Shown here: positions 1-64,000 of the stretch, piece after piece
Layout: each line of letters starts with the position of its first letter
Position numbering within the stretch: the stretch's first letter is position 1
Source: Halostagnicola kamekurae
Lineage (GTDB): Archaea > Halobacteriota > Halobacteria > Halobacteriales > Natrialbaceae
DNA length: 64,000 bases
Reading direction: 5' to 3'
Assembly: GCF_900116205.1 (NCBI RefSeq)
Contig: NZ_FOZS01000001.1
Location: 1,426,001 to 1,490,000, forward strand
Program-made: the position numbers and the translations under genes
The notes under the pieces: model-generated
What the model was told of the DNA's origin: nothing
The model's input: only the letters and a program-made list of their open reading frames with translations
Database searches by the model: none

Positions 1-668
1 GCGACGTCGACGGATTGACCATCGGCGTCCCCACGGAACTGCTCGAGGGCGCAGACGAGGGCGTCGTCGAAACGTTCTGGGACGCCATCGACGACCTCGA
101 GGACCAGGGCGCGACGTACGAGGAAGTCAGCCTGCCGTCGGTCGAACACGCCGTCGAGGCCTACTACGTGATTGCGATGTCGGAAGCCTCCTCGAACCTC
201 GCGCGGTTCGACGGCGTCCGGTACGGCCACGCCGCCGGCGAGAAGGGCGAGAACGACAACTGGAACGAGGCCTTCTCGAAGGCGCGACAGGAAGGGTTCG
301 GCGACGAAGTCAAACGCCGAATCCTGCTCGGAACGTACGCCCTCTCGGCGGGGTATCACGACAAGTACTACAAGAAGGCACAGGACGCCAGAGCGTGGGT
401 CAAACAGGACTTCGACGAGGCGCTCTCGAACGCCGACGTGCTCGCCTCGCCGACGATGCCCGTGCCGCCGTTCGAACTCGGCGAGAGCCTCGAGGACCCG
501 TTGACGATGTACCTCGCGGACGCCAACACGGTGCCGGTGAACCTCGCGAACCTGCCCGCGATCTCGGTGCCGGCGGGCGAGACCGACGGGCTCCCGGTTG
601 GGATCCAACTCGTCGGACCAGCCTTCGGCGAGCGCGAGATTATCCGGGCCGGCAGCGCGCTCGAGTAA
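1..668 (+). CDS. gatA: Glu-tRNA(Gln)/Asp-tRNA(Asn) amidotransferase subunit A, C-terminal part
   Basis: The window opens inside this gene and shows about the last 220 residues of the amidase-family A subunit of the tRNA-dependent amidotransferase. GatA hydrolyses glutamine and passes ammonia to misacylated Glu-tRNA(Gln) or Asp-tRNA(Asn). The visible part carries the GatA C-terminal pattern: the stretch DVLASPTMPVPPF, then NLANLPAISVPAG and GLPVGIQLVGPAFGE, the conserved end of amidase-signature enzymes. The Lys-cisSer-Ser catalytic residues lie before the window. GatE, the partner of the archaeal GatDE enzyme, is 47 kb away in the same window, so both amidotransferase routes are probably present. 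The start is not visible. Confidence 0.93.
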   Translation, partial: DVDGLTIGVPTELLEGADEGVVETFWDAIDDLEDQGATYEEVSLPSVEHAVEAYYVIAMSEASSNLARFDGVRYGHAAGEKGENDNWNEAFSKARQEGFGDEVKRRILLGTYALSAGYHDKYYKKAQDARAWVKQDFDEALSNADVLASPTMPVPPFELGESLEDPLTMYLADANTVPVNLANLPAISVPAGETDGLPVGIQLVGPAFGEREIIRAGSALE

Positions 669-789
669 GCACGTCGACCGAACGGCGACTCGAGTTGCGG
701 TCTCTTGTTACCGATCGTCCACCGCTCGACGACGATCCCACTTGGTGACGAGCCCCGCTCGAGCGGTGCTCGTTACTCGAGGGATCCCC

Positions 790-1128
790 TTACTCGAGTG
801 ACTCCCCTTCGACCGGACAGCCACAGGGGTAGGCGGTGCGGTGGGTCGGGACGAGTTGGATGACGGTGGTGACCGGGCGTCCACATCGCGGGCACTCGGG
901 CGGGGACGACGGCGGGTCGTCGGACACCCGGACGCCGCGGTTCGTCACGGCGAGCGAGACGCCCTGTACCTCGAGGCGAACCTCGATCGCACTGTCGGCG
1001 GACTCGAGCAACCGGGCGAGCGCTTCGGGATCGATTTCTCGGCCGAGCTGGTAGGACTCGCGAGGAATGCCCTCTTTCTCGAGCGTGCGGACGATTTCGA
1101 GGACCAGACTGTTCGTCGATGTCGTCAT
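790..1128 (-). CDS. HalOD1 output-domain protein with C-terminal zinc motif
   Basis: This is a 112-residue soluble protein. Residues 8-68 resemble the haloarchaeal HalOD1 output domain: a helix with LVLEIVRTLEKEGI, then REIDPEALARLLES, then a beta-rich part ending AVTNRGVRVSD. HalOD1 domains often sit at the end of bacterio-opsin-activator-like regulators, but this gene has the domain alone. Residues 78-105 add CPRCG and CGC pairs, a likely zinc-binding knuckle. A second stand-alone HalOD1 gene, without the cysteines, occurs at 57069. The molecular role of HalOD1 is not established. The family call is fairly sure; the function is unknown. Confidence 0.75.
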   Translation of the reverse strand: MTTSTNSLVLEIVRTLEKEGIPRESYQLGREIDPEALARLLESADSAIEVRLEVQGVSLAVTNRGVRVSDDPPSSPPECPRCGRPVTTVIQLVPTHRTAYPCGCPVEGESLE

Positions 1129-1223
1129 GGCTCGCGCTCACCCTCGAGTGCGTGTGTTATCGCTAACGATGAGTACACAACTGCTGGCGGTCGTTGACTT
1201 CGATTCGTCTGTCGGACGGGATG

Positions 1224-1229
1224 TTTAAG
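1224..1229 (+). promoter_or_regulatory. TATA box for the 1252 transcript
   Basis: TTTAAG lies 23-28 bases before an ATG at 1252, the spacing of a haloarchaeal TATA box before a leaderless transcript. It implies that something short is transcribed rightward from about 1250. Confidence 0.5.
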
Positions 1230-1251
1230 CCCGCGGAGAAGATATCCAATC

Positions 1252-1386
1252 ATGGCAACCAAGCCGCATCGGTTTGGAAGCCACGTCTCGGGTGCTGTAA
1301 CCACCCGGGGCATTTCAATACAAAACGCCCCCGTGCCGCGGAGTGTGTGGCTTCCATTCGACCCAATGCCCTGTAGTGTCATATAA
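1252..1386 (+). ncRNA. Possible structured small RNA or 44-residue leaderless micro-ORF
   Basis: Downstream of the TATA box at 1224 an open frame of 44 codons (MATKPHRFGSHVSGAVTTRG...) runs to TAA at 1384-1386. I recognise no family. The same stretch is rich in inverted repeats. CCAAGCCG (1259-1266) pairs with CGGTTTGG (1270-1277) across a 3-base loop. GGAAGCCAC (1276-1284) pairs perfectly with GTGGCTTCC (1347-1355). Inside that, GGGGC (1307-1311) pairs with GCCCC (1327-1331). The first two stems share bases, so they are alternatives. The nested pairing favours an RNA over a protein, but a micro-protein or a fragment of a mobile element remains possible. Confidence 0.35.
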
Positions 1387-1772
1387 CTACTGTTTCTGGC
1401 CGGGAATAATGTGTCACGAAACGTGCAGGGATGCAGCCAAGTTGTAGAGTACAGCCGCTGGGATGCTCGAGAACACCACTATCGCTGGCAACTATGATTT
1501 CCACACCCTCCCCACCCGATTCGCTCACTCGTACCCTCGTTCGCTCATCCCTCGCACGACTTTCGATCACGGGTCGCAGATAGCGACCCGCTCCTGAGCG
1601 CGCGCCGCCGCACGTGGTTTCCTCGATATAGCTCTCCCTCGTTGCTGTCTGGACCCGCGGTTCAGAAGTGGCTGAACGGGTGGCCCTCGTCGACGGCGAC
1701 GACTCTCCGTCTCGAGAAACAGACGCGGCTACCAGCTATCGACAGTCGGCGGTGCTGAAAGAAACGCTCGCG
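1387..1772. other. Intergenic stretch, nothing recognised
   Basis: About 390 bases between the small transcript and the winged-helix gene. Short open frames exist on both strands but none has a promoter, a start context or a sequence I recognise. Confidence 0.5.
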
Positions 1773-2180
1773 TCAGTCCTGATACGCGAGGTTCATGATC
1801 CACTGCGAGAAGGCGTCGCTGTTGGGGTCTACCTCCTCCTCGCCGATGAACGGCGAGAGCATGTCGCCGGCCATCAGGAGTCGGAAGTCCAGATCTCGAG
1901 CGGTCGGCGTGATGTAGTAGGTGTTGTGCCCGTTGTACACCGTATCCTCGCGATCGACGAGTTCCTTTTCGACGAGCGATTCGATGATCCGGCTTCCCTT
2001 CCGCGAGGAGACATCCAGTTCCTTCCAGAAGTCGCTCTGGTGAATCCCGCCCGTCTCCCTGACGAGTTCGAGTCCCGCCCGTTCGTCCGCGGAGAGTTCG
2101 GCTTCGGCGCTCGAGACGCTCACAGTGCCCACCTCGCGAGCGTGCTCTCGGCTACAGACGGATGTGCGCGCATACCACAT
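1773..2180 (-). CDS. Winged helix-turn-helix transcriptional regulator
   Basis: A 135-residue protein. Residues 28-100 form a MarR/Lrp-like winged helix: GLELVRETGGIHQSDFWKEL, then DVSSRKGSRIIESLVEKELV as recognition helix, then a wing around NTYYITPTARD. A MADS-like name for a target cannot be given. The ATG at 2180 is supported by ATTTAAG about 24 bases upstream (minus strand, near 2198), which gives a leaderless mRNA; an internal GTG at about codon 20 is the alternative start. It lies directly downstream of the NRDE gene in the same direction but appears to have its own promoter. It is probably a DNA-binding regulator with unknown targets. Confidence 0.8.
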   Translation of the reverse strand: MWYARTSVCSREHAREVGTVSVSSAEAELSADERAGLELVRETGGIHQSDFWKELDVSSRKGSRIIESLVEKELVDREDTVYNGHNTYYITPTARDLDFRLLMAGDMLSPFIGEEEVDPNSDAFSQWIMNLAYQD

Positions 2181-2198
2181 AGACGGTGGGCGAGGCGC

Positions 2199-2975
2199 TT
2201 AAATGTGGCCTTCGCGGTCGCCGCTGGGGCCGTCTCTCTCACGGTCGAGGGACACGTCCTCGTAGGGCGTCCGACACGGCGGTCCGTCCGCGAACCTATA
2301 GGTCGGGGACTCGCCGAGGGCGATGATCGAGGACGACCGCGTGCCGAACCCGTCCCGGTGGATGCAGACGCCGTACTCGTGATCGCCCAGCACGTCACCG
2401 GCGCGCTCGAGCCACTCGTCGACGGATTCTGTCGAGTCCACCGCGAGTTCCTCGCGAACCGCTCGGGCGTTGGCCGCCTGCGCTCGAGCCGCGTCCGGAC
2501 GGGTCGGCGGTACGTCGACGAGGTCGTCGACGGCGACGTTGACCACGACGTGGACGCCCGGTTCGAACTCGCGGCGCTCGAGTCGGCCGTCCCACGTGTC
2601 ACAGAACGCTCGCTCGGCGTCGGCGACGACGAGGTTGAACCCGTCGTACTCGTGCTCGTCTGTCGTTGCCTCGATCGTCCGCGCCGCTTCGGTCGCCGAT
2701 TCGGCCTCGAGCACGTCCCCGACCAGCAGTCCTCGAGATCGGTCGCCGGCCAGCTCCGCGCCGGTCCAGCGGTTCGTGATTCCGGCGAAGACGCCGTGCT
2801 CGTTGTACCCGATCCAGGTCCCGCCGGCGTCGGTATCCCGCGGGGCGATCACCAGCGGCTCCTCGCGGTAGACGTCGGGTGGGCTCGAGGGCCGCTCGAG
2901 GGCTTCGTCCCTGTTCGCCGCGACGGCGACGGGCGCGTCGTCGAAGACCTGCCAGGCGAGTGTCAGCGTACACAC
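2199..2975 (-). CDS. NRDE (TANGO2-like) family protein
   Basis: A 258-residue protein of the NRDE family, relatives of eukaryotic TANGO2. It begins with GTG (VCTLTLAW) and has the diagnostic ANRDE motif at residues 19-23, then the family pattern GGTWIGYNEHGVFAGITNRW with the SRGLLVGD segment. The N-terminal Cys, residue 2, is conserved in the family and is thought to act as an N-terminal nucleophile after Met removal. The biochemical role is not settled; TANGO2 has been linked to haem and lipid handling. ACATATAGGG about 25-32 bases upstream of the GTG fits a leaderless promoter. Confidence 0.88.
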   Translation of the reverse strand: MCTLTLAWQVFDDAPVAVAANRDEALERPSSPPDVYREEPLVIAPRDTDAGGTWIGYNEHGVFAGITNRWTGAELAGDRSRGLLVGDVLEAESATEAARTIEATTDEHEYDGFNLVVADAERAFCDTWDGRLERREFEPGVHVVVNVAVDDLVDVPPTRPDAARAQAANARAVREELAVDSTESVDEWLERAGDVLGDHEYGVCIHRDGFGTRSSSIIALGESPTYRFADGPPCRTPYEDVSLDRERDGPSGDREGHI

Positions 2976-3032
2976 GAGCGGAGATACGTCTTCGCACCCT
3001 ATATGTTACTCCCTAACCAGCAACCGAAGCGA

Positions 3033-4610
3033 CTACTCGAGGGACGCCACGTCCGTTCCCTCATCCCGGAGGAGCTCCCGGACGACCTCGCGGTCGACGG
3101 TCCCCGAGGCCGTCCGCGGGAGTTCGTCCGCGAAGCCGATCGTCTTCGGCCGCTTGAAGCCGGCGAGCCGGCCGTCGCAGAACTCGAGCAGGTCGTCAGC
3201 CGTCACCGCAGCCGGTTCGGTGGGGACGACGAGCGCACCGACGCGCTCGCCCCATTCGGGGTCCGACAGGCCGACGACCGCGGTTTCGTCGACCTGCGGG
3301 TGGGCTCGAAGGACGTCTACGACCTCGCCGGGATCGACGTTCTCCCCGCCGGTTACGATGCGGTCGCTCCGCCGGTTCAACACCCAGAGTCGCCCCTCCC
3401 GATCTCGGTAGCCGATATCGCCGGTGTGGAGTCCGTGCGCTCCGAACGCCGCGTCGGTGTGGCCCGCCTCGAGATAGCCCGGTGTCACCGTCGGTCCGGA
3501 GACGACGATCTCGCCGGACTCGCCGGGCGCGAGCGGCGTCCCATCGTCGCCGACGACGGTTACGTCGGTCACGACGAGCGGCTGACCGACGGTTCCCTCG
3601 TGCGAGCGCGCCTGTTCTGGCGTCGCCGTCGAGATCTGGGACGCCGCCTCAGTCATCCCGTAGGTCGGATAGGCGGGAACGCCGGCCCCGCGCGCCCGCT
3701 CGAGCAGTTCGTTCGAGGCCGGCGCGCCGCCGAGCAGGACGAACCGGAGCGAATCCGGCTCGCGCCAGCCCGCCTCGAGCATGCGCGTGAGCATCGTCGG
3801 GACGAGCGAGACGCCGGTGACGTCGTATTCCTCGACGACTCGAGCGGTTTCCACCGGATCGAAGTCGCGCTGGACGACGAGCGCCGTCCCGTAGAGCGCC
3901 GACCGAACGACGGGCGCGAGCCCGCCCATGTGGTACATCGGCAGACAGCAGAGCCAGCGATCCGAGGGGAGGACGCCGAGGCGGAACGCCGACGCGGTCG
4001 CGCTCGCGAGGAGGTTCCCAACCGTCAGCCGAACACCCTTCGGCTCGCCGGATGTTCCGGAGGTGAACATGATCAAAAATGGGTCGTCGCGCTCGAGCGA
4101 AACCGGGTCGGGAGCCGCCGCGGCCCCACCGTCCTCCTGAGAGAGCGAGCCAACAGGCTCCGGCGTCGAATCGGACGGCCTATCGACGGAGAAGATCGGA
4201 CGGTCGGTGCTCGAGGCCGCCAGCGATTCCGTCTCCGCTTCGCAGATCACGGCGTCGGGGTCCGTCCGCTCGAGTTTCGACGCCAGTTCGGACGGCGTTT
4301 CCCGGACGTTCAGCGGCACGAGGACGCGGCCGGTTCGCATCGCGGCGAAGACGAGGCTCGCGAACGCGGGGCGGGTCTCCATCAGCACGGCGACGCGGTC
4401 CGATGATGCACCAGTGTCGTCGGAACTCTCGAGACGAGGTGTCTCGAGGGCCGACTCGAGCGCGCTCGCGAGTCGATCGACGCGGCGGTCGAACTCGCGG
4501 TAGCTCCAGCGCTCGTCGCTCTCGACGTCGATCACGGCGGTCCGCTCGGGGGACGTTTCTCGGCGATGTGTCAACGGATCCCTCGTCGGCCAGTCGGCGG
4601 TCGAACGCAT
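3033..4610 (-). CDS. menE: o-Succinylbenzoate-CoA ligase
   Basis: This adenylate-forming ligase of about 525 residues activates o-succinylbenzoate with ATP and CoA, the step before ring closure by MenB in menaquinone synthesis. It shows the AMP-binding signature [14 protein letters not shown], the adenylate motif [12 protein letters not shown], the hinge region [12 protein letters not shown] and [11 protein letters not shown] near the C-terminal lysine loop. I chose the ATG at 4610 (MRSTADWP) because it lies 9 bases after the menC stop; the longer open frame upstream overlaps menC and has no family similarity. It is the last gene of the men operon. The two Men enzymes on either side of its reaction are in the same operon, which makes the substrate assignment secure. 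Confidence 0.92.
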
Positions 4611-4618
4611 TAGCCAGA

Positions 4619-5653
4619 TCAGAGGCCCGAAACCCCAAGACCCTTCGCCTGCGGGACGACCGCCGACCCGTTCTCGAAGAGGACGGGATCGCGCGCCAGA
4701 TCCTCGGCGAGCAACTCGCCCGTCGCGAGCCCGCAGGCCGGCAGCTCCGGCACCGACGCGGCGAGGTGGACGGCACCCGTCCGGGCGACGACGGCGTCGA
4801 TCGTCGTCGTCACGATGGGGGTTATCTCGAGTTCCTGCACCCACGCGGTGATCTGTTGTGCTACGTCGATCCCCCCTAACGCCATCGGCTTCAGGACGAT
4901 CGCATCGGCAGCGCCGGCCTCACAGATCGCGTCGACGCCGTGCTCGAGCAGCCCCTCGTCGAGCGCGATATCGACGCCCCGGCCGCGCAACGCCGCGTGT
5001 CCGGAGAGCGCGCCAGCCGGAAGCGGCTGCTCGAGGATCGAAACGCCGTGGTCGGCGAACCCGTCGATCGCAGACTCGGCTTCCTCGACGGTCCAGGAAC
5101 CGTTCGCGTCGGCTCGGAGTTCGACCTCCGGCCCCGCTGCGTCTCGAGCGCGCCGAACGCGTTCGACGTCTGTCTCGACCGAACGGACGCCGACTTTGAG
5201 TTTACAGCAGTCGAACCCGCGAGAAACGGCGGATTCGACCGCATCGGCGGTCTCTTTCGGCGTTCCGTCGCCGATCGTCGTATTGACTGGGACCCGGCCA
5301 ACGAGTGCATCGTCGCCGAGGTGCTGGTACAGCGGCGTCGCCTCGCGAGCGGACCTGAGATCTGCGACCGCGAGCGTCAGGCCGTGCCGGGCGGCGACGC
5401 GGTCGTCGACTTCCTCGATCGCCCCGCTCAGCCCCGCCTCGGAGATCGTCTCTTTCGCCCGCTCGAGGGCGTCTTCGCACGCCTCGAGCGACTCCGTCCA
5501 TCCCGGGAGCGGGGTCGCCTCGCCGTAGCCGACCGCGTCGCCGTCGGTCAGCTTCACGAGGAATCCCTCGCGCTCGTCGATCCGCCCGTGAGCGGTCTCG
5601 AGCGGCGACTCGAGCGGGAGCGAAAAGCGCCGAAGCGAGAGCGTCGGCGTCAT
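4619..5653 (-). CDS. menC: o-Succinylbenzoate synthase
   Basis: A 344-residue enolase-superfamily enzyme that dehydrates SHCHC to o-succinylbenzoate. The barrel residues are visible: the KLK motif in CCKLKVGV, the metal ligands in ELRADANGSW, SILEQPL and DIALDEG, and the second catalytic lysine in IVLKPMALGG. The N-terminal capping domain begins LRRFSLPLESPLETAHG. Its ATG overlaps the menA stop (ATGA), which indicates translational coupling. Related enzymes can also have N-acylamino acid racemase activity, but the operon makes MenC the natural reading. Confidence 0.93.
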   Translation of the reverse strand: MTPTLSLRRFSLPLESPLETAHGRIDEREGFLVKLTDGDAVGYGEATPLPGWTESLEACEDALERAKETISEAGLSGAIEEVDDRVAARHGLTLAVADLRSAREATPLYQHLGDDALVGRVPVNTTIGDGTPKETADAVESAVSRGFDCCKLKVGVRSVETDVERVRRARDAAGPEVELRADANGSWTVEEAESAIDGFADHGVSILEQPLPAGALSGHAALRGRGVDIALDEGLLEHGVDAICEAGAADAIVLKPMALGGIDVAQQITAWVQELEITPIVTTTIDAVVARTGAVHLAASVPELPACGLATGELLAEDLARDPVLFENGSAVVPQAKGLGVSGL

Positions 5654-6588
5654 CCGAGCACCAGCCCCGCCGCGAAGAGGATTGAGAAGATCGTGAGCAG
5701 TTTGCCCGTGCTCTCGAGCGCTGGATTGAGCGCCTTTCCATCGGTTCGCGTGAGCATCGTCCGTGTGATCATCGCGGCGTAGGGAATCGTCAGCAGCGGC
5801 AGCAAGACCGCCGGTCCGAAATCCGCCGCGAGCCAGAACCAGATCGGAATCGCGAAGGCGACGGCCAGCAGCGCGACGAACTCGACGCGACTCCAGCCGT
5901 AGCCGAGCCGGACCGCGAGGGTGTACTTACCCGTCTCGCGGTCGGTCTCCCGATCTCGAACGTTGTTTACCACGAGGATCGCCGTCGAGAGGCAGGCGAC
6001 CGGCAAACTCGCGATAAAGGCGGTCGTCGTAACCGTCCCGTCCGGTATCGAGGTCGTCAGCGGATCCGCGAGGTGCGTGGCCGCCTGCACGTAGAAGGTT
6101 CCCATCACAGCGACGACGCCGAAGAAGAGGAAAACGAACAGATCCCCGAGTCCGTGGTAGCCGAGCGGGTAGGGGCCGCCCGTGTACGCCCAGCCGCAGA
6201 AGACACTCACGAGGCCGACGACGAGGATTGGGAGGCCGCCGACGTAGACCAGGTACGTCCCGACGAGGATCGCGAGCGCGAACGTCGCAATCGTCGCGAG
6301 TTTGACTTGATCGGGCTCGATCAGCCCCGACTGGGTCACTCGAGTGAACCCCTCGCGGTCGTCGGTGTCCGCCCCCTTCTTGGCGTCGTAGTAGTCGTTC
6401 GCGAAGTTCGTCCCCACCTGGATCAGCGCCGCTCCAACGAACGCAAGCAGCGCCGGAAGTGGCTCGAAGACGCCCGCCTCGAGCGCGAGGCCGACGCCCA
6501 CGATGACCGGCGCTGCGGCCGCCGGCAACGTCTGGGGCCGCGCGGCCATCACCCAGGCTTTCGTCCGCGAAACCGCTGCCGTACTCAT
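5650..6588 (-). CDS. menA: 1,4-Dihydroxy-2-naphthoate polyprenyltransferase
   Basis: A 312-residue UbiA-family membrane enzyme that attaches the polyprenyl tail to dihydroxynaphthoate to give demethylmenaquinone. The first aspartate-rich site is FANDYYDAKKGADTDDREG (residues about 63-81), and the second is VNNVRDRETDRETGKYTLA. The rest is mainly transmembrane helices, about eight to nine. It sits between menB and menC, with a 4-base overlap into menC. Confidence 0.94.
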   Translation of the reverse strand: MSTAAVSRTKAWVMAARPQTLPAAAAPVIVGVGLALEAGVFEPLPALLAFVGAALIQVGTNFANDYYDAKKGADTDDREGFTRVTQSGLIEPDQVKLATIATFALAILVGTYLVYVGGLPILVVGLVSVFCGWAYTGGPYPLGYHGLGDLFVFLFFGVVAVMGTFYVQAATHLADPLTTSIPDGTVTTTAFIASLPVACLSTAILVVNNVRDRETDRETGKYTLAVRLGYGWSRVEFVALLAVAFAIPIWFWLAADFGPAVLLPLLTIPYAAMITRTMLTRTDGKALNPALESTGKLLTIFSILFAAGLVLG

Positions 6589-6708
6589 TACTCGAGTGTC
6601 CCACTTCAGGAAGTGTCAACGTTGGCATTGCGGTCGAACGTTCGACCGACTCTCGTCGATCGGCGCGCTGAGAAGATGGACGGCTCGATTTCGGGCGGAT
6701 CCGGCCGC

Positions 6709-7596
6709 TTAGTACTGCCAGGGGAACTCCGAAAAGTCCGGCTCTCGCCCCTCGACGAACGCGTCGCGTCCCTCCTCGGCCTCGTCGGTCATGTACCCGA
6801 GTCGAGTCGCTTCGCCGGCGAAGACCTGCTGGCCCACCAGCCCGTCGTCGGCCATGTTGAAGCCGTACTTGAGCATCCGCATCGCCGTCGGGCTCTTGGC
6901 GTTGATGCGCTCGCCCCACTCGAGGGCCGTCTCCTCTAGCTCCTCGTGTGGGACGACCTCGTTGACCATCCCCATCTCCTCGGCCTCTTCGGCGGAGTAG
7001 GTCTTCCCGAGGAAGAAGACCTCTCGAGCTTTCTTCTGCCCGATCTGTTTCGCGAGGTAGGCCGAGCCGAACCCGGCGTCGTAGCTCGCCACGTCGGGAT
7101 CGGTCTGCAGGAACTTCGCGTGTTCCTCGCTGGCCAGCGTGAGGTCGCAGACGACGTGCAGGGAGTGCCCGCCGCCGACGGCCCAGCCGGGGACCACGCA
7201 GACCACGACCTTCGGAATATGCCGGATGAGTCGCTGGACCTCGAGGATGTGCAGGCGACCCTGCTCCGAGGCGCGTTCCTCGTCGCCCTCGTACTGGTAG
7301 CCGTCCTCGCCCCGAATCGTCTGGTCGCCGCCCGAACAGAACGCCCAGCCGCCGTCCTCGGGAGAGGGGCCGTTCCCGGTCAGCAGAATACAGCCGACGT
7401 CGGTTTGTCGTTTGGCGTGCTCGAGTGCGTCGTAGAGTTCGTCGACGGTCCCGGGTCGAAACGCGTTGCGGACTTCGGGCCGGTCGAACGCGATCCGGAC
7501 GGTTCCGGAGTCGACAGCCCGATGGTAGGTGAGATCGCGGAAGTCGAACTCCTCGATCGGTTCCCACCGCTCGGGGTCGAAGTGATCTGAAACCAT
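6709..7596 (-). CDS. menB: 1,4-Dihydroxy-2-naphthoyl-CoA synthase
   Basis: A 295-residue crotonase-fold enzyme that closes the second ring of the naphthoquinone (Dieckmann-type condensation of o-succinylbenzoyl-CoA). MenB features are clear: FCSGGDQTIRG forming the oxyanion pocket, VVPGWAVGGGHSLHVVCDLT, and ASYDAGFGSAYLAKQIG with the catalytic Asp and Ser/Gly segment. The C-terminal FSEFPWQY is also typical. It is 120 bases ahead of menA. An unrelated small gene separates it from menD. Confidence 0.95.
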   Translation of the reverse strand: MVSDHFDPERWEPIEEFDFRDLTYHRAVDSGTVRIAFDRPEVRNAFRPGTVDELYDALEHAKRQTDVGCILLTGNGPSPEDGGWAFCSGGDQTIRGEDGYQYEGDEERASEQGRLHILEVQRLIRHIPKVVVCVVPGWAVGGGHSLHVVCDLTLASEEHAKFLQTDPDVASYDAGFGSAYLAKQIGQKKAREVFFLGKTYSAEEAEEMGMVNEVVPHEELEETALEWGERINAKSPTAMRMLKYGFNMADDGLVGQQVFAGEATRLGYMTDEAEEGRDAFVEGREPDFSEFPWQY

Positions 7597-7651
7597 GTCA
7601 GAAACTGGGACGCTCGCGGTGAAATAGGTTCGGCTCGCCCGATGGGAGGAC

Positions 7652-7882
7652 CTACCGGATTATCTGATTTATGAGCGTGAAAATCGCCACGCCGACGAGC
7701 ACGGCACCGCCTGCGATAAGCCCACCGAGTATGGCTTGCGCGGCTGTTGACGCGACGAAGTGTGGAACGACGCTATTCGCAGTCAACCCACCGATTCCAG
7801 CAAAAGCGCCGCAAACCAGTGTCATACCCACCTTCCCCTGTTTGTCCCAGGTTTCGGAAATCGCCGCTCTGAGTGAGTCCAT
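7652..7882 (-). CDS. Small two-helix membrane protein inside the men cluster
   Basis: A 76-residue protein with two hydrophobic helices: VGMTLVCGAFAGIGGLTANSV and then AILGGLIAGGAVLVGVAIFTLI. A charged N-terminus (MDSLRAAISETWDKQGK) precedes them. The ATG at 7882 is preferred over an in-frame GTG at 7906 because the AT-rich box at 7907-7917 would place transcription start on the ATG. Base composition is visibly lower in GC than the men genes. I do not recognise the family. It interrupts menD-menB and has its own promoter, so it may be unrelated to quinone synthesis. Confidence 0.6.
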   Translation of the reverse strand: MDSLRAAISETWDKQGKVGMTLVCGAFAGIGGLTANSVVPHFVASTAAQAILGGLIAGGAVLVGVAIFTLINQIIR

Positions 7883-7906
7883 ACGACGTATTGTCTTCTC
7901 GAACAC

Positions 7907-7917
7907 ATATATTTTTA
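7907..7917 (-). promoter_or_regulatory. TATA box of the small membrane protein gene
   Basis: On the minus strand AAAAATATAT stands about 25-30 bases before the ATG at 7882. It is one of the most AT-rich spots in the men region and supports independent, leaderless expression of the small gene and possibly of menB onward. Confidence 0.55.
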
Positions 7918-8016
7918 CACACTACTGGGTGCGGCGTACAGTAGCATTCGACAAAACGAACGCGAGATGAATCCATGGTACGCCCGTAACTGATACAGAC
8001 TCATACGCCGTCCTGG

Positions 8017-9819
8017 CTACAGACGATCTCGAACGCGCTCTGCGAGCGCTTCGCGCCGTCGGTGACTCGCCTCCGCGTCGAACTCGAGGTGGAGCACCTG
8101 CGTGCCCTCGCTTCGGACCGACTCCCGGTATCGAGCCGCGAAGTTCTCGGGGTCGACAGTCTCGAACTCGAGGCCGTAGAGCTCCCCCAGCGGCTCGAAC
8201 TCGAGGCCGTGGGGCGTCTTGAACTGGTCGGTAAAGGGCGGGTCGAACTCCTCGATGGGGAGCATGTGGAAGATGCCGCCGCCGTCGTTGTCGAGGACGA
8301 CGATCGTCGCGTCCACGTCGCAGCGCTCGATCGCGAGCAGCCCGTTCGAGTCGTGATAGAACGCCAGATCGCCGGTCACGAGCACCAGCGGGTCCTCGGT
8401 CGCGCTTCCCGCACCCAGCGCCGTGCTGGTGATACCGTCGATCCCGCTCGCACCTCGATTTGCGAGCACCGTCAGCGCCGCCGCCCGCGGCCGCCCGAAC
8501 CGATCCGCGTCCCGGATCGGCATGCTGTTCGAGACGAAGATCGAGGCCGGATCCGGCGCGTCGGAAAAGACCGTCGAGAGGATCGAGCCCTCGAGCGGTT
8601 CGGTCGTCTCGCTCCCCGGGTCCACCGGTCCTTCGTGAACTCGCCAGTGCGTTTGCTCCGCGGTCGCGAACCGCTCGGGCCACGCTTCCTCGGTCGTTTC
8701 TCGTCCGGCGCTATTCGCGAGTTCCTCGAGTACCCCGTCGAAGACCGCCGTCGGTTCCGCGCCGATCAGATCGGTCGCGGCGAACGTTGCTTCTCTCCAC
8801 TCCGCGGCGGGATCGACGAGGAACTGCCGCGCCGAACTGTCGGCAAGATACTGCCGGAGCGGCTTTGACGTCGGCGACGCACCGAACCGGAGGACGACGT
8901 CGGGTGCCGGCAGCGTCTTCACGTACGTATCGTAGCCGCCACAGACGGTCGGGCCGTCATTGGAATCCTCGAGGTGCGAGCCGAACCGAAGCCCCGAAAG
9001 CGGATCTGCGAGTACTGGCGCGTCGACCGCCCGCGCGAGCGTCATGACTACTGCCGGGTCGACGCCGCGAGAATCGTCGCTCGAGAAGTTGGCCGGATCC
9101 GTCGGGCCGGCGACGACCAACGGCCGCGCTGCGCTCTCGAGTTCCCGCGCGATCGTCTGGCAGTCCGCCAGATCGGGCGTCATTCGCCCCTGAGTGGTCC
9201 GGACGTACGGCCCGTCTCGACCGCTTTCGGCCGGCGTCCCGGCGAAGGACTGGGGGATCGACTCCGATACCTTGGTCGGCTCGAGCGGTTTCTGGAACGG
9301 ACAGTTCAGATGCACCGGGCCGGCCGGCGTGCCGGTCGTCGTCGCGAGCGCTCGAGCCGCCGTCGTTCGAAGCGAACGCGCGCGTCGACGTTCGGCCCTC
9401 GGTTCGGGAAGTTCCGCGTACCACCGAACTGCGTCGCCGTAGAGTTTGACCTGGTCGACGGTCTGGTTCGCCCCGCTATCTCGCAGTTCCGGTGGGCGAT
9501 CCGCCGTCAGAACGAGCAGCGGGACGCGCGCCTGATTCGCCTCGATGACGGCCGGGTGGAAGTTCGCGGCCGCGGTCCCGGAGGTACAGACCAGCGCGGT
9601 CGGCTCGCCGGTTCGTCGGCCTCGCCCGAGCGCGAAAAACGCCGCCGATCGCTCGTCCAGATGCGAGAAGACCTCGATATCGGGATGGCGGGCGAACGCG
9701 ACCGTCAGCGGCGTCGATCGACTTCCGGGCGCGATACAGACCGCCTCGAGTCCGCCCGCCGCTAACTCGTCGACGAGCATGCGCGCCCACAGCGTCGATT
9801 CATTCGGTGCGCCCGTCAT
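8017..9819 (-). CDS. menD: 2-Succinyl-5-enolpyruvyl-6-hydroxy-3-cyclohexene-1-carboxylate synthase
   Basis: A 600-residue thiamine diphosphate enzyme that adds decarboxylated 2-oxoglutarate to isochorismate. The N-terminal part has VCIAPGSRSTPLTVA and SHLDERSAAFFALG, the MenD substrate and cofactor pattern with the catalytic Glu. The C-terminal domain has VTGDLAFYHDSNGLL and VLDNDGGGIFHMLP for TPP-Mg binding. The ATG at 9819 overlaps the menF stop by four bases, which decides the start; the long upstream extension of the open frame lies inside menF. Acidic surface insertions are typical of haloarchaea. Confidence 0.95.
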   Translation of the reverse strand: MTGAPNESTLWARMLVDELAAGGLEAVCIAPGSRSTPLTVAFARHPDIEVFSHLDERSAAFFALGRGRRTGEPTALVCTSGTAAANFHPAVIEANQARVPLLVLTADRPPELRDSGANQTVDQVKLYGDAVRWYAELPEPRAERRRARSLRTTAARALATTTGTPAGPVHLNCPFQKPLEPTKVSESIPQSFAGTPAESGRDGPYVRTTQGRMTPDLADCQTIARELESAARPLVVAGPTDPANFSSDDSRGVDPAVVMTLARAVDAPVLADPLSGLRFGSHLEDSNDGPTVCGGYDTYVKTLPAPDVVLRFGASPTSKPLRQYLADSSARQFLVDPAAEWREATFAATDLIGAEPTAVFDGVLEELANSAGRETTEEAWPERFATAEQTHWRVHEGPVDPGSETTEPLEGSILSTVFSDAPDPASIFVSNSMPIRDADRFGRPRAAALTVLANRGASGIDGITSTALGAGSATEDPLVLVTGDLAFYHDSNGLLAIERCDVDATIVVLDNDGGGIFHMLPIEEFDPPFTDQFKTPHGLEFEPLGELYGLEFETVDPENFAARYRESVRSEGTQVLHLEFDAEASHRRREALAERVRDRL

Positions 9820-11153
9820 TGGAGTTCGTCGAGAATCGGTCGGAACTTGAGCTGTACTTCGTCCCACTCGTCTGCCGGGTCGCTGTCCGCGACGATCCCG
9901 TTGCCCGCAAAGAGCGTCACCGATCGATCGGCGGTCACTGCCGATCGGATCCCGACCGCGAACTCGCCGTCGCCGTTCCCGTCGAACCAGCCGACGGGCG
10001 CGGCGTACCAGCCCCGATCGAACGACTCCGTCGATCGGATCGTCTCCCAAGCCGCCGACGGCGGTACCCCGCCGACCGCGGGCGTCGGGTGGAGCGCCTC
10101 GACGATCTCGAGTACGTGTCGATCCCCCTCGAGCGTCGCCGTGATCGGCGTCCGCAGGTGCTGTATCGTCGCCAGCCGCCGAACCGTTCGCTCGGACGCC
10201 GTCACCGACTCGGCCAGCGGATCGAGCTGTTCGCGGATCGCCTCGGCGACCAGCCCGTGTTCGTGCCCGACTTTCTCGCTGTCTCGTAACGTTTCGGCGA
10301 ACTCGTCGTCGGCCGCGGGGTCGTCGCCTCGCGGTGCCGATCCAGCCAGCGCCTCCGTTTCGACCGTTCGGCCCCGCTTCGCGACGAGTCGCTCGGGCGG
10401 CGTCCCGAAGAAGGTCCCGCCCGTCTCGTGGGCGAAGGAAAACCGATAGCAGTTCGGGTACGTGCGGCGCAACCGCTCGAGCGTCGCCGGGACGTCGACC
10501 GTCCCGTCGAGGCTCGCCGTCAGCGACTGTGCGAGGACGACTTTGATGAGCTCGCCCCGCTCGATCCGATCCAGCGCGGTCTCGACCTGCTCCGTCCACT
10601 CCGCCGGCGTGGTCGAACGATCGGTCCGATCGACGCCGGGACCGTTTCCGCTCGGGCGCATCGCGGGGAGTTCCTCGAACCGCGCGTGGGCCCGCTCGAG
10701 GCGTTCTGCCACCTCATCTTCGCTCGTGGCGGTCGCCGTGAGCCAGACGCCGTCATCGCTTCGCGTAACCTGAACGGCGGGGATGACAAACGATGCCGCG
10801 TCGAATCCTTCCCACGGGCCGGTCGGTTCGTGACCGTCGTGAAAGGAGAGGCCGCCGAACGCTCGTGGTCGAGCGATTTCCGGCCCGTCGAACTCAAGGG
10901 TGTCGAACGCCTGCCCCGCGTCGGATCGAAGTTCGTCGAATCTCTCCGGCCCGCTCGCTCGAAATCGTTTCGCGACGCCAGTTCCGGCGACTTCGAGTCC
11001 GTCGGGAGCCGCCCACTGGAGGCGCGGCTTGCCTTCCGCGTCAACTATGGCACCGAACGAGACCTCCTCGAGTTCGCGGCTCGCGCTGTAATATGCGGAT
11101 GCGTCTCGCTCGAGCGTTCCTGTTACCTCCCGTCCACCCGACGGTCGCTCCAT
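9816..11153 (-). CDS. menF: Isochorismate synthase
   Basis: A 445-residue chorismate-binding enzyme that converts chorismate to isochorismate and commits it to menaquinone. Family motifs include LIKVVLAQSLTA, YRFSFAHETGGTFFGTPPER, TEALAGSAPRG, SEKVGHEHGLVAEAI and HPTPAVGGVP, which together hold the active-site Lys, Glu and His. Entry into the operon appears to be here: menF is first and menD overlaps its end. Whether the product is also used for a salicylate siderophore cannot be told; nothing in the window supports that. Confidence 0.94.
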   Translation of the reverse strand: MERPSGGREVTGTLERDASAYYSASRELEEVSFGAIVDAEGKPRLQWAAPDGLEVAGTGVAKRFRASGPERFDELRSDAGQAFDTLEFDGPEIARPRAFGGLSFHDGHEPTGPWEGFDAASFVIPAVQVTRSDDGVWLTATATSEDEVAERLERAHARFEELPAMRPSGNGPGVDRTDRSTTPAEWTEQVETALDRIERGELIKVVLAQSLTASLDGTVDVPATLERLRRTYPNCYRFSFAHETGGTFFGTPPERLVAKRGRTVETEALAGSAPRGDDPAADDEFAETLRDSEKVGHEHGLVAEAIREQLDPLAESVTASERTVRRLATIQHLRTPITATLEGDRHVLEIVEALHPTPAVGGVPPSAAWETIRSTESFDRGWYAAPVGWFDGNGDGEFAVGIRSAVTADRSVTLFAGNGIVADSDPADEWDEVQLKFRPILDELQ

Positions 11154-11185
11154 CGACCACCCATCGGGACCCGCGTGCCTTCAGC

Positions 11186-11776
11186 CTAACTATATCGTTC
11201 CTCACGCCACGGATTCGCCGTCTCCGAGTAGCCCCGACGCTCCCAGTAGCCGGGTTCGGGGTCGGTCAGGAACTCGACGCCGTCGACCCACTTCGCCCCC
11301 TTGTAGGCGTATTTGTGAGGGGTGACAACCCGGAGTGGCCCGCCGTGGTCTCGGGGCAGGGCCTCGCCGTCGAGTTCCCAGGCGAACAGAACTTCTTCGC
11401 GCATGCACGCCTCGAGCGGGAGGTCAGTCGTGTAGTCGTCGAGCGCGGAGAACAGCACGTGGACCGCATCGTCGGCGACGCCGGCGCGGTCGGCGAGCTC
11501 GAGGAACGGGACGCCGGTAAACTCCCGATCGAACGTGCTCCAGCCGGTCACGCAGTGGAAGTCCTGTCGCTGGGTTTCGGCGGGGAGCGCCCGAAATTCG
11601 TCCCAGGAAAAGGACAATTCGTTCTCGACGGCTCCCGTGACGCGAAACTCCCACGTTTCCGGGTCGAACGGCGGCGTGCCGCTCTTCGAAAGGACCGGAA
11701 ACGCACTGGTTTCGCGCTGGCCCGGCGGGAGTCGGTCGTCCCCGAACTCGCGGTAGCAGTCGGTGACGTCTTTCAT
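11186..11776 (-). CDS. Sulfite oxidase-like molybdopterin oxidoreductase
   Basis: A 196-residue protein of the molybdopterin-binding sulfite oxidase/MsrP fold. The Cys ligand of molybdenum is in QDFHCVTGWSTFDREFTG (residues about 72-89). LRVVTPHKYAYKGAKWVDGVEF and the ending GYWERRGYSETANPW are the usual C-terminal signature of the soluble archaeal group. No signal peptide or haem domain is present, so it is probably cytoplasmic and its electron partner is unknown. It starts 33 bases after the menF ATG side and reads in the same direction; a functional link to menaquinone as electron acceptor is possible but not shown. Confidence 0.87.
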   Translation of the reverse strand: MKDVTDCYREFGDDRLPPGQRETSAFPVLSKSGTPPFDPETWEFRVTGAVENELSFSWDEFRALPAETQRQDFHCVTGWSTFDREFTGVPFLELADRAGVADDAVHVLFSALDDYTTDLPLEACMREEVLFAWELDGEALPRDHGGPLRVVTPHKYAYKGAKWVDGVEFLTDPEPGYWERRGYSETANPWREERYS

Positions 11777-12052
11777 GTGCGAGCCTTGGCCTCCGGACGG
11801 GTAGCTCTACCGCTCGAGACCGATTTCCCGTTCGAATAGATCGTCTCAATCGTGAGATTTTGGATCGTGGTCGCGTGGGTTCGAAACAAAAACTTCGCTC
11901 CATGGCCCACGGAACCGGCGAGGTAATGGGACATTCGGCGGACGATGCGGCCCTCGAAAACGATTCGAAACGGTTCTCGAGTCGGTCAACGCGGGGGTTC
12001 CGCTCGCAACCCTCGCCACGAATTAGTACGGTCTCGAAGAGCGTGTTGTTGC

Positions 12053-12352
12053 ATGGCTTCGAAACAAGAACTGGGAGCGGAGCGCGTTTCCGGAACGCAA
12101 GCACAGGATGTCGGCGAACAGGCCCTCGGCCCGGCGTTGCTGGCGTCGTTGGCGTCGGTCGGGTTGTCGTTGTACTACTACTTCGTTCGCGGCGAGCGCG
12201 AGCGCGGGATCTTCGTCGGTCTCTGGCCGCCGACGATCCTCGCGTTCGCGAGTTACTTCAACCAGCGGCGTATGCGCGAACAACTCGAGATGATCACTCA
12301 GCCCGGGTCGACCATCAAGAACACCATCGACTCGATGATGGGTAACAAGTAG
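12053..12352 (+). CDS. Conserved small haloarchaeal membrane protein
   Basis: A 99-residue protein starting MASKQELGAE at an ATG at 12053. Residues 27-42 (LLASLASVGLSLYYYFV) and 52-67 (GLWPPTILAFASYFNQ) are two predicted membrane helices with a short basic loop between. The C-terminal MREQLEMITQPGSTIKN is a likely cytoplasmic helix. Sequence style matches conserved haloarchaeal hypothetical proteins; no function is known to me. The longer in-frame extension to 11945 is Arg/Ser-rich and unlikely to be translated. Confidence 0.7.
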   Translation: MASKQELGAERVSGTQAQDVGEQALGPALLASLASVGLSLYYYFVRGERERGIFVGLWPPTILAFASYFNQRRMREQLEMITQPGSTIKNTIDSMMGNK

Positions 12353-12610
12353 CTCCGAGAAACGAACCGAGATACCGACTGCGGTCCACTTTTCCGAGAT
12401 CCTCCGACACGCGGGGCGGACTGTCGTGGATTCTCTCCCGGACGACGGTGCGGATCGCCGGCGGCGGAGACGACCCCCCACCGGTAGACAGGCGAGAGGG
12501 GCCACGCCGTTTTGGCGCCCCTCGTCGTTTCGGCCGGTATCGTTCGACCGTTCCCAGGCGTGCACAATCCCCGTCAAACCTAAATACCCCCTTGCCGAAA
12601 CGCGAATCAG

Positions 12611-12829
12611 ATGCCGAAAGTAGAGATCACCATCCCAGAACACCTCGAGATGCAGATCGCGCAAATGGTCGAGCGCGGTGAGTTCGTCAATCGGGAGGAA
12701 GCGATCGAAGACCTCCTCTCGACAGGTATCAAGGCCTACAAGACGAGCGGACCGATGGACGAAGACGAGACGGGCGGCGGCCTCGAAGACGACGGTATGA
12801 TGGGCCACGACGACGAGTACGTTTTCTAG
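12611..12829 (+). CDS. Ribbon-helix-helix (CopG-like) protein
   Basis: A 72-residue protein. Residues 1-45 make a ribbon-helix-helix domain: the strand [15 protein letters not shown], then helix A, the turn [10 protein letters not shown] and helix [13 protein letters not shown]. The tail is acidic with Gly and Met (residues 48-72). Such haloarchaeal proteins (DUF7120-type) are presumed dimeric DNA binders. A possible TATA, CTAAATACC, lies about 30 bases before the ATG. Target genes are unknown. Confidence 0.82.
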
Positions 12830-12849
12830 CTCGTTTTCGACGCGTCCCC

Positions 12850-13029
12850 TCAGAGCGCCAGCAGCGGCACGCCGTAGCCGACGGCCAGTCCAACCGCGAG
12901 GACGACCGCGCCGATTGCGGCGTTTTTCGCGGGAAAGTCGCTCATCGGTGCGGTCGTCCGTTCGGCCTCGAGATTGTGGCCGACATCGGCGCCCGAGTCG
13001 TCCGTCGCAGGTTCGCTGTCGTCTGCCAT
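12850..13029 (-). CDS. Small single-helix membrane protein (DUF7550-like)
   Basis: A 59-residue protein. The N-terminal half is acidic ([20 protein letters not shown]) and cytosolic-looking; one membrane helix follows ([23 protein letters not shown]) and ends the protein. The EAERTTAPM segment before the helix is characteristic of a widespread haloarchaeal family I remember as DUF7550. It is divergent from hisF, with about 100 bases between the starts. No function is known. Confidence 0.75.
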
Positions 13030-13131
13030 ATCGAGCGTTTTCGGTCTCGATCACTTAAGCCCTCCTACGTGCGCGGGCGCGACCAATTTTTTGTCGAAAC
13101 CATCAAACGCCGGTCGCTCCAACACCAGACC

Positions 13132-13944
13132 ATGCTCACCAAACGAGTGATTCCCTGCATCGACGTCGACCTCGACGAGGACGGCGATCCGGCGGTCTAC
13201 ACCGGCGTCCACTTCGAGGACCTCGAATACACCGGCGACCCCGTCGAGATGGCCAAAGCCTACAACGAGTCCGGGGCCGACGAGTTCGTCTTCCTCGACA
13301 TCACCGCCTCCGCGGAGGGTCGCGAGACGATGCTCGACGTCGTGTCTCGAGTCGCCGACGAAGTCTTCATCCCGCTGACCGTCGGCGGCGGCATCCGAAC
13401 GACCGAGGACATCAAGGAGACGCTTCGCGCCGGGGCCGACAAAGTCTCGATCACCACCGGCGCGCTCGAGCGGCCCGAACTGGTCAACGAGGGCGCTCGC
13501 GCGTTCGGGAGCCAGTGTATCGTCATCAGCGTCGACGCCCGACGCCGGTACGACGAGGCCGGCGAGAACTACGTCGAAGTCGACGGCGAATCGTGCTGGT
13601 TCGAGTGTACGAAAAAGGGCGGCCGCGAAGGAACCGGCGTCGACGTCGTCGAGTGGGCCCGCGAGGTCGAATCTCGCGGCGCGGGCGAGCTGTTCGTGAA
13701 CTCGATCGACCGGGACGGGACGAAAGACGGCTACGATCTGGCCCTTACCTCGGCCGTCTGCGAGGCCGTCGATACGCCCGTGATCGCCTCGTCGGGCTGT
13801 GGCGGTCCCGAACACATGTACGACGTGTTCACGGAAGCTGACGCGGACGCCGGGCTCGCGGCCTCTATCTTCCACTTCGACGAGTATTCCGTCGGCGAAG
13901 TCAAAGACTACCTCGCCGAGCGTGACGTGCCGGTTCGACAGTAA
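13132..13944 (+). CDS. hisF: Imidazole glycerol phosphate synthase subunit HisF
   Basis: A 270-residue TIM barrel that joins PRFAR and ammonia from HisH to form imidazole glycerol phosphate and AICAR in histidine synthesis. The catalytic aspartates are in [16 protein letters not shown] and [15 protein letters not shown]. Phosphate sites are LTVGGGIRT and [13 protein letters not shown]. The start at 13132 ([11 protein letters not shown]) is the family start; the upstream in-frame sequence overlaps the divergent small gene. HisH is not in the window. The sequence just after the stop contains an odd copy of the gene's end (see the repeat at 13933). Confidence 0.97.
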
Positions 13945-14009
13945 CCTCCCCGAGCGCTTGCGGGACGCTGATTCGACAGTAACCGCCTCGGGCCCTCGCG
14001 AGACGGTAA
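13933..14009 (+). repeat. Duplicated hisF tail
   Basis: The 39 bases from 13933 to 13971 recur at 13971-14009 with 30 of 39 identical. Read in each copy's own frame they give V/I-R-Q-stop-PPRALA-G/R-R-stop. Six of the nine differences are in third codon positions. The first copy holds the real hisF stop. Confidence 0.7.
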
Positions 14010-14188
14010 TTTCGTCTTCTCGAAGCGCAGAATCGGCGCGGTGAACAGCCGGAATTCGTCTCGAGTCGAAACACGATGTAATCTCGAGTCGCATTCGCGA
14101 CCCGTTCTCGAATCTGTTTCGCGATGCGATCGCAAGTCGAATCCCCAATACAGTATCCTTATGCTCGCGCGGCCGACCGCTACTAACA

Positions 14189-15037
14189 GTGACCTGGCGG
14201 TGTGCGTGGTGTGGCAAACCGCACGAATCCGATGATCCGCCCTGTGAGCGATGCGGATACAACTCGTTCAACCGCGCGGACGACGCCGGGGACGAGGCTG
14301 GCCGCGGGGACGCCTCCCCGACCTACGTCTGGGCTTGTACGAACTGCGGCCGCGAGCACGTGCGCAACTCGCCGCCCTGCGCTCGCTGTGGTAACCACAC
14401 GCTCGAGCGAACCGAACAGACGTTCGACGAGAGCGACCGGGATCTCGAGGGTGCGAGCTGGCTCGAGGTCGCAAAGCCCTACTCGCCGGTTATCGCCGTG
14501 TTCGTCATCGTCGTCGCGCTGTTCGCCACCGGCATCGTTCCGCTATCAGTAATTCCGGGCATCGGAACCGACGTTCCGGGCGAGGCCACCGAGGCCAATG
14601 GCATCGATCTCGAGGAGACGGCGCTGCTGGTACACGACCGGCTCGCAGACGAGCGAGCCGCGGCCGGCGAAACCGAGACCGCCGACGGGACGGGTGGCGG
14701 AGCGGGCCTCGAGTACGATCAGGGCCTCGAGGCGTTCGCGACGGCCGAAAATCAGCGCCTCGTCGTGGGCGCGTACACCGACGACGACGGCGGCGACCGG
14801 ACCGACCCGTCGGAGTTTGATCTCTCCTGTGAGAGCGGCCCCCGCGGAGTCCAGATTCTCGCCCAGGACTCGATCGACGCGTACGATACCGAAGCGGCGC
14901 TCGCGGACGACCTCGCGGAGAACCTCCTCGAGGCGTTCGACTCGCGGGGAATCGAGCGGGACGACCACGACGCGGAAGGAATCGACGTCCACGTCGGCCC
15001 CGACGGAGCGATACTCGCGGTATACGTCGGCTGCTGA
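14189..15037 (+). CDS. Double zinc-ribbon, single-helix membrane protein
   Basis: A 282-residue protein that begins with GTG about 30 bases after a TATA-like AGTATCCTTATG. Residues 4-25 (CAWCG...CERCG) and 49-68 (CTNCG...CARCG) are two zinc ribbons of the CxxC-CxxC type. Residues 98-118 form a membrane helix (SPVIAVFVIVVALFATGIVPL). The remaining about 160 residues are acidic and probably extracellular; they contain a small alpha/beta domain with AVYVGC at the end. Zinc ribbons on one side and a secreted domain on the other suggest a sensor or membrane-tethered scaffold, but no family function is known to me. Confidence 0.78.
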   Translation: MTWRCAWCGKPHESDDPPCERCGYNSFNRADDAGDEAGRGDASPTYVWACTNCGREHVRNSPPCARCGNHTLERTEQTFDESDRDLEGASWLEVAKPYSPVIAVFVIVVALFATGIVPLSVIPGIGTDVPGEATEANGIDLEETALLVHDRLADERAAAGETETADGTGGGAGLEYDQGLEAFATAENQRLVVGAYTDDDGGDRTDPSEFDLSCESGPRGVQILAQDSIDAYDTEAALADDLAENLLEAFDSRGIERDDHDAEGIDVHVGPDGAILAVYVGC

Positions 15038-15145
15038 TTTGGACCGCCCGAATGCCGACGGACCCGCCACTCTCGAGGCGTGAGTTCTCGGCACAGAGGC
15101 CTCTTGGCACAGAACGACCCAACGCAGAAGAGCCTCGAATCGAAA

Positions 15146-15430
15146 TCAGACTGCCGCTTCGAACGCGTTTCGGAACGACGTCGTCTTCTCGCGGACGGTC
15201 CCGGCGCTCTCCTCGAGCGCGTCGATGGGGTCGACGCCCGGTTCGGTCTTGATCGTCAGGATCGGGTCAGTCTGTCCGCCGGACTGCTCCGGATTCACGT
15301 CGTAGGTCGCCGCGGCGACGTTTTCCTGCTCGAGGAGCGTCCCTTTGAGCACGTTCATGAACGTGTGATCCTCGCCGCCGATCTCGATCGAAAGCTCGGT
15401 CTCCGTGCGTTCGGTGACCCGCAGTTCCAT
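15146..15430 (-). CDS. rpoL: DNA-directed RNA polymerase subunit L (Rpo11)
   Basis: A 94-residue homologue of eukaryotic Rpb11, which pairs with subunit D in the assembly platform of RNA polymerase. The signature [18 protein letters not shown] (residues 18-35) is the conserved dimerisation motif. The rest, with [16 protein letters not shown] as the final helix, matches the full family length. It diverges from the rhomboid gene. Confidence 0.96.
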
Positions 15431-15551
15431 ACGATTTCATCCGAGCGTCACGTGCTTGTACCTTTCGAAGACGCCGCTCGATCAGCCGCTCGAGCCGTCG
15501 CGGCGACGGCGGGACATAAACCCTATACCACTTCGCTCACAGGACAGAGAT

Positions 15552-17435
15552 ATGAATCCGATCGGGGCCGTGCTGGCCGTCGTTCTCGCGGCGACGTTCG
15601 TCGGCTCGATAGCGGCTCTCAAAAACGTTCACGACCCGGAGCAGCCGTGGGGAGACGTTCTCCGGTCCCGATTTGTCTACGGCGTGCCGTGGGGGACCGT
15701 GCTCGTCCTCGCGTTCGTCCTCGCGTTCTACCTCTTCGTTCAGGACGGCATCTCCGAGTTCTCCGATCCGGTGTCGATCCCGTATCGGGCCTATTCGTAC
15801 TACTACCCGCTCGGAATGCTTTCTGCCTCGTTTGCACACGCGAGCGCCGGACACCTCCTCAGCAACGTCTTCGGTGCTGCGGTCGTCGCCCCGATCGCCG
15901 AATACGCGTGGGGACACTACCCGAACGGGCGCGATTCGAGCGAGCACGATTCGAACGGACGTGATTCGAATACACGCGACGACCGGTCTTCGAGGACGCT
16001 GTGGAAGACTCCGTGGGTTCGGGCGGTCGTGATCTTTCCGCTTACCGTACTCGCGCTCGGAATCGTCACGAGTCTGTTCGCGCTCGGCCCGGTGATCGGG
16101 TTCTCCGGCATCGTCTTCGCGTTCGCCGGGTTCGCTATCGTCCGCTACCCGATCCCAACGGTTCTGGCAGTTCTCGGCGGCCAAACCGTCCTCATGACGA
16201 CCTACGATGCGCTTTCGACCCCGATCGGTCTCTACGTTCCACAGGCCAGTCCCGCCACGGCGCCGTCGTGGGCGAACGTCGCGATTCAGGGCCACGCGCT
16301 CGGATTCTTCGCCGGATTCGTCCTCGCCGCGATACTGTACAGGCGACGCCAGTATCGACCGAACCCGCTTTACCTCTGGATCGCCGTCCTGTTCTTCGCG
16401 TTCGAACAGGGCCTCTGGCAGATCTACTGGTACGGCGACCAGAACTCGTTTTACCTGTTTCAGGGCCCCGGAATCGCCATCGTCACCGGACTGGCGCTCA
16501 TCGTCACCCTCGCGGTCACCGCCCCCAATCGGCCGGCCATTCCCGCGTCGATTCGGGAGCGTTTCGCCCGATCGGACGAAGCGAAACGCGAGATTCGCGC
16601 GGAAGCGCGGATCGACCGCATCCTCGAGCTGGCGGGCTCGAGCCGATCGTCGACGCGGGACGCGATCGAGCGGGTCGAGGCGATGGCTCGAGGAGTGGGA
16701 CCGAGCGGTTCGAAACCGTTCGCGGCGGTCAGCAAGCGCCACGTCGCGTTCCTCGTGATCGTTGCCGTCGTCGCGCTCATCGCCGGGCCGGCGATTCCGA
16801 CCAAACTGTTCGTCATCTCGGGCGAGACCGGCTCCGAAGACGCGTCGATCTCCGTCGCCGATTACACGATCGAGTACGTCGACGGGGCGGAAAACGAAAT
16901 CGTCGGCGTCATCGACGTCGGCGCGTTCGGACAGGACACCAGCGTCGAATCCAGCGGCGTCGTCGTCTCGAGCGAGAAACGACACCTCTGGCAGGAGTCG
17001 ATCACGGCCCAGCAACTGGCCTTTACCGGCGAGGAGACGGTATCGGTCGGCGGACCGGGCTGGCGCGAGACGGTTCGCGCCGAACGAACCGGCTGGACGC
17101 CGACGGGGAACGATCCGGTCTACCAGATCTGGCTCTCCGAGGACGAGGGGGACGAACAGCTGGCGTTTACTTCCGAGTCCTCGCAGGCCGACGTTCGCAT
17201 CGACGACCGGACCATTACGGTCGATACGGACGACGAGGCGTTCGTCCTCGAGGTGGCGCGAACCGACGCCGACGGCAACCCCGTCGGGACGTCGACGGTC
17301 GAGATTCCCGAGCGGAACGAAACGGTTCGAGCCGGCGGGATCGAGTTCGAGCGCGAAGAGGGGGCGATCTACGCGAAGACGGGCGGGACGGTGGTTCAGA
17401 TCGCGAGCGAGGAAGAATACGGTCGAATGAGGTGA
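15552..17435 (+). CDS. Rhomboid-family intramembrane serine protease with large C-terminal domain
   Basis: A 627-residue membrane protein. The rhomboid core spans residues about 1-285: FAHASAGHLLSNVFGAAVVA before the catalytic segment, IGFSGIVFAFAGF with the nucleophile Ser in G-F-S-G, and IQGHALGFFAGFVLAAILY with the catalytic His. After a cytoplasmic region (residues about 330-395) a further helix (KRHVAFLVIVAVVALIAGPA) leads into a roughly 200-residue acidic, beta-rich domain likely to be outside. Such long forms are known in haloarchaea; rhomboid loss in Haloferax affects glycosylation and motility. The start MNPIGAVLA at 15552 is chosen over the longer frame because it begins at the first membrane helix. 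Confidence 0.9.
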   Translation: MNPIGAVLAVVLAATFVGSIAALKNVHDPEQPWGDVLRSRFVYGVPWGTVLVLAFVLAFYLFVQDGISEFSDPVSIPYRAYSYYYPLGMLSASFAHASAGHLLSNVFGAAVVAPIAEYAWGHYPNGRDSSEHDSNGRDSNTRDDRSSRTLWKTPWVRAVVIFPLTVLALGIVTSLFALGPVIGFSGIVFAFAGFAIVRYPIPTVLAVLGGQTVLMTTYDALSTPIGLYVPQASPATAPSWANVAIQGHALGFFAGFVLAAILYRRRQYRPNPLYLWIAVLFFAFEQGLWQIYWYGDQNSFYLFQGPGIAIVTGLALIVTLAVTAPNRPAIPASIRERFARSDEAKREIRAEARIDRILELAGSSRSSTRDAIERVEAMARGVGPSGSKPFAAVSKRHVAFLVIVAVVALIAGPAIPTKLFVISGETGSEDASISVADYTIEYVDGAENEIVGVIDVGAFGQDTSVESSGVVVSSEKRHLWQESITAQQLAFTGEETVSVGGPGWRETVRAERTGWTPTGNDPVYQIWLSEDEGDEQLAFTSESSQADVRIDDRTITVDTDDEAFVLEVARTDADGNPVGTSTVEIPERNETVRAGGIEFEREEGAIYAKTGGTVVQIASEEEYGRMR

Positions 17436-17496
17436 GGGGGACTCGGAAACGGAATTCCGACGGACGATCGATCTCCGACCGTCCGTGAGGGCGCCG

Positions 17497-18201
17497 TCAC
17501 GACACCGTGTTCGAGGTCGGATCAACCGCGCTCGAGTCCCACTCGATCCGGAACACTTCGGCCTCGAGCGTGCGCGTCTCCTCGGTGTGGAACTCGAGTC
17601 GGTTCGAAAGCGAGAACGCGGCGCGAAACGCGTGAGTGACCGTTCCTCCGGTATCGTTCGCGTAGGACTCGACGAACTCCTGGCTCCCCTCGTTGTGGAT
17701 CGTATAGGAAGTGTCGGCGATCGAACTGGCCGTCTCGAGAAAGTCGCGATCGGCGTGGCGGTTGCCTCGCTGTGCGCCGAACGGCGGGTTCGAGAGGACG
17801 GTGACGTCGTTGACCGCAAGCGGGTGTCGGGTGACGTCGCCGCGGATCCACTCGATCGGCGGCCGCTTCGACGGACTCGCACTCGAGTCGGAATCGGCAG
17901 CGTGGTCAGAAAGGACGGACCGGGCGTTTTCTCGAGCGAGCGCCAACGCGTCCTTGTCCACGTCGATTCCGACGACTCGCCCAGCGTCACAGAGAGCGGC
18001 TCCGATAGCGAGCATTCCGGTTCCCGTCCCGAGATCGACGACGGTTTCGCCGGCCAGATCGCCCTGTAACGCGGCGAGATGACAGACGTGCGAAGCGACC
18101 TCCGCCGGGGTGAGATACTGCTCGAGATCGGCCGACGGCGTCCGGAAATCGTCGACGTCTTCCAGCCGGCGAGCGAGCGTTCGTCGCTGTGGCACGGGCA
18201 T
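17497..18201 (-). CDS. METTL5-like class I methyltransferase
   Basis: A 234-residue SAM-dependent methylase. The SAM-binding loop is VVDLGTGTGMLAIGAALC, followed by VGIDVDKDALALARENA. The catalytic motif is SNPPFGAQRGNRHADRDFL, the NPPF form used for exocyclic amines of nucleic acids. Archaeal and human METTL5 proteins methylate an adenosine in small-subunit rRNA, so 16S rRNA is the most likely target. The start MPVPQRRTLARRLEDV at 18201 matches the family; the region upstream is unlike it. Confidence 0.85.
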   Translation of the reverse strand: MPVPQRRTLARRLEDVDDFRTPSADLEQYLTPAEVASHVCHLAALQGDLAGETVVDLGTGTGMLAIGAALCDAGRVVGIDVDKDALALARENARSVLSDHAADSDSSASPSKRPPIEWIRGDVTRHPLAVNDVTVLSNPPFGAQRGNRHADRDFLETASSIADTSYTIHNEGSQEFVESYANDTGGTVTHAFRAAFSLSNRLEFHTEETRTLEAEVFRIEWDSSAVDPTSNTVS

Positions 18202-18366
18202 CGAACGGGCAGACGCCGGCCGCACACAAAAGATTTCCAGATCGGTCGAAGCCGTATCGTGACACGCTCGACGACGTGACGTTCGAGCGCCCGTGTCGAG
18301 CGGAACCGCCGTTCGATCGATCGACGGCTGAGATAAAGTTAAGAACGTGCCGTGACAGGAACCAAT

Positions 18367-18558
18367 ATGGAGGAGTGTCCACGATGTTCGTCTCCGCTCG
18401 AGCGCCTGTCGCTCGCCGACGTGACGACGGTGACGTGTAGCCATTGTGGGTACGCAGACGTGCCGGTCGAACACGAACGCGAGTTCCCGGAACTCGAGTC
18501 GTGGGGGGACGCGTTCAACCGATTTTACGACGCGCTCGAGGCTGCCGACGACGAGTAG
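18367..18558 (+). CDS. Small zinc-ribbon protein
   Basis: A 63-residue protein with one zinc ribbon, CPRCSSPLERLSLADVTTVT followed by CSHCGYADV. The C-terminal part is an acidic helix (WGDAFNRFYDALEAADDE). The ATG at 18367 sits about 27 bases after GTTAAGA, fitting a leaderless mRNA, and is preferred over the slightly longer in-frame start. Many haloarchaeal zinc micro-proteins of this size are expressed, mostly with unknown roles. Confidence 0.8.
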   Translation: MEECPRCSSPLERLSLADVTTVTCSHCGYADVPVEHEREFPELESWGDAFNRFYDALEAADDE

Positions 18559-18629
18559 TCTCTCGCAGTATTCTGGTCGAACGGGTAACTGATCGAACGC
18601 GTTTGAGCGAAAATGGAGGGATCGAGTCG

Positions 18630-19661
18630 TTACTCGCTCGCCGAGGCGGCTTCCGCCTCTTCGTCGCCCTGGTCGTGTTCGACGTCCTCGTCGGATCGAG
18701 CTGCGACGAGGCCACCGCGGGCGACGCTGTAGAGCGGTTCGTTCGCGTGGGTCACGCCGCTGATCGAGAACGGAATGTTCGCGTCCTCGAGGTGATCGCG
18801 AAAGAGATTCTCGAAGCCGCTCGGACTCGAGGTCCCGCCGGTGACGACGACCGGCACGTCGAGGCCCTCCTCGACGTCTTCCTCGTCGACTTCGCTGACG
18901 ATGTTCTCGATGACGTAATCGAGGAGGTTCTCGTAGTAAATCGAGAGCGCGCCCTCGACGCCGCCGACGTCGGTCGTGAAGTCGAGTTCGAAGTCGTCCT
19001 CTTTGATCGAGGTGACCTTATCGACGGGCGTGCCGGTCGCTCGAGCGGCCTGTTCGTCGACCCAGTCGCCGCCGCGGGCGACGGAGAACTTCATCACAGG
19101 GACCGCGTAGTAGGCCAGACAGACGTTCGTCATCCCGGCGCCGAATGAGATGCCGAGTCCGGTGAAGTTGTTGTCCGCGAGTTCGGAGTAGATGACGGAC
19201 ATCCCCTCGTTGATCGGTTCGGCGTCGTATCCCATGTCGTTTAGGAACGACTCGATCGTCTTCTGGTGATACAGCGTCGAGAGGTCGTCGTCGATCGGAT
19301 CTGCGGGGGTCGAGAAGTAGAGTTTCTCGTCCGGATACGTCGGCTCGCCGACGACCTGCTCGATGATGAGTTTCATCATCGGGATGGCCGATTTCTCGTC
19401 GTTCGAGAGGATGCCGTGTTTCATCGGCCGCCGCGTCTCCTTGTTGAAAATGTTCGCGAAATTCAGCGCGTCGTCGCCAACGACGTACACTTTGTCGTCC
19501 TTGCGAATGTGGAGGACTTCGCTTCGCGAGAGCATCTGCTCGGCCATGTCCGAGTACTCGATCTCCACGAAGGAGTTTCGCTGCTGTACGAATACCGTAT
19601 CGTCGCCATCCTGCTGGGCAGACAGGATGTTCATTGTCCCAACGTCTAGGCCTTTGGCCAT
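18630..19661 (-). CDS. Salactin-like actin-family protein
   Basis: A 343-residue actin-superfamily protein that opens [16 protein letters not shown], the phosphate-1 loop of the ASKHA fold. A second nucleotide motif is [20 protein letters not shown] and the adenosine motif is [15 protein letters not shown]. The family matches salactin, a haloarchaeal actin shown in Halobacterium to form dynamically unstable filaments at cell poles. The C-terminal tail (residues about 320-343) is acidic and disordered. TTTATAAG 23-30 bases upstream gives a leaderless promoter. It is followed upstream by a CdpA-like division protein on the same strand. The salactin assignment is by resemblance from memory. Confidence 0.8.
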
Positions 19662-19683
19662 AGTTTGGGAAGGCCACTGGCGA

Positions 19684-19692
19684 CTTATAAAT
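19684..19692 (-). promoter_or_regulatory. TATA box of the salactin-like gene
   Basis: On the minus strand ATTTATAAG lies 23-31 bases before the ATG at 19661. It is a near-perfect archaeal TATA box and indicates a strong leaderless promoter. Confidence 0.7.
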
Positions 19693-19757
19693 CTATGTGA
19701 GGTTCTTTTATTCGACAGGTTTCGGAAAGAATTCCGTTTTCTTCAGCGAGGTTGGCG

Positions 19758-20675
19758 TTACTTTCGGCTGAGCAGCGATTGGACTCGTCGTACGCCCGAC
19801 CGCAACGATGTCGCGATAGTGTCGAGAGCGCCATCCGAATCGTCCGCCGCCAGCTCCTCGGCCCGTTTCTGCTCTCTGAGCTCTTTGAGCTTCGCCGTCT
19901 GGTCCTCCACGGACGAACTCGAGGTCGTCGTCTTCGTCTCGCCGCCCTTGAGTCCCTTGAGACCGGCCACCTGCGAATCGACGCCGGACGATCGGGTCGT
20001 TTTCGCCGTATCGCCGATCTCGACGTTGTCGAACTCGTTACCGCTGAAGCTCAGTTGCGTGTTGTCGTCCTTTTCGACGCCGCCCCACGAGAGTTCGACG
20101 TCCTCCATCGCGTCGTCGATGTCCTGTTGAATCTCCTCGTCGGTGTAGGACTCGGAATCGGCCCGTTCGCCGTCTCGAGCCTCGCCGACGCCGGCCGACT
20201 GGGCGAGCTCTAAGTAGTGGGCAATCAGCGCACCCCCCGTGGATGCGATGAGCCCCGCGATGCCGACCGCGTAGATGGCGACGACTTCGACGGTGTAATC
20301 CTGACCGAAGCCGTTCCAGTCCGACGGATACGCATAGAAGAAACCGAGGACGGCTCCGAACGTTATCGCTGCGCCCGCGAGCGACGTATAGAGCATCCGT
20401 CGGTTCGAGGGTAACAACACGACGATTCCGAGCATCATCGCCGGAAGCGAGAGCATTCCGAACCCGTAGGCCGGTTCGGTCCACGTCACGTACGCCGTCG
20501 ATTGTGGCTCATGCGTGCTCCCCCAGATGAAAAGTACCAGCGCCGTCACTGCGAGTCCGATCCCGCCGAAGAACAGCCCGAATCCAACGTAGACGTCGTT
20601 TCGACCCGACGGCTCGCCGATGTACTGGCGATAGAGGTCGAAGAGGTATCCGTCCGAATCGCCTCGTGCTACCAT
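19758..20675 (-). CDS. Four-helix membrane protein, CdpA-like (DUF7139-type)
   Basis: A 305-residue protein. Four membrane helices lie in residues about 28-150 (VGFGLFFGGIGLAVTALVLF, YGFGMLSLPAMMLGIVVLL, a third at LAGAAITFGAVLGFFYAY, a fourth at VVAIYAVGIAGLIASTGGAL). A long Asp/Glu/Ser-rich cytoplasmic part follows and ends in a basic amphipathic helix, SLRSGVRRVQSLLSRK. This layout matches CdpA, a haloarchaeal division protein that links the FtsZ/SepF ring to the membrane. I recall that family as DUF7139 and rate the identity as probable only. Its neighbours are an actin homologue and dph2. Confidence 0.65.
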   Translation of the reverse strand: MVARGDSDGYLFDLYRQYIGEPSGRNDVYVGFGLFFGGIGLAVTALVLFIWGSTHEPQSTAYVTWTEPAYGFGMLSLPAMMLGIVVLLPSNRRMLYTSLAGAAITFGAVLGFFYAYPSDWNGFGQDYTVEVVAIYAVGIAGLIASTGGALIAHYLELAQSAGVGEARDGERADSESYTDEEIQQDIDDAMEDVELSWGGVEKDDNTQLSFSGNEFDNVEIGDTAKTTRSSGVDSQVAGLKGLKGGETKTTTSSSSVEDQTAKLKELREQKRAEELAADDSDGALDTIATSLRSGVRRVQSLLSRK

Positions 20676-20812
20676 TGGCCCTCCATTTAGACTGCAGTAC
20701 CATGACTTTTCGGACCGGCTGAACGTCCGACCGTTCGAACCGAACGCGGGGTGAGATCGTCTCGAGGGGCCAAAGCGCCGCCGTTTTACGTGCGCCGACG
20801 AATGAAAGTGTA

Positions 20813-21862
20813 ATGAGCCAGCAGTCGGAGTACAGCGAGGGAGACCTCCGAAACACCGGAATGAGCCTCAAGCACGATCGGGAGTGGGACTACGAACTCG
20901 AGCGGATCGTCGACGAAATCGACGACCGCGACGCCACGAAGGTCGGCCTTCAGTTCCCCGAGGGCCTCAAACGCCGCGGGCCGAAGGTTGCGGACGACCT
21001 CCGAGAGCGCGTCGGCGACGACGTGACGATCATGCTCTCGGGCCAGCCCTGTTACGGCGCCTGTGACCTCGATACGTACTTGATGAAACGCACCGACGTC
21101 TTCGTCCACTTCGGCCACTCGCCGATGAAGGACACGGACAAGGTGATCTACGTCCCGCTGTTCTCGAACGTCGACGTGACGCCGATCATGGAGGAAGCCC
21201 TCGAGACGCTCGCAGACCCCGACGACGACCCCGAGGTCGGCCTCGTGACGACGGCCCAACACATGAATCTCTACGAGGAGATGCGCGAGTTCCTCGAGGA
21301 ACGGGGCTACGAGGTCGACAGCCGTCGCGGCGACGACCGACTGACCCACGAGGGACAGGTTCTGGGCTGCAATTACGCCAGCGCTGACGTGCCCGCGAAC
21401 CAGATTCTCTACGTCGGCGGTGGCAAGTTCCACCCGCTCGGGCTTGCGATGGAACACCCCGACAAACACGTCGTCATCGCCGACCCGGTCAACAACGTCG
21501 TGACGGTCGCGGACACCGAGAAGTTCATGAAACAGCGCTACGGCGCGATCCACCGCGCGATGGACGCCGAGAAGTGGGGCGTCATCTTCTGTACCAAGAT
21601 CGGACAGGGCCGCTGGGAGCAGGCCCAGGACATCCTCGACGAAAACGACGACGCCTACCTCATCACGATGGACGAGGTCACGCCCGATCGACTCCGGAAC
21701 TTCGACATGGACGCCTTCGTCAACACCGGGTGTCCTCGGATCACGACCGACGACGGCCCGCAGTTCCACAAGCCGATGCTCACCCCCGGCGAGTACGAGA
21801 TCGCCGTCGGCCACGAACCGCTCGACAGCCTCGAGTTCGATACGTTCCACGGCACCTGGTAA
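20813..21862 (+). CDS. dph2: Diphthamide biosynthesis enzyme Dph2
   Basis: A 349-residue radical-SAM-like [4Fe-4S] enzyme that moves the 3-amino-3-carboxypropyl group of SAM to a His of elongation factor 2, the first step of diphthamide. The three cluster cysteines are visible in SGQPCYGACD, GQVLGCNYAS and FVNTGCPRITTDDG. The family motif VGLQFPEGLKRRG is at residues 44-56. GTTTTACG about 30 bases before the ATG fits a promoter. Length is normal for the archaeal homodimeric enzyme. Confidence 0.95.
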   Translation: MSQQSEYSEGDLRNTGMSLKHDREWDYELERIVDEIDDRDATKVGLQFPEGLKRRGPKVADDLRERVGDDVTIMLSGQPCYGACDLDTYLMKRTDVFVHFGHSPMKDTDKVIYVPLFSNVDVTPIMEEALETLADPDDDPEVGLVTTAQHMNLYEEMREFLEERGYEVDSRRGDDRLTHEGQVLGCNYASADVPANQILYVGGGKFHPLGLAMEHPDKHVVIADPVNNVVTVADTEKFMKQRYGAIHRAMDAEKWGVIFCTKIGQGRWEQAQDILDENDDAYLITMDEVTPDRLRNFDMDAFVNTGCPRITTDDGPQFHKPMLTPGEYEIAVGHEPLDSLEFDTFHGTW

Positions 21863-21996
21863 TCTCCTGCGAAAACGCGTTCTGCCGTATCCTCCGATAC
21901 CACTGAGAGAAGCGTTCTACTCCCGTGACTATCCGCTTTCACAGTCCTAAGAGGTTTGGGAACGCGCTTAATGAGATCGCGCTCCCAGAGCGGGTA

Positions 21997-22707
21997 ATGA
22001 CGAACTATGCGAACCGTCCGACGAGTAAACCTGCAACTGGCGACGAGAAACGCCTCGATGTGACGCTCAAGGCGCTCGCCGACCCCGTTCGACGCCGTCT
22101 CGTCGCGTTCGTACTCGAGACACCGCGATCGACGCGGACGGCCGCGGAACTCGCGAACCGACTCGAGGGCGAAGACGGGTTTTCGGTCGCCTCGCTCGAG
22201 AGTCTGCTCCTCGATCTGCACCACCGCCACCTTCCGATGCTCACCGATGCGGGGGTGCTCTCCTACGATCCGGAGACGAAACGCGTCGACGCGGCCATCG
22301 GCGCTGCAACCCTCGAGGAGAAGACCCCCGACGCGTTCGAATCGGGACTCCTCGAGCACCTCGAGGATCAGGATCGGAACGCCGACGAGACGGACGCGCT
22401 GTTCGAGGCGCTCGCCGATCCGCGCCGGCGGCGGATCGTCGAAACCCTCGCCGACCGCTCGCACGCCGTCACGGTCGAGTCGATCGCGATGGATCTCACC
22501 CGTGAACCGGACCACGGGAACACCCAGTCGGTCGCGCCCGGCGACTGGCGACACGTTATGGGCGCCATCGTACACACCGATCTGCCGCTCCTCGAGGACG
22601 CCGGCCTGATCGAGTACGACCGCGACGAAAGCAGCGTTCGCTATCGAGACGGGTCGGGCCGAGACGACGAGACCGCCGCTATCGTCGAACTCTCGGCGTC
22701 GTGTTGA
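21997..22707 (+). CDS. Tandem winged-helix regulator (DUF7344-type)
   Basis: A 236-residue protein made of two similar halves. Each has an ArsR-like beginning, LDVTLKALADPVRRRLVAFV in the first and DALFEALADPRRRRIVETLA in the second, followed by helices and an H-x-x-LPML/LPLL-x-DAGV/L segment (HHRHLPMLTDAGVLSYD and HTDLPLLEDAGLIEYD). This is a haloarchaeal winged-helix family fused to itself. The ATG at 21997 is preferred over the longer frame because GCGCTTAATG lies about 27 bases upstream. It is probably a transcription regulator with pseudo-dimeric binding; target unknown. Confidence 0.8.
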   Translation: MTNYANRPTSKPATGDEKRLDVTLKALADPVRRRLVAFVLETPRSTRTAAELANRLEGEDGFSVASLESLLLDLHHRHLPMLTDAGVLSYDPETKRVDAAIGAATLEEKTPDAFESGLLEHLEDQDRNADETDALFEALADPRRRRIVETLADRSHAVTVESIAMDLTREPDHGNTQSVAPGDWRHVMGAIVHTDLPLLEDAGLIEYDRDESSVRYRDGSGRDDETAAIVELSASC

Positions 22708-22833
22708 GTATAGCTCTCGAGCGTTCTGATTCGTCCTCGGTTTCATCTCGGTCACACACCCCATTTCGCGGCGACTCTCACGGTTTGAGGCGAAACGATA
22801 ACACTTACCCGCACACTCCGAGCACCCACACGT

Positions 22834-23664
22834 ATGACAACGAGCGACTGGGGCGAGTGGCTTGTTCGTGCGATCGAGGACGCCGATCCGGACGGCGTCG
22901 CCGTCTGGTACTTCGGCTGTAACGGCTTCGCGCTGAAAGGCGACGAGGGAACGACCGTTTTCATCGATCCCTATCTCGGAACGGGGAGTCCCCCGCGGAC
23001 GATACGCATGATTCCCGTTCCCTTCGATCCGGAGGATGTCACCGAAGCGGACGCCGTGCTCGCGACCCACGAGCACACGGACCACGTCGACGGCCCGAGT
23101 CAGGCCCCGATTCTCGAGACCACCGGCGCGACGATGTACGGTCCCGACGACAGTCTCGCCGTCACTCGCGAGGAAGGTTGGACCGACGAGTGGGACCTCG
23201 CGGACGACCAGTTCGAGGAAGTATCCGAGGGCGATACGTTCGAAATCGGCGAGTTCACCGTCAACGTCGAACCCGCGAACGACGCCGACGCCACCCATCC
23301 GGTCAGCTACGTCATCGAACACGACGCCGGGACGTTCTTCCACGGCGGCGACTCGAAACCGGCTGAGGAGTTCGAACGAATCGGCGAGGAGTACGACATC
23401 GACCTGGGCGTGCTCGCGTTCGGAACCGTCGGAAACATCCCCGACAAGCAGACCGGCGAACCGAAACGAACGCGCTGGTACAACGACGAAAACCAGATCG
23501 TCGAGGCGGCGAACGCGCTCCGACTCGAGACGCTCTGTCCGAGCCACTGGGACATGTGGAAGGGACTGACCGCCGACCCGAAGGCGCTCTCTCACCACAC
23601 GAATAGTTTCGAGTATCCGATAAATCTCGAGATCATCGAAATCGGGGACCGCGTCGACCTCTAG
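22834..23664 (+). CDS. Metallo-beta-lactamase-fold hydrolase (UlaG-like)
   Basis: A 276-residue soluble protein. The metal motif is THEHTDHVDGP (residues about 76-86), with further ligands in FFHGGDSKP and LCPSHWDMWKG. FIDPYLGTGSPP follows the first strand as in UlaG/ascorbate-6-phosphate lactonase relatives. The substrate is not determined; the neighbouring genes give no clear hint. Confidence 0.85.
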   Translation: MTTSDWGEWLVRAIEDADPDGVAVWYFGCNGFALKGDEGTTVFIDPYLGTGSPPRTIRMIPVPFDPEDVTEADAVLATHEHTDHVDGPSQAPILETTGATMYGPDDSLAVTREEGWTDEWDLADDQFEEVSEGDTFEIGEFTVNVEPANDADATHPVSYVIEHDAGTFFHGGDSKPAEEFERIGEEYDIDLGVLAFGTVGNIPDKQTGEPKRTRWYNDENQIVEAANALRLETLCPSHWDMWKGLTADPKALSHHTNSFEYPINLEIIEIGDRVDL

Positions 23665-23804
23665 TAATCGCCGACCGTCGCTCGACTGGTGCGTTCAATC
23701 ACTCTCTACTCTGGTATCGAGGCCACGATAGCCTGTACGACGTTCGATAGGCGGATTCGAAACTGCCGTGCATTTTATAGTAATGGTAAGTTAATAGTGC
23801 GCTT

Positions 23805-25724
23805 ATGAGTTCAGCCGCCGACACAGATCAGGTGATCGAAGCCAGTGCCGACGGGGTGACAGTTCGGAAGCTCTTTGCGGCCGACGAGTTCCCGGTTCCC
23901 GCAATCCGGTTTGAGATCGACTCGAGTCGCGACGAAGCGGTGACCGTTACCGTTTCCGAGACCATCCCCGAGTCGTTCCCGATGGACGGCGTCGGTTTCC
24001 ATCCGAACTACTACAGCGAGAACTGGACCGCGTTTCAGGACCACCACGTCGAATTCACCCGGACGCTCTCCCCGGAGGAAACGCTCGTCACCGTCTACGG
24101 CATCCGAATCGGCGACGAATCCGAAGCCGCGCCGTTTCTGACCGACTCGATCTCCGTCGATGTCGAACTGCCGGCGGATAGCGGAAACGAGGAATCGGCC
24201 GACGACAGAGAGACGCAGGAGATGGGGACGGACGCCGTCGGCACGGAGGGAACCGAAGTCGACGACACCATGATCGACGAGATCATCACCGACGACCGAA
24301 ACCAGGTCGTCAAAGACATGATCGCCGGCGAGTCCGACTCGGTCCCCGGCCTCGATGCGGATACCGCACAAACCGACTCGTCCGCGGACGAAACGGCCGA
24401 AGCCGAGACGACCGACGACGCAGACGACCTCGGCCTCGACCGGGCAGCCGATACGGACGAATCGGATCGTGAGGGCGATGTACTGGCAGACAACACGGAA
24501 GGCGATGCGGCGGCCGAGCCCGACGGCGTCGACCTCGAGTTCGAGGAAGACGACATTCCGCCGTCCGGCGAAGACGAATCGGCGGCGGTCGACGACGCTG
24601 ACGATCTCGGCCTCGGTCCGGCAGACGTGACTGAAGACGACAACGAGGAAGACGGCGGCGAGCTAGATGCCGAGACAGCGGACGACGTCGACGAACCGGC
24701 CGACACCGACGAATCAGACGCAGATTCGGACGGCGTCGACCGACCTGACCCGGAATCAGACAACGTCGGCGAACCGGACTCGGACGACTCCGATGTTGGT
24801 GTCGATACCGACCCGTCGTTCGAAGGCGACGGAGATGTCGATGGCGACGCCAGTTCGCTCAGCGCACGACTCGCGGCCGAACTCCGGGCCGGGTCGGTCA
24901 GCGACGAGGATCTCGAGGTCCTCCGGTCTGAACTCGATGTCGAGATGAACGGCCCCGATCTGGCGCGGGTCGATCACCTCCAGTCGCGGGTCGAAGAGGT
25001 CGCCGCCTACTCCGGGGCGATCGAATCGTTCCTCGACGAGTACGGGACCGGCGAACAGATCATCGAGCAGTTCCGATCCGAACTCGAGAGCGTCGAGTCC
25101 GAACTCGACTCGATCGATACGCGGGTCGATGCGACAGAGTCTGAACTCGAGTCCGTCGCCGCCGACGTCGATCACATCGAGTCGGAGACGGCGCTGTTCG
25201 GCGAACAGTTGCACTCGGCGACGGATCGCCTCGACGAGGTCGCCGACGACGTCGAGGGAATCGACAGCAGATTCGAAGCCGTCGAATCCGAAATCGACGC
25301 GGCCCACACCGTCGTCGAGGACCTCGAGGAGACTGTCGAAACGAACGCGTCCGATATCGACGACCTCGAGAGCGAGGTCGACAGCGTCGCCGAGGACGTC
25401 GAAACCGTCGAAGCGACTGTCGAGACGGTTGAAGAAACCGTCGGGGACGTCGAAGCGTCCGTCGAAGGCGTCGAAACGTCCGTCGACGAAGTCGAGGAGA
25501 CAGTCGCGACAGTCGAAGAAACCGTCGGTGAGGTCGAGGGGACCGTCGACGAAGTCGAGAACACGGTCGCGACGGTCGAGTCATCGGTCGAGGACGTCGA
25601 AACGACGGTGGCAGATGTCGAACAAACTGTTGCGGACGTCGAGTCTGAGGTCGAAACGCTCTCAGAGGAAGTCACCGATCTGAACGAGTGGCGCGACGAG
25701 CTGGGTTCGATGTTCTCGAACTAA
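23805..25724 (+). CDS. Acidic coiled-coil protein with long heptad array
   Basis: A 639-residue protein in three parts. Residues 1-110 form a compact domain of unknown type (VIEASADGVTVRKLFAADEF ... FHPNYYSENWTAFQDHHVEF). Residues about 125-345 are an extremely acidic, disordered linker of Asp, Glu, Thr and Ala. Residues about 360-630 are a coiled coil; from about residue 525 it becomes an almost perfect run of 7-residue units of the form V-E-x-[T/S]-V-x-[D/E/T], at least eleven in a row. ATTTTATAG about 30 bases before the ATG serves as promoter. The coil would make a long rod, so a scaffold or tether is likely. No homologue function is known to me. Confidence 0.75.
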   Translation: MSSAADTDQVIEASADGVTVRKLFAADEFPVPAIRFEIDSSRDEAVTVTVSETIPESFPMDGVGFHPNYYSENWTAFQDHHVEFTRTLSPEETLVTVYGIRIGDESEAAPFLTDSISVDVELPADSGNEESADDRETQEMGTDAVGTEGTEVDDTMIDEIITDDRNQVVKDMIAGESDSVPGLDADTAQTDSSADETAEAETTDDADDLGLDRAADTDESDREGDVLADNTEGDAAAEPDGVDLEFEEDDIPPSGEDESAAVDDADDLGLGPADVTEDDNEEDGGELDAETADDVDEPADTDESDADSDGVDRPDPESDNVGEPDSDDSDVGVDTDPSFEGDGDVDGDASSLSARLAAELRAGSVSDEDLEVLRSELDVEMNGPDLARVDHLQSRVEEVAAYSGAIESFLDEYGTGEQIIEQFRSELESVESELDSIDTRVDATESELESVAADVDHIESETALFGEQLHSATDRLDEVADDVEGIDSRFEAVESEIDAAHTVVEDLEETVETNASDIDDLESEVDSVAEDVETVEATVETVEETVGDVEASVEGVETSVDEVEETVATVEETVGEVEGTVDEVENTVATVESSVEDVETTVADVEQTVADVESEVETLSEEVTDLNEWRDELGSMFSN

Positions 25725-25780
25725 CCCACGAGCGCGACGAAACGCAACTCGTTTACTTCTCGGTTGCTGTTTTTCGGTCA

Positions 25781-26704
25781 ATGGGCGAGACGATCCCGAT
25801 CGCGATTCCTCGAAAAGGACGGCCGCTCGAGTCGGTCCTCGATCGGCTGGCGAACCAACTGGGAATCGGCGACCTCGCGGACGACATCAGTTCGACGCTC
25901 CGTCACGAGAAGGCGCTCACGAAAGGGTCGCTTTCGAGCGATCGCGACGTCTATCATCGTCTCACAGCCTACAGTAACGTCGACGAGCCGACCGAGCCGG
26001 AGTACACGCTGTTTCGGGACGACCGGGCCGGGAAACCGCGGCGGATCGTCTTCGATAGCGTCACGATTCCACTCGAGGGCGTCGAGGGTGTTCCCGACGG
26101 CACGTCGATACAACTCGTCGGGCGCGAAGAGCCGTTTCGGGCCCTGCGAACCCACGAGTTCGCGCTCGGGTTCGACAGCGCCGACCTCGTTCTCGAGGAA
26201 GTCGTCGAACTGCGGCCGGAGCCCTTACAGCGAATCGCGGACGTCAACGCCCGCATCGATCCCACGGATACCGACGTGCGGGTGGTCACCGGTCTCGGCG
26301 ATACGGTCTATCACACCCTGATGGCGACGCCGAACGCGACGCCGGCATCGGAGTCGATCGACCGGGCGTTCCTCGAGGAGTACGCCGGCCCGCTCTGTAT
26401 CGTTCCGCGATACGAGCGGCTCGTGCAAGCGGTGCTGGGCACGGACATTCTCGACGGTATCGAGTTCGAGTACCCCACTCCCGCGATCGAAGAGGAGGCC
26501 GCTATCGCCGACGCGGGCGTGGGAGTGTATCTGACCGTGACCGGATCGACCGCTCGAGAACACGGGCTCTTGCTCGGCGAGCAACTGTTCCCGAGCGAAA
26601 CGGTGCTGATGGAGAACACCGCGGAAACGAACGAGACCGTCGAGGCCGCTCGGTCGCTGCTGGCCGATGGCGAGACGGAAACCCAACTCGCGCTCGGTCG
26701 ATAA
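25781..26704 (+). CDS. HisG-like protein of unknown function
   Basis: A 307-residue protein. The start ATG at 25781 gives MGETIPIAIPRKGRPLESVL, which resembles the first strand and loop of ATP phosphoribosyltransferase HisG. Near residues 225-275 it has EEEAAIADAGVGVYLTVTGS and TAREHGLLLGEQLF, the position of the HisG phosphoribosyl pyrophosphate loop, where HisG has an E/D-x-x-x-TGTT pattern. A middle insertion of about 100 residues is unlike HisG. The active-site loop is altered (TVTGST), so catalysis by the histidine reaction is doubtful. Its neighbour hpt also uses PRPP. The HisG relation is inferred by eye. Confidence 0.65.
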   Translation: MGETIPIAIPRKGRPLESVLDRLANQLGIGDLADDISSTLRHEKALTKGSLSSDRDVYHRLTAYSNVDEPTEPEYTLFRDDRAGKPRRIVFDSVTIPLEGVEGVPDGTSIQLVGREEPFRALRTHEFALGFDSADLVLEEVVELRPEPLQRIADVNARIDPTDTDVRVVTGLGDTVYHTLMATPNATPASESIDRAFLEEYAGPLCIVPRYERLVQAVLGTDILDGIEFEYPTPAIEEEAAIADAGVGVYLTVTGSTAREHGLLLGEQLFPSETVLMENTAETNETVEAARSLLADGETETQLALGR

Positions 26705-26750
26705 CGGACCGAATCGCAGTTCTGGTCACACCGCAGTCGAAGTTTCCTCG

Positions 26751-27347
26751 CTACTCGTCGAACTGCTCGATAACAAGCTGTCGCTCTTCCTCGTCGCGAA
26801 TCACCGTGACTTCGCCGTCGCGGACGACGATATCGAGCAGCGACGACACGTCGTACTCGCTGTCGACCATCGCGTCGCCGCCGTCGACTTTTCGCATCGC
26901 AACGACGATATCGACGATGTTTGCGCCGATCGACTCGAGCGCCTCGGTGATCGCCCGGAGCGTCCCGCCGGTACTGAGCATGTCGTCGAGCAGGAGGACG
27001 TTGTCGTCCTCGTCGACGTCGTTGATGTACATCTCGCTTTTCGAGTACCCGGTCTCCTGCGTGAGCGAGACTTCGCCCTCGAGCCCGTACTCGCGTTTTC
27101 GGATGACGACGAGCGGGATATCCGTCGTCAGCGAAACCGCGGTCGAAATGTGAATCCCCATCGCGGCAGGGGTCACGATCTTGTCGACGTTCTCGAGGTC
27201 CGCGGCACGGACGATCCGAGTGACGACCTCGCGCAGCAGGCTCGGCTCGAGCACCGGGACGCAGTTGCTGATCGGGTGGACGAGGTACTCGTAGTCGTCT
27301 TTCTCGATGATCGGCGCGTCGTGGACCGACCGCTCCAGTTGTTCCAT
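26751..27347 (-). CDS. hpt: Hypoxanthine/guanine phosphoribosyltransferase
   Basis: A 198-residue archaeal purine salvage enzyme that joins PRPP with hypoxanthine or guanine. The PRPP loop is [18 protein letters not shown] (residues about 104-121). [17 protein letters not shown] and [11 protein letters not shown] are typical of the archaeal Hpt group. It converges with the HisG-like gene and stands next to a nucleobase permease and a purine-type deaminase, forming a purine salvage neighbourhood. Confidence 0.93.
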
Positions 27348-27523
27348 GCCGATACTTCTTGTGGCGCGAATAAAAGCTATTGATCGATGTTCGGCTCAGG
27401 TATTTCTTGGTATCATGGGCTCAGGCCGCCTGAACGTCGCCGCTTCGGGCGTTCTCGAGCCTCGTCTTTTCTCGAGAAGACAAGGTATAAATGGGAAATT
27501 CGAGAGGTGAGAGACAACGCTTC

Positions 27524-28906
27524 ATGTCTGGACAGAGGGACAGCGAAATAGAACTCGCGTACGAACTCGACGAAAAACCGCCGATATCGGAGGCGGTTCC
27601 GCTCGGCATTCAACACGTTCTGGTGATGATCGTTCCATCGACCGCAGTCGCGTTTCTCGTTGCCGGCGAGGTCGGATTGGGGGCCGCCGATACGGGGTAT
27701 CTCGTCCAGATGGTCCTTCTGTTCTCCGGGCTCGCGACGATCGTTCAGGCGTACACGATCGGTCCGGTCGGTGCCAAACTCCCGATCGTCATGGGCACGA
27801 GCTTTACGTTTTTAGGGGCGGCGAGCGCCATCGGAAGCCAACAGGGATTGGCGGCCGTCTTCGGTGCGGTACTGGTCACCGGACTCGTCGTCGAGGGACT
27901 CATCGGCTGGCAGTTCAGACGCATTGAGCCGTTTTTCCCGCCGCTGGTAACGGGGCTCATCGTGATCATCATCGGATTGTACCTCATCCCGACGGGGATG
28001 GAGTACGTCGGGGGCGGCGATCCGACCGCGGCGAGTTTCGGCTCCGTGCAGAATCTCGGACTCGCGGCGCTCGTGTTGTTTATCGCGGTGTTGTTCAACC
28101 TCTTTCTCGACGGCGTGGCGCGAATCCTGAGCGTCTTCATCGGGATCGCCGTCGGCTACGCGGTCGCGATCGCGTTCGGCGTCGTCGACTTCAGTCCGAT
28201 CGCCAACGCGTCGCTGGTCGAGGTCCCGACGCCGGGTGAGTTCGGGTACGCGTTCGATCCCGTCGCGATCGTCACGTTCGCGTTCCTCTTTCTCGTCTCG
28301 GCGATGGAAACGGTGGGAGATATGTCCGGCATTACCGCCGCTGAAGGCCGAAACCCCGACCAGGAGGAGTTCCGCGGTGGCATCTTCGCAGACGGACTCA
28401 TGAGTTCGATCGGCGCCGTCTTCGGCTCGTTTCCGGTGACCTCGTTCTCGCAGAACGTCGGTATCGTCAATTTCACGGGCATCATGAGCAGGCACGTCGT
28501 CGGGGTTAGCGGCGTCTTCCTGACGATCATGGGACTGAGCCCGATCGCCGGAGCCGTCGTGACGACGATTCCGGAACCCGTGTTCGGCGGTGCCGTCCTC
28601 GTGATGGTCGGCATGGTCGCCGCGAGCGGAATGCGCTTGCTGTTTTTGAACGTGGAGATGAACCGGCGGAACATGGTCATCGTCTCGACGTCGCTCGGCC
28701 TCGGTCTCGGCGTCGCGGTCGTCCCCGAAGCGCTTCAGGGGCTGCCGAGAGCGGCACAGACGTTCTTCGGCGAAGCGGTCATCATGACCGGCCTGTCCGC
28801 ACTCCTTTTGAACACGTTCGTTCCGGGCGACTCGAGTCCGCTGTTCGACGATCCGGACGAGACCGCCGATCAGGCCGGCGAAACGGCCTCGATCAGCGAC
28901 GACTGA
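27524..28906 (+). CDS. NCS2-family nucleobase permease
   Basis: A 460-residue transporter of the uracil/xanthine (NCS2) family with about 12-14 membrane helices. Family motifs are IQHVLVMIVPSTAVAFLVAG, LPIVMGTSFTFLGA, and the substrate region SAMETVGDMSGITAAEGR followed by SQNVGIVNFTGIMSRHVVG. The ATG at 27524 is decided by a Shine-Dalgarno GAGGTGAG 11 bases upstream and by GTATAAATG near 27484, so this mRNA has a short leader. The substrate is likely a purine, given hpt and the deaminase nearby. Confidence 0.92.
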   Translation: MSGQRDSEIELAYELDEKPPISEAVPLGIQHVLVMIVPSTAVAFLVAGEVGLGAADTGYLVQMVLLFSGLATIVQAYTIGPVGAKLPIVMGTSFTFLGAASAIGSQQGLAAVFGAVLVTGLVVEGLIGWQFRRIEPFFPPLVTGLIVIIIGLYLIPTGMEYVGGGDPTAASFGSVQNLGLAALVLFIAVLFNLFLDGVARILSVFIGIAVGYAVAIAFGVVDFSPIANASLVEVPTPGEFGYAFDPVAIVTFAFLFLVSAMETVGDMSGITAAEGRNPDQEEFRGGIFADGLMSSIGAVFGSFPVTSFSQNVGIVNFTGIMSRHVVGVSGVFLTIMGLSPIAGAVVTTIPEPVFGGAVLVMVGMVAASGMRLLFLNVEMNRRNMVIVSTSLGLGLGVAVVPEALQGLPRAAQTFFGEAVIMTGLSALLLNTFVPGDSSPLFDDPDETADQAGETASISDD

Positions 28907-28982
28907 CTGGACGACGGGTCCACAAACGGATCTCCGGCTCACGGTCGCCAATAATTAAGCGATCCGCCGAGAACGACTACTC

Positions 28983-29363
28983 GTGAAACGAATTATTAGC
29001 ACGGATAACGCACCGGCCGCTGTCGGCGCGTACAGCCAAGCGACGACGAACGGCGACCTCGTCTTCACCGCCGGACAGATCCCGTTGACACCCGACGGCG
29101 AGTTGCTCGCGGACGAGCCGATCACAACACAGACCGAGCAGAGCCTCACCAACGTCGAGCAGGTGTTAGCCGAGGAAGGCCTCGAGATGAGCGACGTTCT
29201 CAAAGTCACCGTCTATCTCGACGATATCGAGTCCTTCGACGAGATGAACGACACGTATGCGACGTACTTCGACGAGGAGCCGCCGGCCCGAAGCGCCGTC
29301 GAAGTCGCCAATCTGCCGAAAGGAGTGGGTATCGAAATCGAAGCGATCGCAACGGCCAACTGA
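28983..29363 (+). CDS. RidA-family imine/enamine deaminase
   Basis: A 126-residue RidA (YjgF) protein that hydrolyses reactive 2-aminoacrylate-type enamines. GAYSQATTNGDLVFTAGQIP and the ending PPARSAVEVANLPKGVGIEI contain the Arg that binds the carboxylate. The start is GTG, about 30 bases after ATAATTAAGC, so leaderless. It converges with the amidohydrolase, with 6 bases between stops. Confidence 0.95.
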   Translation: MKRIISTDNAPAAVGAYSQATTNGDLVFTAGQIPLTPDGELLADEPITTQTEQSLTNVEQVLAEEGLEMSDVLKVTVYLDDIESFDEMNDTYATYFDEEPPARSAVEVANLPKGVGIEIEAIATAN

Positions 29364-29369
29364 GGGCCG

Positions 29370-30698
29370 TTACGGACTCGTCCCGTCCGCCGACTCTCGA
29401 GCGCCCTCGAGGTCCCGTGCGATTTCGGTCGCCGACTCGCGAATCTTCTCCGCGTCGAGCGAGCGAACGTCGCCGTCGTCGACGAGGACGGTTCCGTCGA
29501 CCATGGTGAACTCGACGTCGTCGCCGTGGGCCCCGAAGACGAGATGAGAGATCGGATCGTGGACCGGTGTCGCACGCGCTTTGTCGGTGTCGATGCCGAT
29601 GACGTCCGCGCGCCATCCGGAACGGAGTTTTCCGAGGCGATCGAAGCCGGCCGCCTTCGCGCCGTTGACCGTGGCCATCTCGAATATTTCTTCGGCCGGA
29701 ATGGCGACCGGGTCCAGTCGGTCGACCTTCTGTAACAGGCTCGCCTGTCGCATCTCCGTGAACGGATCGAGCGTGTTGTTACACGGCGGGCCGTCGTTTC
29801 CGAGTGCAACTGGGATTCCGCGCTCGAGATACTCCACGATCGGTGCGACGCCGCTCGCGAGTTTCATGTTCGAGGAGGGACAGTAGGTGACGTGCGTTCC
29901 CGTCTCGGCGAGGATCTCTCGCTCGCGTTCGTTCGTCCAGACGCAGTGGGCCAACACGACGTCCTCGCCGGTGAGTCCGACCTCGTCCAACCACTCGATG
30001 TTTCGCATTCCGGTGTCCGATTCGACGGTGTCGATCTCGCCTCGATTCTCGCTCGCGTGAGTGTGAATTCGAACGCCGTCGTAGGCGTCGGCGAGCTCTC
30101 TGGCACCACGGAGACACGCCTCGGTACACGAGACGGCAAAGCGCGGCGTGACCGCGTATCGGATTCGATCGTCGAACGAGCCGTGATACTCCCGGATCAG
30201 GTCTTCGGATTCTGCGAGCGCGTCTTCGGTTTCCTCGAGAAGCCCCTCCGGGGACCGCTGGTCCATCATCACCTTTCCGAGAACTCCGCGGATCCCGCTC
30301 TCACCGGCGGCTTCGAACGCTCTGTCAGCGTGGTTGACCGAGAGGTGGTCGATACATGTCGTCGTCCCGCTCTGGAGCATCTCGAGGTACCCGAGCTTCG
30401 CTGCGGTCTCCATCTCCTTGCCCGACAGCGACGCCTCCATCGGGAGCACGTACTCGAAGAGCCACTCGAGGAGTTCCGAGTCGTCCGCGATCCCGCGACC
30501 GAGACTCTGGACCGAGTGGATGTGACCGCCGACGAGTCCCGGAGCGAGGAGGTCGTACTCGCGCTCCTCGAGATCGGGATACTGGTCGCGAATCGCTGTG
30601 CGTTCGCCGACGGCGGCGATCCGTGAGCCCTCGACGACGACCGCGCCGTCGTCGAAGACCGTCCTCGAGTCGGCGATAACCGTTCCGGAGAGTAGCAT
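29370..30698 (-). CDS. Amidohydrolase, 5'-deoxyadenosine/methylthioadenosine or S-adenosylhomocysteine deaminase type
   Basis: A 442-residue TrzA/AtzA-type metal hydrolase. Metal and catalytic residues appear in PGLVGGHIHS (HxH), RIHTHASENRGE, VLAHCVWTNE and VALGNDGPPCNNTLDPFTEM. The pattern is that of the family that deaminates adenosine derivatives or guanine; the exact substrate cannot be fixed from sequence. Purine salvage genes lie beside it, which fits a role in recycling nucleosides left from SAM use. Confidence 0.85.
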   Translation of the reverse strand: MLLSGTVIADSRTVFDDGAVVVEGSRIAAVGERTAIRDQYPDLEEREYDLLAPGLVGGHIHSVQSLGRGIADDSELLEWLFEYVLPMEASLSGKEMETAAKLGYLEMLQSGTTTCIDHLSVNHADRAFEAAGESGIRGVLGKVMMDQRSPEGLLEETEDALAESEDLIREYHGSFDDRIRYAVTPRFAVSCTEACLRGARELADAYDGVRIHTHASENRGEIDTVESDTGMRNIEWLDEVGLTGEDVVLAHCVWTNEREREILAETGTHVTYCPSSNMKLASGVAPIVEYLERGIPVALGNDGPPCNNTLDPFTEMRQASLLQKVDRLDPVAIPAEEIFEMATVNGAKAAGFDRLGKLRSGWRADVIGIDTDKARATPVHDPISHLVFGAHGDDVEFTMVDGTVLVDDGDVRSLDAEKIRESATEIARDLEGARESADGTSP

Positions 30699-32578
30699 CT
30701 AGCCGCTGAATTCGGGCCCAGCGGCAAAACGATTTGTGTCCGTGATGAGGTGCCAGTGCTACCAGAAAGAACTAACATTCAATATAGCGTCATGAGATTT
30801 ATTTGTCCGGCAGCAACCACCAGCCACATACTACTAAACATCATTTTATATTGATGTTTTCTGGATGGACAGCAAACGCGTACGATAGAGCAACTGCTAG
30901 ACGACCACGACTCTTTGTGGCTGTCCTCTCTGACATAGTCTACTCGTCGATACGAGACCGTCCGATTGAACGTGTGACGGGACGAATCTCAGGCACGTTC
31001 ACACAGCCGATCGGGGCACAGAGCTATGGGCACCGAACCCTCCTCGAGTGGCTGTCCGTCATCAGTATACGAAAGAGAGAACGATTTGAAACCACTCGAG
31101 TCGATCGAACAGTACTCAGTTTACACAGGCGTCCGACCACTGTAGAAGTCGAGGCAATATCGACTGGTGGCAAGCACAGAACGTCGTAGCGCGGGAAGAT
31201 GCCCGTGAACGCGGCAGTTTCTAACTTGGGCTACGACGCTATCAGGCTGGTTTTGGGACCCACAGCGACGTCACCTCCGTTCAACTGGGTGGATGAAGCG
31301 TCTACGGTGAGATACGGAATTCGATTTTTGAGACGCTGTACGGGTGCGAAAGCGTACACCGGACGGCACTATCGAGTTCAGCACCTCCTCAGCACGTGTT
31401 CGGCTGTTCGATGCTTGTTTCGGTCGATCGTGCTTATCACAGCGGTCGTGAACGCGCGCGGTCAGCCCCGCGGCATCGGCGTGACACAGCGTCCCGTTCG
31501 TACACCGAAGTCTCCTCACGTTCTGGGGTCGGCTGAAGACATCGATTTCCAGCAGCGCTTCGGTTCTGTATCGTGCGTAGCGTATGGCCACCTTCTCTCG
31601 TTGTCATCCTCGATCTGCTTCTTGGCGACTGCAGCTCCGGATGGCTGTCCTGCCGGAGGATCGCTCCGTGTCTCTGAGACGTTATGCGTCCAGCCCAGAT
31701 TGGGCCGTGATATCGGCCAGTACCGAGCAATTCGAGGACTTCGACGACGGCTCGAGCCGACAACTCCATCGAATAGAGACCCACCCCGACACCTCTCTAG
31801 GTGTTTGCGGTGCACTCGTCTTCCCAAACTCCACCATATCCACGTCTACGGTCTCTCAGAGCAGGTCGTCGAGTTGCGTAGGCGCTTCTTGCCACCACTT
31901 ATTCATCCCTCGACTCTCATCTAACCAGTGCCCACTGGACCGGCCACAGGATTGACTGGTGGCGTCTCGAACGCCGTGAGGATCCCACGTACGGACCGTT
32001 CAACGCCGTTGAGCGGTTCGTGTATGCGTTTCCTTCGCCTGTGCGGCCCAAGCAAATATTTGGTTGTGATGGAGGGCGAAATCGTCGAAGAACGGCCCCG
32101 AGAGATTTCGCTGAATACTGCATGCTTGATGAACTACGCGAGGAGATCGATTAGTACCGGGCGGTCGGGTAGTCCCATCGCAGACCAGGTTCGACGGTGG
32201 GACCGATTGTTTCCGCCGGCATTCGCGATCGGGGTGGCCAGTCGACGATCGGCCGTCACTGTTACCGAATCGCGAAACTCTCGTCGGAAACGCCGCATTC
32301 GGCGACGGTTCGTTCGACGTTTTCCCCGAGGAAATACTGCTGCCTACAATACCTATGAAATGTGTTAGCTAGAACAAACGTGTCGGCGGGTCGAAGCGTG
32401 GAGAAGATGATCGTGATCTCGAGGCGAAGATTAGATCTCAACTCCTTGCCCTAGAAGAACTATTTATCTAGAATTGCAGGACCACATATAGCGCCAGTAA
32501 CGCCATAGTGCTCGAGATAAAATCCCTTAGCTCGAAATATGGGATACTTTGAAGGTGCCACAATCGAATGCGTCTCGT
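30699..32578. other. Gene-poor island with transposon remnants
   Basis: About 1.9 kb of lower-GC DNA without a convincing intact gene. It holds the decayed IS6-type transposase at 31376-31784. A stop-free stretch on the plus strand (about 31900-32155) ends RDFAEYCMLDELREEID but has no start and no recognised family; it may be part of another relic. The region stands between the deaminase gene and the DUF5805-recombinase pair. Confidence 0.6.
31376..31784 (-). pseudogene. Decayed IS6-family transposase
   Basis: Three successive minus-strand frames carry pieces of one haloarchaeal IS6-type transposase in the right order. The first has MELSARAVVEVLELLGTGRY (31784 to about 31683). The second, starting at 31692, has WTHNVSETRSDPPAGQPSG and then ERRWPYATHDTE, matching the region around the first catalytic Asp, which is altered. 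The third has LLEIDVFSRP and ends KHDRPKQASNSRTRAEEVLN, matching the usual C-terminal end. The core with the second Asp and the Glu is deleted. At least two frameshifts and an internal deletion make it non-functional. Confidence 0.65.
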
Positions 32579-32971
32579 ATGTCCGAATCCGTCGAGACTA
32601 CTCGGAAATCCGTAAAGACCTACCTTCCCGAGTACCAGAAAGACGAGTGGAGATCCCACGCCGAAGCGCTCGGAATGAGCCAGAGCGAGTTCGTCAGGAC
32701 GATGGTCCAGGCCGGACGAAACGGGTTCGAACCGGCGGACGAGGAACCCGGTTCTGCGAGCGCAGACCCTAGGGGTAACGACCTCGAAAGCAGGGTCCTC
32801 GAGTTACTGTCCACTGACACGTATTCATGGGACGAACTCCTCGAGGCGGTCAGCGACGACATCGAAGCGAGACTCGAGGAAGCGCTCAGCGAACTACAGG
32901 AAGAAAACCGAATCCGCTACAGCGGTCGCCACGGTGGATACACCGTCATCGAGGATACGGATGGCGACTAA
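32579..32971 (+). CDS. DUF5805-type DNA-associated protein
   Basis: A 130-residue protein. The N-terminal half (KSVKTYLPEYQKDEWRSHAE, then LGMSQSEFVRTMVQAGRNGF) looks like a ribbon-helix-helix-type domain. Residues about 75-125 form a winged-helix-like segment (YSWDELLEAVSDDIEARLEE ... IRYSGRHGGYTVIED). It overlaps the recombinase gene by 11 bases (ATGGCGACTAA), so the two are translationally coupled, and a pairing with the recombinase is likely. The family name is from memory. Confidence 0.82.
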   Translation: MSESVETTRKSVKTYLPEYQKDEWRSHAEALGMSQSEFVRTMVQAGRNGFEPADEEPGSASADPRGNDLESRVLELLSTDTYSWDELLEAVSDDIEARLEEALSELQEENRIRYSGRHGGYTVIEDTDGD

Positions 32972-34004
32972 CGCCGACGCGACCGAGGACGGTTCCGACC
33001 CCATCGAGTACTTCCTCGAGGACCAGCGCTATCACGGCAAAAGCGAGCGGACGCTCGCGGCCTACGACCGCGTTCTCCACGAGTTCGAGGCGTACGTCAG
33101 TTCGGAGTTCGAGGCCGTCGAATCGCCCGGCGACGCCGACCGGCGCGAGTGTATGGCCTGGATTCACTCCCTTCGCGGTGCTCGAAAACCCAGTACGATC
33201 GCGACCTACGCCTCGTATCTCAAACGCTTTTACGACTACATGAACAGGGTCGGGGAGTTCGACGAGAACCCGATGGCGCTTGTGATGGAGGAGATGTCCG
33301 AATCCATCGATACGAACCCCACACGCCGCGATATCTCCGTTTCCGAAATGCGGTCGTTCGTCGACTCGATCGGCCATCCGCTCGAGCGCGCGGTGATCGT
33401 CACGCTGCTCAAAACCGGGATGCGCGTGGGCGAACTCTGCAATCTCGATCTTCGTGATCTGCACATCGACGTTTCGCGACTCGAGTACGACCGACAGCCG
33501 CGCGTAGAGCTCGAGCGGCGAGCGGACTCGCTTTTCGTCTCCGCGAGGCCCGCTCGCGGGGCCACCGTCAACGGCGAAGAGCGGACGGCCTCGAACAAGC
33601 GCGAACGCGATACGATCGTTCCCGTCGATGCGGAGCTTCGACGGACCCTCGAGCGGTGGCTCGCGATCCGCCCAGATAGCCGATCGCCGGCGGAACCGCT
33701 CTTTCTCGACACCGGCGAGTCGTGGGGACAGCGACTTACACCAGGGGATATTCGCTATATCGTCGAGAAACACGCTCGAGAGCGGGGCTGGTACCGAACG
33801 GGCGGCGGCGCGACCGAAAACGTGACGCCGCACTACTTCAGACACTTCTTTACGACACACCTCAGGGATCGAACCGGCGACCGCGGCGTCGTGAAGTACC
33901 TCCGCGGAGACGTCGCGAGCGACGTAATCGACACGTACACCCACAACTGGGGCGATCAGGTTCGGATGGTATACGAGTCGAACATCTATACTATTTTCTC
34001 CTAG
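32961..34004 (+). CDS. Tyrosine recombinase (XerC/integrase family)
   Basis: A 347-residue site-specific recombinase. Residues about 14-110 are the SAM-like core-binding domain. The catalytic domain shows the first Arg in LLKTGMRVGELCNLDL, the H-x-x-R box in PHYFRHFFTTHLRD, and the nucleophile Tyr in SDVIDTYTHNWGD. A Lys-containing stretch lies between. All catalytic residues are present, so the enzyme should be active. It follows DUF5805 with overlap. No att-like direct repeat was found around it, and the pairing with DUF5805 looks like a stable chromosomal unit rather than a fresh phage integrase. Confidence 0.9.
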   Translation: MATNADATEDGSDPIEYFLEDQRYHGKSERTLAAYDRVLHEFEAYVSSEFEAVESPGDADRRECMAWIHSLRGARKPSTIATYASYLKRFYDYMNRVGEFDENPMALVMEEMSESIDTNPTRRDISVSEMRSFVDSIGHPLERAVIVTLLKTGMRVGELCNLDLRDLHIDVSRLEYDRQPRVELERRADSLFVSARPARGATVNGEERTASNKRERDTIVPVDAELRRTLERWLAIRPDSRSPAEPLFLDTGESWGQRLTPGDIRYIVEKHARERGWYRTGGGATENVTPHYFRHFFTTHLRDRTGDRGVVKYLRGDVASDVIDTYTHNWGDQVRMVYESNIYTIFS

Positions 34005-34204
34005 ATTTTATATGTAATCAACTCTTAGGTCATAGGAAATTGTAATCGCATTGATGATCTACTGGTTTGAATGGAACACGTATATCGTATTCCGCTATAT
34101 CATATTGTCCGCCCACGATGGGGGAACGTACGACGATTCGACTCGAGATGGAAGTAAGGTCGCGATCTGCGTGAAAGCAGGATTGACAAACGGAGAAGTG
34201 CCAA

Positions 34205-34537
34205 TCACCGCTGTAGCAATCCCAGAATCCGATTCCGAACGTCGTCGGCGGACTCGTACGATTCGTCGTCGACCGGCCGCAGTACCTCCCCGACGGATTT
34301 CGACCCGTTCTGTGCGTCGACCTCACTGTCGCCGTAGGCCTCGAGTATATCGTCGGTGGTCGCCGGATACTCCAACGTCTCAAGTTCGTCGTCGAGTTCG
34401 CCGAGTTGATCAGTGGACCCGGACTCGACTGGCTCGGGTTCGTCGGCGCGGTCGCGCGCTTCCTCGAGTTCTCGCTCTCGCTGTCGGCGCTCTGCGTCGT
34501 CGGCCTTTTTGTCTCGTGCGTTCTTGTCGTCTGCCAT
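34205..34537 (-). CDS. Conserved acidic haloarchaeal protein (DUF5789-like)
   Basis: A 110-residue protein. Residues 1-40 are a highly charged helix (DAERRQRERELEEARDRADE). Residues 47-108 form a folded part with GELDDELETLEYPATTDDIL and a helix DDVRNRILGLLQR. This fits a small haloarchaeal family of unknown role that I recall as DUF5789. It stands alone, with about 200 bases of AT-rich DNA without features between it and the recombinase stop. Confidence 0.75.
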   Translation of the reverse strand: MADDKNARDKKADDAERRQRERELEEARDRADEPEPVESGSTDQLGELDDELETLEYPATTDDILEAYGDSEVDAQNGSKSVGEVLRPVDDESYESADDVRNRILGLLQR

Positions 34538-34651
34538 CCCCTATTGTAGGACGGCGAACGCCATAATGCTGTGTGACCTGGTGGGGGTGAATATATCCCA
34601 AAAGTGAGCGCGTACCGACGGTGTCGTTCGAGTAGCCTGTCGATTTCGCCG

Positions 34652-34885
34652 CTAGTGTGTTGCCGTCAGGACGTCGTCGACGTTGAAGATATCCTCTTGT
34701 AATCCGTTTCCGTCACAGTCGTCGTTCGGACACTCGTAGTGCCACCCGTCGCGCGTCGCCTCGCCCTCCGCGAAGCGCTCGCCACAGACGTGACAGCAGA
34801 GTTGTGATTTCGTACACGAGTCCCGGTGCAACTCGAGGGCAAGTTCAGTCTGGAACGACTGATTGCAGTTACGACAGGTGTGCAT
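34652..34885 (-). CDS. Double zinc-finger small protein
   Basis: A 77-residue protein. Residues 4-24 resemble a C2H2-like finger with the last His replaced by Cys (CRNCNQSFQTELALELHRDSC). Residues 31-58 form a second metal site, CHVCGERF...CPNDDCDG. The tail is acidic. Such proteins are common in haloarchaea; partners and targets are unknown. Confidence 0.8.
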   Translation of the reverse strand: MHTCRNCNQSFQTELALELHRDSCTKSQLCCHVCGERFAEGEATRDGWHYECPNDDCDGNGLQEDIFNVDDVLTATH

Positions 34886-35061
34886 GATTCGTCAGACGAC
34901 AGCATCCGTGAAAACTGCTTGGGTTCTCTGATTCGCGCCTGTCCGCGTCTCGAGGGGTCTATGCGGTATAGCCAGCAGCGGAGCGCACTCGAAAAACGAG
35001 CGAGTGAGAGACGAGAATTGATTCGAGAGACCATTCGAATCGGCCCGCTCGAGCGAGCCGA

Positions 35062-36477
35062 TTACTCGTCTCGACCGAGAATGCCGCGTTCGGTCATTTT
35101 CGCGGGATCGAGCACTTCGTCGGCTTCGTCCTCGGTCAGGTAGTCTTTCTCGAGGGCGACCTCGCGAACGGTCTTGTCCTCTTTGAGCGCTGCTTTCGCC
35201 ACTTCGCTGGCCTTGTCGTAGCCGATGTGGACGTTCAGCGAGGTCGCGAGCGCCATCGACTGGAGAACCGCAGACTCGCAGTGCTCGCGGTTTGCCTCCA
35301 GTTCGTCGACGAATCGGTCGGCGAAGGTCGAACTCGCGTTCGAGATGAGTTCCGCCGACTCGAGGAAGTTGTGCGCGAGGACGGGTTTGTAGAGGTTAAG
35401 GTCGATCTGTCCCTCCGCGGCGGCCGAGGAAATCGCGGCGTCGTTGCCGATGACCTGTTTGTGAACCTGGTTGACTGCCTCCGCGACGACCGGGTTGATC
35501 TTGCCGGGCATGATCGACGAACCCGGTTGATTCTCGGGCTGTTCGATCTCACCGAGTCCGTTCCGTGGACCGGACGCGAGCAGTCGGAGGTCGTTCGCGA
35601 TCTTGTTCAGCGAGCCAGCGACGACCCGAAGCGAGCCGTGGGCCTCGGACATCGCGTCGTGGGCTGCCTGGGCCTCGAAGTGGTCGTCGGCTTCGCGGAA
35701 CTGCACGCCCGTCTCCTTGGTGATGTACTCTGCGGCGCGGCCGGGGAACTCCTCGTGGGTGTTCAGGCCGGTTCCGGTCGCGGTGCCGCCGAGTGCGAGT
35801 TCCGAGAGGTGATCGCGGACCGAATCGACGCGGTCGAGACCCTTCTCGACCTGGGTTCGGTAGCCGCCGAACTCCTGACCGAGCGTGACCGGCGTCGCGT
35901 CCTGCAGGTGGGTTCGCCCGGTCTTGACGACGTCGTCGAACTCGTCTTCCTTTCGCTCGAGGGCCTCGCGGAGTGTATCGAGGGCGGGGATGACGTCCTT
36001 TTCGACCGCCTCGAGGGCGGCGACGTGCATCGCCGTCGGAATCACGTCGTTGCTCGATTGGCCGTAGTTGACGTGATCGTTAGGGTGGACGACTCGGTCG
36101 CCGACCTCCGCGCCCATGATCTCGGCGGCGCGGTTCGCGATGACCTCGTTTGCGTTCATGTTCGAGGAGGTTCCGGACCCGGTCTGGAAGACGTCGACCG
36201 GGAACTGATCGTCGTGTTCGCCGGCGATGACTTCGTCGGCCGCGTCGATGATCGCCGCGGCGATCTCGTCGTCGACCAGGTCGAGGTCCCGGTTGGCCTG
36301 TGCGGCGGCTTTCTTGACGACGCCGAGAGCCCGGACGAAGCGGCGGCCGAACGAAATCCCCGAGATCGGGAAGTTCTGAATCGCCCGCTGGGTCTGAGCG
36401 CCCCAGTATGCGTCTTTCGGAACCTGCATTTGGCCGAGACTGTCCTCCTCGATGCGGAACTCGTCATCGTCTGCCAT
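35062..36477 (-). CDS. fumC: Fumarate hydratase class II
   Basis: A 471-residue enzyme of the aspartase/fumarase superfamily that interconverts fumarate and malate in the citric acid cycle. The signature loop is GSSIMPGKINP, and the active-site segments include QTGSGTSSNMNANEVIANRA, DHVNYGQSSNDVIPTAMH and KTGRTHLQDATP. Class II enzymes are iron-independent tetramers. The start MADDDEFRIEEDSLG at 36477 matches the family; the frame upstream is Arg-rich and spurious. Confidence 0.95.
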   Translation of the reverse strand: MADDDEFRIEEDSLGQMQVPKDAYWGAQTQRAIQNFPISGISFGRRFVRALGVVKKAAAQANRDLDLVDDEIAAAIIDAADEVIAGEHDDQFPVDVFQTGSGTSSNMNANEVIANRAAEIMGAEVGDRVVHPNDHVNYGQSSNDVIPTAMHVAALEAVEKDVIPALDTLREALERKEDEFDDVVKTGRTHLQDATPVTLGQEFGGYRTQVEKGLDRVDSVRDHLSELALGGTATGTGLNTHEEFPGRAAEYITKETGVQFREADDHFEAQAAHDAMSEAHGSLRVVAGSLNKIANDLRLLASGPRNGLGEIEQPENQPGSSIMPGKINPVVAEAVNQVHKQVIGNDAAISSAAAEGQIDLNLYKPVLAHNFLESAELISNASSTFADRFVDELEANREHCESAVLQSMALATSLNVHIGYDKASEVAKAALKEDKTVREVALEKDYLTEDEADEVLDPAKMTERGILGRDE

Positions 36478-36760
36478 ACGCGGAGTGTGGCGGTGAGTCA
36501 GGTAAAAGCCACCGAAAGTACGACGTGAGCGGCGAGACAGGGACGACAAGAAAGGGGTGAAGCGGCCGACAAGAAGGGGACGACGCGGTCGGAAAGAGGT
36601 GCGACGTGATCCGCGAGAAGCGATTTCGACGCAGCCGACGGAAAACCGCGACTCGGGTGTGCGCGTCGAATGACGCTCTCGACGCAGCGTTTTCCTCGCG
36701 AAGTGGTCGGGAGAGACCGGCTCGAAGATAATCAGATCGGTCCAGCGGGTATCGGATCGA

Positions 36761-38461
36761 TCAGGTGAAATCCACGGTGAGCCCGAGCTCGTCGTCACCT
36801 GCGCGTTCACGCAACGACCGCTGGAGCCGTTCTCGGCTCGTTTCGCGTACGTCGCGTGCGTCCTCGAGCGACAGATCGTAGATCGTCGGCGGGGCCAGCG
36901 AGAACGAACTCGAGCTGGCCGTATCGACGACGACCGAAGCGAGTCCGAGCCGCCGCTGGAAAATCGACCGGCGAGTCGAGATCGTCTGGACGCGATAGTA
37001 CGGGATGACGGTGGTTCGCCGACGCCAGAATCCGCGACGGATCACGAGGTGGTCCTCGCCGACGTAGTACTGGATGTTGACGTACCGAAGGTGTGCCGCG
37101 GGCGGAACGGCGACGAAGACGATCGCGGCGAGATACCACTGCTCGAGGGAGGTCACGAGCGTCACGCCGAAGATGGCGGCGACGAAGACGCCGGCGATGA
37201 TCGAGTAGCGCGCGACGTATCGGCGTCGGGCGAGCGTCGGTGGGCTGTGAAACTGGGGCGTTTCGGACCCGGTCAGTCGCTCGGTGAACTCGTAGACGCG
37301 ATCTCGCTGGGCAAGCGGGACGGCCGACTGGCTTCCGGTCCCGCTTTCCGGGCCGTAGCCCGCGGTCTCGATCCACATTCCCGCGTAGTCGATCAGGCGC
37401 TGGAGGGGGTTGTCCGTGACCGTGACCGACTGGATCTTCTCCGAGGGGATCGAACCGCTGTATCGCTGGAGCAATCCCCGTTCGTAGACGAAATCACGAC
37501 CGGCGCGGCTGAGGGTGAAGCCGTAGTACGCGCCGAAGGTGTAGGCGACGCTCACCAGGTACGTGATGATCACACCGTAGGCGAACGACACGAGCGTTAG
37601 AACGCCGTAGTTCCCGATGCTCGCGGTCTCGAGATCCGCTGGACCGCCGATGGGCTGGGAGACCGTCAACAGGTGATCGATGACGGGATCGATCGCGATG
37701 AAGACGAAAAACAAGAGCGCCGCGCCCAGGGCTGGCCGAAACGAGGTAAACGAGTACAACAACAGCTCTCGCGCCTCGAGTTCGAACAGCGACCGAGTTC
37801 GGTCGTCGTGTCGCGTGCGACTAGCAGACTGCGTTCCGACGCCGTGATTCCTCGCGTCGGATTCGTTCGAGACCGAGTTGCGCTCGGCGGCGGTTTCGTC
37901 TGCGGACGCCGAGGTATCACTTCCCGGTCGCTCGGTCACGGCGGCACTCGCGTCGGCCTCGGGATCAGTTTCTCGAGTGCCGTCGTGCTCAGTGCCAGTC
38001 TCAGATCGAGATTCCGTCGCTCGAGCGGTCCGGCGACGGATCTCGCGCTGGAGTCGGTCGGCTTCTTCCTCGGAGACGAAGTTCAGCCTCGCCTCGGTTT
38101 GGCCGCCACCCGCGGTCTCGATGGAGACGACGGCCAGGCCGAGCAGTCGGTGGAGGACGCTGATTCGAACGTCGACGTTCTGGATTCGCCGATAGGGGAT
38201 TTCGCGGGACCGCCGCGAGAAGACCCCGGACGCGACGTCGAACGTCGTGTCGGTGACTTCGTACTCGTAGCGCATGTAGTAAGCGACGCCGTAGATGCCG
38301 CCGAGAACGAACCCGATCGGAGCCGCCGCGATCGTCCACGTGGCCGATCCGAACTCGAGGAACGTCGTTCCCAGCGTGACGAGCGACGTGGCGACGAAGA
38401 GCCCGGCAAGCGCACGCTGGAACCCGTGCGTGACCGCCGCGAGGTGATGGAGTCGATTCAT
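36761..38461 (-). CDS. Membrane protein with repeated PH-like domains (YdbT-type)
   Basis: A 566-residue membrane protein. It has three bacterial PH-like (bPH2) repeats, each marked by a strand and P-Y-x-R-I/V-Q motif: IPYRRIQNVDVRISVLHRLL, IPSEKIQSVTVTDNPLQRLI and IPYYRVQTISTRRSIFQRRL. Pairs of membrane helices stand before each. Residues about 145-220 are a disordered acidic/Ser-rich insert. The family belongs to the YdbS/YdbT pair of Bacillus, which is linked to resistance against antimicrobial compounds; the role here is unknown. Its ATG overlaps the preceding gene by four bases. Confidence 0.88.
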   Translation of the reverse strand: MNRLHHLAAVTHGFQRALAGLFVATSLVTLGTTFLEFGSATWTIAAAPIGFVLGGIYGVAYYMRYEYEVTDTTFDVASGVFSRRSREIPYRRIQNVDVRISVLHRLLGLAVVSIETAGGGQTEARLNFVSEEEADRLQREIRRRTARATESRSETGTEHDGTRETDPEADASAAVTERPGSDTSASADETAAERNSVSNESDARNHGVGTQSASRTRHDDRTRSLFELEARELLLYSFTSFRPALGAALLFFVFIAIDPVIDHLLTVSQPIGGPADLETASIGNYGVLTLVSFAYGVIITYLVSVAYTFGAYYGFTLSRAGRDFVYERGLLQRYSGSIPSEKIQSVTVTDNPLQRLIDYAGMWIETAGYGPESGTGSQSAVPLAQRDRVYEFTERLTGSETPQFHSPPTLARRRYVARYSIIAGVFVAAIFGVTLVTSLEQWYLAAIVFVAVPPAAHLRYVNIQYYVGEDHLVIRRGFWRRRTTVIPYYRVQTISTRRSIFQRRLGLASVVVDTASSSSFSLAPPTIYDLSLEDARDVRETSRERLQRSLRERAGDDELGLTVDFT

Positions 38462-38925
38462 ACTGCGTCGTCCGTGTCACTTTCGATAGCGAGCTCGCGG
38501 AGGGTATCCTGCAGGCGTCGCGCGCGGTCGGGGGTGAGTCCGGGAACGCGGACGTCCGCGTTTCGCGTCCCGGCGGTGTAGACCACTACGCTCGAGAGCC
38601 CCAGGGCGCGTTCGATCGGGCCGAACTGGGTGTCGACGTGCTGGACCCTGACGAACGGCACCGCGGTTTCGACGACGGTGATCACGCCGCGCTCGAGATA
38701 GAGCGCGTCGTCCTGGAGTTCGAACTGCCAGCGCTGGTAGAGCCGGACGGCGTAGGCGACCGCCAGCGCGCCGGCGAGCCCGATCACGCCGGCTATCGCG
38801 GCGACCGGAACGTCGATCGCGGGGATCACTCGATCGACGCCGACCAGCACCGCGCCGAGAACGGCGACGACGATCGCCCCCTGGGCGATCCAGAGCAACC
38901 GAATACGCGAGTGGAGGGATTCCAT
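38458..38925 (-). CDS. PH-domain membrane protein (YdbS-type)
   Basis: A 155-residue protein with two membrane helices (IAQGAIVVAVLGAVLVGVD and IAGVIGLAGALAVAYAVRLY) and one bPH2 domain with VPFVRVQHVDTQFGPIERAL. It is the first gene of a two-gene operon with the larger YdbT-type protein (ATGA overlap). The two very likely form one membrane complex. Confidence 0.87.
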   Translation of the reverse strand: MESLHSRIRLLWIAQGAIVVAVLGAVLVGVDRVIPAIDVPVAAIAGVIGLAGALAVAYAVRLYQRWQFELQDDALYLERGVITVVETAVPFVRVQHVDTQFGPIERALGLSSVVVYTAGTRNADVRVPGLTPDRARRLQDTLRELAIESDTDDAV

Positions 38926-39041
38926 ATCAGTACGGTATTAGTTCGTGAGGATAAAAGTAGGGTACCTTCTCGCACGAGGGAATGTACGGTTTATTGATTG
39001 GATTTGTCGTTCGCATGCGCGCCGGTACGCCCGTCAGTGCG

Positions 39042-39293
39042 TTATTCGGTCTCGTCGTACTCGTCGGGGGTGTACGTCGACAACTCGAGCGCGTGGATGT
39101 CGGTCGTCATGTGGCCGTCGAGGGCGTCGTAGACCTGCTGGTGTTGCTGGACCAGCGGGAGCCCGTCGAAGGCGGGCGAGACGACCGTCGCCGCGAGGTG
39201 GTCGTCGTCGTGTTTCCCGCGAGCGCGCGTGACCGTCGCTTCCGCGTCCTCGAGTTCCGATTCGATGATGTCCGCGACGTCGGTTGGATCCAT
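39042..39293 (-). CDS. BolA-family protein
   Basis: An 83-residue protein of the BolA family, small regulators that bind [2Fe-2S] clusters together with monothiol glutaredoxins. The core HDDDHLAATVVSPAFDGLPL followed by VQQHQQVYDALDGHM has the family's signature His and helix. The ATG at 39293 (MDPTDVADIIES) is the natural start; the frame upstream is unlike BolA. Confidence 0.9.
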   Translation of the reverse strand: MDPTDVADIIESELEDAEATVTRARGKHDDDHLAATVVSPAFDGLPLVQQHQQVYDALDGHMTTDIHALELSTYTPDEYDETE

Positions 39294-39389
39294 GTGGGAT
39301 CGTTTCGCGTCTCGAGCCAAAAGGGCCGCGGTCCGGCTGGCGGGGTTGGATCCCGCGTGTTTATGCCGATCGGAGTCCCGGTCTCGAGT

Positions 39390-39899
39390 ATGTCGCTCGC
39401 GAGCGAGACGCGTCGGGCAGCAGAGAACCACCCGTTTTTGATCACAGCGCTTCGAGCGGACGTCGTCAACTACACCGCCGCTGCGCGGTTTCTCGATGTC
39501 GACGGGGAGACGGACGCCGTCGCGACCGCACTCCGGCGATACGCCGAGGAGCTACCCGAGTACGAGTCGTCTGCCGGAGATGTTCGCGTCACGATGACGA
39601 GCGGGATCGGCCCCCTCGAGGACCCGGCCGACGCCGAATCCGATGGCGGCGATCGCACGCTCGCGGTCGGCGGGTCGGCGTTCGGTCCCGGCGGCGAGGG
39701 ATACACGGCGATCGTCGCGAGCGGGGCGATCGACGCGTCGTCGCTCTCGTGCGGGCTGGCGGCCCTCGATCTCGCGGGGATCGACGTTGCCGGAGCCGGG
39801 TTCGATGGCGAGGATCTGCTCATCGTCGTCGAGCGCTTGGACGGCGCGAACGCCGTTCGGGCCATCGAACGGGTACTCGAGAGCGGGTCGAACGAGTGA
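39390..39899 (+). CDS. Conserved haloarchaeal protein (DUF7523-like)
   Basis: A 169-residue protein. Residues 1-50 form a helical part with HPFLITALRADVVNYTAAAR, suggesting a DNA-binding or regulatory fold. The second half is an ACT-like segment (GEGYTAIVASGAIDASSLSC, then GIDVAGAGFDGEDLLIVVER). The ATG at 39390 is preferred because GTTTATG stands about 28-31 bases before it. A role as an amino-acid-sensing regulator is a guess; no function is known to me. It precedes cysS by 120 bases. Confidence 0.72.
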   Translation: MSLASETRRAAENHPFLITALRADVVNYTAAARFLDVDGETDAVATALRRYAEELPEYESSAGDVRVTMTSGIGPLEDPADAESDGGDRTLAVGGSAFGPGGEGYTAIVASGAIDASSLSCGLAALDLAGIDVAGAGFDGEDLLIVVERLDGANAVRAIERVLESGSNE

Positions 39900-40019
39900 A
39901 TTCGAGACCACCGGCGTCACAAACCAGCCACCGTCGCAAACCCACCGCCGCCGAATCGCAGCCGAACCGCCGGTACGGCATCACACGGTTTAACTTCCGT
40001 CCACGGATACGGTGAGGTA

Positions 40020-41525
40020 ATGACCCTGCACGTGACGAACACGTTGACGGGCGATCTCGAGCCGTTCGAGCCGCAGGATCCCGAGAACGTTCTGCTTTAC
40101 TACTGCGGCCTGACGGTTTCGGATCCGCCCCACCTCGGGCACGCGCGCTCATGGGTTCACGTGGATGTGATGCATCGCTGGCTCGAGCACCTCGGGTACG
40201 ACGTCCGTCACGTCGAGAACTTCACCGACGTTAACGAGAAAATCGTCGCTCGCGTGGGCGAAGACGACCTCGGCGACAGCGAATCAGCCGTCGCCCGGAC
40301 GTACATCGATCGGACGATTTCGGACATGCGCTCGCTCAACCTCCTGCGGGCGGAAGTCTACCCACGGGTTTCCGAACACGTCCCGGAGATCGTCGATCTG
40401 GTCGAAACGCTCGTCGAGAGGGGCTACGCCTACGAGTCGAACGGGTCGGTCTACTTCGACGTCACGGAATTCGAGGACTACGGCAAACTCTCGAACCAAG
40501 ATCTCGACGAAATCGAATCGCAGGGCGAACCGGACGAGCGCAGCGAGAAGCGCCATCCGGCCGATTTCGCCCTCTGGAAGGCGGGCGGCGTCGATCCGGA
40601 CGCGGTCGAAGAACATCGCCACGAGGGCGTCTCCGGCGAGCCACCGGCGGGGCTGACCTGGGACTCGCCGTGGGGCGAGGGCCGTCCCGGCTGGCACATC
40701 GAGTGCTCGGCGATGAGCATGACCCACCTGGGCGAGACGCTCGACGTCCACGTCGGCGGCCGCGACCTCGTTTTCCCCCACCACGAGAACGAGATCGCCC
40801 AGTCCGAGGCGGCGACCGACGCCCGGTTCGCCAACTACTGGCTCCACTGCGAGCTGTTCCAGATGGACGACGAGAAGATGTCCTCGAGTCTCGGCAACTT
40901 CGTCACGGTCAGCGAGGCGGTCGACGCCTGGGGGACGAACGCGCTGCGGACCTTCCTCACCGCCGGCTCCTACAACAGCAAACAGCTCTACTCCGACGAG
41001 ACGATCTCCGAAGCCAGGGAGCGCTGGGATCGCCTCGAGCGAGCCTACGACGCGGCCGTCGCGGCCGTCGACTCGCCGGACGCGGCGACCAAGGTCTCGG
41101 ACACGTCGTTGCGAACCGCCGTCGACGACGCTCGAGACGCCTTCGAAGCCGCGATGAACGACGACTTCAACACCCGCGAGGCGCAGTCGGCGCTGCTGGA
41201 AGTGGCGACGGCGATCAACCGCCATCTGGACTCGGTCGACGATGCCGACGGGGGAGACGGCTACGATTACGTCGGGCTTCGCCGCGCCGTCGAAACGCTC
41301 GAGGAGTACGGCGGAATTCTCGGGCTCTCGTTCGACGGTCAGACGACCGGATCGGCGGCCCTTGCAGGCGATGTCGTTGAGCTCGTCCTTGACGTTCGCG
41401 AGCAGGAACGCGAGCGAGGGAACTACGAGCGCGCAGACGAGTTACGTGACGAACTCGAGGCGCTCGGCGTCGAGGTGCAAGACACCGACGACGGCGCAAC
41501 CTACCGACTCGAAACCGACGAATAA
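40020..41525 (+). CDS. cysS: Cysteinyl-tRNA synthetase
   Basis: A 501-residue class I synthetase. The HIGH-type motif is PPHLGHARSW, the KMSKS-type motif is DDEKMSSSLGN, and zinc ligands appear in YYCGLTV, IECSAM and HHENE. The C-terminal helical DALR domain has MNDDFNTREAQSALLEVATA. The ATG at 40020 follows a GAGGT at close spacing and a TTTAAC about 32 bases before. Confidence 0.97.
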   Translation: MTLHVTNTLTGDLEPFEPQDPENVLLYYCGLTVSDPPHLGHARSWVHVDVMHRWLEHLGYDVRHVENFTDVNEKIVARVGEDDLGDSESAVARTYIDRTISDMRSLNLLRAEVYPRVSEHVPEIVDLVETLVERGYAYESNGSVYFDVTEFEDYGKLSNQDLDEIESQGEPDERSEKRHPADFALWKAGGVDPDAVEEHRHEGVSGEPPAGLTWDSPWGEGRPGWHIECSAMSMTHLGETLDVHVGGRDLVFPHHENEIAQSEAATDARFANYWLHCELFQMDDEKMSSSLGNFVTVSEAVDAWGTNALRTFLTAGSYNSKQLYSDETISEARERWDRLERAYDAAVAAVDSPDAATKVSDTSLRTAVDDARDAFEAAMNDDFNTREAQSALLEVATAINRHLDSVDDADGGDGYDYVGLRRAVETLEEYGGILGLSFDGQTTGSAALAGDVVELVLDVREQERERGNYERADELRDELEALGVEVQDTDDGATYRLETDE

Positions 41526-41628
41526 CTCCGATTGCGAGTCTGCGGGACGCTGGTAACGACGGGATATAGCGCGCCGGATTCGGGAGGGCCCACGATACTT
41601 TTACTGCCGCTGCAAGTGCTTCGAGCGT

Positions 41629-42282
41629 ATGAACCGCCGCGCGTTCATCGCGACAGTCGGCGTCGGGGGCGCGGGACTCACCGCGGGATGTATCGGTGGC
41701 TTTCTCGAGGATTTGACGACCTATGAGGCGGCCCCCGCCACCGTTTCGGACGCCGCGCTCGAGTCGACCGGCTACGAACACGACGAGACCGACCGGTGGA
41801 CCGACGAGGAGTCGTTCGCGACCGAAACGGTGACGGTGACGAGTTACGCAAACGAGTACAGCCGAACGATCGATCTCTCGGTCCTCGGAATGGGAGAGAT
41901 CAGAGCCGGCGTGTTCGGCGCGATTTCGACGCCGAAAGTCGAGGTGGCCGGGGAGAGTTACAACCCGGTCGGGGAGATGGACCACGACGAACTCCTCGCG
42001 GATCTACAGGATCGGTACGGGGAGCTTTCGGTAGCGAGCGACGCGGAAGTCGCCACCCGGGAACTCGATGCGGTCTCACAGACGGTCTCGATAGCGACCT
42101 ACGAAGGCGAAGCGACGCTCGAGGACGACGAGAACGTCGACGTGTTCGTCGACGTCACCCAGCCCGATCACGGCGACGACCATCTGATTTTTGCAGGCGT
42201 CTACCCGCAGGACATTCCGGACGAAGCCGACCGCATCGACACGTTGATCGAGGGAGTCGAACACGAGAGCGGGGGCGACTAA
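41629..42282 (+). CDS. Tat-exported lipoprotein (DUF6517-like)
   Basis: A 217-residue secreted protein. The signal is twin-arginine (MNRRAFIATVGVGG) with a lipobox LTAGC at residues 18-22, so the mature protein is anchored at the outside of the membrane by its Cys. The rest is acidic and beta-rich (TVTVTSYANEYSRTIDL, PKVEVAGESYNPVGEM). I recall the family as DUF6517, without known function. It converges with the presenilin-type protease gene. Confidence 0.83.
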   Translation: MNRRAFIATVGVGGAGLTAGCIGGFLEDLTTYEAAPATVSDAALESTGYEHDETDRWTDEESFATETVTVTSYANEYSRTIDLSVLGMGEIRAGVFGAISTPKVEVAGESYNPVGEMDHDELLADLQDRYGELSVASDAEVATRELDAVSQTVSIATYEGEATLEDDENVDVFVDVTQPDHGDDHLIFAGVYPQDIPDEADRIDTLIEGVEHESGGD

Positions 42283-42313
42283 CTGCAGAACAAAGGTGGG
42301 TCTCGAGCGGGGC

Positions 42314-43405
42314 TTACAGCCCGAGTGCGGTCGAAATCTGTATCCCGCTTGCGATCACGCCGACGAGATAGCCGCCGATCGCGCCGCCGTTGAGAAGCGG
42401 TAAGCCGGCGTGTGCGCGACCTTTCGTCACCATGTACATCAGTACGAGAAGGCCAGCGGTGGTGCCGAGTATCGCTCCGAGCGCCGGGACGTTCAACGCG
42501 ACTCCCGGAACGTCGATCGCTCCCCCCTCGAGGAAGAACGCGGCGCTCGCGACCAGAATCGTCGGGATGACGGCATCGCCGAGGCCGATGAAGAGGGCGT
42601 CACGCCCGCTCCCTTGGCCGTCGTCCGAACTCGCCCCGCCACTCGAGGTATCCGCACCGGTGTGGCTGCTGTCGGCACTCGACCCATCGGTGACAGTCGG
42701 AGTATCGTCGCCCGTACTCGAGTCGTTGGTAGCACTCGAGCCGTGGCCTGATCCGTCCGTCGTGCTCGAGTCGTCCTCGAGCACGCCGTCCGTGCTGCCT
42801 TCGGCGAGATAGGAGTAGGGGAGACTCGTCGGGATGATGAAGATCACGGGGATGTTGAGGTCCATCACTCCGTCGGCGAGATCGAGCATGTGTTCGGTTT
42901 TGTAGACACTGATCGCGTCGTAGATCGCCAACACGGCGAGAAACAGGATTGCCGGGAGCAACCCAAAGCTAATACCGAACAGTCCGCCAGCGCCGGCGGC
43001 CATCACTACCCCGGCGACGTCGATGACGTACCACTCCGGATAGACCAGGAGCGCGCCGGCGACGCCGACGGCGGCGACGAGCGCGAGCGCGTTCACTGAT
43101 CCGACCGAGACCGCCGGGGGGATCACCTCGGTGAAGACGTAGTAGGCGAGCATCCCGCTCACGGCGATTATCAGTCCGCGAATCAGGCGTTCGGCATCAT
43201 ACTTGAACGCCGCGAGCATGATTCCGGTGGCGACGAGGATAACGGCGAAGTAAATGGCGCTGTTGGTCGGATCCGTTGGATCGTCGACGGCCTGTCGGTC
43301 GGCATCGTAAAACGGCTCTACCAGTGCCAGCGCACCGAACTGTACGGTGAGAAACAGCAGGACCGTCATCCCGACGGCGAGGACCATTCGTGCCCGTTGG
43401 TTCAT
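42314..43405 (-). CDS. Presenilin-type A22 intramembrane aspartyl protease
   Basis: A 363-residue membrane protein with about nine helices. The two catalytic aspartates are in LAIYDAISVY (YD motif) and FIGLGDAVIP (GxGD motif). GLPLLNGG near the end stands at the PAL position. Between helices 6 and 7 lies a Ser/Thr/Asp-rich loop of about 65 residues. Archaeal presenilin homologues cleave membrane-bound peptides within the bilayer. It reads into the gar1-srp19 side from the opposite strand orientation: all three are on the minus strand with 115 bases between. Confidence 0.9.
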   Translation of the reverse strand: MNQRARMVLAVGMTVLLFLTVQFGALALVEPFYDADRQAVDDPTDPTNSAIYFAVILVATGIMLAAFKYDAERLIRGLIIAVSGMLAYYVFTEVIPPAVSVGSVNALALVAAVGVAGALLVYPEWYVIDVAGVVMAAGAGGLFGISFGLLPAILFLAVLAIYDAISVYKTEHMLDLADGVMDLNIPVIFIIPTSLPYSYLAEGSTDGVLEDDSSTTDGSGHGSSATNDSSTGDDTPTVTDGSSADSSHTGADTSSGGASSDDGQGSGRDALFIGLGDAVIPTILVASAAFFLEGGAIDVPGVALNVPALGAILGTTAGLLVLMYMVTKGRAHAGLPLLNGGAIGGYLVGVIASGIQISTALGL

Positions 43406-43520
43406 AGCCGGCCGTTCGAACCCCTCCGGTATCTGTGTTTTCCTCTCTCGGAACCGTTCGACGAGTCGTTCCTCGAGGTCGAGGCGGTAGATCGGGACAC
43501 TCGAGAACGAACCGCAGCGA

Positions 43521-43778
43521 TCAACGCGCGTAGAGGGTGGACCCGACCAATGACGGCTGGTGGACGCCGTCGTCGGGCGTCACCGCGTAGTACGGCCGGT
43601 CGACGGGCCCGAACACGTCGACGACGCGACCGACCTCCGACAGGCTGTCGTCGAGAACCATCGTACCGATCGTGTCGTCAACGTTGTCGCGTTCTCCTGT
43701 TACGCCTGCAGATTCGTCTTCCGGTCTGATGACGAGCAGTCCCTGCGCGATTCGAACGACCTGACCAACTCGCTGCAT
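43521..43778 (-). CDS. gar1: H/ACA RNP component Gar1
   Basis: An 85-residue beta-barrel protein of the H/ACA ribonucleoprotein that makes pseudouridine in RNA. The sequence [19 protein letters not shown] and VGRVVDVFGPVDRPYYAV has the Gar1/Naf1 core. The ATG at 43778 overlaps the TGA of srp19 by one base, so the genes are coupled. GTG just upstream is unlikely as start. Confidence 0.92.
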   Translation of the reverse strand: MQRVGQVVRIAQGLLVIRPEDESAGVTGERDNVDDTIGTMVLDDSLSEVGRVVDVFGPVDRPYYAVTPDDGVHQPSLVGSTLYAR

Positions 43779-44065
43779 CACTCGCGCATGGCGACGACGT
43801 AGGCCGCCACGGCCTGTACCAAATCGTTCTTCGTCGAGTCCTCCGCGCCGCGGACGACGACCCGCCCCCGCTCGTCCCAGGGCGCTCTCGAGTAGGACTT
43901 ATCGCGCTCGACGATCGCGTCGTAGCCGATCTGCTGGACGGCCTTCGCGATTTCGTCGACCGTCGGCTCGTCGACGGCGAGATCCTCGGGAACCCGGCGT
44001 CCGTCGGCCCGGGAACAGGTCGCGTCGAGATAGGCGGGCCAGATGACGTTTTCGACCATGTCCAT
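43778..44065 (-). CDS. srp19: Signal recognition particle protein SRP19
   Basis: A 95-residue RNA-binding protein that primes SRP RNA for SRP54 binding. [20 protein letters not shown] and [19 protein letters not shown] are family-typical, followed by [16 protein letters not shown]. The ATG at 44065 (MDMVENV) is chosen because GTTTACT lies about 24-28 bases before it; the ATG at 44059 is the alternative. The SRP19-Gar1 pairing is known in haloarchaea. Confidence 0.94.
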
Positions 44066-44166
44066 CCCTGCGAAGGCCGGCGAGTAAACCCTTTTCATCG
44101 GCTGTCGGCGGACTAAGAATCGACCGGTACAAAGCAGCGGCGGGCCGCAGGTGTGTCGCTTACACT

Positions 44167-45312
44167 TCAACGCCGTCGGAGCGCGAACGCGCCCGCCGCG
44201 AGTATGGCCGCGACAGCGACCGGAACGCCGAGTCCGGGGATCGGTTCGCCGCCGGCAGTCGAGTCGTCGCCGTCGTCGTCGTTCGAGTTACTGGCTTCGC
44301 CGGGGTCGTACACCCGTTGTTCCTCGTCGAGGGTCGTCAGATTCGCCTCGAGTTCTGCGTAGGCGTCCGGATAGACGTTCTGGACGATCTCTTCGATCGC
44401 GAAGACGACCCGAGGGGCGGGTTGGCTCATCGCGTTGTCGTCGACGGCCATCACGTTACCCTCGGCGTAGGCTGTCGTGTTCTCCACTCCCGAAGTGAAC
44501 GGATACTCGCCCTCCGAACCGGTGGGGTGTATGATCCAGTCGGGGTCCTCCTCGACGATCTGCTCGGAATCGATTTCTCCCCACGACCGCTCGAGACCGA
44601 CTCGCTCGGCGATGTTCTCGACGCCGGCGGTCGTGAGCACTTCGTGCTGGAAGGAGTTCGTCCCGGTGGTAGAGCCTTTGCGCATGTCGTAGAACGCGAG
44701 CGGTCGATTCTCGGAATCGTCGGCCGTCGCGTTCTCGAGCAGGTCGATGCGCTCGTCCATCCACTCGACCGTCTGAGTCGCGCCGTCGCACTCGCCGACC
44801 AGTTCGCCGGTGGTGAGGACGTTCTCCTCGACGTCCTCGATCGAGTTGCCTTCGCCGAAGACGTAGACGTCGAGTCCGGCCTCGCGAAGCTGTTCGACGT
44901 CGCCGTCTTGGGTGGTATTGGCCGCGAGAACGACGTCCGGGTCGAGCGCGACGACCTGTTCGACGAGCACGTCGTAGCCATCGGTGACCGCCTGCCTGTC
45001 GCCCATCTCGAGGTCGGCGGTCGCTGGATTCTCGGGCATTCCGGTCAGTCGATCCTCGGCGCCGATTTCGAACATCGTCTGCGCGTCGCTCGGCTGGAGC
45101 GCGACGACGGACTCGGGCGCTCGCTCGAGCGAGATCGTTTCGCCCGTCGCGTCAGTAAATTCTCCCGGGAACTCACACTGCGCGTCCGCCGCGCTGGTCG
45201 CCCCCAACCGCTCGCTTGCGTCGGCTTCGGCGGATACACCGGCCGCGGCCAGCGGAGCGAACGCCGACGTGATGAGCGTAATGGTCAATAATACTGCCAG
45301 TTTCCGTTGCAT
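44167..45312 (-). CDS. btuF: Cobalamin ABC transporter substrate-binding protein with C-terminal anchor
   Basis: A 381-residue extracellular binding protein of the BtuF/FhuD fold. It has a Sec signal (residues 1-24), the start of the mature domain at [18 protein letters not shown], and [14 protein letters not shown] Thr/Asp/Ser linker leads to a C-terminal [16 protein letters not shown] helix and an RRR tail, a PGF-CTERM-like signal in which the usual F is L; archaeosortase would process it and attach lipid. It faces btuCD across a 61-base divergent promoter. Iron-siderophore binding proteins are similar, so the ligand is inferred from the btuCD sequences. Confidence 0.85.
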
Positions 45313-45324
45313 TCGGCTGTGTAT

Positions 45325-45364
45325 CCACGGTACTTCAACAAATATTTGGCTACTCCAACCGTGG
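45325..45364. promoter_or_regulatory. Shared divergent promoter with inverted repeat between btuF and btuC
   Basis: CCACGGT (45325-45331) and ACCGTGG (45358-45364) form a 7-base inverted repeat around the palindromic AT box CAAATATTTG (45339-45348 region). The box is about 23-30 bases before btuF and about 30 before btuC, so it can act as TATA for both. The flanking repeat is a candidate operator. Confidence 0.55.
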
Positions 45365-45373
45365 TTGGTGTCG

Positions 45374-46504
45374 ATGAAGCGATCGGTCCGAACCGTATCC
45401 TGGTCGGCCGGCTTGGGCTGTCTCCTCGTCGCGGTCGTCGTCGTCAGCGCGGGACTCGGATCGGTCTGGATCGAACCGCAGATCGTCGCGAAGGCGATTC
45501 TCAACGCGATAGTCGTCCCCGCGGGCGTCGAGATCGAACGCGCCGCCGTGCCGCTGATCGGCGGAACGATTCCGTTCCCCGACCCGACGTACGCGAGCAT
45601 CTTTTCGTTCGACGTCGCGACGACGGACCAGGTCATCGTCGAAACGCTGCGTCTACCCCGGATCGCGCTGGCTGCGACGGTCGGGTTCGCGCTGGCGGCC
45701 GCCGGAACCGTGATGCAGGGATTCTTCCGGAACCCACTTGCCGACCCGTCGATAATCGGCGTCTCGTCGGGGGCGGCCGCGGGCGCGGTCGCGGCGATCG
45801 CGTTTCCCGCGTTGATTCCCTTCGGCGGCCTGCACTTCGCCGCGTTCGTCGGCGCGCTCGGAACCGCCTTTCTGGTCTACGCGATCGCGACCGACGGCGG
45901 GCGGACCCCCGTCGCGACACTGTTGCTGGCGGGGGTCGCCGTGCAGGCGTTTCTCGGCGCGGCCATCTCCTACATGCTCGTCTACAGCGGCGACGACCTG
46001 CGGGAAGCGACCGTCTGGATGATGGGACACCTCCAGAACAGTTCCTGGGGCGACGTCGGGTTCGCGCTGCCGGTCACGCTCGTCGGCGTCCTCGTCCTCG
46101 GCGGGTTCACTCGAGAGATGAACGTCCTCCTGCTGGGCGAAGAGGACGCACAGCATCTCGGCGTCAACGTCGAGCGAACGAAGTTACTCTTGCTCGCGCT
46201 CGCGAGCATCGTCACGGCGGCGGGAGTCGCGGTCGCGGGCGTCATCGGCTTCGTCGGGTTGGTCGTCCCACACATCATGCGACTGCTCGTCGGTCCCGAT
46301 CACCGAATATTGCTCCCGACGAGTACGCTCGCCGGCGGTTCCTTCCTCGTCGCTACGGATACGATCGCGCGACTGGACTCGGTGTCGCTGCCGCTCGGAA
46401 TCGAGTTCGGGATGCCCGTCGTCCCCGTCGGCATCGTCACCGCGGCGCTTGGCGCGCCGTTTTTCCTGTTCTTGCTCACCCGACGCGAGGTGCATTCGGT
46501 ATGA
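45374..46504 (+). CDS. btuC: Cobalamin ABC transporter permease
   Basis: A 376-residue permease of the BtuC/FecCD family with about ten helices. Motifs include LRLPRIALAATVGFALAAAG, GFFRNPLADPSIIGVSSGAA and the coupling region GVNVERTKLLLL, with GFVGLVVPHIMRLLVGPDHR. The ATG at 45374 (MKRSVRTVSW) begins at the first helix. The stop overlaps the btuD ATG (ATGA). Confidence 0.92.
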   Translation: MKRSVRTVSWSAGLGCLLVAVVVVSAGLGSVWIEPQIVAKAILNAIVVPAGVEIERAAVPLIGGTIPFPDPTYASIFSFDVATTDQVIVETLRLPRIALAATVGFALAAAGTVMQGFFRNPLADPSIIGVSSGAAAGAVAAIAFPALIPFGGLHFAAFVGALGTAFLVYAIATDGGRTPVATLLLAGVAVQAFLGAAISYMLVYSGDDLREATVWMMGHLQNSSWGDVGFALPVTLVGVLVLGGFTREMNVLLLGEEDAQHLGVNVERTKLLLLALASIVTAAGVAVAGVIGFVGLVVPHIMRLLVGPDHRILLPTSTLAGGSFLVATDTIARLDSVSLPLGIEFGMPVVPVGIVTAALGAPFFLFLLTRREVHSV

Positions 46505-47928
46505 TCGAGAGTGAAAACGCCGATTCCGGTCCGATCACCGTCGAAAGCGTCGGTCTCTCGTTCGGCGACGTGAACGTCCTCGAGAGCGTCTCGATTGCTG
46601 TCGAACCGGGCGAATTCGTCGGACTCGTCGGGCCGAACGGGGCCGGCAAGACGACGTTATTGCGTGCGATAAGCGGCGCGCTCGAGCCCGATACCGGACG
46701 GGTCACGATCGACGGCGTCGATATCCACGACGCCTCGTCCCGGGCCTCGAGTCGGCTCGTCTCGGTCGTCCCGCAGGATACGAACCTCTCGTTTTCGTTC
46801 CCCGTTCGAGACGTCGTCGAGATGGGGCGGTATCCCCACCGGTCGCGGTTCTCGCCGCCGACACAGGCGGATCGGGACGCGATCGATCGAGCCCTCGAGC
46901 GGACCCGAACCGAGGCGCTCGCGGATCGGCCGATCGACGAGATCAGCGGCGGACAGCGCCAGCGGGTCGTCCTCGCCAGAGCCGTCGCGCAGGAAACGCC
47001 CGCGCTCTTGCTCGACGAACCGACGGGGAGTCTCGACGTCAATCACCAGATCGAGACGCTCGAGTTGGTCAGAGAGTTGGTTGATAGCGGGCGGGCGGTC
47101 TGTGCGGCCATCCACGACCTGGATCTGGCGGCGCGGTACTGTGACCGGCTGGTGATGCTCGCCGACGGCGGCGTTCGCCGAACGGGGCTGCCTGCGGACG
47201 TGCTCTCCGCGGACACGCTCTCGAACGTGTTCGATACGAACGCGGCCGTCACCGAGAATCCGGTTACCGGAACCGAGACGGTCACGGCCCTCCCCGATGC
47301 CGAGATTTCCGCCCGTGACGACGACCGCGAAGCGGCCGGTTCTGACTCGATGGCTCCCGCTTCGATACCCGAGCGCGTCCACGTCCTCGGCTCCGGATCG
47401 GCGGCGACGGGCGCGCTCGCGCGATTGCACAACGCGGGCGTTCGAACCTCTCTCGGCCCGGTTCCGAGCGGGGACATCGCCGCGGAAACGGCGCGCCGGC
47501 TCGAGATAGACCGAATCGAAGCGCCGCCGTTCGATTCGATCTCAGAGCGTGATATCGCGGCGTTCGAAGCGGCTGTGACCGCCAGCGACGCGGTGGTACT
47601 CGCAGACGTCACGGTGAGTTCGGGGAATCAGCTCCTTCTCGAGAACCTATCGGCCGGAACGCCGCTCGTCGTCGTCGAGACGCGGCCGTTCGAGGAGCGA
47701 CACTTCGCCGGCGACGAGGCGAGGCGACTGTATGAGGCGTGTCGGTCGCGCGCACGCGAGATGGGTAGTACGGGTGTGATCGAGGGGTCAACGGGCATAC
47801 TCGAGGCTCCGGCGGGCGTCCTCAAGGCCGTTTCGTGGGCGGTCGCGAAACACGACGAGTCGATCGACTGCGAGCAGAAAGATACGGGGTCAGCAGATTC
47901 GACGACCGGAACGGCCCGGACGAACTGA
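46501..47928 (+). CDS. btuD: Cobalamin ABC transporter ATPase with extra C-terminal domain
   Basis: A 475-residue protein. Residues 1-260 are an ABC ATPase of the BtuD/FecE type: Walker A GPNGAGKTT, signature SGGQRQRV, Walker B LLLDEPTGSLD, and the switch His in AAIHDLDLA. Residues about 285-450 add a Rossmann-like domain that is not part of BtuD in most bacteria: HVLGSGSAATGALARLHNAG, then GPVPSGDIAAETARRLEI, then SDAVVLADVTVSSGNQLLLE and TPLVVVETRPFEERHF. The addition may bind cobamide or regulate transport. The tail is acidic and disordered. Confidence 0.92.
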   Translation: MIESENADSGPITVESVGLSFGDVNVLESVSIAVEPGEFVGLVGPNGAGKTTLLRAISGALEPDTGRVTIDGVDIHDASSRASSRLVSVVPQDTNLSFSFPVRDVVEMGRYPHRSRFSPPTQADRDAIDRALERTRTEALADRPIDEISGGQRQRVVLARAVAQETPALLLDEPTGSLDVNHQIETLELVRELVDSGRAVCAAIHDLDLAARYCDRLVMLADGGVRRTGLPADVLSADTLSNVFDTNAAVTENPVTGTETVTALPDAEISARDDDREAAGSDSMAPASIPERVHVLGSGSAATGALARLHNAGVRTSLGPVPSGDIAAETARRLEIDRIEAPPFDSISERDIAAFEAAVTASDAVVLADVTVSSGNQLLLENLSAGTPLVVVETRPFEERHFAGDEARRLYEACRSRAREMGSTGVIEGSTGILEAPAGVLKAVSWAVAKHDESIDCEQKDTGSADSTTGTARTN

Positions 47929-47964
47929 ACGGTTTTTTACCCGTCGGCCACCCAGTGACCGACA

Positions 47965-49839
47965 ATGACCGAGGACGAGTACGACTACGAAGCGCTCGGA
48001 CTCGTCGCCGGACTCGAGATCCACCAGCAACTCGATACGGCGACGAAGCTGTTCTGTGAGTGCCCGACGGCGATTCGCGAACCCGAAGACGCAACGCGTC
48101 AGTTCACCCGCTACCTCCATCCGACGCGCAGCGAACTCGGCGAACTCGACGACGCCGCCGTCGAGGAGAGCATGGTCGAGCGCGAGTTCACGTACCTCGC
48201 CTACGACTCGACGTGTCTCGTCGAAGCCGACGACGAGCCGCCGCATCGACTGGACGAAGAAGCCCTCGAGACCACGCTCGAGGTCGCCCAGCTGATGGAC
48301 ATGAACCCGGTCGATCAGGCCCACGTCATGCGAAAGATCGTCGTCGACGGCTCGAACACGTCGGGCTTCCAGCGCTCGACGCTGATCGCGACCGGCGGGG
48401 AGATCGAGACGAGCGACGGCGCGGTCGGCATCGAGGATCTCCTGCTCGAGGAAGAGAGCGCCCAGCGCGTCGAGGAGACGGACGACGGCGTCACCTACAG
48501 TCTCGATCGGCTCGGGATTCCGCTGGTCGAGATCGGCACCAGCCCGGACATTCGATCGCCGGAGCAGGCGCTCGAGGCGGCGGAGCGAATCGGGATGTTG
48601 CTGCGCTCGACGGGGAAAGTAAAGCGCGGGCTCGGAACGATTCGCCAGGACGTCAACGTCTCCATCGAGGACGGTGCGCGCGTCGAGATCAAGGGCGTCC
48701 AGAGCCTGGACGACATCGACGACATCGTCCGCAACGAGGTCCGACGCCAGGCGAAACTCGTCGAAATCGTGGCGGAACTCGACAATCGGGATGCCAGTGT
48801 TGGAGATCCACAGACCGTGACGGAGGTCTTCGAGGGAACGGACAGCGGCGTGATCGGCGGCGCGCTTTCATCCGGCGGCTCGGTAACTGCCGTTCCGCTG
48901 TACGGGTTCGACGGACTCGTCGGGCGCGAAATCGCTCCCGATCGCCGGCTCGGAACCGAGTTCTCGGATCACGCCAAACGCCACGGGGCGGGCGGCATCT
49001 TCCACACCGACGAACTTCCGGCCTACGGCGTGACCGAGGCGGAGGTCGAGTCGCTTCGGGACGCGGTCGGTGCCGGAGAGAACGACGCCGTCGCCATCGT
49101 CGCCGCCGAGACAACCGTCGCGGAATCGGCCATCGATGCCGTCGCGGACCGCGCGCGGACCGCACTCGAGGGCGTCCCAGAGGAAACCCGCGGGGCGAAC
49201 GACGACGGGACGACACGGTACCTCCGTCCGCTGCCCGGTGCCGCCCGGATGTACCCCGAAACCGACGTTCCGCCGGTCGAACCCGATCCGAGCGACGTGC
49301 CAGAACCGGAGCTCCTGACCGAGAAGGTCCAACGCTACCAGGAGGAGTACGACCTCGGCGAGGGGCTGGCCGAGCAGGTCGCCTACGGAACGTACATGCC
49401 CTTCTTCGAGGCCGTGGTCGACGATGGTATCGATCCGACGCTGGCGGCGACGACCCTCGAGTCGACGCTGACCGAACTCAGACGCGACGACGTGCCGGTC
49501 GATCAGTTGACCGAAGATCACCTCGAGGGCGTACTCGAGATGGCCGAGAGCGGGGAGCTACCGAACGAGGGGATTCCGGATCTGCTCTCGGTGCTCGCGA
49601 AAGAGCCTGACCAGTCGCCGGCGGCCGCCGCGGAGGACGCGGGACTCGGCTCCGCCGGCGAGGACGAGGTTCGGGAAACGATCGTCGAAGTCGTCGAGCG
49701 AAACGAAGGGCAGGTCGAAGAAGAGGGTATGCAGGCCTTCTCCGGATTGATGGGCGAGTGTATGGGCGCGCTCCGTGGGAAAGCAGATGGGGACCTCGTG
49801 AGCGAACTGCTCCGCGAAGAGATTCAAAAGCGAGCCTGA
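47965..49839 (+). CDS. gatE: Glu-tRNA(Gln) amidotransferase subunit E
   Basis: A 624-residue archaea-specific kinase/transferase subunit. With GatD it makes Gln-tRNA(Gln) from Glu-tRNA(Gln). The core begins LGLVAGLEIHQQLDTATKLF with YLHPTRSELGE, and GTIRQDVNVSIEDGARVEIK is the active site region. Residues about 300-420 hold the GAD domain related to bacterial AspRS (AVPLYGFDGLVGREIAPD, GGIFHTDELPAYGV), the mark of GatE against GatB. The C-terminal tail domain ends EGMQAFSGLMGECMGALRGK. GTTTTTTAC about 27-33 bases before the ATG is a promoter. Confidence 0.96.
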   Translation: MTEDEYDYEALGLVAGLEIHQQLDTATKLFCECPTAIREPEDATRQFTRYLHPTRSELGELDDAAVEESMVEREFTYLAYDSTCLVEADDEPPHRLDEEALETTLEVAQLMDMNPVDQAHVMRKIVVDGSNTSGFQRSTLIATGGEIETSDGAVGIEDLLLEEESAQRVEETDDGVTYSLDRLGIPLVEIGTSPDIRSPEQALEAAERIGMLLRSTGKVKRGLGTIRQDVNVSIEDGARVEIKGVQSLDDIDDIVRNEVRRQAKLVEIVAELDNRDASVGDPQTVTEVFEGTDSGVIGGALSSGGSVTAVPLYGFDGLVGREIAPDRRLGTEFSDHAKRHGAGGIFHTDELPAYGVTEAEVESLRDAVGAGENDAVAIVAAETTVAESAIDAVADRARTALEGVPEETRGANDDGTTRYLRPLPGAARMYPETDVPPVEPDPSDVPEPELLTEKVQRYQEEYDLGEGLAEQVAYGTYMPFFEAVVDDGIDPTLAATTLESTLTELRRDDVPVDQLTEDHLEGVLEMAESGELPNEGIPDLLSVLAKEPDQSPAAAAEDAGLGSAGEDEVRETIVEVVERNEGQVEEEGMQAFSGLMGECMGALRGKADGDLVSELLREEIQKRA

Positions 49840-49933
49840 GGAGGGTCGGTGCCCAGCAGTAGTTGTCAGTGCAGTTTCTCTGTACAGAGTGTTAGTCCAA
49901 ACTCCAATACGGAGAGTCAGTTGTAGAGAGAGA

Positions 49934-49983
49934 TAGGGGTGGGGAGGTAGGTGTGGAGGGGTAGGGGTGGGGAGGTAGGTGTG
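49934..49983 (+). repeat. 22-base G-rich direct repeat, possible G-quadruplex
   Basis: A 22-base unit (TAGGGGTGGGGAGGTAGGTG then TG) occurs perfectly at 49934-49955 and 49962-49983. Five runs of four G occur within 40 bases. It is placed just before the promoter of the gene at 50027. Confidence 0.8.
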
Positions 49984-49996
49984 CAGAGGTAGGTTA

Positions 49997-50004
49997 TTTA
50001 TAAA
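49997..50004 (+). promoter_or_regulatory. TATA box of the 50027 gene
   Basis: TTTATAAA stands 23-30 bases before the ATG at 50027, giving a leaderless mRNA. Confidence 0.7.
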
Positions 50005-50026
50005 TGTGTAGACATAACCGCCACAT

Positions 50027-50392
50027 ATGGACAAGCGATATTCGTGGGTACTCGGAATTGTCCTGGGCGTGTTGTTTGGCTATCTGTTTGGTGTACGATC
50101 TGGGGGATTGGTGATTGGTAGCTGTATCACACTCATGTGGTCGATAGCTGGCTATGGGATCTTCGCGTATCCGCAATATCGAACGAGATGGTCCGCCCCG
50201 GATGGATACTCCAGGTTTTGGTACAGCCTTTCCGGATTAGGTGCAGTTCCGGTAATGATATTCGCGCCGTTTAGTCCACTCATCCCTTACGATCCCTCCG
50301 TCGTCCTCCTTTTAGGTAGCATCTGGGCTGGAGGAGTGTTCGCTGGAGTCGCCCTCGTACGAGAATCGCCCGTCGCAGAGAAATCACGCTAA
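50027..50392 (+). CDS. Small membrane protein, low GC
   Basis: A 121-residue protein with three or four membrane helices: VLGIVLGVLFGYLFGV, LVIGSCITLMWSIAGYGIFA, LSGLGAVPVMIFAPFSPLI and VVLLLGSIWAGGVFAGVALV. Base composition is clearly lower in GC than neighbours and the proteome-typical acidity is weak, so recent gain is possible. No family is recognised. It stands between gatE and the origin region and converges with trmJ with only 8 bases between. Confidence 0.68.
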   Translation: MDKRYSWVLGIVLGVLFGYLFGVRSGGLVIGSCITLMWSIAGYGIFAYPQYRTRWSAPDGYSRFWYSLSGLGAVPVMIFAPFSPLIPYDPSVVLLLGSIWAGGVFAGVALVRESPVAEKSR

Positions 50393-50400
50393 AACAACTG

Positions 50401-51162
50401 CTATCGATCCGAGCGGTCGTCCGATCCCTGCAGGTCGGGCCGCTCGGTCGCCCGTCGAAGCAATCCGAGTAACGTGTTGACTTCTCCTTCCGTCGGGTCC
50501 GCCCTGCCGTACACGCGGCGGATCATCCGCATCGTCTTCTCGCGTTTCTCCTCGGGGTGGTTGAGTTCGGCGAGCAGGTCTCCCCACTGATCGTAGAGTC
50601 GCTCGAGCAGCGGTTCCGGGGCGCGAACGCGCGTTTTGTCTGGGAGTTGCGTGTCGCCGTCTGCGAGCGCGAGCGAGCGGAGTTCGTAGAGCGTGATCGT
50701 CGCCGCCTGTCCGAGGTTGAGCGCGGGATACTCGGCGCTCGCGGGGATCGAACAGATCTCGTCGATTCGGCTCAGCTCCTCGTTCATGAGGCCGACGCGT
50801 TCGCGACCGAAAACGAGGACGGTCGGGGCGTCGACGGTCGGTAATCGCTCGGCGAGTTCCGCGGGCGTCGAGTACGGGAACCGAACGTGGTGTTCGTCGT
50901 CCTCGTTCGTGACGGCCGTACACCCGATGGTGTGGTAGTTCTCCACGAGGTCGTCGAACGAGAGTTCGGTCGCGTCGGGTAAGACGTCGTCTCGAGCGTG
51001 TCCAGCGAACCCGTAGGCTTCGCCGTCCGGATCGAGTTCCGGCGGATCGACCAACAGTAAGTCCTCGAAGCCGAAGTTCTTCATCGCTCGAGCGATGGTG
51101 CCCACGTTCCCCGGTGTCTCAGCGTCGACGACGGCGACGGAAGGCGGATCCCGCGTGTCCAT
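50401..51162 (-). CDS. trmJ: TrmJ-family RNA 2'-O-methyltransferase (SPOUT)
   Basis: A 253-residue SPOUT methylase. The three knot motifs are GNVGTIARAMKNFGFEDLLL, VLVFGRERVGLMNEEL and IPASAEYPALNLGQAATITL. The archaeal TrmJ methylates the ribose of position 32 in tRNA, so tRNA is the likely target. The start MDTRDPPSVAVVDAETPGN at 51162 is natural. The C-terminal about 60 residues form a helical tail. It ends the run of genes before the origin region. Confidence 0.9.
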   Translation of the reverse strand: MDTRDPPSVAVVDAETPGNVGTIARAMKNFGFEDLLLVDPPELDPDGEAYGFAGHARDDVLPDATELSFDDLVENYHTIGCTAVTNEDDEHHVRFPYSTPAELAERLPTVDAPTVLVFGRERVGLMNEELSRIDEICSIPASAEYPALNLGQAATITLYELRSLALADGDTQLPDKTRVRAPEPLLERLYDQWGDLLAELNHPEEKREKTMRMIRRVYGRADPTEGEVNTLLGLLRRATERPDLQGSDDRSDR

Positions 51163-51244
51163 GTACTCGGCTATTCGTGGATAGGGAAAAGAAGTCTGTT
51201 CGGGGCGAGGCGATCGAAGTGGGGATAATCGAAGTGGACGAATG

Positions 51245-51340
51245 CTAGCGGACCTGTTACGACTAACTGTCGTCAACTATCCTCCCTAGACTAGTTTAGC
51301 TAGACTAGCCTAGGTGAACTAGTCTAGTGAACACTACTAG
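51245..51340. repeat. CTAG cluster with inverted repeat
   Basis: Nine CTAG tetramers start at 51245, 51286, 51291, 51300, 51305, 51310, 51319, 51324 and 51337. CTAGACTAG occurs at 51286-51294 and 51300-51308 and its inverse CTAGTCTAG at 51319-51327. CTAG is sparse in the rest of the window. Confidence 0.85.
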
Positions 51341-51539
51341 AACGTACGGTGTGCAATTCAGTGGAACCGTACAACGTATCGGGATGAGTTGGCGGAAGAC
51401 ACTGTTCTACGGATGAGACTACTCTCAGGATAGGATTACTCTCCAGATATTGGCCCGTCTCGCCTTTGAGACGCCGGTTTGTGACCCATTCTGTTCTGCG
51501 TGATTGCTCTATGTGGCTGCTTTGTATGGCGACTTCGAG

Positions 51540-51569
51540 GGGGACACACACCTGCATCGCGTTTGTAAC
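51540..51569 (-). repeat. Origin recognition box-like element, left copy
   Basis: On the minus strand the element reads GTTACAAACGCGATGCAGGT followed by GTGTGTCCCC. It matches the copy at 51691 at 26 of 30 bases in the opposite orientation. Confidence 0.7.
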
Positions 51570-51690
51570 GGTGAATGTGTGTGGGGGTTCTGTTGTGCAA
51601 CACACCTCTGTCGCGGATGTAAATATGTCTATAGAATGAGTTTAAATCGGCAAATCCGGGGATATCTGCTCCCCCTCCCCCACATTTGGC

Positions 51691-51720
51691 GTTACAAACG
51701 CGACGGGGGTGTGTGTCCCC
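51691..51720 (+). repeat. Origin recognition box-like element, right copy
   Basis: GTTACAAACGCGACGGGGGT followed by GTGTGTCCCC, facing away from the AT-rich core like its partner at 51540. The inverted repeat also extends inward through ATGTG and G-runs. Confidence 0.7.
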
Positions 51721-51933
51721 TCATTGCACAGTTTCGAGTTCAGTTATCGGTCGAGTGGCCGTCTCACCCGCTCGAGCGGTGATTCTCTTGTTCATCGCTT
51801 CAGTTTGAAACCGGTTAGCATTGTCACGTCCTCACTACCCGCGGGTCGATCTCGAAACTATCCTGAATACTCACCTGCACTCACGCCCATTCACTCATCT
51901 GTGCTCGCACCCATTCACCCATGCATCAACACA

Positions 51934-51966
51934 GTTACACGCGCGACGCTGGTGTGGGGGGGGGGG
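51934..51966 (+). repeat. Origin recognition box-like element with G-run
   Basis: GTTACACGCGCGACGCTGGT, then GTG followed by a run of 11 G (51956-51966). It shares the GTTACA-CGCGACG-GGTGTG frame with the other two boxes. Confidence 0.6.
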
Positions 51967-52069
51967 TGTCGACGGGGACATCCCACAGCCACGGTACGGA
52001 GAGACATAGAAACGCGATAGTAGCAACTCTCCCGAGATGGCCTAATTACCCATCTCTGGCCTCTAACGA

Positions 52070-52107
52070 AGGGTTACATATAACATTTACACACGCGAGG
52101 TAACCCT
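52070..52107. promoter_or_regulatory. Palindrome enclosing an ORB-like core before orc1
   Basis: AGGGTTAC (52070-52077) and GTAACCCT (52100-52107) are perfect inverted arms. Between them lies ATTTACACACGCGAG, which resembles the GTTACA-CGCGA core of the boxes. It is 43-80 bases before the cdc6 start, overlapping the place where a promoter would be bound. Confidence 0.55.
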
Positions 52108-52149
52108 ATGGGTTTATCTTATCCCAATTAGTATTCCCGCAGTATTGGA

Positions 52150-53403
52150 ATGTCCTCCAACGATGACCGGGACCCGCTCTTTCGCTACGACGATCCGATC
52201 TTCGCCGACGAGCGTTTGCTCGAGATCACGCATCTTCCGGGACCCGACCGGATCGTCGGGCGAGACGAGCAGATGCAGCGGGTCGCCGACGCACTCAATC
52301 CGGCGGTGTTCGGGAGCGAGCCAAACCACCTGTTTATCTTCGGGAAGACGGGTACCGGGAAGTCGCTCATCTCGCGGTCGGTCACCCAGCGAGTGATTAC
52401 GGAGGCCGAACGCGACGGCGTCACGGTCAAGTACGCCTTCATCGACTGCGGCGAGCAAAACACCGAAGCGTCGGTCGTCAAGACCATCGCTCAGATCATC
52501 AACGAACCCGACAACAGCGGTATCACGGTTCCAGATCGCGGGCTCGGAACCGGGGACTACTACAAGCGACTCTGGCAGACGATCGATCACTGCACCGACG
52601 TAACGATCGTTATCCTCGACGAAATCGACATGCTCGAGGACGACGAGATCCTTCGAAAACTATCCCGGGCCGGCGAAAACCGACGAATTTCGGACGCGGC
52701 GATCGGGATCGTCGGCATCTCGAACAAGATCGACTTTCCGGATCACCTCTCCGAGCGGGTCAAGTCGAGTCTCTCGCGAGACGAACTCGTCTTTTCGCCC
52801 TACGATGCGAACCAGCTGATCGAGATCCTCGAGAAACGCCAGGACGCTTTCCACGACAGCGTGCTCGAGGACGACGTGATTCCGCTGACCTCCGCGCTCG
52901 CGGCACAGGAACACGGCGACGCGCGAAAGGCGATCGACATTCTTCGAAACGCGGGGCGGCTCGCGAAGAAACAGAACGACGCGCGGGTCACCGCCGAAAA
53001 CGTCCGGGAGGCGAAAGAAAAGACCGAAGCGGATCGGTTCAACGAACTGATCGAAGGGTCGCCCCAGCAGGCGAAAGCGATCCTGTACGCGCTGACGGTG
53101 TTGACCCAGAACAGCTCTCAGAAGGAGTTCCCGACGAAGATAATCTACAACCAGTACAAGGAACTGGCGCGACGGCTCGATTTCGACATCCTCTCCGAAC
53201 GGCGCGTTCAGGAAATCCTGCAGGAACAGAACTTCCTCAACGTGATCCAGTCCGAGCGAACCGGCCGCGGCCGCGGTCGCGGCGCGCACGCGAAACACCG
53301 ACTGCTCGAGAACCCGTCGATCGTCGAGAAGGTGCTCCTGCGTGATTCTCGGCTCGCACTACTCGATGAAAACGCGGATACCGAGACGTCCTCCGGGCGG
53401 TAA
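52150..53403 (+). CDS. orc1: Orc1/Cdc6-family replication initiator
   Basis: A 417-residue AAA+ protein that marks and opens the archaeal origin. The Walker A is FIFGKTGTGKSLI, Walker B is VIVILDEIDML, sensor 1 is GIVGISNKIDFP and the box VII Arg is in HLSERVKSSLSRDELVF. The C-terminal winged helix (residues about 300-400) binds DNA; ERTGRGRGRGAHAKHRLLEN is a basic wing. The neighbouring ori-like repeats make it the likely main initiator of this origin. Haloarchaea carry many Orc1 copies; the numbering of this one is not determined. Confidence 0.95.
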   Translation: MSSNDDRDPLFRYDDPIFADERLLEITHLPGPDRIVGRDEQMQRVADALNPAVFGSEPNHLFIFGKTGTGKSLISRSVTQRVITEAERDGVTVKYAFIDCGEQNTEASVVKTIAQIINEPDNSGITVPDRGLGTGDYYKRLWQTIDHCTDVTIVILDEIDMLEDDEILRKLSRAGENRRISDAAIGIVGISNKIDFPDHLSERVKSSLSRDELVFSPYDANQLIEILEKRQDAFHDSVLEDDVIPLTSALAAQEHGDARKAIDILRNAGRLAKKQNDARVTAENVREAKEKTEADRFNELIEGSPQQAKAILYALTVLTQNSSQKEFPTKIIYNQYKELARRLDFDILSERRVQEILQEQNFLNVIQSERTGRGRGRGAHAKHRLLENPSIVEKVLLRDSRLALLDENADTETSSGR

Positions 53404-53478
53404 GTACTCCGAGCGATTCGTCCGGATCGAATCGGCCGGTACCGCGATACCTTTTTGTCTGCCGTCCTCACTGCAGGT

Positions 53479-54381
53479 ATGAACAGCGTCGACGCCGCTG
53501 GAGTGGGTATCGGCGACGAGTACCCGGCTCGGATCATGGGCGTCCTGAACGTCAGCGAGGAATCGCCCTACGATCCGAGCGTGTACGACGATCCGGTCGA
53601 AGCGGCCGCCTACGTCGACGAGGCGTTGATCGACGAGGGAGCCGACATCGTCGATATCGGCCTCGAGTCGGCGAACAAACGGTTCGACGTCCTCACGGCC
53701 GAGGAAGAACTCGAGCGACTCCACGTCGCCCTCGAGACGATCGACAACGTCGCCGGCGACGCAGTGTTTTCGATCGAAACGCGGTACGCGACCGTCGCGG
53801 ACGAGGCGCTCTCTCGAGGGTTCGACATGGTCAACGACATCTGCGGGTTCGCCGATCCGAAGATGCCGACCGTCTGTCGAGAGCACGACGCCGCCGTGGT
53901 CAAGATGGCCAGTCCGCCAGACTTACAGCGGCCGGGTGCCGTCGAGGAAACCGACTGGGCGAGTCGCCGATCCGCGGCGTGGGCGGACTCCGCAGACTAC
54001 GTCGACATGATCTACGAGGCGCTCGAACGGAACGGACTCACGGACAAGACGATCGTCGATCCGGCGTTCGGCGGCTGGAGCGAGGCCAAGACGATCGAAC
54101 ACGATCTGGAGACGTTCCGCCGACTGTCAGAGTTTCGCGCGCTCGAGCGGCCGATGCTGATCTCGATCAACCGGAAGAACTTCCTCGGCGAGATCGCAGG
54201 TCGCGACACTGCGGATCGACTCCCGGCGAGTCTCGCGGCGACCGCGATGGCTATCGAGCGCGGCGCGGATATCGTTCGCACCCACGACGTGGCCGAAACC
54301 CGCGACGCCGCGCGGATCGGATCGGCGTTCGCCGATCGAGCAACTCGAGACGGTAGCGATCTATCGTCCGAGTCGGAGTGA
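53479..54381 (+). CDS. Dihydropteroate synthase-like protein
   Basis: A 300-residue TIM barrel of the pterin-binding family. IMGVLNVSEESPYDPSVYDD stands where dihydropteroate synthase has NVTPDSFSDGG. VDIGLESANKR replaces GGESTRPGA, so the usual signature is changed. FDMVNDICGFADPKM (VND-x-G), TIVDPAFGGWSEAKTIE, LISINRKNFLG (conserved catalytic K/R region) and GADIVRTHDVAE remain. mptE, a pterin pyrophosphokinase, lies next to it, so it probably acts on the same 6-hydroxymethylpterin diphosphate. The second substrate may not be ordinary p-aminobenzoate. Confidence 0.8.
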   Translation: MNSVDAAGVGIGDEYPARIMGVLNVSEESPYDPSVYDDPVEAAAYVDEALIDEGADIVDIGLESANKRFDVLTAEEELERLHVALETIDNVAGDAVFSIETRYATVADEALSRGFDMVNDICGFADPKMPTVCREHDAAVVKMASPPDLQRPGAVEETDWASRRSAAWADSADYVDMIYEALERNGLTDKTIVDPAFGGWSEAKTIEHDLETFRRLSEFRALERPMLISINRKNFLGEIAGRDTADRLPASLAATAMAIERGADIVRTHDVAETRDAARIGSAFADRATRDGSDLSSESE

Positions 54382-54458
54382 CGGATGACCCACGGCCGAT
54401 AGACCAACGGATGATCCGCGGACGATAGACTACCACACGATCCACGGCTGACAGCCCG
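54381..54458 (+). repeat. Imperfect 26-base tandem repeat after the DHPS-like gene
   Basis: Three adjoining units begin at 54381, 54407 and 54433. The first two share ACGGATGA-CC-CGG-CGATAGAC, the third keeps CGATCCACGG and GACAG. The first unit begins on the last base of the gene's stop. Confidence 0.65.
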
Positions 54459-54628
54459 ATGGACGGTCCTCAAGAGACAAACTCACATACGGGCCCACGG
54501 AACCGCGTCGATTCGGATTCTCCTCTCCGCGGATTATAGTTCGTGACGTTCAGGCGCTCTACGATATGAAAACGACGGTGTTTCCTCGAGATATGTCGAC
54601 TCCAAGTCACCATGGCGGTAAGAGAAAG

Positions 54629-54634
54629 CTTATG
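54629..54634 (+). promoter_or_regulatory. Probable TATA box of the mptE leader
   Basis: CTTATG after a purine-rich GAGAAAG, about 25-27 bases before the first base-paired arm at 54656. No TATA-like box stands within 40 bases of the mptE ATG, so transcription of mptE most likely starts here. Confidence 0.45.
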
Positions 54635-54655
54635 CCGGAGGATTCGAAAGAGGGG

Positions 54656-54815
54656 AGTGGACGCCGGGCGGCCTCCCGGGTAGGGGTACTTAGGAGGCGA
54701 CCCCCGGCCCACAACACGGAATTATTGTGGTCCTACGCTCCGAAGTGGCAACTGTACCCAGTGACGGCCGCGGTCCGAACCGATCACACTGGAAACGCTC
54801 GTCACTCAGTGCCCT
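54656..54815 (+). ncRNA. Structured RNA leader (or separate sRNA) before mptE
   Basis: A long hairpin is formed by GTGG (54657-54660), GCCGGG (54663-54668) and GCCTCC (54671-54676) pairing with GGAGGC (54693-54698), CCCGGC (54703-54708) and CCAC (54709-54712). The 3' arm CCACAA (54709-54714) can pair instead with TTGTGG (54725-54730), so two exclusive forms exist. The remaining 85 bases hold no gene. The layout is riboswitch-like; an H/ACA-type RNA is the alternative. The rest of the 54459-54655 gap shows nothing. Confidence 0.45.
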
Positions 54816-55514
54816 ATGGAATACAACGAATTCGAACCCATTTACGAGGCGATTCTGGCAGATTTCGGTTTCGACCGAACGGCCGACGAACGCGCACGGG
54901 AGACGCTCGCGGCGCTAACCGATCCGTTCGACCTCCAAAAAATCGGCGCGGTTCGCGACGCGACGGTCGCGATCGCGGGCGCGGGGCCGTCCCTCGAGTC
55001 GCGGGCGGCTCTCGAGCGCGCGCGAGCGTGCGACGTCGTATTCGGTGCATCGACTGCCGTCGACGTTCTCGAAGCGCACGATATCGCCGTCGACTGTATG
55101 GTGACCGATCTCGATAAGAACCCGGAGACGGTCGTTCGGTTGACCGAGCGCGGGACGCCGGTCGCCGTTCACGCACACGGGGACAATATTCCGGCGGTAC
55201 GCGAGGTCGTTCCGCGGTGTCGACTCGAGTGCGTGCTACCGACGACTCAGGCCGAACCGTCCGGCCACGTTCGCAATTTTGGCGGCTTCACGGACGGGGA
55301 TCGGGCGGCGTTTCTCGCCGATGCGCTCGGCGCTCGCAGGCTCGAGTTCGTCGGCTGGGATTTCGACGATCCGTCCGTCGACCCGATGAAAGCCGAAAAA
55401 CTCCGTTGGGCGAGGGATCTTCTGGCGGTGCTCGAACAGCGACGAAACGAGCGGTTTTCCGTTCTCGACGGCCACCGGGAATCGATCGACGCGAGTGCAG
55501 TCGGTCTCGAGTGA
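54816..55514 (+). CDS. mptE: 6-Hydroxymethyl-7,8-dihydropterin pyrophosphokinase (archaeal MptE type)
   Basis: A 232-residue DUF115-family kinase that transfers diphosphate from ATP to 6-hydroxymethyl-dihydropterin. VAIAGAGPSLESRAALERA, FGASTAVDVLEAHDIAVDCM and VTDLDKNPETVVRL carry the phosphate and metal sites; VHAHGDNIPAVREVVP and NFGGFTDGDRAAFLADALGA follow. It is unrelated to bacterial FolK. With the preceding DHPS-like gene it forms a pterin cluster. Confidence 0.9.
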   Translation: MEYNEFEPIYEAILADFGFDRTADERARETLAALTDPFDLQKIGAVRDATVAIAGAGPSLESRAALERARACDVVFGASTAVDVLEAHDIAVDCMVTDLDKNPETVVRLTERGTPVAVHAHGDNIPAVREVVPRCRLECVLPTTQAEPSGHVRNFGGFTDGDRAAFLADALGARRLEFVGWDFDDPSVDPMKAEKLRWARDLLAVLEQRRNERFSVLDGHRESIDASAVGLE

Positions 55515-55571
55515 CGATACCGGTCGAAGTAGCGCGATAGTCCGCCGAAGTGTGCACGGACCGATCGCCGC

Positions 55572-56735
55572 TCAGAAGAGCGCGTCGATCTCTCCACCGG
55601 TATCCATCAGCGACGAGAACTGTTCCTGGCTCTGTGCCTGGACGTCCGCGGTGCGATTTTTCGCGTCGATCGCGACCTGCTGGAGCGTTTCGATCCGCGG
55701 GACCGACGTCACGCCGGTGAGCAACACGATCGAGCCGACCTCGCGTTCGCCGACGAGCGGGAAATCACCGCCACGGATCTCCATGCTACCGGTCTCCTCT
55801 TCGAGCCACGTGCGTCCGCGTTCGATTCCCTTCCGGTTGAGGTGGGCGGGCGGACCGGTCGCGACCGCGAGCCCGCGTTCGGCACTCGAGACGTCACAGG
55901 GCAGCGTCAGGCGGCCGAGGGCCGCCTTCCGAACCAGACTCGTCATCCGACTCGTCGCCGACAGTTCGTCGGGCGAATCCCCGTCTCGGAACTTGGAGAT
56001 GAGTCCGTCGTTCGCGTTCTCGACGGTCTCTCGAGCGTAGCCGACGGTCGAGACGCCGCCACCCGAGAGCGTGTTGATGATCTCCGAGGAGTCGACGACG
56101 CTCTCGGCGACGTGGTCTCCTTCTTCGACCTCGCCCGCCGCGAAGAGGAGCCCGAACCGCTCTGCGATTTCTCGGTTTATCTCTCCGTAACCGGTGCGAA
56201 CCGATTCGCCGGTCTGTCGCCAGGCGTCGTTGTCGAAGACGAGCAAGTTGTCGACCTCGCGGACGAACGTCCGGAACGACCGGGCGGCGTTGAGCGTGTA
56301 GATCCCGCCCTCGTCGGTCGCCGGCAGGATTCCCAGTCCGTACACGGGTTCGGAGTAAATCCGATTGAGGTGCTTCGCGAGGACGGGCGCGCCGCCCGAA
56401 CCGGTGCCGCCACCCATCCCCGCGACGATCAGGAACGCGTCGATTTCGTGGACCGGAACTCGGTCGATAGCGCCCTGTATCTCATCGATATCCTCCTCGG
56501 TGACCGTCGCTCCGAGTTCGTTGTCCGCGCCGACGCCGTGGCCTTTGACCCGCGTCTGCCCGATGAGAACCCGATGCTCCGTCGGAATCTCCTCGAGCCC
56601 GTGTAGGTCCGCGGTCGCGGAGTTGACCGCGATCGCCGATTCGACGAAGTTCCCGTCGATCGTCCGCTCGTACGATAGGAACTCGTCGACAACTTTCCCG
56701 CCCGCCTGTCCGAAGCCGATGAGTGCGAGTTTCAT
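55572..56735 (-). CDS. cetZ: CetZ tubulin-family protein
   Basis: A 387-residue GTPase of the tubulin/FtsZ superfamily found in Euryarchaea. The nucleotide motif is AGMGGGTGSGGAPVLAKHL, the first loop is IGFGQAGGKVVDEFL, and the ribose contact lies in the VFDNDAWRQTGES segment. CetZ1 in Haloferax governs the rod shape of swimming cells. The C-terminal end DALF is short, without a long SepF-binding tail as in FtsZ. The start MKLALIGFGQAG at 56735 matches the family. A leader of about 80 bases is possible, as no TATA is seen near the ATG. Confidence 0.92.
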   Translation of the reverse strand: MKLALIGFGQAGGKVVDEFLSYERTIDGNFVESAIAVNSATADLHGLEEIPTEHRVLIGQTRVKGHGVGADNELGATVTEEDIDEIQGAIDRVPVHEIDAFLIVAGMGGGTGSGGAPVLAKHLNRIYSEPVYGLGILPATDEGGIYTLNAARSFRTFVREVDNLLVFDNDAWRQTGESVRTGYGEINREIAERFGLLFAAGEVEEGDHVAESVVDSSEIINTLSGGGVSTVGYARETVENANDGLISKFRDGDSPDELSATSRMTSLVRKAALGRLTLPCDVSSAERGLAVATGPPAHLNRKGIERGRTWLEEETGSMEIRGGDFPLVGEREVGSIVLLTGVTSVPRIETLQQVAIDAKNRTADVQAQSQEQFSSLMDTGGEIDALF

Positions 56736-57068
56736 AGCTTGCGATTGTGGCCGTTCTCCGCGATCGACCGGTGCGGTGCCTGCCCGGTCGGGTCGAGAAC
56801 GGTTTCCACGCTCGAGAAATCCGGAATCTGGAGTATTGTTATGGGCCACATACGATCGATGAAAAGACAGTCAATCGATCAATACTCTCATCGATCCGTG
56901 AACGTACCGAGGTCGAACCGACCCCTCGCTCGGAGTATAAATCGCGATTGAATCGACGACGTGTAAGCCGGTCTTGTGAAAGAATTGATCCCTCTCCCGG
57001 AGATACAACGTCGTATTCGCGCGAAAGCAACCAGCAAACTTATACCTTGTCAAAAGTTACCATGGGAT
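56736..57068. other. Divergent intergenic region
   Basis: About 330 bases between cetZ and the HalOD1 gene. It contains several ATCGAT/CGATCGAT copies around 56854-56898, TATAAATCG at about 56936 and ACTTATACC at about 57038, the latter about 29 bases before the ATG at 57069. No gene is seen. Confidence 0.5.
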
Positions 57069-57380
57069 ATGGTCGATCCGACAGACACTTCCCCGGTCGG
57101 TCGGCAGCTTCCCCCGAGCCAAGCCATCATCGAGGCCGTCGCGAACGCCGAGGGCGTCGATGTGATCGATTTGCGACCACCCGCCTACGAACCGCTATAC
57201 TCCGTGGTCGATCCCGAAGCGCTCGATCTCCTGTTCGCCCACCCGAACGACGCAAGCAATTCCGAAACGCGTGTCTCGTTCGTCTACGAGGGATACGACA
57301 TCGTCGTCTACGGCGACGGACAGGTCAGCGTTTCGGAGGCGACCTCCTCCAACGGGAGGGTAAATTCTCTCGGAAACTGA
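57069..57380 (+). CDS. Stand-alone HalOD1 output-domain protein
   Basis: A 103-residue protein with the full HalOD1 pattern: PPSQAIIEAVANAEGVDVID, then PPAYEPLYSVVDPEALDLLF and FVYEGYDIVVYGDGQVSVSE. It lies alone, next to cetZ in divergent orientation. An in-frame GTG at 56976 with its own TATA could give a longer form with a Lys/Arg-rich start; the ATG at 57069 fits the family better. Role unknown. Confidence 0.82.
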   Translation: MVDPTDTSPVGRQLPPSQAIIEAVANAEGVDVIDLRPPAYEPLYSVVDPEALDLLFAHPNDASNSETRVSFVYEGYDIVVYGDGQVSVSEATSSNGRVNSLGN

Positions 57381-57479
57381 TTTCGGTCGACGCGTCGAGC
57401 GCTCGAGCGATGAGCGGTCCGTAGAATCCCTTTCACACACTGATCGCCTTCGAAGACCTCACGATCGTCTCCGAGACTC

Positions 57480-58547
57480 TCAGTTCGAAAGCGACACCGT
57501 GCGTTCCTGATCGCTCGAGCGATAGATCGCGTCGACGATTCGCTGGACTTCGAGCGCCTCGTCGACGCTGTTTTCGCGATCGTCGCCGGTCGCGATCGTG
57601 TCGAAGAACGCGATCTGTTCGTCGGTGTGGGTGTCGTTTTGTCGCGTCGTTATCGACGTGTCTTCGAGATGGTCCGGACCGCTCGAACTCGCGGCGTGGA
57701 ACGTCAACTCGTTCTCGAGTAGATCGAATCTGGCGGCTGCGTCGGTCCCTCGAACCACGAACTCGTGGTTTTCGGGTCGGTTCGTCGCCCAGGCGACCTC
57801 CAGGGAGATCGTTCGATTCGAGGGGCAGCGCACGAACGCGCTCGCGGAGTCGTCGACGTCGAACTCGTTCGACCCGGAATCGGTCCCCCACATGTCGAGG
57901 TAGGCGTACTCGTCGCGGTAACCGAACTCGCCGCGAGAGACGCCGGTTACTTCCGCGACCGGGGGGTACTCGAGGAGGTACATCGAGAGGTCGATCGCGT
58001 GCACGCCCAGATCGATGAGCGCGCCGCCGCCCGCGATCGAGCGCCGGGTGAACCACGACCCTCGACCCGGGATGCCCCGCCTGCGAACGTAGTTCGCCTC
58101 GACGTGCGTGACGGTTCCCAACTCGCCACGATCGATCCGGTTTTTCACGATCTGAACGGTGTTTGCGAAGCGATTGTTGAACCCCACCATCGCGACGCCC
58201 GAGGAGCCGGCCGCTGCCGCGGCGATTCGTTCGGAACTCGCGAGCGTGTGAGCGAGCGGCTTCTCGAGAAGGACGTGAAGATCCGCCTCCAGGGCCGCGA
58301 CTGCGTACTGTTCGTGAAACTTGTTCGGCGTCGTGATGACGACGGCGTCGACAGTCTCGTACAGATCCTCGTAGTTATCGTACACGTCCACGCCGTAGCG
58401 GTTCTCGAAGCGCTCTCTGGCCTCCGGGGCGACGTCCATCCCGCCGACCAGCGGGACCTCGAGCTCGAGCAACCGCTCGGCGTGGTACTGGCCGATGTTT
58501 CCGAGTCCGACGATTCCGGTTTCGATGTCGCTTCGATCGGGAGTCAT
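57480..58547 (-). CDS. Gfo/Idh/MocA-family oxidoreductase
   Basis: A 355-residue NAD(P)-dependent sugar or polyol dehydrogenase. The Rossmann start is GIVGLGNIGQYHAERLLE. LLEKPLAHTLASSERI holds the conserved EKP Lys, and GGGALIDLGVHAIDLSMYLL carries the catalytic D-x-G-x-H-x-x-D pattern. It follows the sugar ABC ATPase gene by 240 bases on the same strand and probably acts on the imported sugar. The substrate is not clear. Confidence 0.9.
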   Translation of the reverse strand: MTPDRSDIETGIVGLGNIGQYHAERLLELEVPLVGGMDVAPEARERFENRYGVDVYDNYEDLYETVDAVVITTPNKFHEQYAVAALEADLHVLLEKPLAHTLASSERIAAAAAGSSGVAMVGFNNRFANTVQIVKNRIDRGELGTVTHVEANYVRRRGIPGRGSWFTRRSIAGGGALIDLGVHAIDLSMYLLEYPPVAEVTGVSRGEFGYRDEYAYLDMWGTDSGSNEFDVDDSASAFVRCPSNRTISLEVAWATNRPENHEFVVRGTDAAARFDLLENELTFHAASSSGPDHLEDTSITTRQNDTHTDEQIAFFDTIATGDDRENSVDEALEVQRIVDAIYRSSDQERTVSLSN

Positions 58548-58788
58548 ATGGACGGATCAGCCCCATTTGGGTGCGTATCGCGCGTGTCGGCGATTGCGTG
58601 CGTACCGATTGGCCGACAGTACCGATCATAGTATCTCTGTGGTCTTTGGTCCATCGCCGATTTGCACCGAACGAGCGTCGGAGGTTTGCACGAACGAACG
58701 GCAACGATCTGTGCCGACCGAATCTCGGGAATCGCCGGTGAAGAAGCACGCGGCCGTTCGCACCCCATCGGTGTAGAAACCGGGTCTA

Positions 58789-59976
58789 TCACCCGTCTGC
58801 CTCGGTCATCGTCCCCTCCTCGGCCGTCCCATCAGACTCGGGGAGTCCGTGTGTGAGTGCCGTTCCCGTTTCAGTATCGAACAGATGGATCCTCGCGGCG
58901 TCGAAGACGACCTCGGCCCGCTGGTCGTCCGTGATCTGCGTGTCGGCAGGGAGACTCATCAGTAACTGGTCCGGCGACGATGCTGGATCTCGGTCCATAC
59001 CGCGGTCGACGGTATCCGAGAGCAACAGGTAAACGAACACTTCGTCGCCCATCGGTTCGATGACGTCGGTCCGGGCCGAGATCGTCTCGGTCGGTCTGGA
59101 AACGGCATCCGAACTCGCAGAGAGGTGGACATCTTCCGGACGGACGCCGAGTGTCACCTCGCGGCCAACGGCCACGTCGGGTACTCGAGACGGGTCGAAC
59201 GCGACGCGGAAATTCGGCGTTTCGAGGCCGTCATCGACGAGTTCGCCCTCGACGAAGTTCATCGAGGGCGAGCCGATGAAACCGGCCACGAACAGGTTGT
59301 CCGGTTCGTTGTAACAGCCAAGCGGCGGATCGACCTGTTGGAGTCGCCCGCCGTCGAGGACCGCGATCCGGTCGGCCATCGTCATCGCCTCTGCCTGATC
59401 GTGCGTGACGTAGATGACCGTCGTCTGTAACTCGCGGTGGAGCCGCTGGAGTTCGGTTCGCATGTGGACCCGAAGCTTCGCGTCGAGGTTCGCCAGCGGT
59501 TCGTCCATCAGAAACACGCCCGGATTCCGCACGATGGCGCGAGCGATGGCGACCCGCTGGCGCTGGCCGCCCGATAGCTCGTTGGGCATTCGCTCTTCCA
59601 TGCCAGTTAGCTGGACGATGTCCGCGGCCTGTGAGACGCGCCGTTCGATCTCCTCGTCGTCGTAGGTTCTGAGACGAAGCCCGAAGGAGATGTTTTCGAA
59701 GACGTTCATGTGGGGAAACAGCGCGATGTTCTGAAACACCATCGCGATGCCCCTGTCTTTCGGCGCGAGGTTCGTGACCTCGCGCTCGCCGATGTAGATC
59801 GAGCCGTCGGTCGGTTTCGTCAGGCCGGCGACGGTCTCCATCGTCGTCGATTTCCCACAACCCGACGGGCCGACGAGACAGAGAAACTCCCCGTCCTCGA
59901 TGTCGAGCGAGATCTCGTCTACTGCGGTGATGTCTTCGTACTGTTTCGTGACGTTATCGAGTCGTACTCGTGCCAT
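58789..59976 (-). CDS. Sugar ABC transporter ATPase (MalK/UgpC type)
   Basis: A 395-residue ATPase. Walker A GPSGCGKSTT, Q loop VFQNIALFPHMNVFENI, signature LSGGQRQRVA, Walker B VFLMDEPLANLD and switch THDQAEAMTMAD are intact. Residues about 240-370 are the MalK-type regulatory domain (IGSPSMNFVEGEL, LGVRPEDVHLS). The family energises carbohydrate importers. Ten bases separate it from the upstream permease. Confidence 0.93.
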   Translation of the reverse strand: MARVRLDNVTKQYEDITAVDEISLDIEDGEFLCLVGPSGCGKSTTMETVAGLTKPTDGSIYIGEREVTNLAPKDRGIAMVFQNIALFPHMNVFENISFGLRLRTYDDEEIERRVSQAADIVQLTGMEERMPNELSGGQRQRVAIARAIVRNPGVFLMDEPLANLDAKLRVHMRTELQRLHRELQTTVIYVTHDQAEAMTMADRIAVLDGGRLQQVDPPLGCYNEPDNLFVAGFIGSPSMNFVEGELVDDGLETPNFRVAFDPSRVPDVAVGREVTLGVRPEDVHLSASSDAVSRPTETISARTDVIEPMGDEVFVYLLLSDTVDRGMDRDPASSPDQLLMSLPADTQITDDQRAEVVFDAARIHLFDTETGTALTHGLPESDGTAEEGTMTEADG

Positions 59977-59986
59977 TGGTGGTCTC

Positions 59987-61093
59987 TTACTCTTTGAGTG
60001 CGCCCGCGGTGAGTCCGCTGACGATTCGCTCCTGTGCCACGATAACCAGTATCGCGACGGGAATGACCCCGATGATGCTCGAGGCGGCCATCAGGTGGTA
60101 CAGCACCTCGTACTGACCCTGGTAGGCCAGTATCCCCTCGAGAATCGGCGCCCAGTTCTGGGGCTGGCCGTCCGTCATCAGAAACGAGAAGAAGAACTCG
60201 TTGTAGACGGCGATGAAGGTCAATACGCCCGCAGTCGCGACGCCGGGTGCCGACAGCGGGATGATGACCCGGATCAGTGCCCCCAGTCGCGTGGTCCCCT
60301 CGACTCGCGCGGCGTCCTCGAGCCCCTCCGGTATCTGGGAGTAAAACGTCGTCAGGATGAAAATCGACAGCGGCATGAAGATCGCCGACAGCGGCAGGAC
60401 CATCGCGCCGGGCGTGTTGTAGAGGGTTCCGTTACCCGTGATCGGGCGAAGGATGCCGACGGGCGTGTTGAACAGATCGTTCAGCGGGATGAAAAACGCC
60501 GCCGGCGGGAAAAAGGAGATCACCAACACGAGCAACAACAGCGGCACCTTTCCGGGGAACTCGAGGCGACCGAAGGCGTAGCCCGCGAGGCTCGCGATGA
60601 CGAGTACTACAATGGTCGACGCGCTCGCGATGACGAAGCTATTGAACATGTACCAGTGAAACGGGATGACCTCGAAGACCTCGACGAACGCGCCGGGGTT
60701 GAACCCGTTCGGCGTGAGGAAGATGTCCTGCTGGCGCCCCTCCGGCGTCAGCGCGACCATCAGAAGCCAGTAGAACGGGAACAGCGTCGTCAGCAGGAAG
60801 AATATCGTCACCACGTAGAACAGCGACCTGTAGAGGCGACCCGGGTTCGAAATCGACTCGTCGACCCACCGTTGGAAGGGACCGCGACGCAGGGGTTCGT
60901 CACTCGAGCCGTCGATAGCCGCGGATTCGCCCGTCGAATCACGGTCCGTGTCGGGCGAACCTGCGCGTCCGCCGTCCGGGATGCCCGCGTTTGGAAATTC
61001 GTCGCCCGGAACGCCTGTGTTTGCAGATCCACGGCCGATCCGTTTCGTAGTCGATTCGGGTTTCGTCTCGTCTCTCGAGTCGTCGTCTGTCAT
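59987..61093 (-). CDS. Sugar ABC transporter permease (MalG type)
   Basis: A 368-residue permease. The N-terminal about 70 residues are hydrophilic (Asp/Ser/Arg-rich). Then come six membrane helices, with the EAA coupling loop in GLEDAARVEGTTRLGALIRV. Its ATG overlaps the preceding permease stop by one base. Confidence 0.92.
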   Translation of the reverse strand: MTDDDSRDETKPESTTKRIGRGSANTGVPGDEFPNAGIPDGGRAGSPDTDRDSTGESAAIDGSSDEPLRRGPFQRWVDESISNPGRLYRSLFYVVTIFFLLTTLFPFYWLLMVALTPEGRQQDIFLTPNGFNPGAFVEVFEVIPFHWYMFNSFVIASASTIVVLVIASLAGYAFGRLEFPGKVPLLLLVLVISFFPPAAFFIPLNDLFNTPVGILRPITGNGTLYNTPGAMVLPLSAIFMPLSIFILTTFYSQIPEGLEDAARVEGTTRLGALIRVIIPLSAPGVATAGVLTFIAVYNEFFFSFLMTDGQPQNWAPILEGILAYQGQYEVLYHLMAASSIIGVIPVAILVIVAQERIVSGLTAGALKE

Positions 61094-62139
61094 CAGTAGA
61101 CACCTCTCTCAGTATCTCGGAACAGGACGACGTACACCCCGATGATCAGTCCGATCACCAGCGCCGTCGCGAACGCCACGGCCGCCGCAGTGGCGTAGAT
61201 GCGGGTCCCGCCGAACATCGCTTCGACGACCAGACAGGTCAACGATGGGACCGTCGTACAGCCCGCAGTCGACTCGATAAGCCCGTACACTCGCATGGCA
61301 TCCATCGTCCGGAACAACATTGCCACGAGTAACGCGGGTAACACCAGCGGGAGCGTGATCAGCTTAAATCGCTGCCACGGCGACGCTCCGGCTACTTCTG
61401 CAACGTCGTAGAGGCTTCGATCGATGCTCTGGAGGCCGGCGAGGATGAGCAGCGCCATGAACGCCGACGATTTCCAGATGTCGGCGATGAGGATGATAAT
61501 GAACGAGTCGCGGCTGTTCGCGAGCGGCGTCGCTCCGAACAGTCCGATCGACTGCATGAGGTCGCTTCCGAAGCCGACCGTCGGCTGAAAGAGCAGGAAG
61601 AAGATCATCCCCTGGATCACGATCGGCACGGCCCACGGCAGGATGATCGCGACCCGAACCCATCGCCGGCCGCGAAAGTCCTGATCGAGGACGTAGGCCT
61701 GCCCGAACCCGATCACGGTCTCGAGGACGACGCTGACGACGGCGAACGCGAGCGTGACGAAAATCGCCTGCTGCAAGAACGGAACCCCGAGTTCGACGAA
61801 CGGGAACGACGACGAGATCGAGACGTCGAGAAACTGCCGCGCGAGTCGCGCGTTTCCGGTCAGAATGTCGACGTAGTTCTCGATTCCGACGAACTCTCCC
61901 AGCGGCGCGTGACCCCGCGTCCGATTCTCCCGAAGCGACATCACGAACGTCCGAAGAAGCGGGTAGAAGGCGATAAACGACAGCAGCGCGAACGCCGGAA
62001 GCAGTAGCAGGTAGGCGTAGGCCGCCTCGCTCAACCCCTCCATCCAGTTCGTGACCGGGTTCCCGGTTCGGTCGTACTCGGCTTCGTCACCGCCGCCGCT
62101 GACCAGTCCCCCTCCCTCGGTGTCAGTATCAGTCGCCAT
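61093..62139 (-). CDS. Sugar ABC transporter permease (MalF type)
   Basis: A 348-residue permease with six to seven helices. The coupling loop is YDVAEVAGASPWQRFKLITL. The start overlaps the end of the binding-protein gene by 11 bases. A Cys pair lies in the VYGLIESTAGCTTVPSLTCLV segment, in an extracellular loop. Confidence 0.92.
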   Translation of the reverse strand: MATDTDTEGGGLVSGGGDEAEYDRTGNPVTNWMEGLSEAAYAYLLLLPAFALLSFIAFYPLLRTFVMSLRENRTRGHAPLGEFVGIENYVDILTGNARLARQFLDVSISSSFPFVELGVPFLQQAIFVTLAFAVVSVVLETVIGFGQAYVLDQDFRGRRWVRVAIILPWAVPIVIQGMIFFLLFQPTVGFGSDLMQSIGLFGATPLANSRDSFIIILIADIWKSSAFMALLILAGLQSIDRSLYDVAEVAGASPWQRFKLITLPLVLPALLVAMLFRTMDAMRVYGLIESTAGCTTVPSLTCLVVEAMFGGTRIYATAAAVAFATALVIGLIIGVYVVLFRDTERGVY

Positions 62140-63604
62140 TCTGTCCCTCCACGCTCGCTTCGCTCGCCTCGAGACGCTCGGCTAAGTCGGACATGGCCTC
62201 GTCCGGCGGCTTTACGGCTCGATACGCTGCGTTTACCTCCTGGGCGATCAGCGCGGATTGCTCCGGCCAGAGGTCGGTGACCGGCCGCGGGACCGCGTTC
62301 TCTCCGGCCATCCGTATCTGTTCTGTGTACCGCGCGACGGGGCCGATCTGGTCGGCGCTCGCCTGCTCGAGTAACTCGAGTACGGGCGGGAGATACCCCA
62401 GTTGCTCAAAGATGGTGAGCATGACGTTCTCGCTCGTAAACGCTTCGAGGACATCGGCGGCCCGTTCGAGCCGGTCAGAGTGTGGATTGAGCGTCAGATG
62501 CCACCCGCCCAGCCCGGCGGCGGTCCCGCCGACGCCCTCGAACTCTGCCTCGTCCTCGCTGACCGCGTACGGCATCGACATGACTCCCAGATCGTCGCCG
62601 AAGGCGCCTTCCGCGCCCGTCTGGGAGACCGCGAACGGCCAGTTTCGATGCGCGACCGCGTCCCCGTTCGCGAACGGACTCAGGGACTGCTCTTCGGTCC
62701 ACTGGACGATCGCCGACGGACAGATCTGCCGATAGCCCTCGAGGGCGTACTCGTCGTCGGCCCCGCGGATGAACGTCCGCATCATTCGAATCGCATCGAT
62801 GACCGGTTCCGACTCGACGGTGATCGGGCGGTCGCCGGCGGTAAACAGGTTCTCGGTGCCGCCGAAGTAGCCGCCGCCCCAGGTCGACATCTCCTCCGTG
62901 AACGTACAACACGAGAGCCCCTCGTAGGCCGCCGCCTGCGTCGTGAAGCCGAAATCGATGCCGCTCTCATCGCGGGCGTCGGCAGTCGCTTCGGAGAACT
63001 CCCGCCACGACGGTGGCTCCGTCGCCCATCCGTCCGTCTCGTATCCCGCATCAGCCATGAGGTCCTGTCGGTACAGCATTAGGCCAAAATCCGGGAACAG
63101 GGGGAGCGCGTGGAGGACGTCGGTCCTCGGATCGCGCGCCGTCTCCAGAGCCGCCTCGAGATACTCGTCTTCGACGCGCGCGAGTACCTCTGGCGCGAGT
63201 GCCTCCTCGAGCGGCGTCGTCTGTTCTCTGAGGATAAACGGGATCGTCCACCCGCTGTCCATCATGAAGATGTCCGGCGGCGATCGACCGGCCTGCAGCG
63301 CAGACTGGTACGATTGCATCCGCTGGGCGGAGTCGTCGACCCCCGCCTGCACCTCTACTGTGATGTCCTCGTCGAGGCCCGCGTCCCAGAGCGCCTGTTG
63401 AACCGACGGGGCGTCCCCCTCGGTGTGCATGATACTCTCGAAGTCCGTGTCCCCGGACATAACGATCGTTCCCGGTTCGCGCGCCCGTCCCAGGCATCCG
63501 GCGACGGCGACGCCCGCCGCACCCGCGGACGCCGACGCTACTTTGACGAACGTGCGACGGGATATCCCGCGTGCGGATCGATCGGGGGTCGGCTTCGAGG
63601 CCAT
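62129..63604 (-). CDS. Sugar ABC transporter substrate-binding lipoprotein
   Basis: A 491-residue Tat-exported lipoprotein. RGISRRTFVKVASA is the twin-arginine motif and VAVAGC the lipobox, Cys near residue 37. The mature domain has the family pattern DIFMMDSGWTIPFILREQTT and FGFTTQAAAYEGLSCC. The ATG at 63604 is supported by ATTATAC on the minus strand about 27-34 bases upstream. It is the first gene of the operon binding protein-permease-permease-ATPase-dehydrogenase. Confidence 0.92.
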   Translation of the reverse strand: MASKPTPDRSARGISRRTFVKVASASAGAAGVAVAGCLGRAREPGTIVMSGDTDFESIMHTEGDAPSVQQALWDAGLDEDITVEVQAGVDDSAQRMQSYQSALQAGRSPPDIFMMDSGWTIPFILREQTTPLEEALAPEVLARVEDEYLEAALETARDPRTDVLHALPLFPDFGLMLYRQDLMADAGYETDGWATEPPSWREFSEATADARDESGIDFGFTTQAAAYEGLSCCTFTEEMSTWGGGYFGGTENLFTAGDRPITVESEPVIDAIRMMRTFIRGADDEYALEGYRQICPSAIVQWTEEQSLSPFANGDAVAHRNWPFAVSQTGAEGAFGDDLGVMSMPYAVSEDEAEFEGVGGTAAGLGGWHLTLNPHSDRLERAADVLEAFTSENVMLTIFEQLGYLPPVLELLEQASADQIGPVARYTEQIRMAGENAVPRPVTDLWPEQSALIAQEVNAAYRAVKPPDEAMSDLAERLEASEASVEGQNGD

Positions 63605-63911
63605 CGCTTCACAATAGAGGCTCCTCTCCCGTATAATCCTTCGCAGGCAACGGTGTAATAAAGGCTGACTGTCCGGATTCGCCACTCGTCTAATACCGGC
63701 TTACGTTGCGTCGGTGACGCGTCCAGTGCGCCGATCGCTGCGCTACTCGTTTCGATCTATTTCGGCTCGATACCCACTCGAACGGACGAACCTGGCCGAT
63801 GACGAACGCTCTCATCGAGTTTACCGGCGGGAAAAATACCGTTGGAAACGAACGATCCCTCGCCGGACGAGCGATCGGACGGAGGTGCGATCCGGTGAGC
63901 GGATCGTCAGG
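63605..63911 (-). promoter_or_regulatory. Intergenic region with operon promoter
   Basis: About 300 bases between the ABC operon and the TrmB-like end. On the minus strand AGGATTATAC (63631-63640) is the likely TATA box for the operon. Nothing else is recognised. Confidence 0.5.
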
Positions 63912-64000
63912 TCAGTCCTCAAGCGCCGGCGGCTTGTGTCGACCGATTCTGATCTCGTGTGCTTCGATGTCCTCTAAGGCGGCGACCCGACCGCCGATCG
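63912..64000 (-). CDS. C-terminal end of a TrmB-like sugar regulator (partial)
   Basis: Only 28 residues are inside the window: IGGRVAALEDIEAHEIRIGR then HKPPALED and the stop. The GGRVA-x-LEDIEA-x-x-I pattern resembles the end of TrmB-family regulators, which bind sugars and control sugar transport operons. Its position upstream of a sugar ABC operon agrees. The call is tentative. Confidence 0.45.
   Translation of the reverse strand, partial: IGGRVAALEDIEAHEIRIGRHKPPALED

Follow-up and report, generated by a model that had tools for sequence, protein, structure and literature searches.

A CTAG cluster at the edge of an Orc1/Cdc6 origin of Halostagnicola kamekurae is conserved among Natrialbaceae and probably helps control the start of replication

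This locus raises the question of why nine copies of CTAG are packed into 96 bp at the outer edge of a Halostagnicola replication origin of the Orc1/Cdc6 type. The window, by which we mean the whole stretch of 64,000 bp analysed here (positions 1,426,001 to 1,490,000 of contig NZ_FOZS01000001.1, assembly GCF_900116205.1), is otherwise poor in this tetranucleotide. It contains 24 CTAG sites, dinucleotide shuffles lead one to expect 89, and CTAG is thus depleted in it; nine of the 24 nevertheless fall within 0.15% of the sequence. The origin region is made up of the following features, given in order along the forward strand.

50401 to 51162, minus strand: gene for a TrmJ/YjtD family RNA methyltransferase, the left neighbour of the origin (TIGR00050, 1.8e-49)
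51245 to 51340, no strand: CTAG cluster of nine sites, starting at 51245, 51286, 51291, 51300, 51305, 51310, 51319, 51324 and 51337
51283 to 51330, no strand: dyad within the cluster, with two 24-nt arms that are 83% complementary; this layout is not kept in relatives
51540 to 51587, plus strand: left arm of a long inverted repeat with a G-string, of the haloarchaeal ORB form and putatively an ORB in function; the arms are 81% complementary and are kept between relatives
51621 to 51660, no strand: AT-rich stretch between the ORB-like arms, read from the sequence; candidate unwinding element
51673 to 51720, minus strand: right arm of the 51540 to 51587 inverted repeat, ORB-like; 81% complementary to the left arm and kept between relatives
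52150 to 53403, plus strand: orc1/cdc6 initiator gene (TIGR02928, 2.6e-121)

The cluster lies about 200 bp outside the left ORB-like repeat, on the flank that faces away from orc1. Eight of its sites occupy 55 bp (51286 to 51340), and the first, at 51245, stands 41 bp away from them. Several sites are embedded in longer units: CTAGACTAG is present as a direct pair at 51286 and 51300, 14 bp apart, CTAGCCTAG is found at 51305, and CTAGTCTAG lies in inverted orientation at 51319. Genome-wide CTAG frequency was approached by pattern searches rather than by a full count, and one such search of the entire 4.1-Mb genome placed CTAGNCTAG at six positions, four of them in the cluster. The sequence-only reading of this DNA had described nine CTAG in 96 bases, scarcity of the motif elsewhere in the window (where 15 sites lie outside the cluster) and an arrangement in direct and inverted units, and each of these descriptions is borne out, the last by the direct pair, the inverted unit and the dyad. 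Ten of the 15 other sites lie in a 7-kb interval (30699 to 37821), nine of them between 30699 and 34655, possibly a different or acquired segment. Directly downstream of orc1 (53455 to 55514) are a pterin-binding (dihydropteroate synthase-like) gene and a gene for an MptE-like pterin diphosphokinase. The closest named relative of the window Orc1 is that of Halostagnicola sp. A56 (99% identity), a member of the same genus as the window genome.

Chance and AT-richness as sources of the cluster are ruled out by shuffling. At the rate of CTAG found outside the cluster, the Poisson probability of at least nine sites in 96 bp is about 4e-21, and when the 987-bp intergenic region was shuffled 20,000 times with its dinucleotides kept, no 96-bp stretch received more than five. 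Even when the 96 bp were shuffled alone the maximum was eight, reached in 4 of 20,000 shuffles.

Orthologs of the window initiator occur across the Natrialbaceae. At least three CTAG within 100 bp are found at 82 of 87 orthologous origins in this family, and at least four at 74 of 87; clusters were seen in named genera such as Natrinema, Natronorubrum, Natrialba, Halobiforma, Halopiger and Halovivax. The suspicion that relatives' origins might lack the cluster, which would have told against a function there, is thus not borne out. These clusters are centred about 730 bp before orc1. Two or fewer CTAG per 100 bp are present at five Natrialbaceae origins (G081, G084, G090, G122 and G034), and the methylase discussed below is present in at least three of these five genomes (G081, G084 and G122). 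The homologous origin in Halorussus, Halogranum and Haloprofundus has three or fewer CTAG. When the 136 tetramers were ranked by their clustering at the Natrialbaceae origins, CTAG came second, with 5.3 observed versus 1.35 in shuffles; ACTA, ranked first, and TAGA, ranked third, both overlap CTAG as its flanks, and in 85% of cases a cluster CTAG is flanked by A or T. When related origins are aligned in pairs, 78% of the cluster CTAG prove intact versus 22% of neighbouring tetramers, the former value being inflated because aligners match repeats. Put in terms that need no alignment, and at the level of sequence, the number of CTAG is kept while their layout and surroundings turn over.

These comparisons bear on the idea that the cluster is a by-product of composition, either because the avoidance of CTAG is weaker in AT-rich origin DNA between genes or because the region is merely one that melts easily. 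The cluster is indeed less GC-rich than the window (46% versus 63%). However, shuffles that keep dinucleotide content do not approach the observed count, TATA and TTAA show no CTAG-like enrichment at these origins, and the oriC1 origins of methylase-free genomes (below) are AT-rich too, yet carry 0.95 CTAG per kb between their ORBs versus 5.74 per kb in genomes with the enzyme. We therefore consider a compositional origin very improbable.

Dense CTAG also marks Orc1 origins when whole genomes are searched. In eight Natrialbaceae genomes, together about 32 Mb, there are 13 places where three CTAG fall within roughly 30 bp. Of these, 8 are at Orc1 origins, in 7 of the 8 genomes; for G033 and G079 this placement assumes a circular chromosome, since orc1 begins the contig and the cluster lies at its opposite end. 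The places away from Orc1 origins (G000:C4:242779, G018:C5:70953, G017:C1:2951479, G033:C1:1314810 and G079:C1:92503) could be other origins or promoters.

A second origin of the Halostagnicola genome, oriC1, carries a cluster as well. It is unrelated to the window origin, its initiator is the universal haloarchaeal Orc1, and its neighbour genes are different; six CTAG lie there in 86 bp between two ORBs (L122:2344-2429, which is G000:C1:169462-169547). Among the oriC1 clusters of other genomes that have at least four CTAG and for which both ORBs were found, 17 of 19 likewise lie between the ORBs. According to the portions of the Haloarcula hispanica study drawn on here (PMC3936714), the minimal oriC1 of that organism is an AT-rich interval flanked by two ORBs. 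The oriC1 Orc1 of Halostagnicola (L116:1465-3600) is 711 aa long, and its ATPase domain is split by a long acidic insertion of about 250 aa, rich in serine and variable in length between relatives. CTAG spacing shows an excess of 5 to 6 bp at window-type origins and of 9 to 13 bp at oriC1; we considered a fixed spacing or helical phasing of the sites, but the excesses vary by genus and so provide only a lead.

The position of the clusters at the two origin types also helps to judge whether they instead act on transcription, as a switch of orc1 or of a neighbouring gene that responds to methylation and would affect replication only indirectly. The window cluster is 83 to 178 bp ahead of the trmJ start codon, and in Haloferax lucertense the regions upstream of genes are enriched in CTAG (PMC11001535). 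On the other hand, the clusters at orthologous origins are mostly 600 to 1,100 bp from orc1, remote from its promoter, their distance to trmJ is variable (mostly 110 to 520 bp), and at oriC1 the cluster lies between ORBs and beside different genes. A transcription switch is, in our estimation, improbable. An operator for trmJ in particular is unlikely because the oriC1 arrays are flanked by other genes.

If CTAG methylation matters at these origins, the cell should encode an enzyme for it. A gene for a 349-aa N6_N4-type methylase is present at G000:C2:1149205-1150251 (PF01555, 4.2e-35), so the possibility that this genome has no CTAG methylase can be set aside. The protein contains TSPPY and DPFWGTG motifs. 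Across 93% of its length it shares 50% identity with the plasmid pFZ1 methylase, whose neighbour there is an MjaI-family restriction enzyme; we take this plasmid methylase to be the CTAG-specific M.MthZI. In domain, TSPPY motif and homology it agrees with the N4-cytosine CTAG methylase family (cHG U / HG1), and we regard it as a predicted CTAG methylase whose specificity is assigned by homology. Within some 1.3 kb of it we recognised no gene for a restriction enzyme. A match to the methylase was found in 334 of 391 Halobacteria genomes, and the relative Natrinema pallidum has m4C at CTAG (PMC12160562).

Because the window initiator type is centred on Natrialbaceae, we used the universal oriC1 Orc1 as the query for families beyond it, and scored oriC1 in 140 genomes, 82 with the enzyme, 56 without it and two with weak matches that were set apart. 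Clusters of at least four CTAG are present at oriC1 in 21 of the 82 genomes with the enzyme and in none of the 56 without it (Fisher P 6e-6, uncorrected for relatedness). GATC was not found to substitute for CTAG at enzyme-free oriC1 (3.43 observed versus 3.04 in shuffles). The association between enzyme and cluster is partly phylogenetic and rests largely on one family, f4, since nearly all enzyme losses are in f4 and this family has no clusters of at least four CTAG even with the enzyme (0 of 35, and none among the 90 scored f4 genomes either way). Judging by where the enzyme has been reported to occur (PMC10609329), we take f4 to be Haloferacaceae and genus g33 to be Halorubrum. A count of three CTAG is reached in 4 of 35 f4 genomes with the enzyme versus 0 of 55 without it (P 0.02). 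The single enzyme-free genome outside f4 (G380, of genus g69, 90% complete) has no CTAG in 1,700 bp, and two g69 congeners with the enzyme have 5 CTAG per 100 bp. Given the absence of clusters from all enzyme-free genomes and from f4 genomes that have the enzyme, a cluster seems to require the enzyme, but the enzyme does not seem to suffice for one.

This insufficiency would be expected if CTAG, in the form WCTAGW, were bound by an origin protein that recognises the sequence as such, for replication or segregation, methylation being incidental. The prevalence of A or T at the flanks and the spacing excesses at both origin types also hint at something beyond the tetramer alone. Such a protein would not, however, explain why clusters are missing from every enzyme-free genome, including the one outside f4, and the difference in spacing between genera does not favour it either. 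We think a reader of the bare sequence unlikely, if less so than a transcription switch.

A link between CTAG and haloarchaeal replication has been proposed before, and the hypothesis considered here is a rediscovery of it. Blow et al. 2016 (PMC4752239, Fig. 6D) reported haloarchaeal CTAG clusters upstream of orc1/cdc6 that correlate with an orphan methylase, and suggested that they act in replication (the motif appears as CATG in the main text of that paper and as CTAG in the figure legend); these clusters are restated in a survey from 2023 (PMC10609329). The cluster described here, in non-coding DNA upstream of orc1/cdc6 and beyond chance, belongs with theirs: motif, place, enzyme family and proposed role are the same, clusters stand at several orc1 genes of one genome, and nothing essential differs. 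New with respect to that work are the scale (87 + 140 origins), the location of oriC1 clusters between ORBs, the conservation specific to CTAG, and the clusterless oriC1 of f4, presumably the family of the published knockout discussed below.

Our best explanation, which we hold with slightly better than even confidence, is that CTAG methylation acts through the cluster, which would serve the Orc1 origin as a control array in cis. It probably has a part in controlling the start of copying, and a role in its timing is our inference. The orphan N4-cytosine methylase would write m4C on both strands of each CTAG, and passage of a replication fork would leave the array hemimethylated until the methylase returned. 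A tight array of 3 to 11 sites beside the initiator-binding boxes, or between them at oriC1, could make the origin sensitive to this transient state, and most likely the array would recruit or exclude a protein in such a way that an immediate new round is blocked. The more specific reading, in which a reader of hemimethylated DNA delays re-initiation, is tentative. We would likewise offer only as a possibility, and not as the expected outcome, that origins of two types on one chromosome are controlled by m4C hemimethylation through a reader unrelated to SeqA.

The proposed array resembles the Dam/GATC system of enterobacterial oriC, which is read by SeqA, in that an orphan methylase and a palindromic tetramer are combined with clustering of the methylation motif at the origin. 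It differs in that the modification would be m4C rather than m6A, the origin is of the Orc1 type, and CTAG is rare elsewhere in the genome, whereas GATC is common in E. coli. We know of no SeqA-like reader of CTAG. Cis elements that lie beside or between ORBs and tune initiation have precedent in Haloarcula hispanica; the elements described in the portions of that study drawn on here are a G-rich inverted repeat at oriC1 and an ORB-rich region at oriC2, not CTAG (PMC3936714).

Several observations weigh against control through methylation. When three genes including HVO_0794 were deleted from Haloferax volcanii, CTAG methylation was lost and growth was unimpaired (Ouellette et al. 2018, PMC5867850); low-CTAG origins occur in Natrialbaceae that have the enzyme, and the f4 genomes with the enzyme are clusterless. 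In Haloferax volcanii CTAG density is raised at oriC2 only (PMC5867850), and since f4 oriC1 origins have no clusters of at least four sites, this knockout says little about clustered origins such as those described here. Natrinema sp. J7, a member of the Natrialbaceae, is transformable (PMC5350488). The proposal of the sequence-only reading that CTAG methylation marks replication timing thus gains from the conserved cluster, the methylase gene and the association of enzyme with oriC1 clusters, but f4 shows that a cluster cannot be predicted from the enzyme alone.

Fullmer et al. 2019 called the function of this methylation open, and the literature still treats it so. If origins of two types on one chromosome are indeed controlled by m4C hemimethylation through a reader unrelated to SeqA, archaea would have evolved a methylation-based control of replication separately from those of bacteria.
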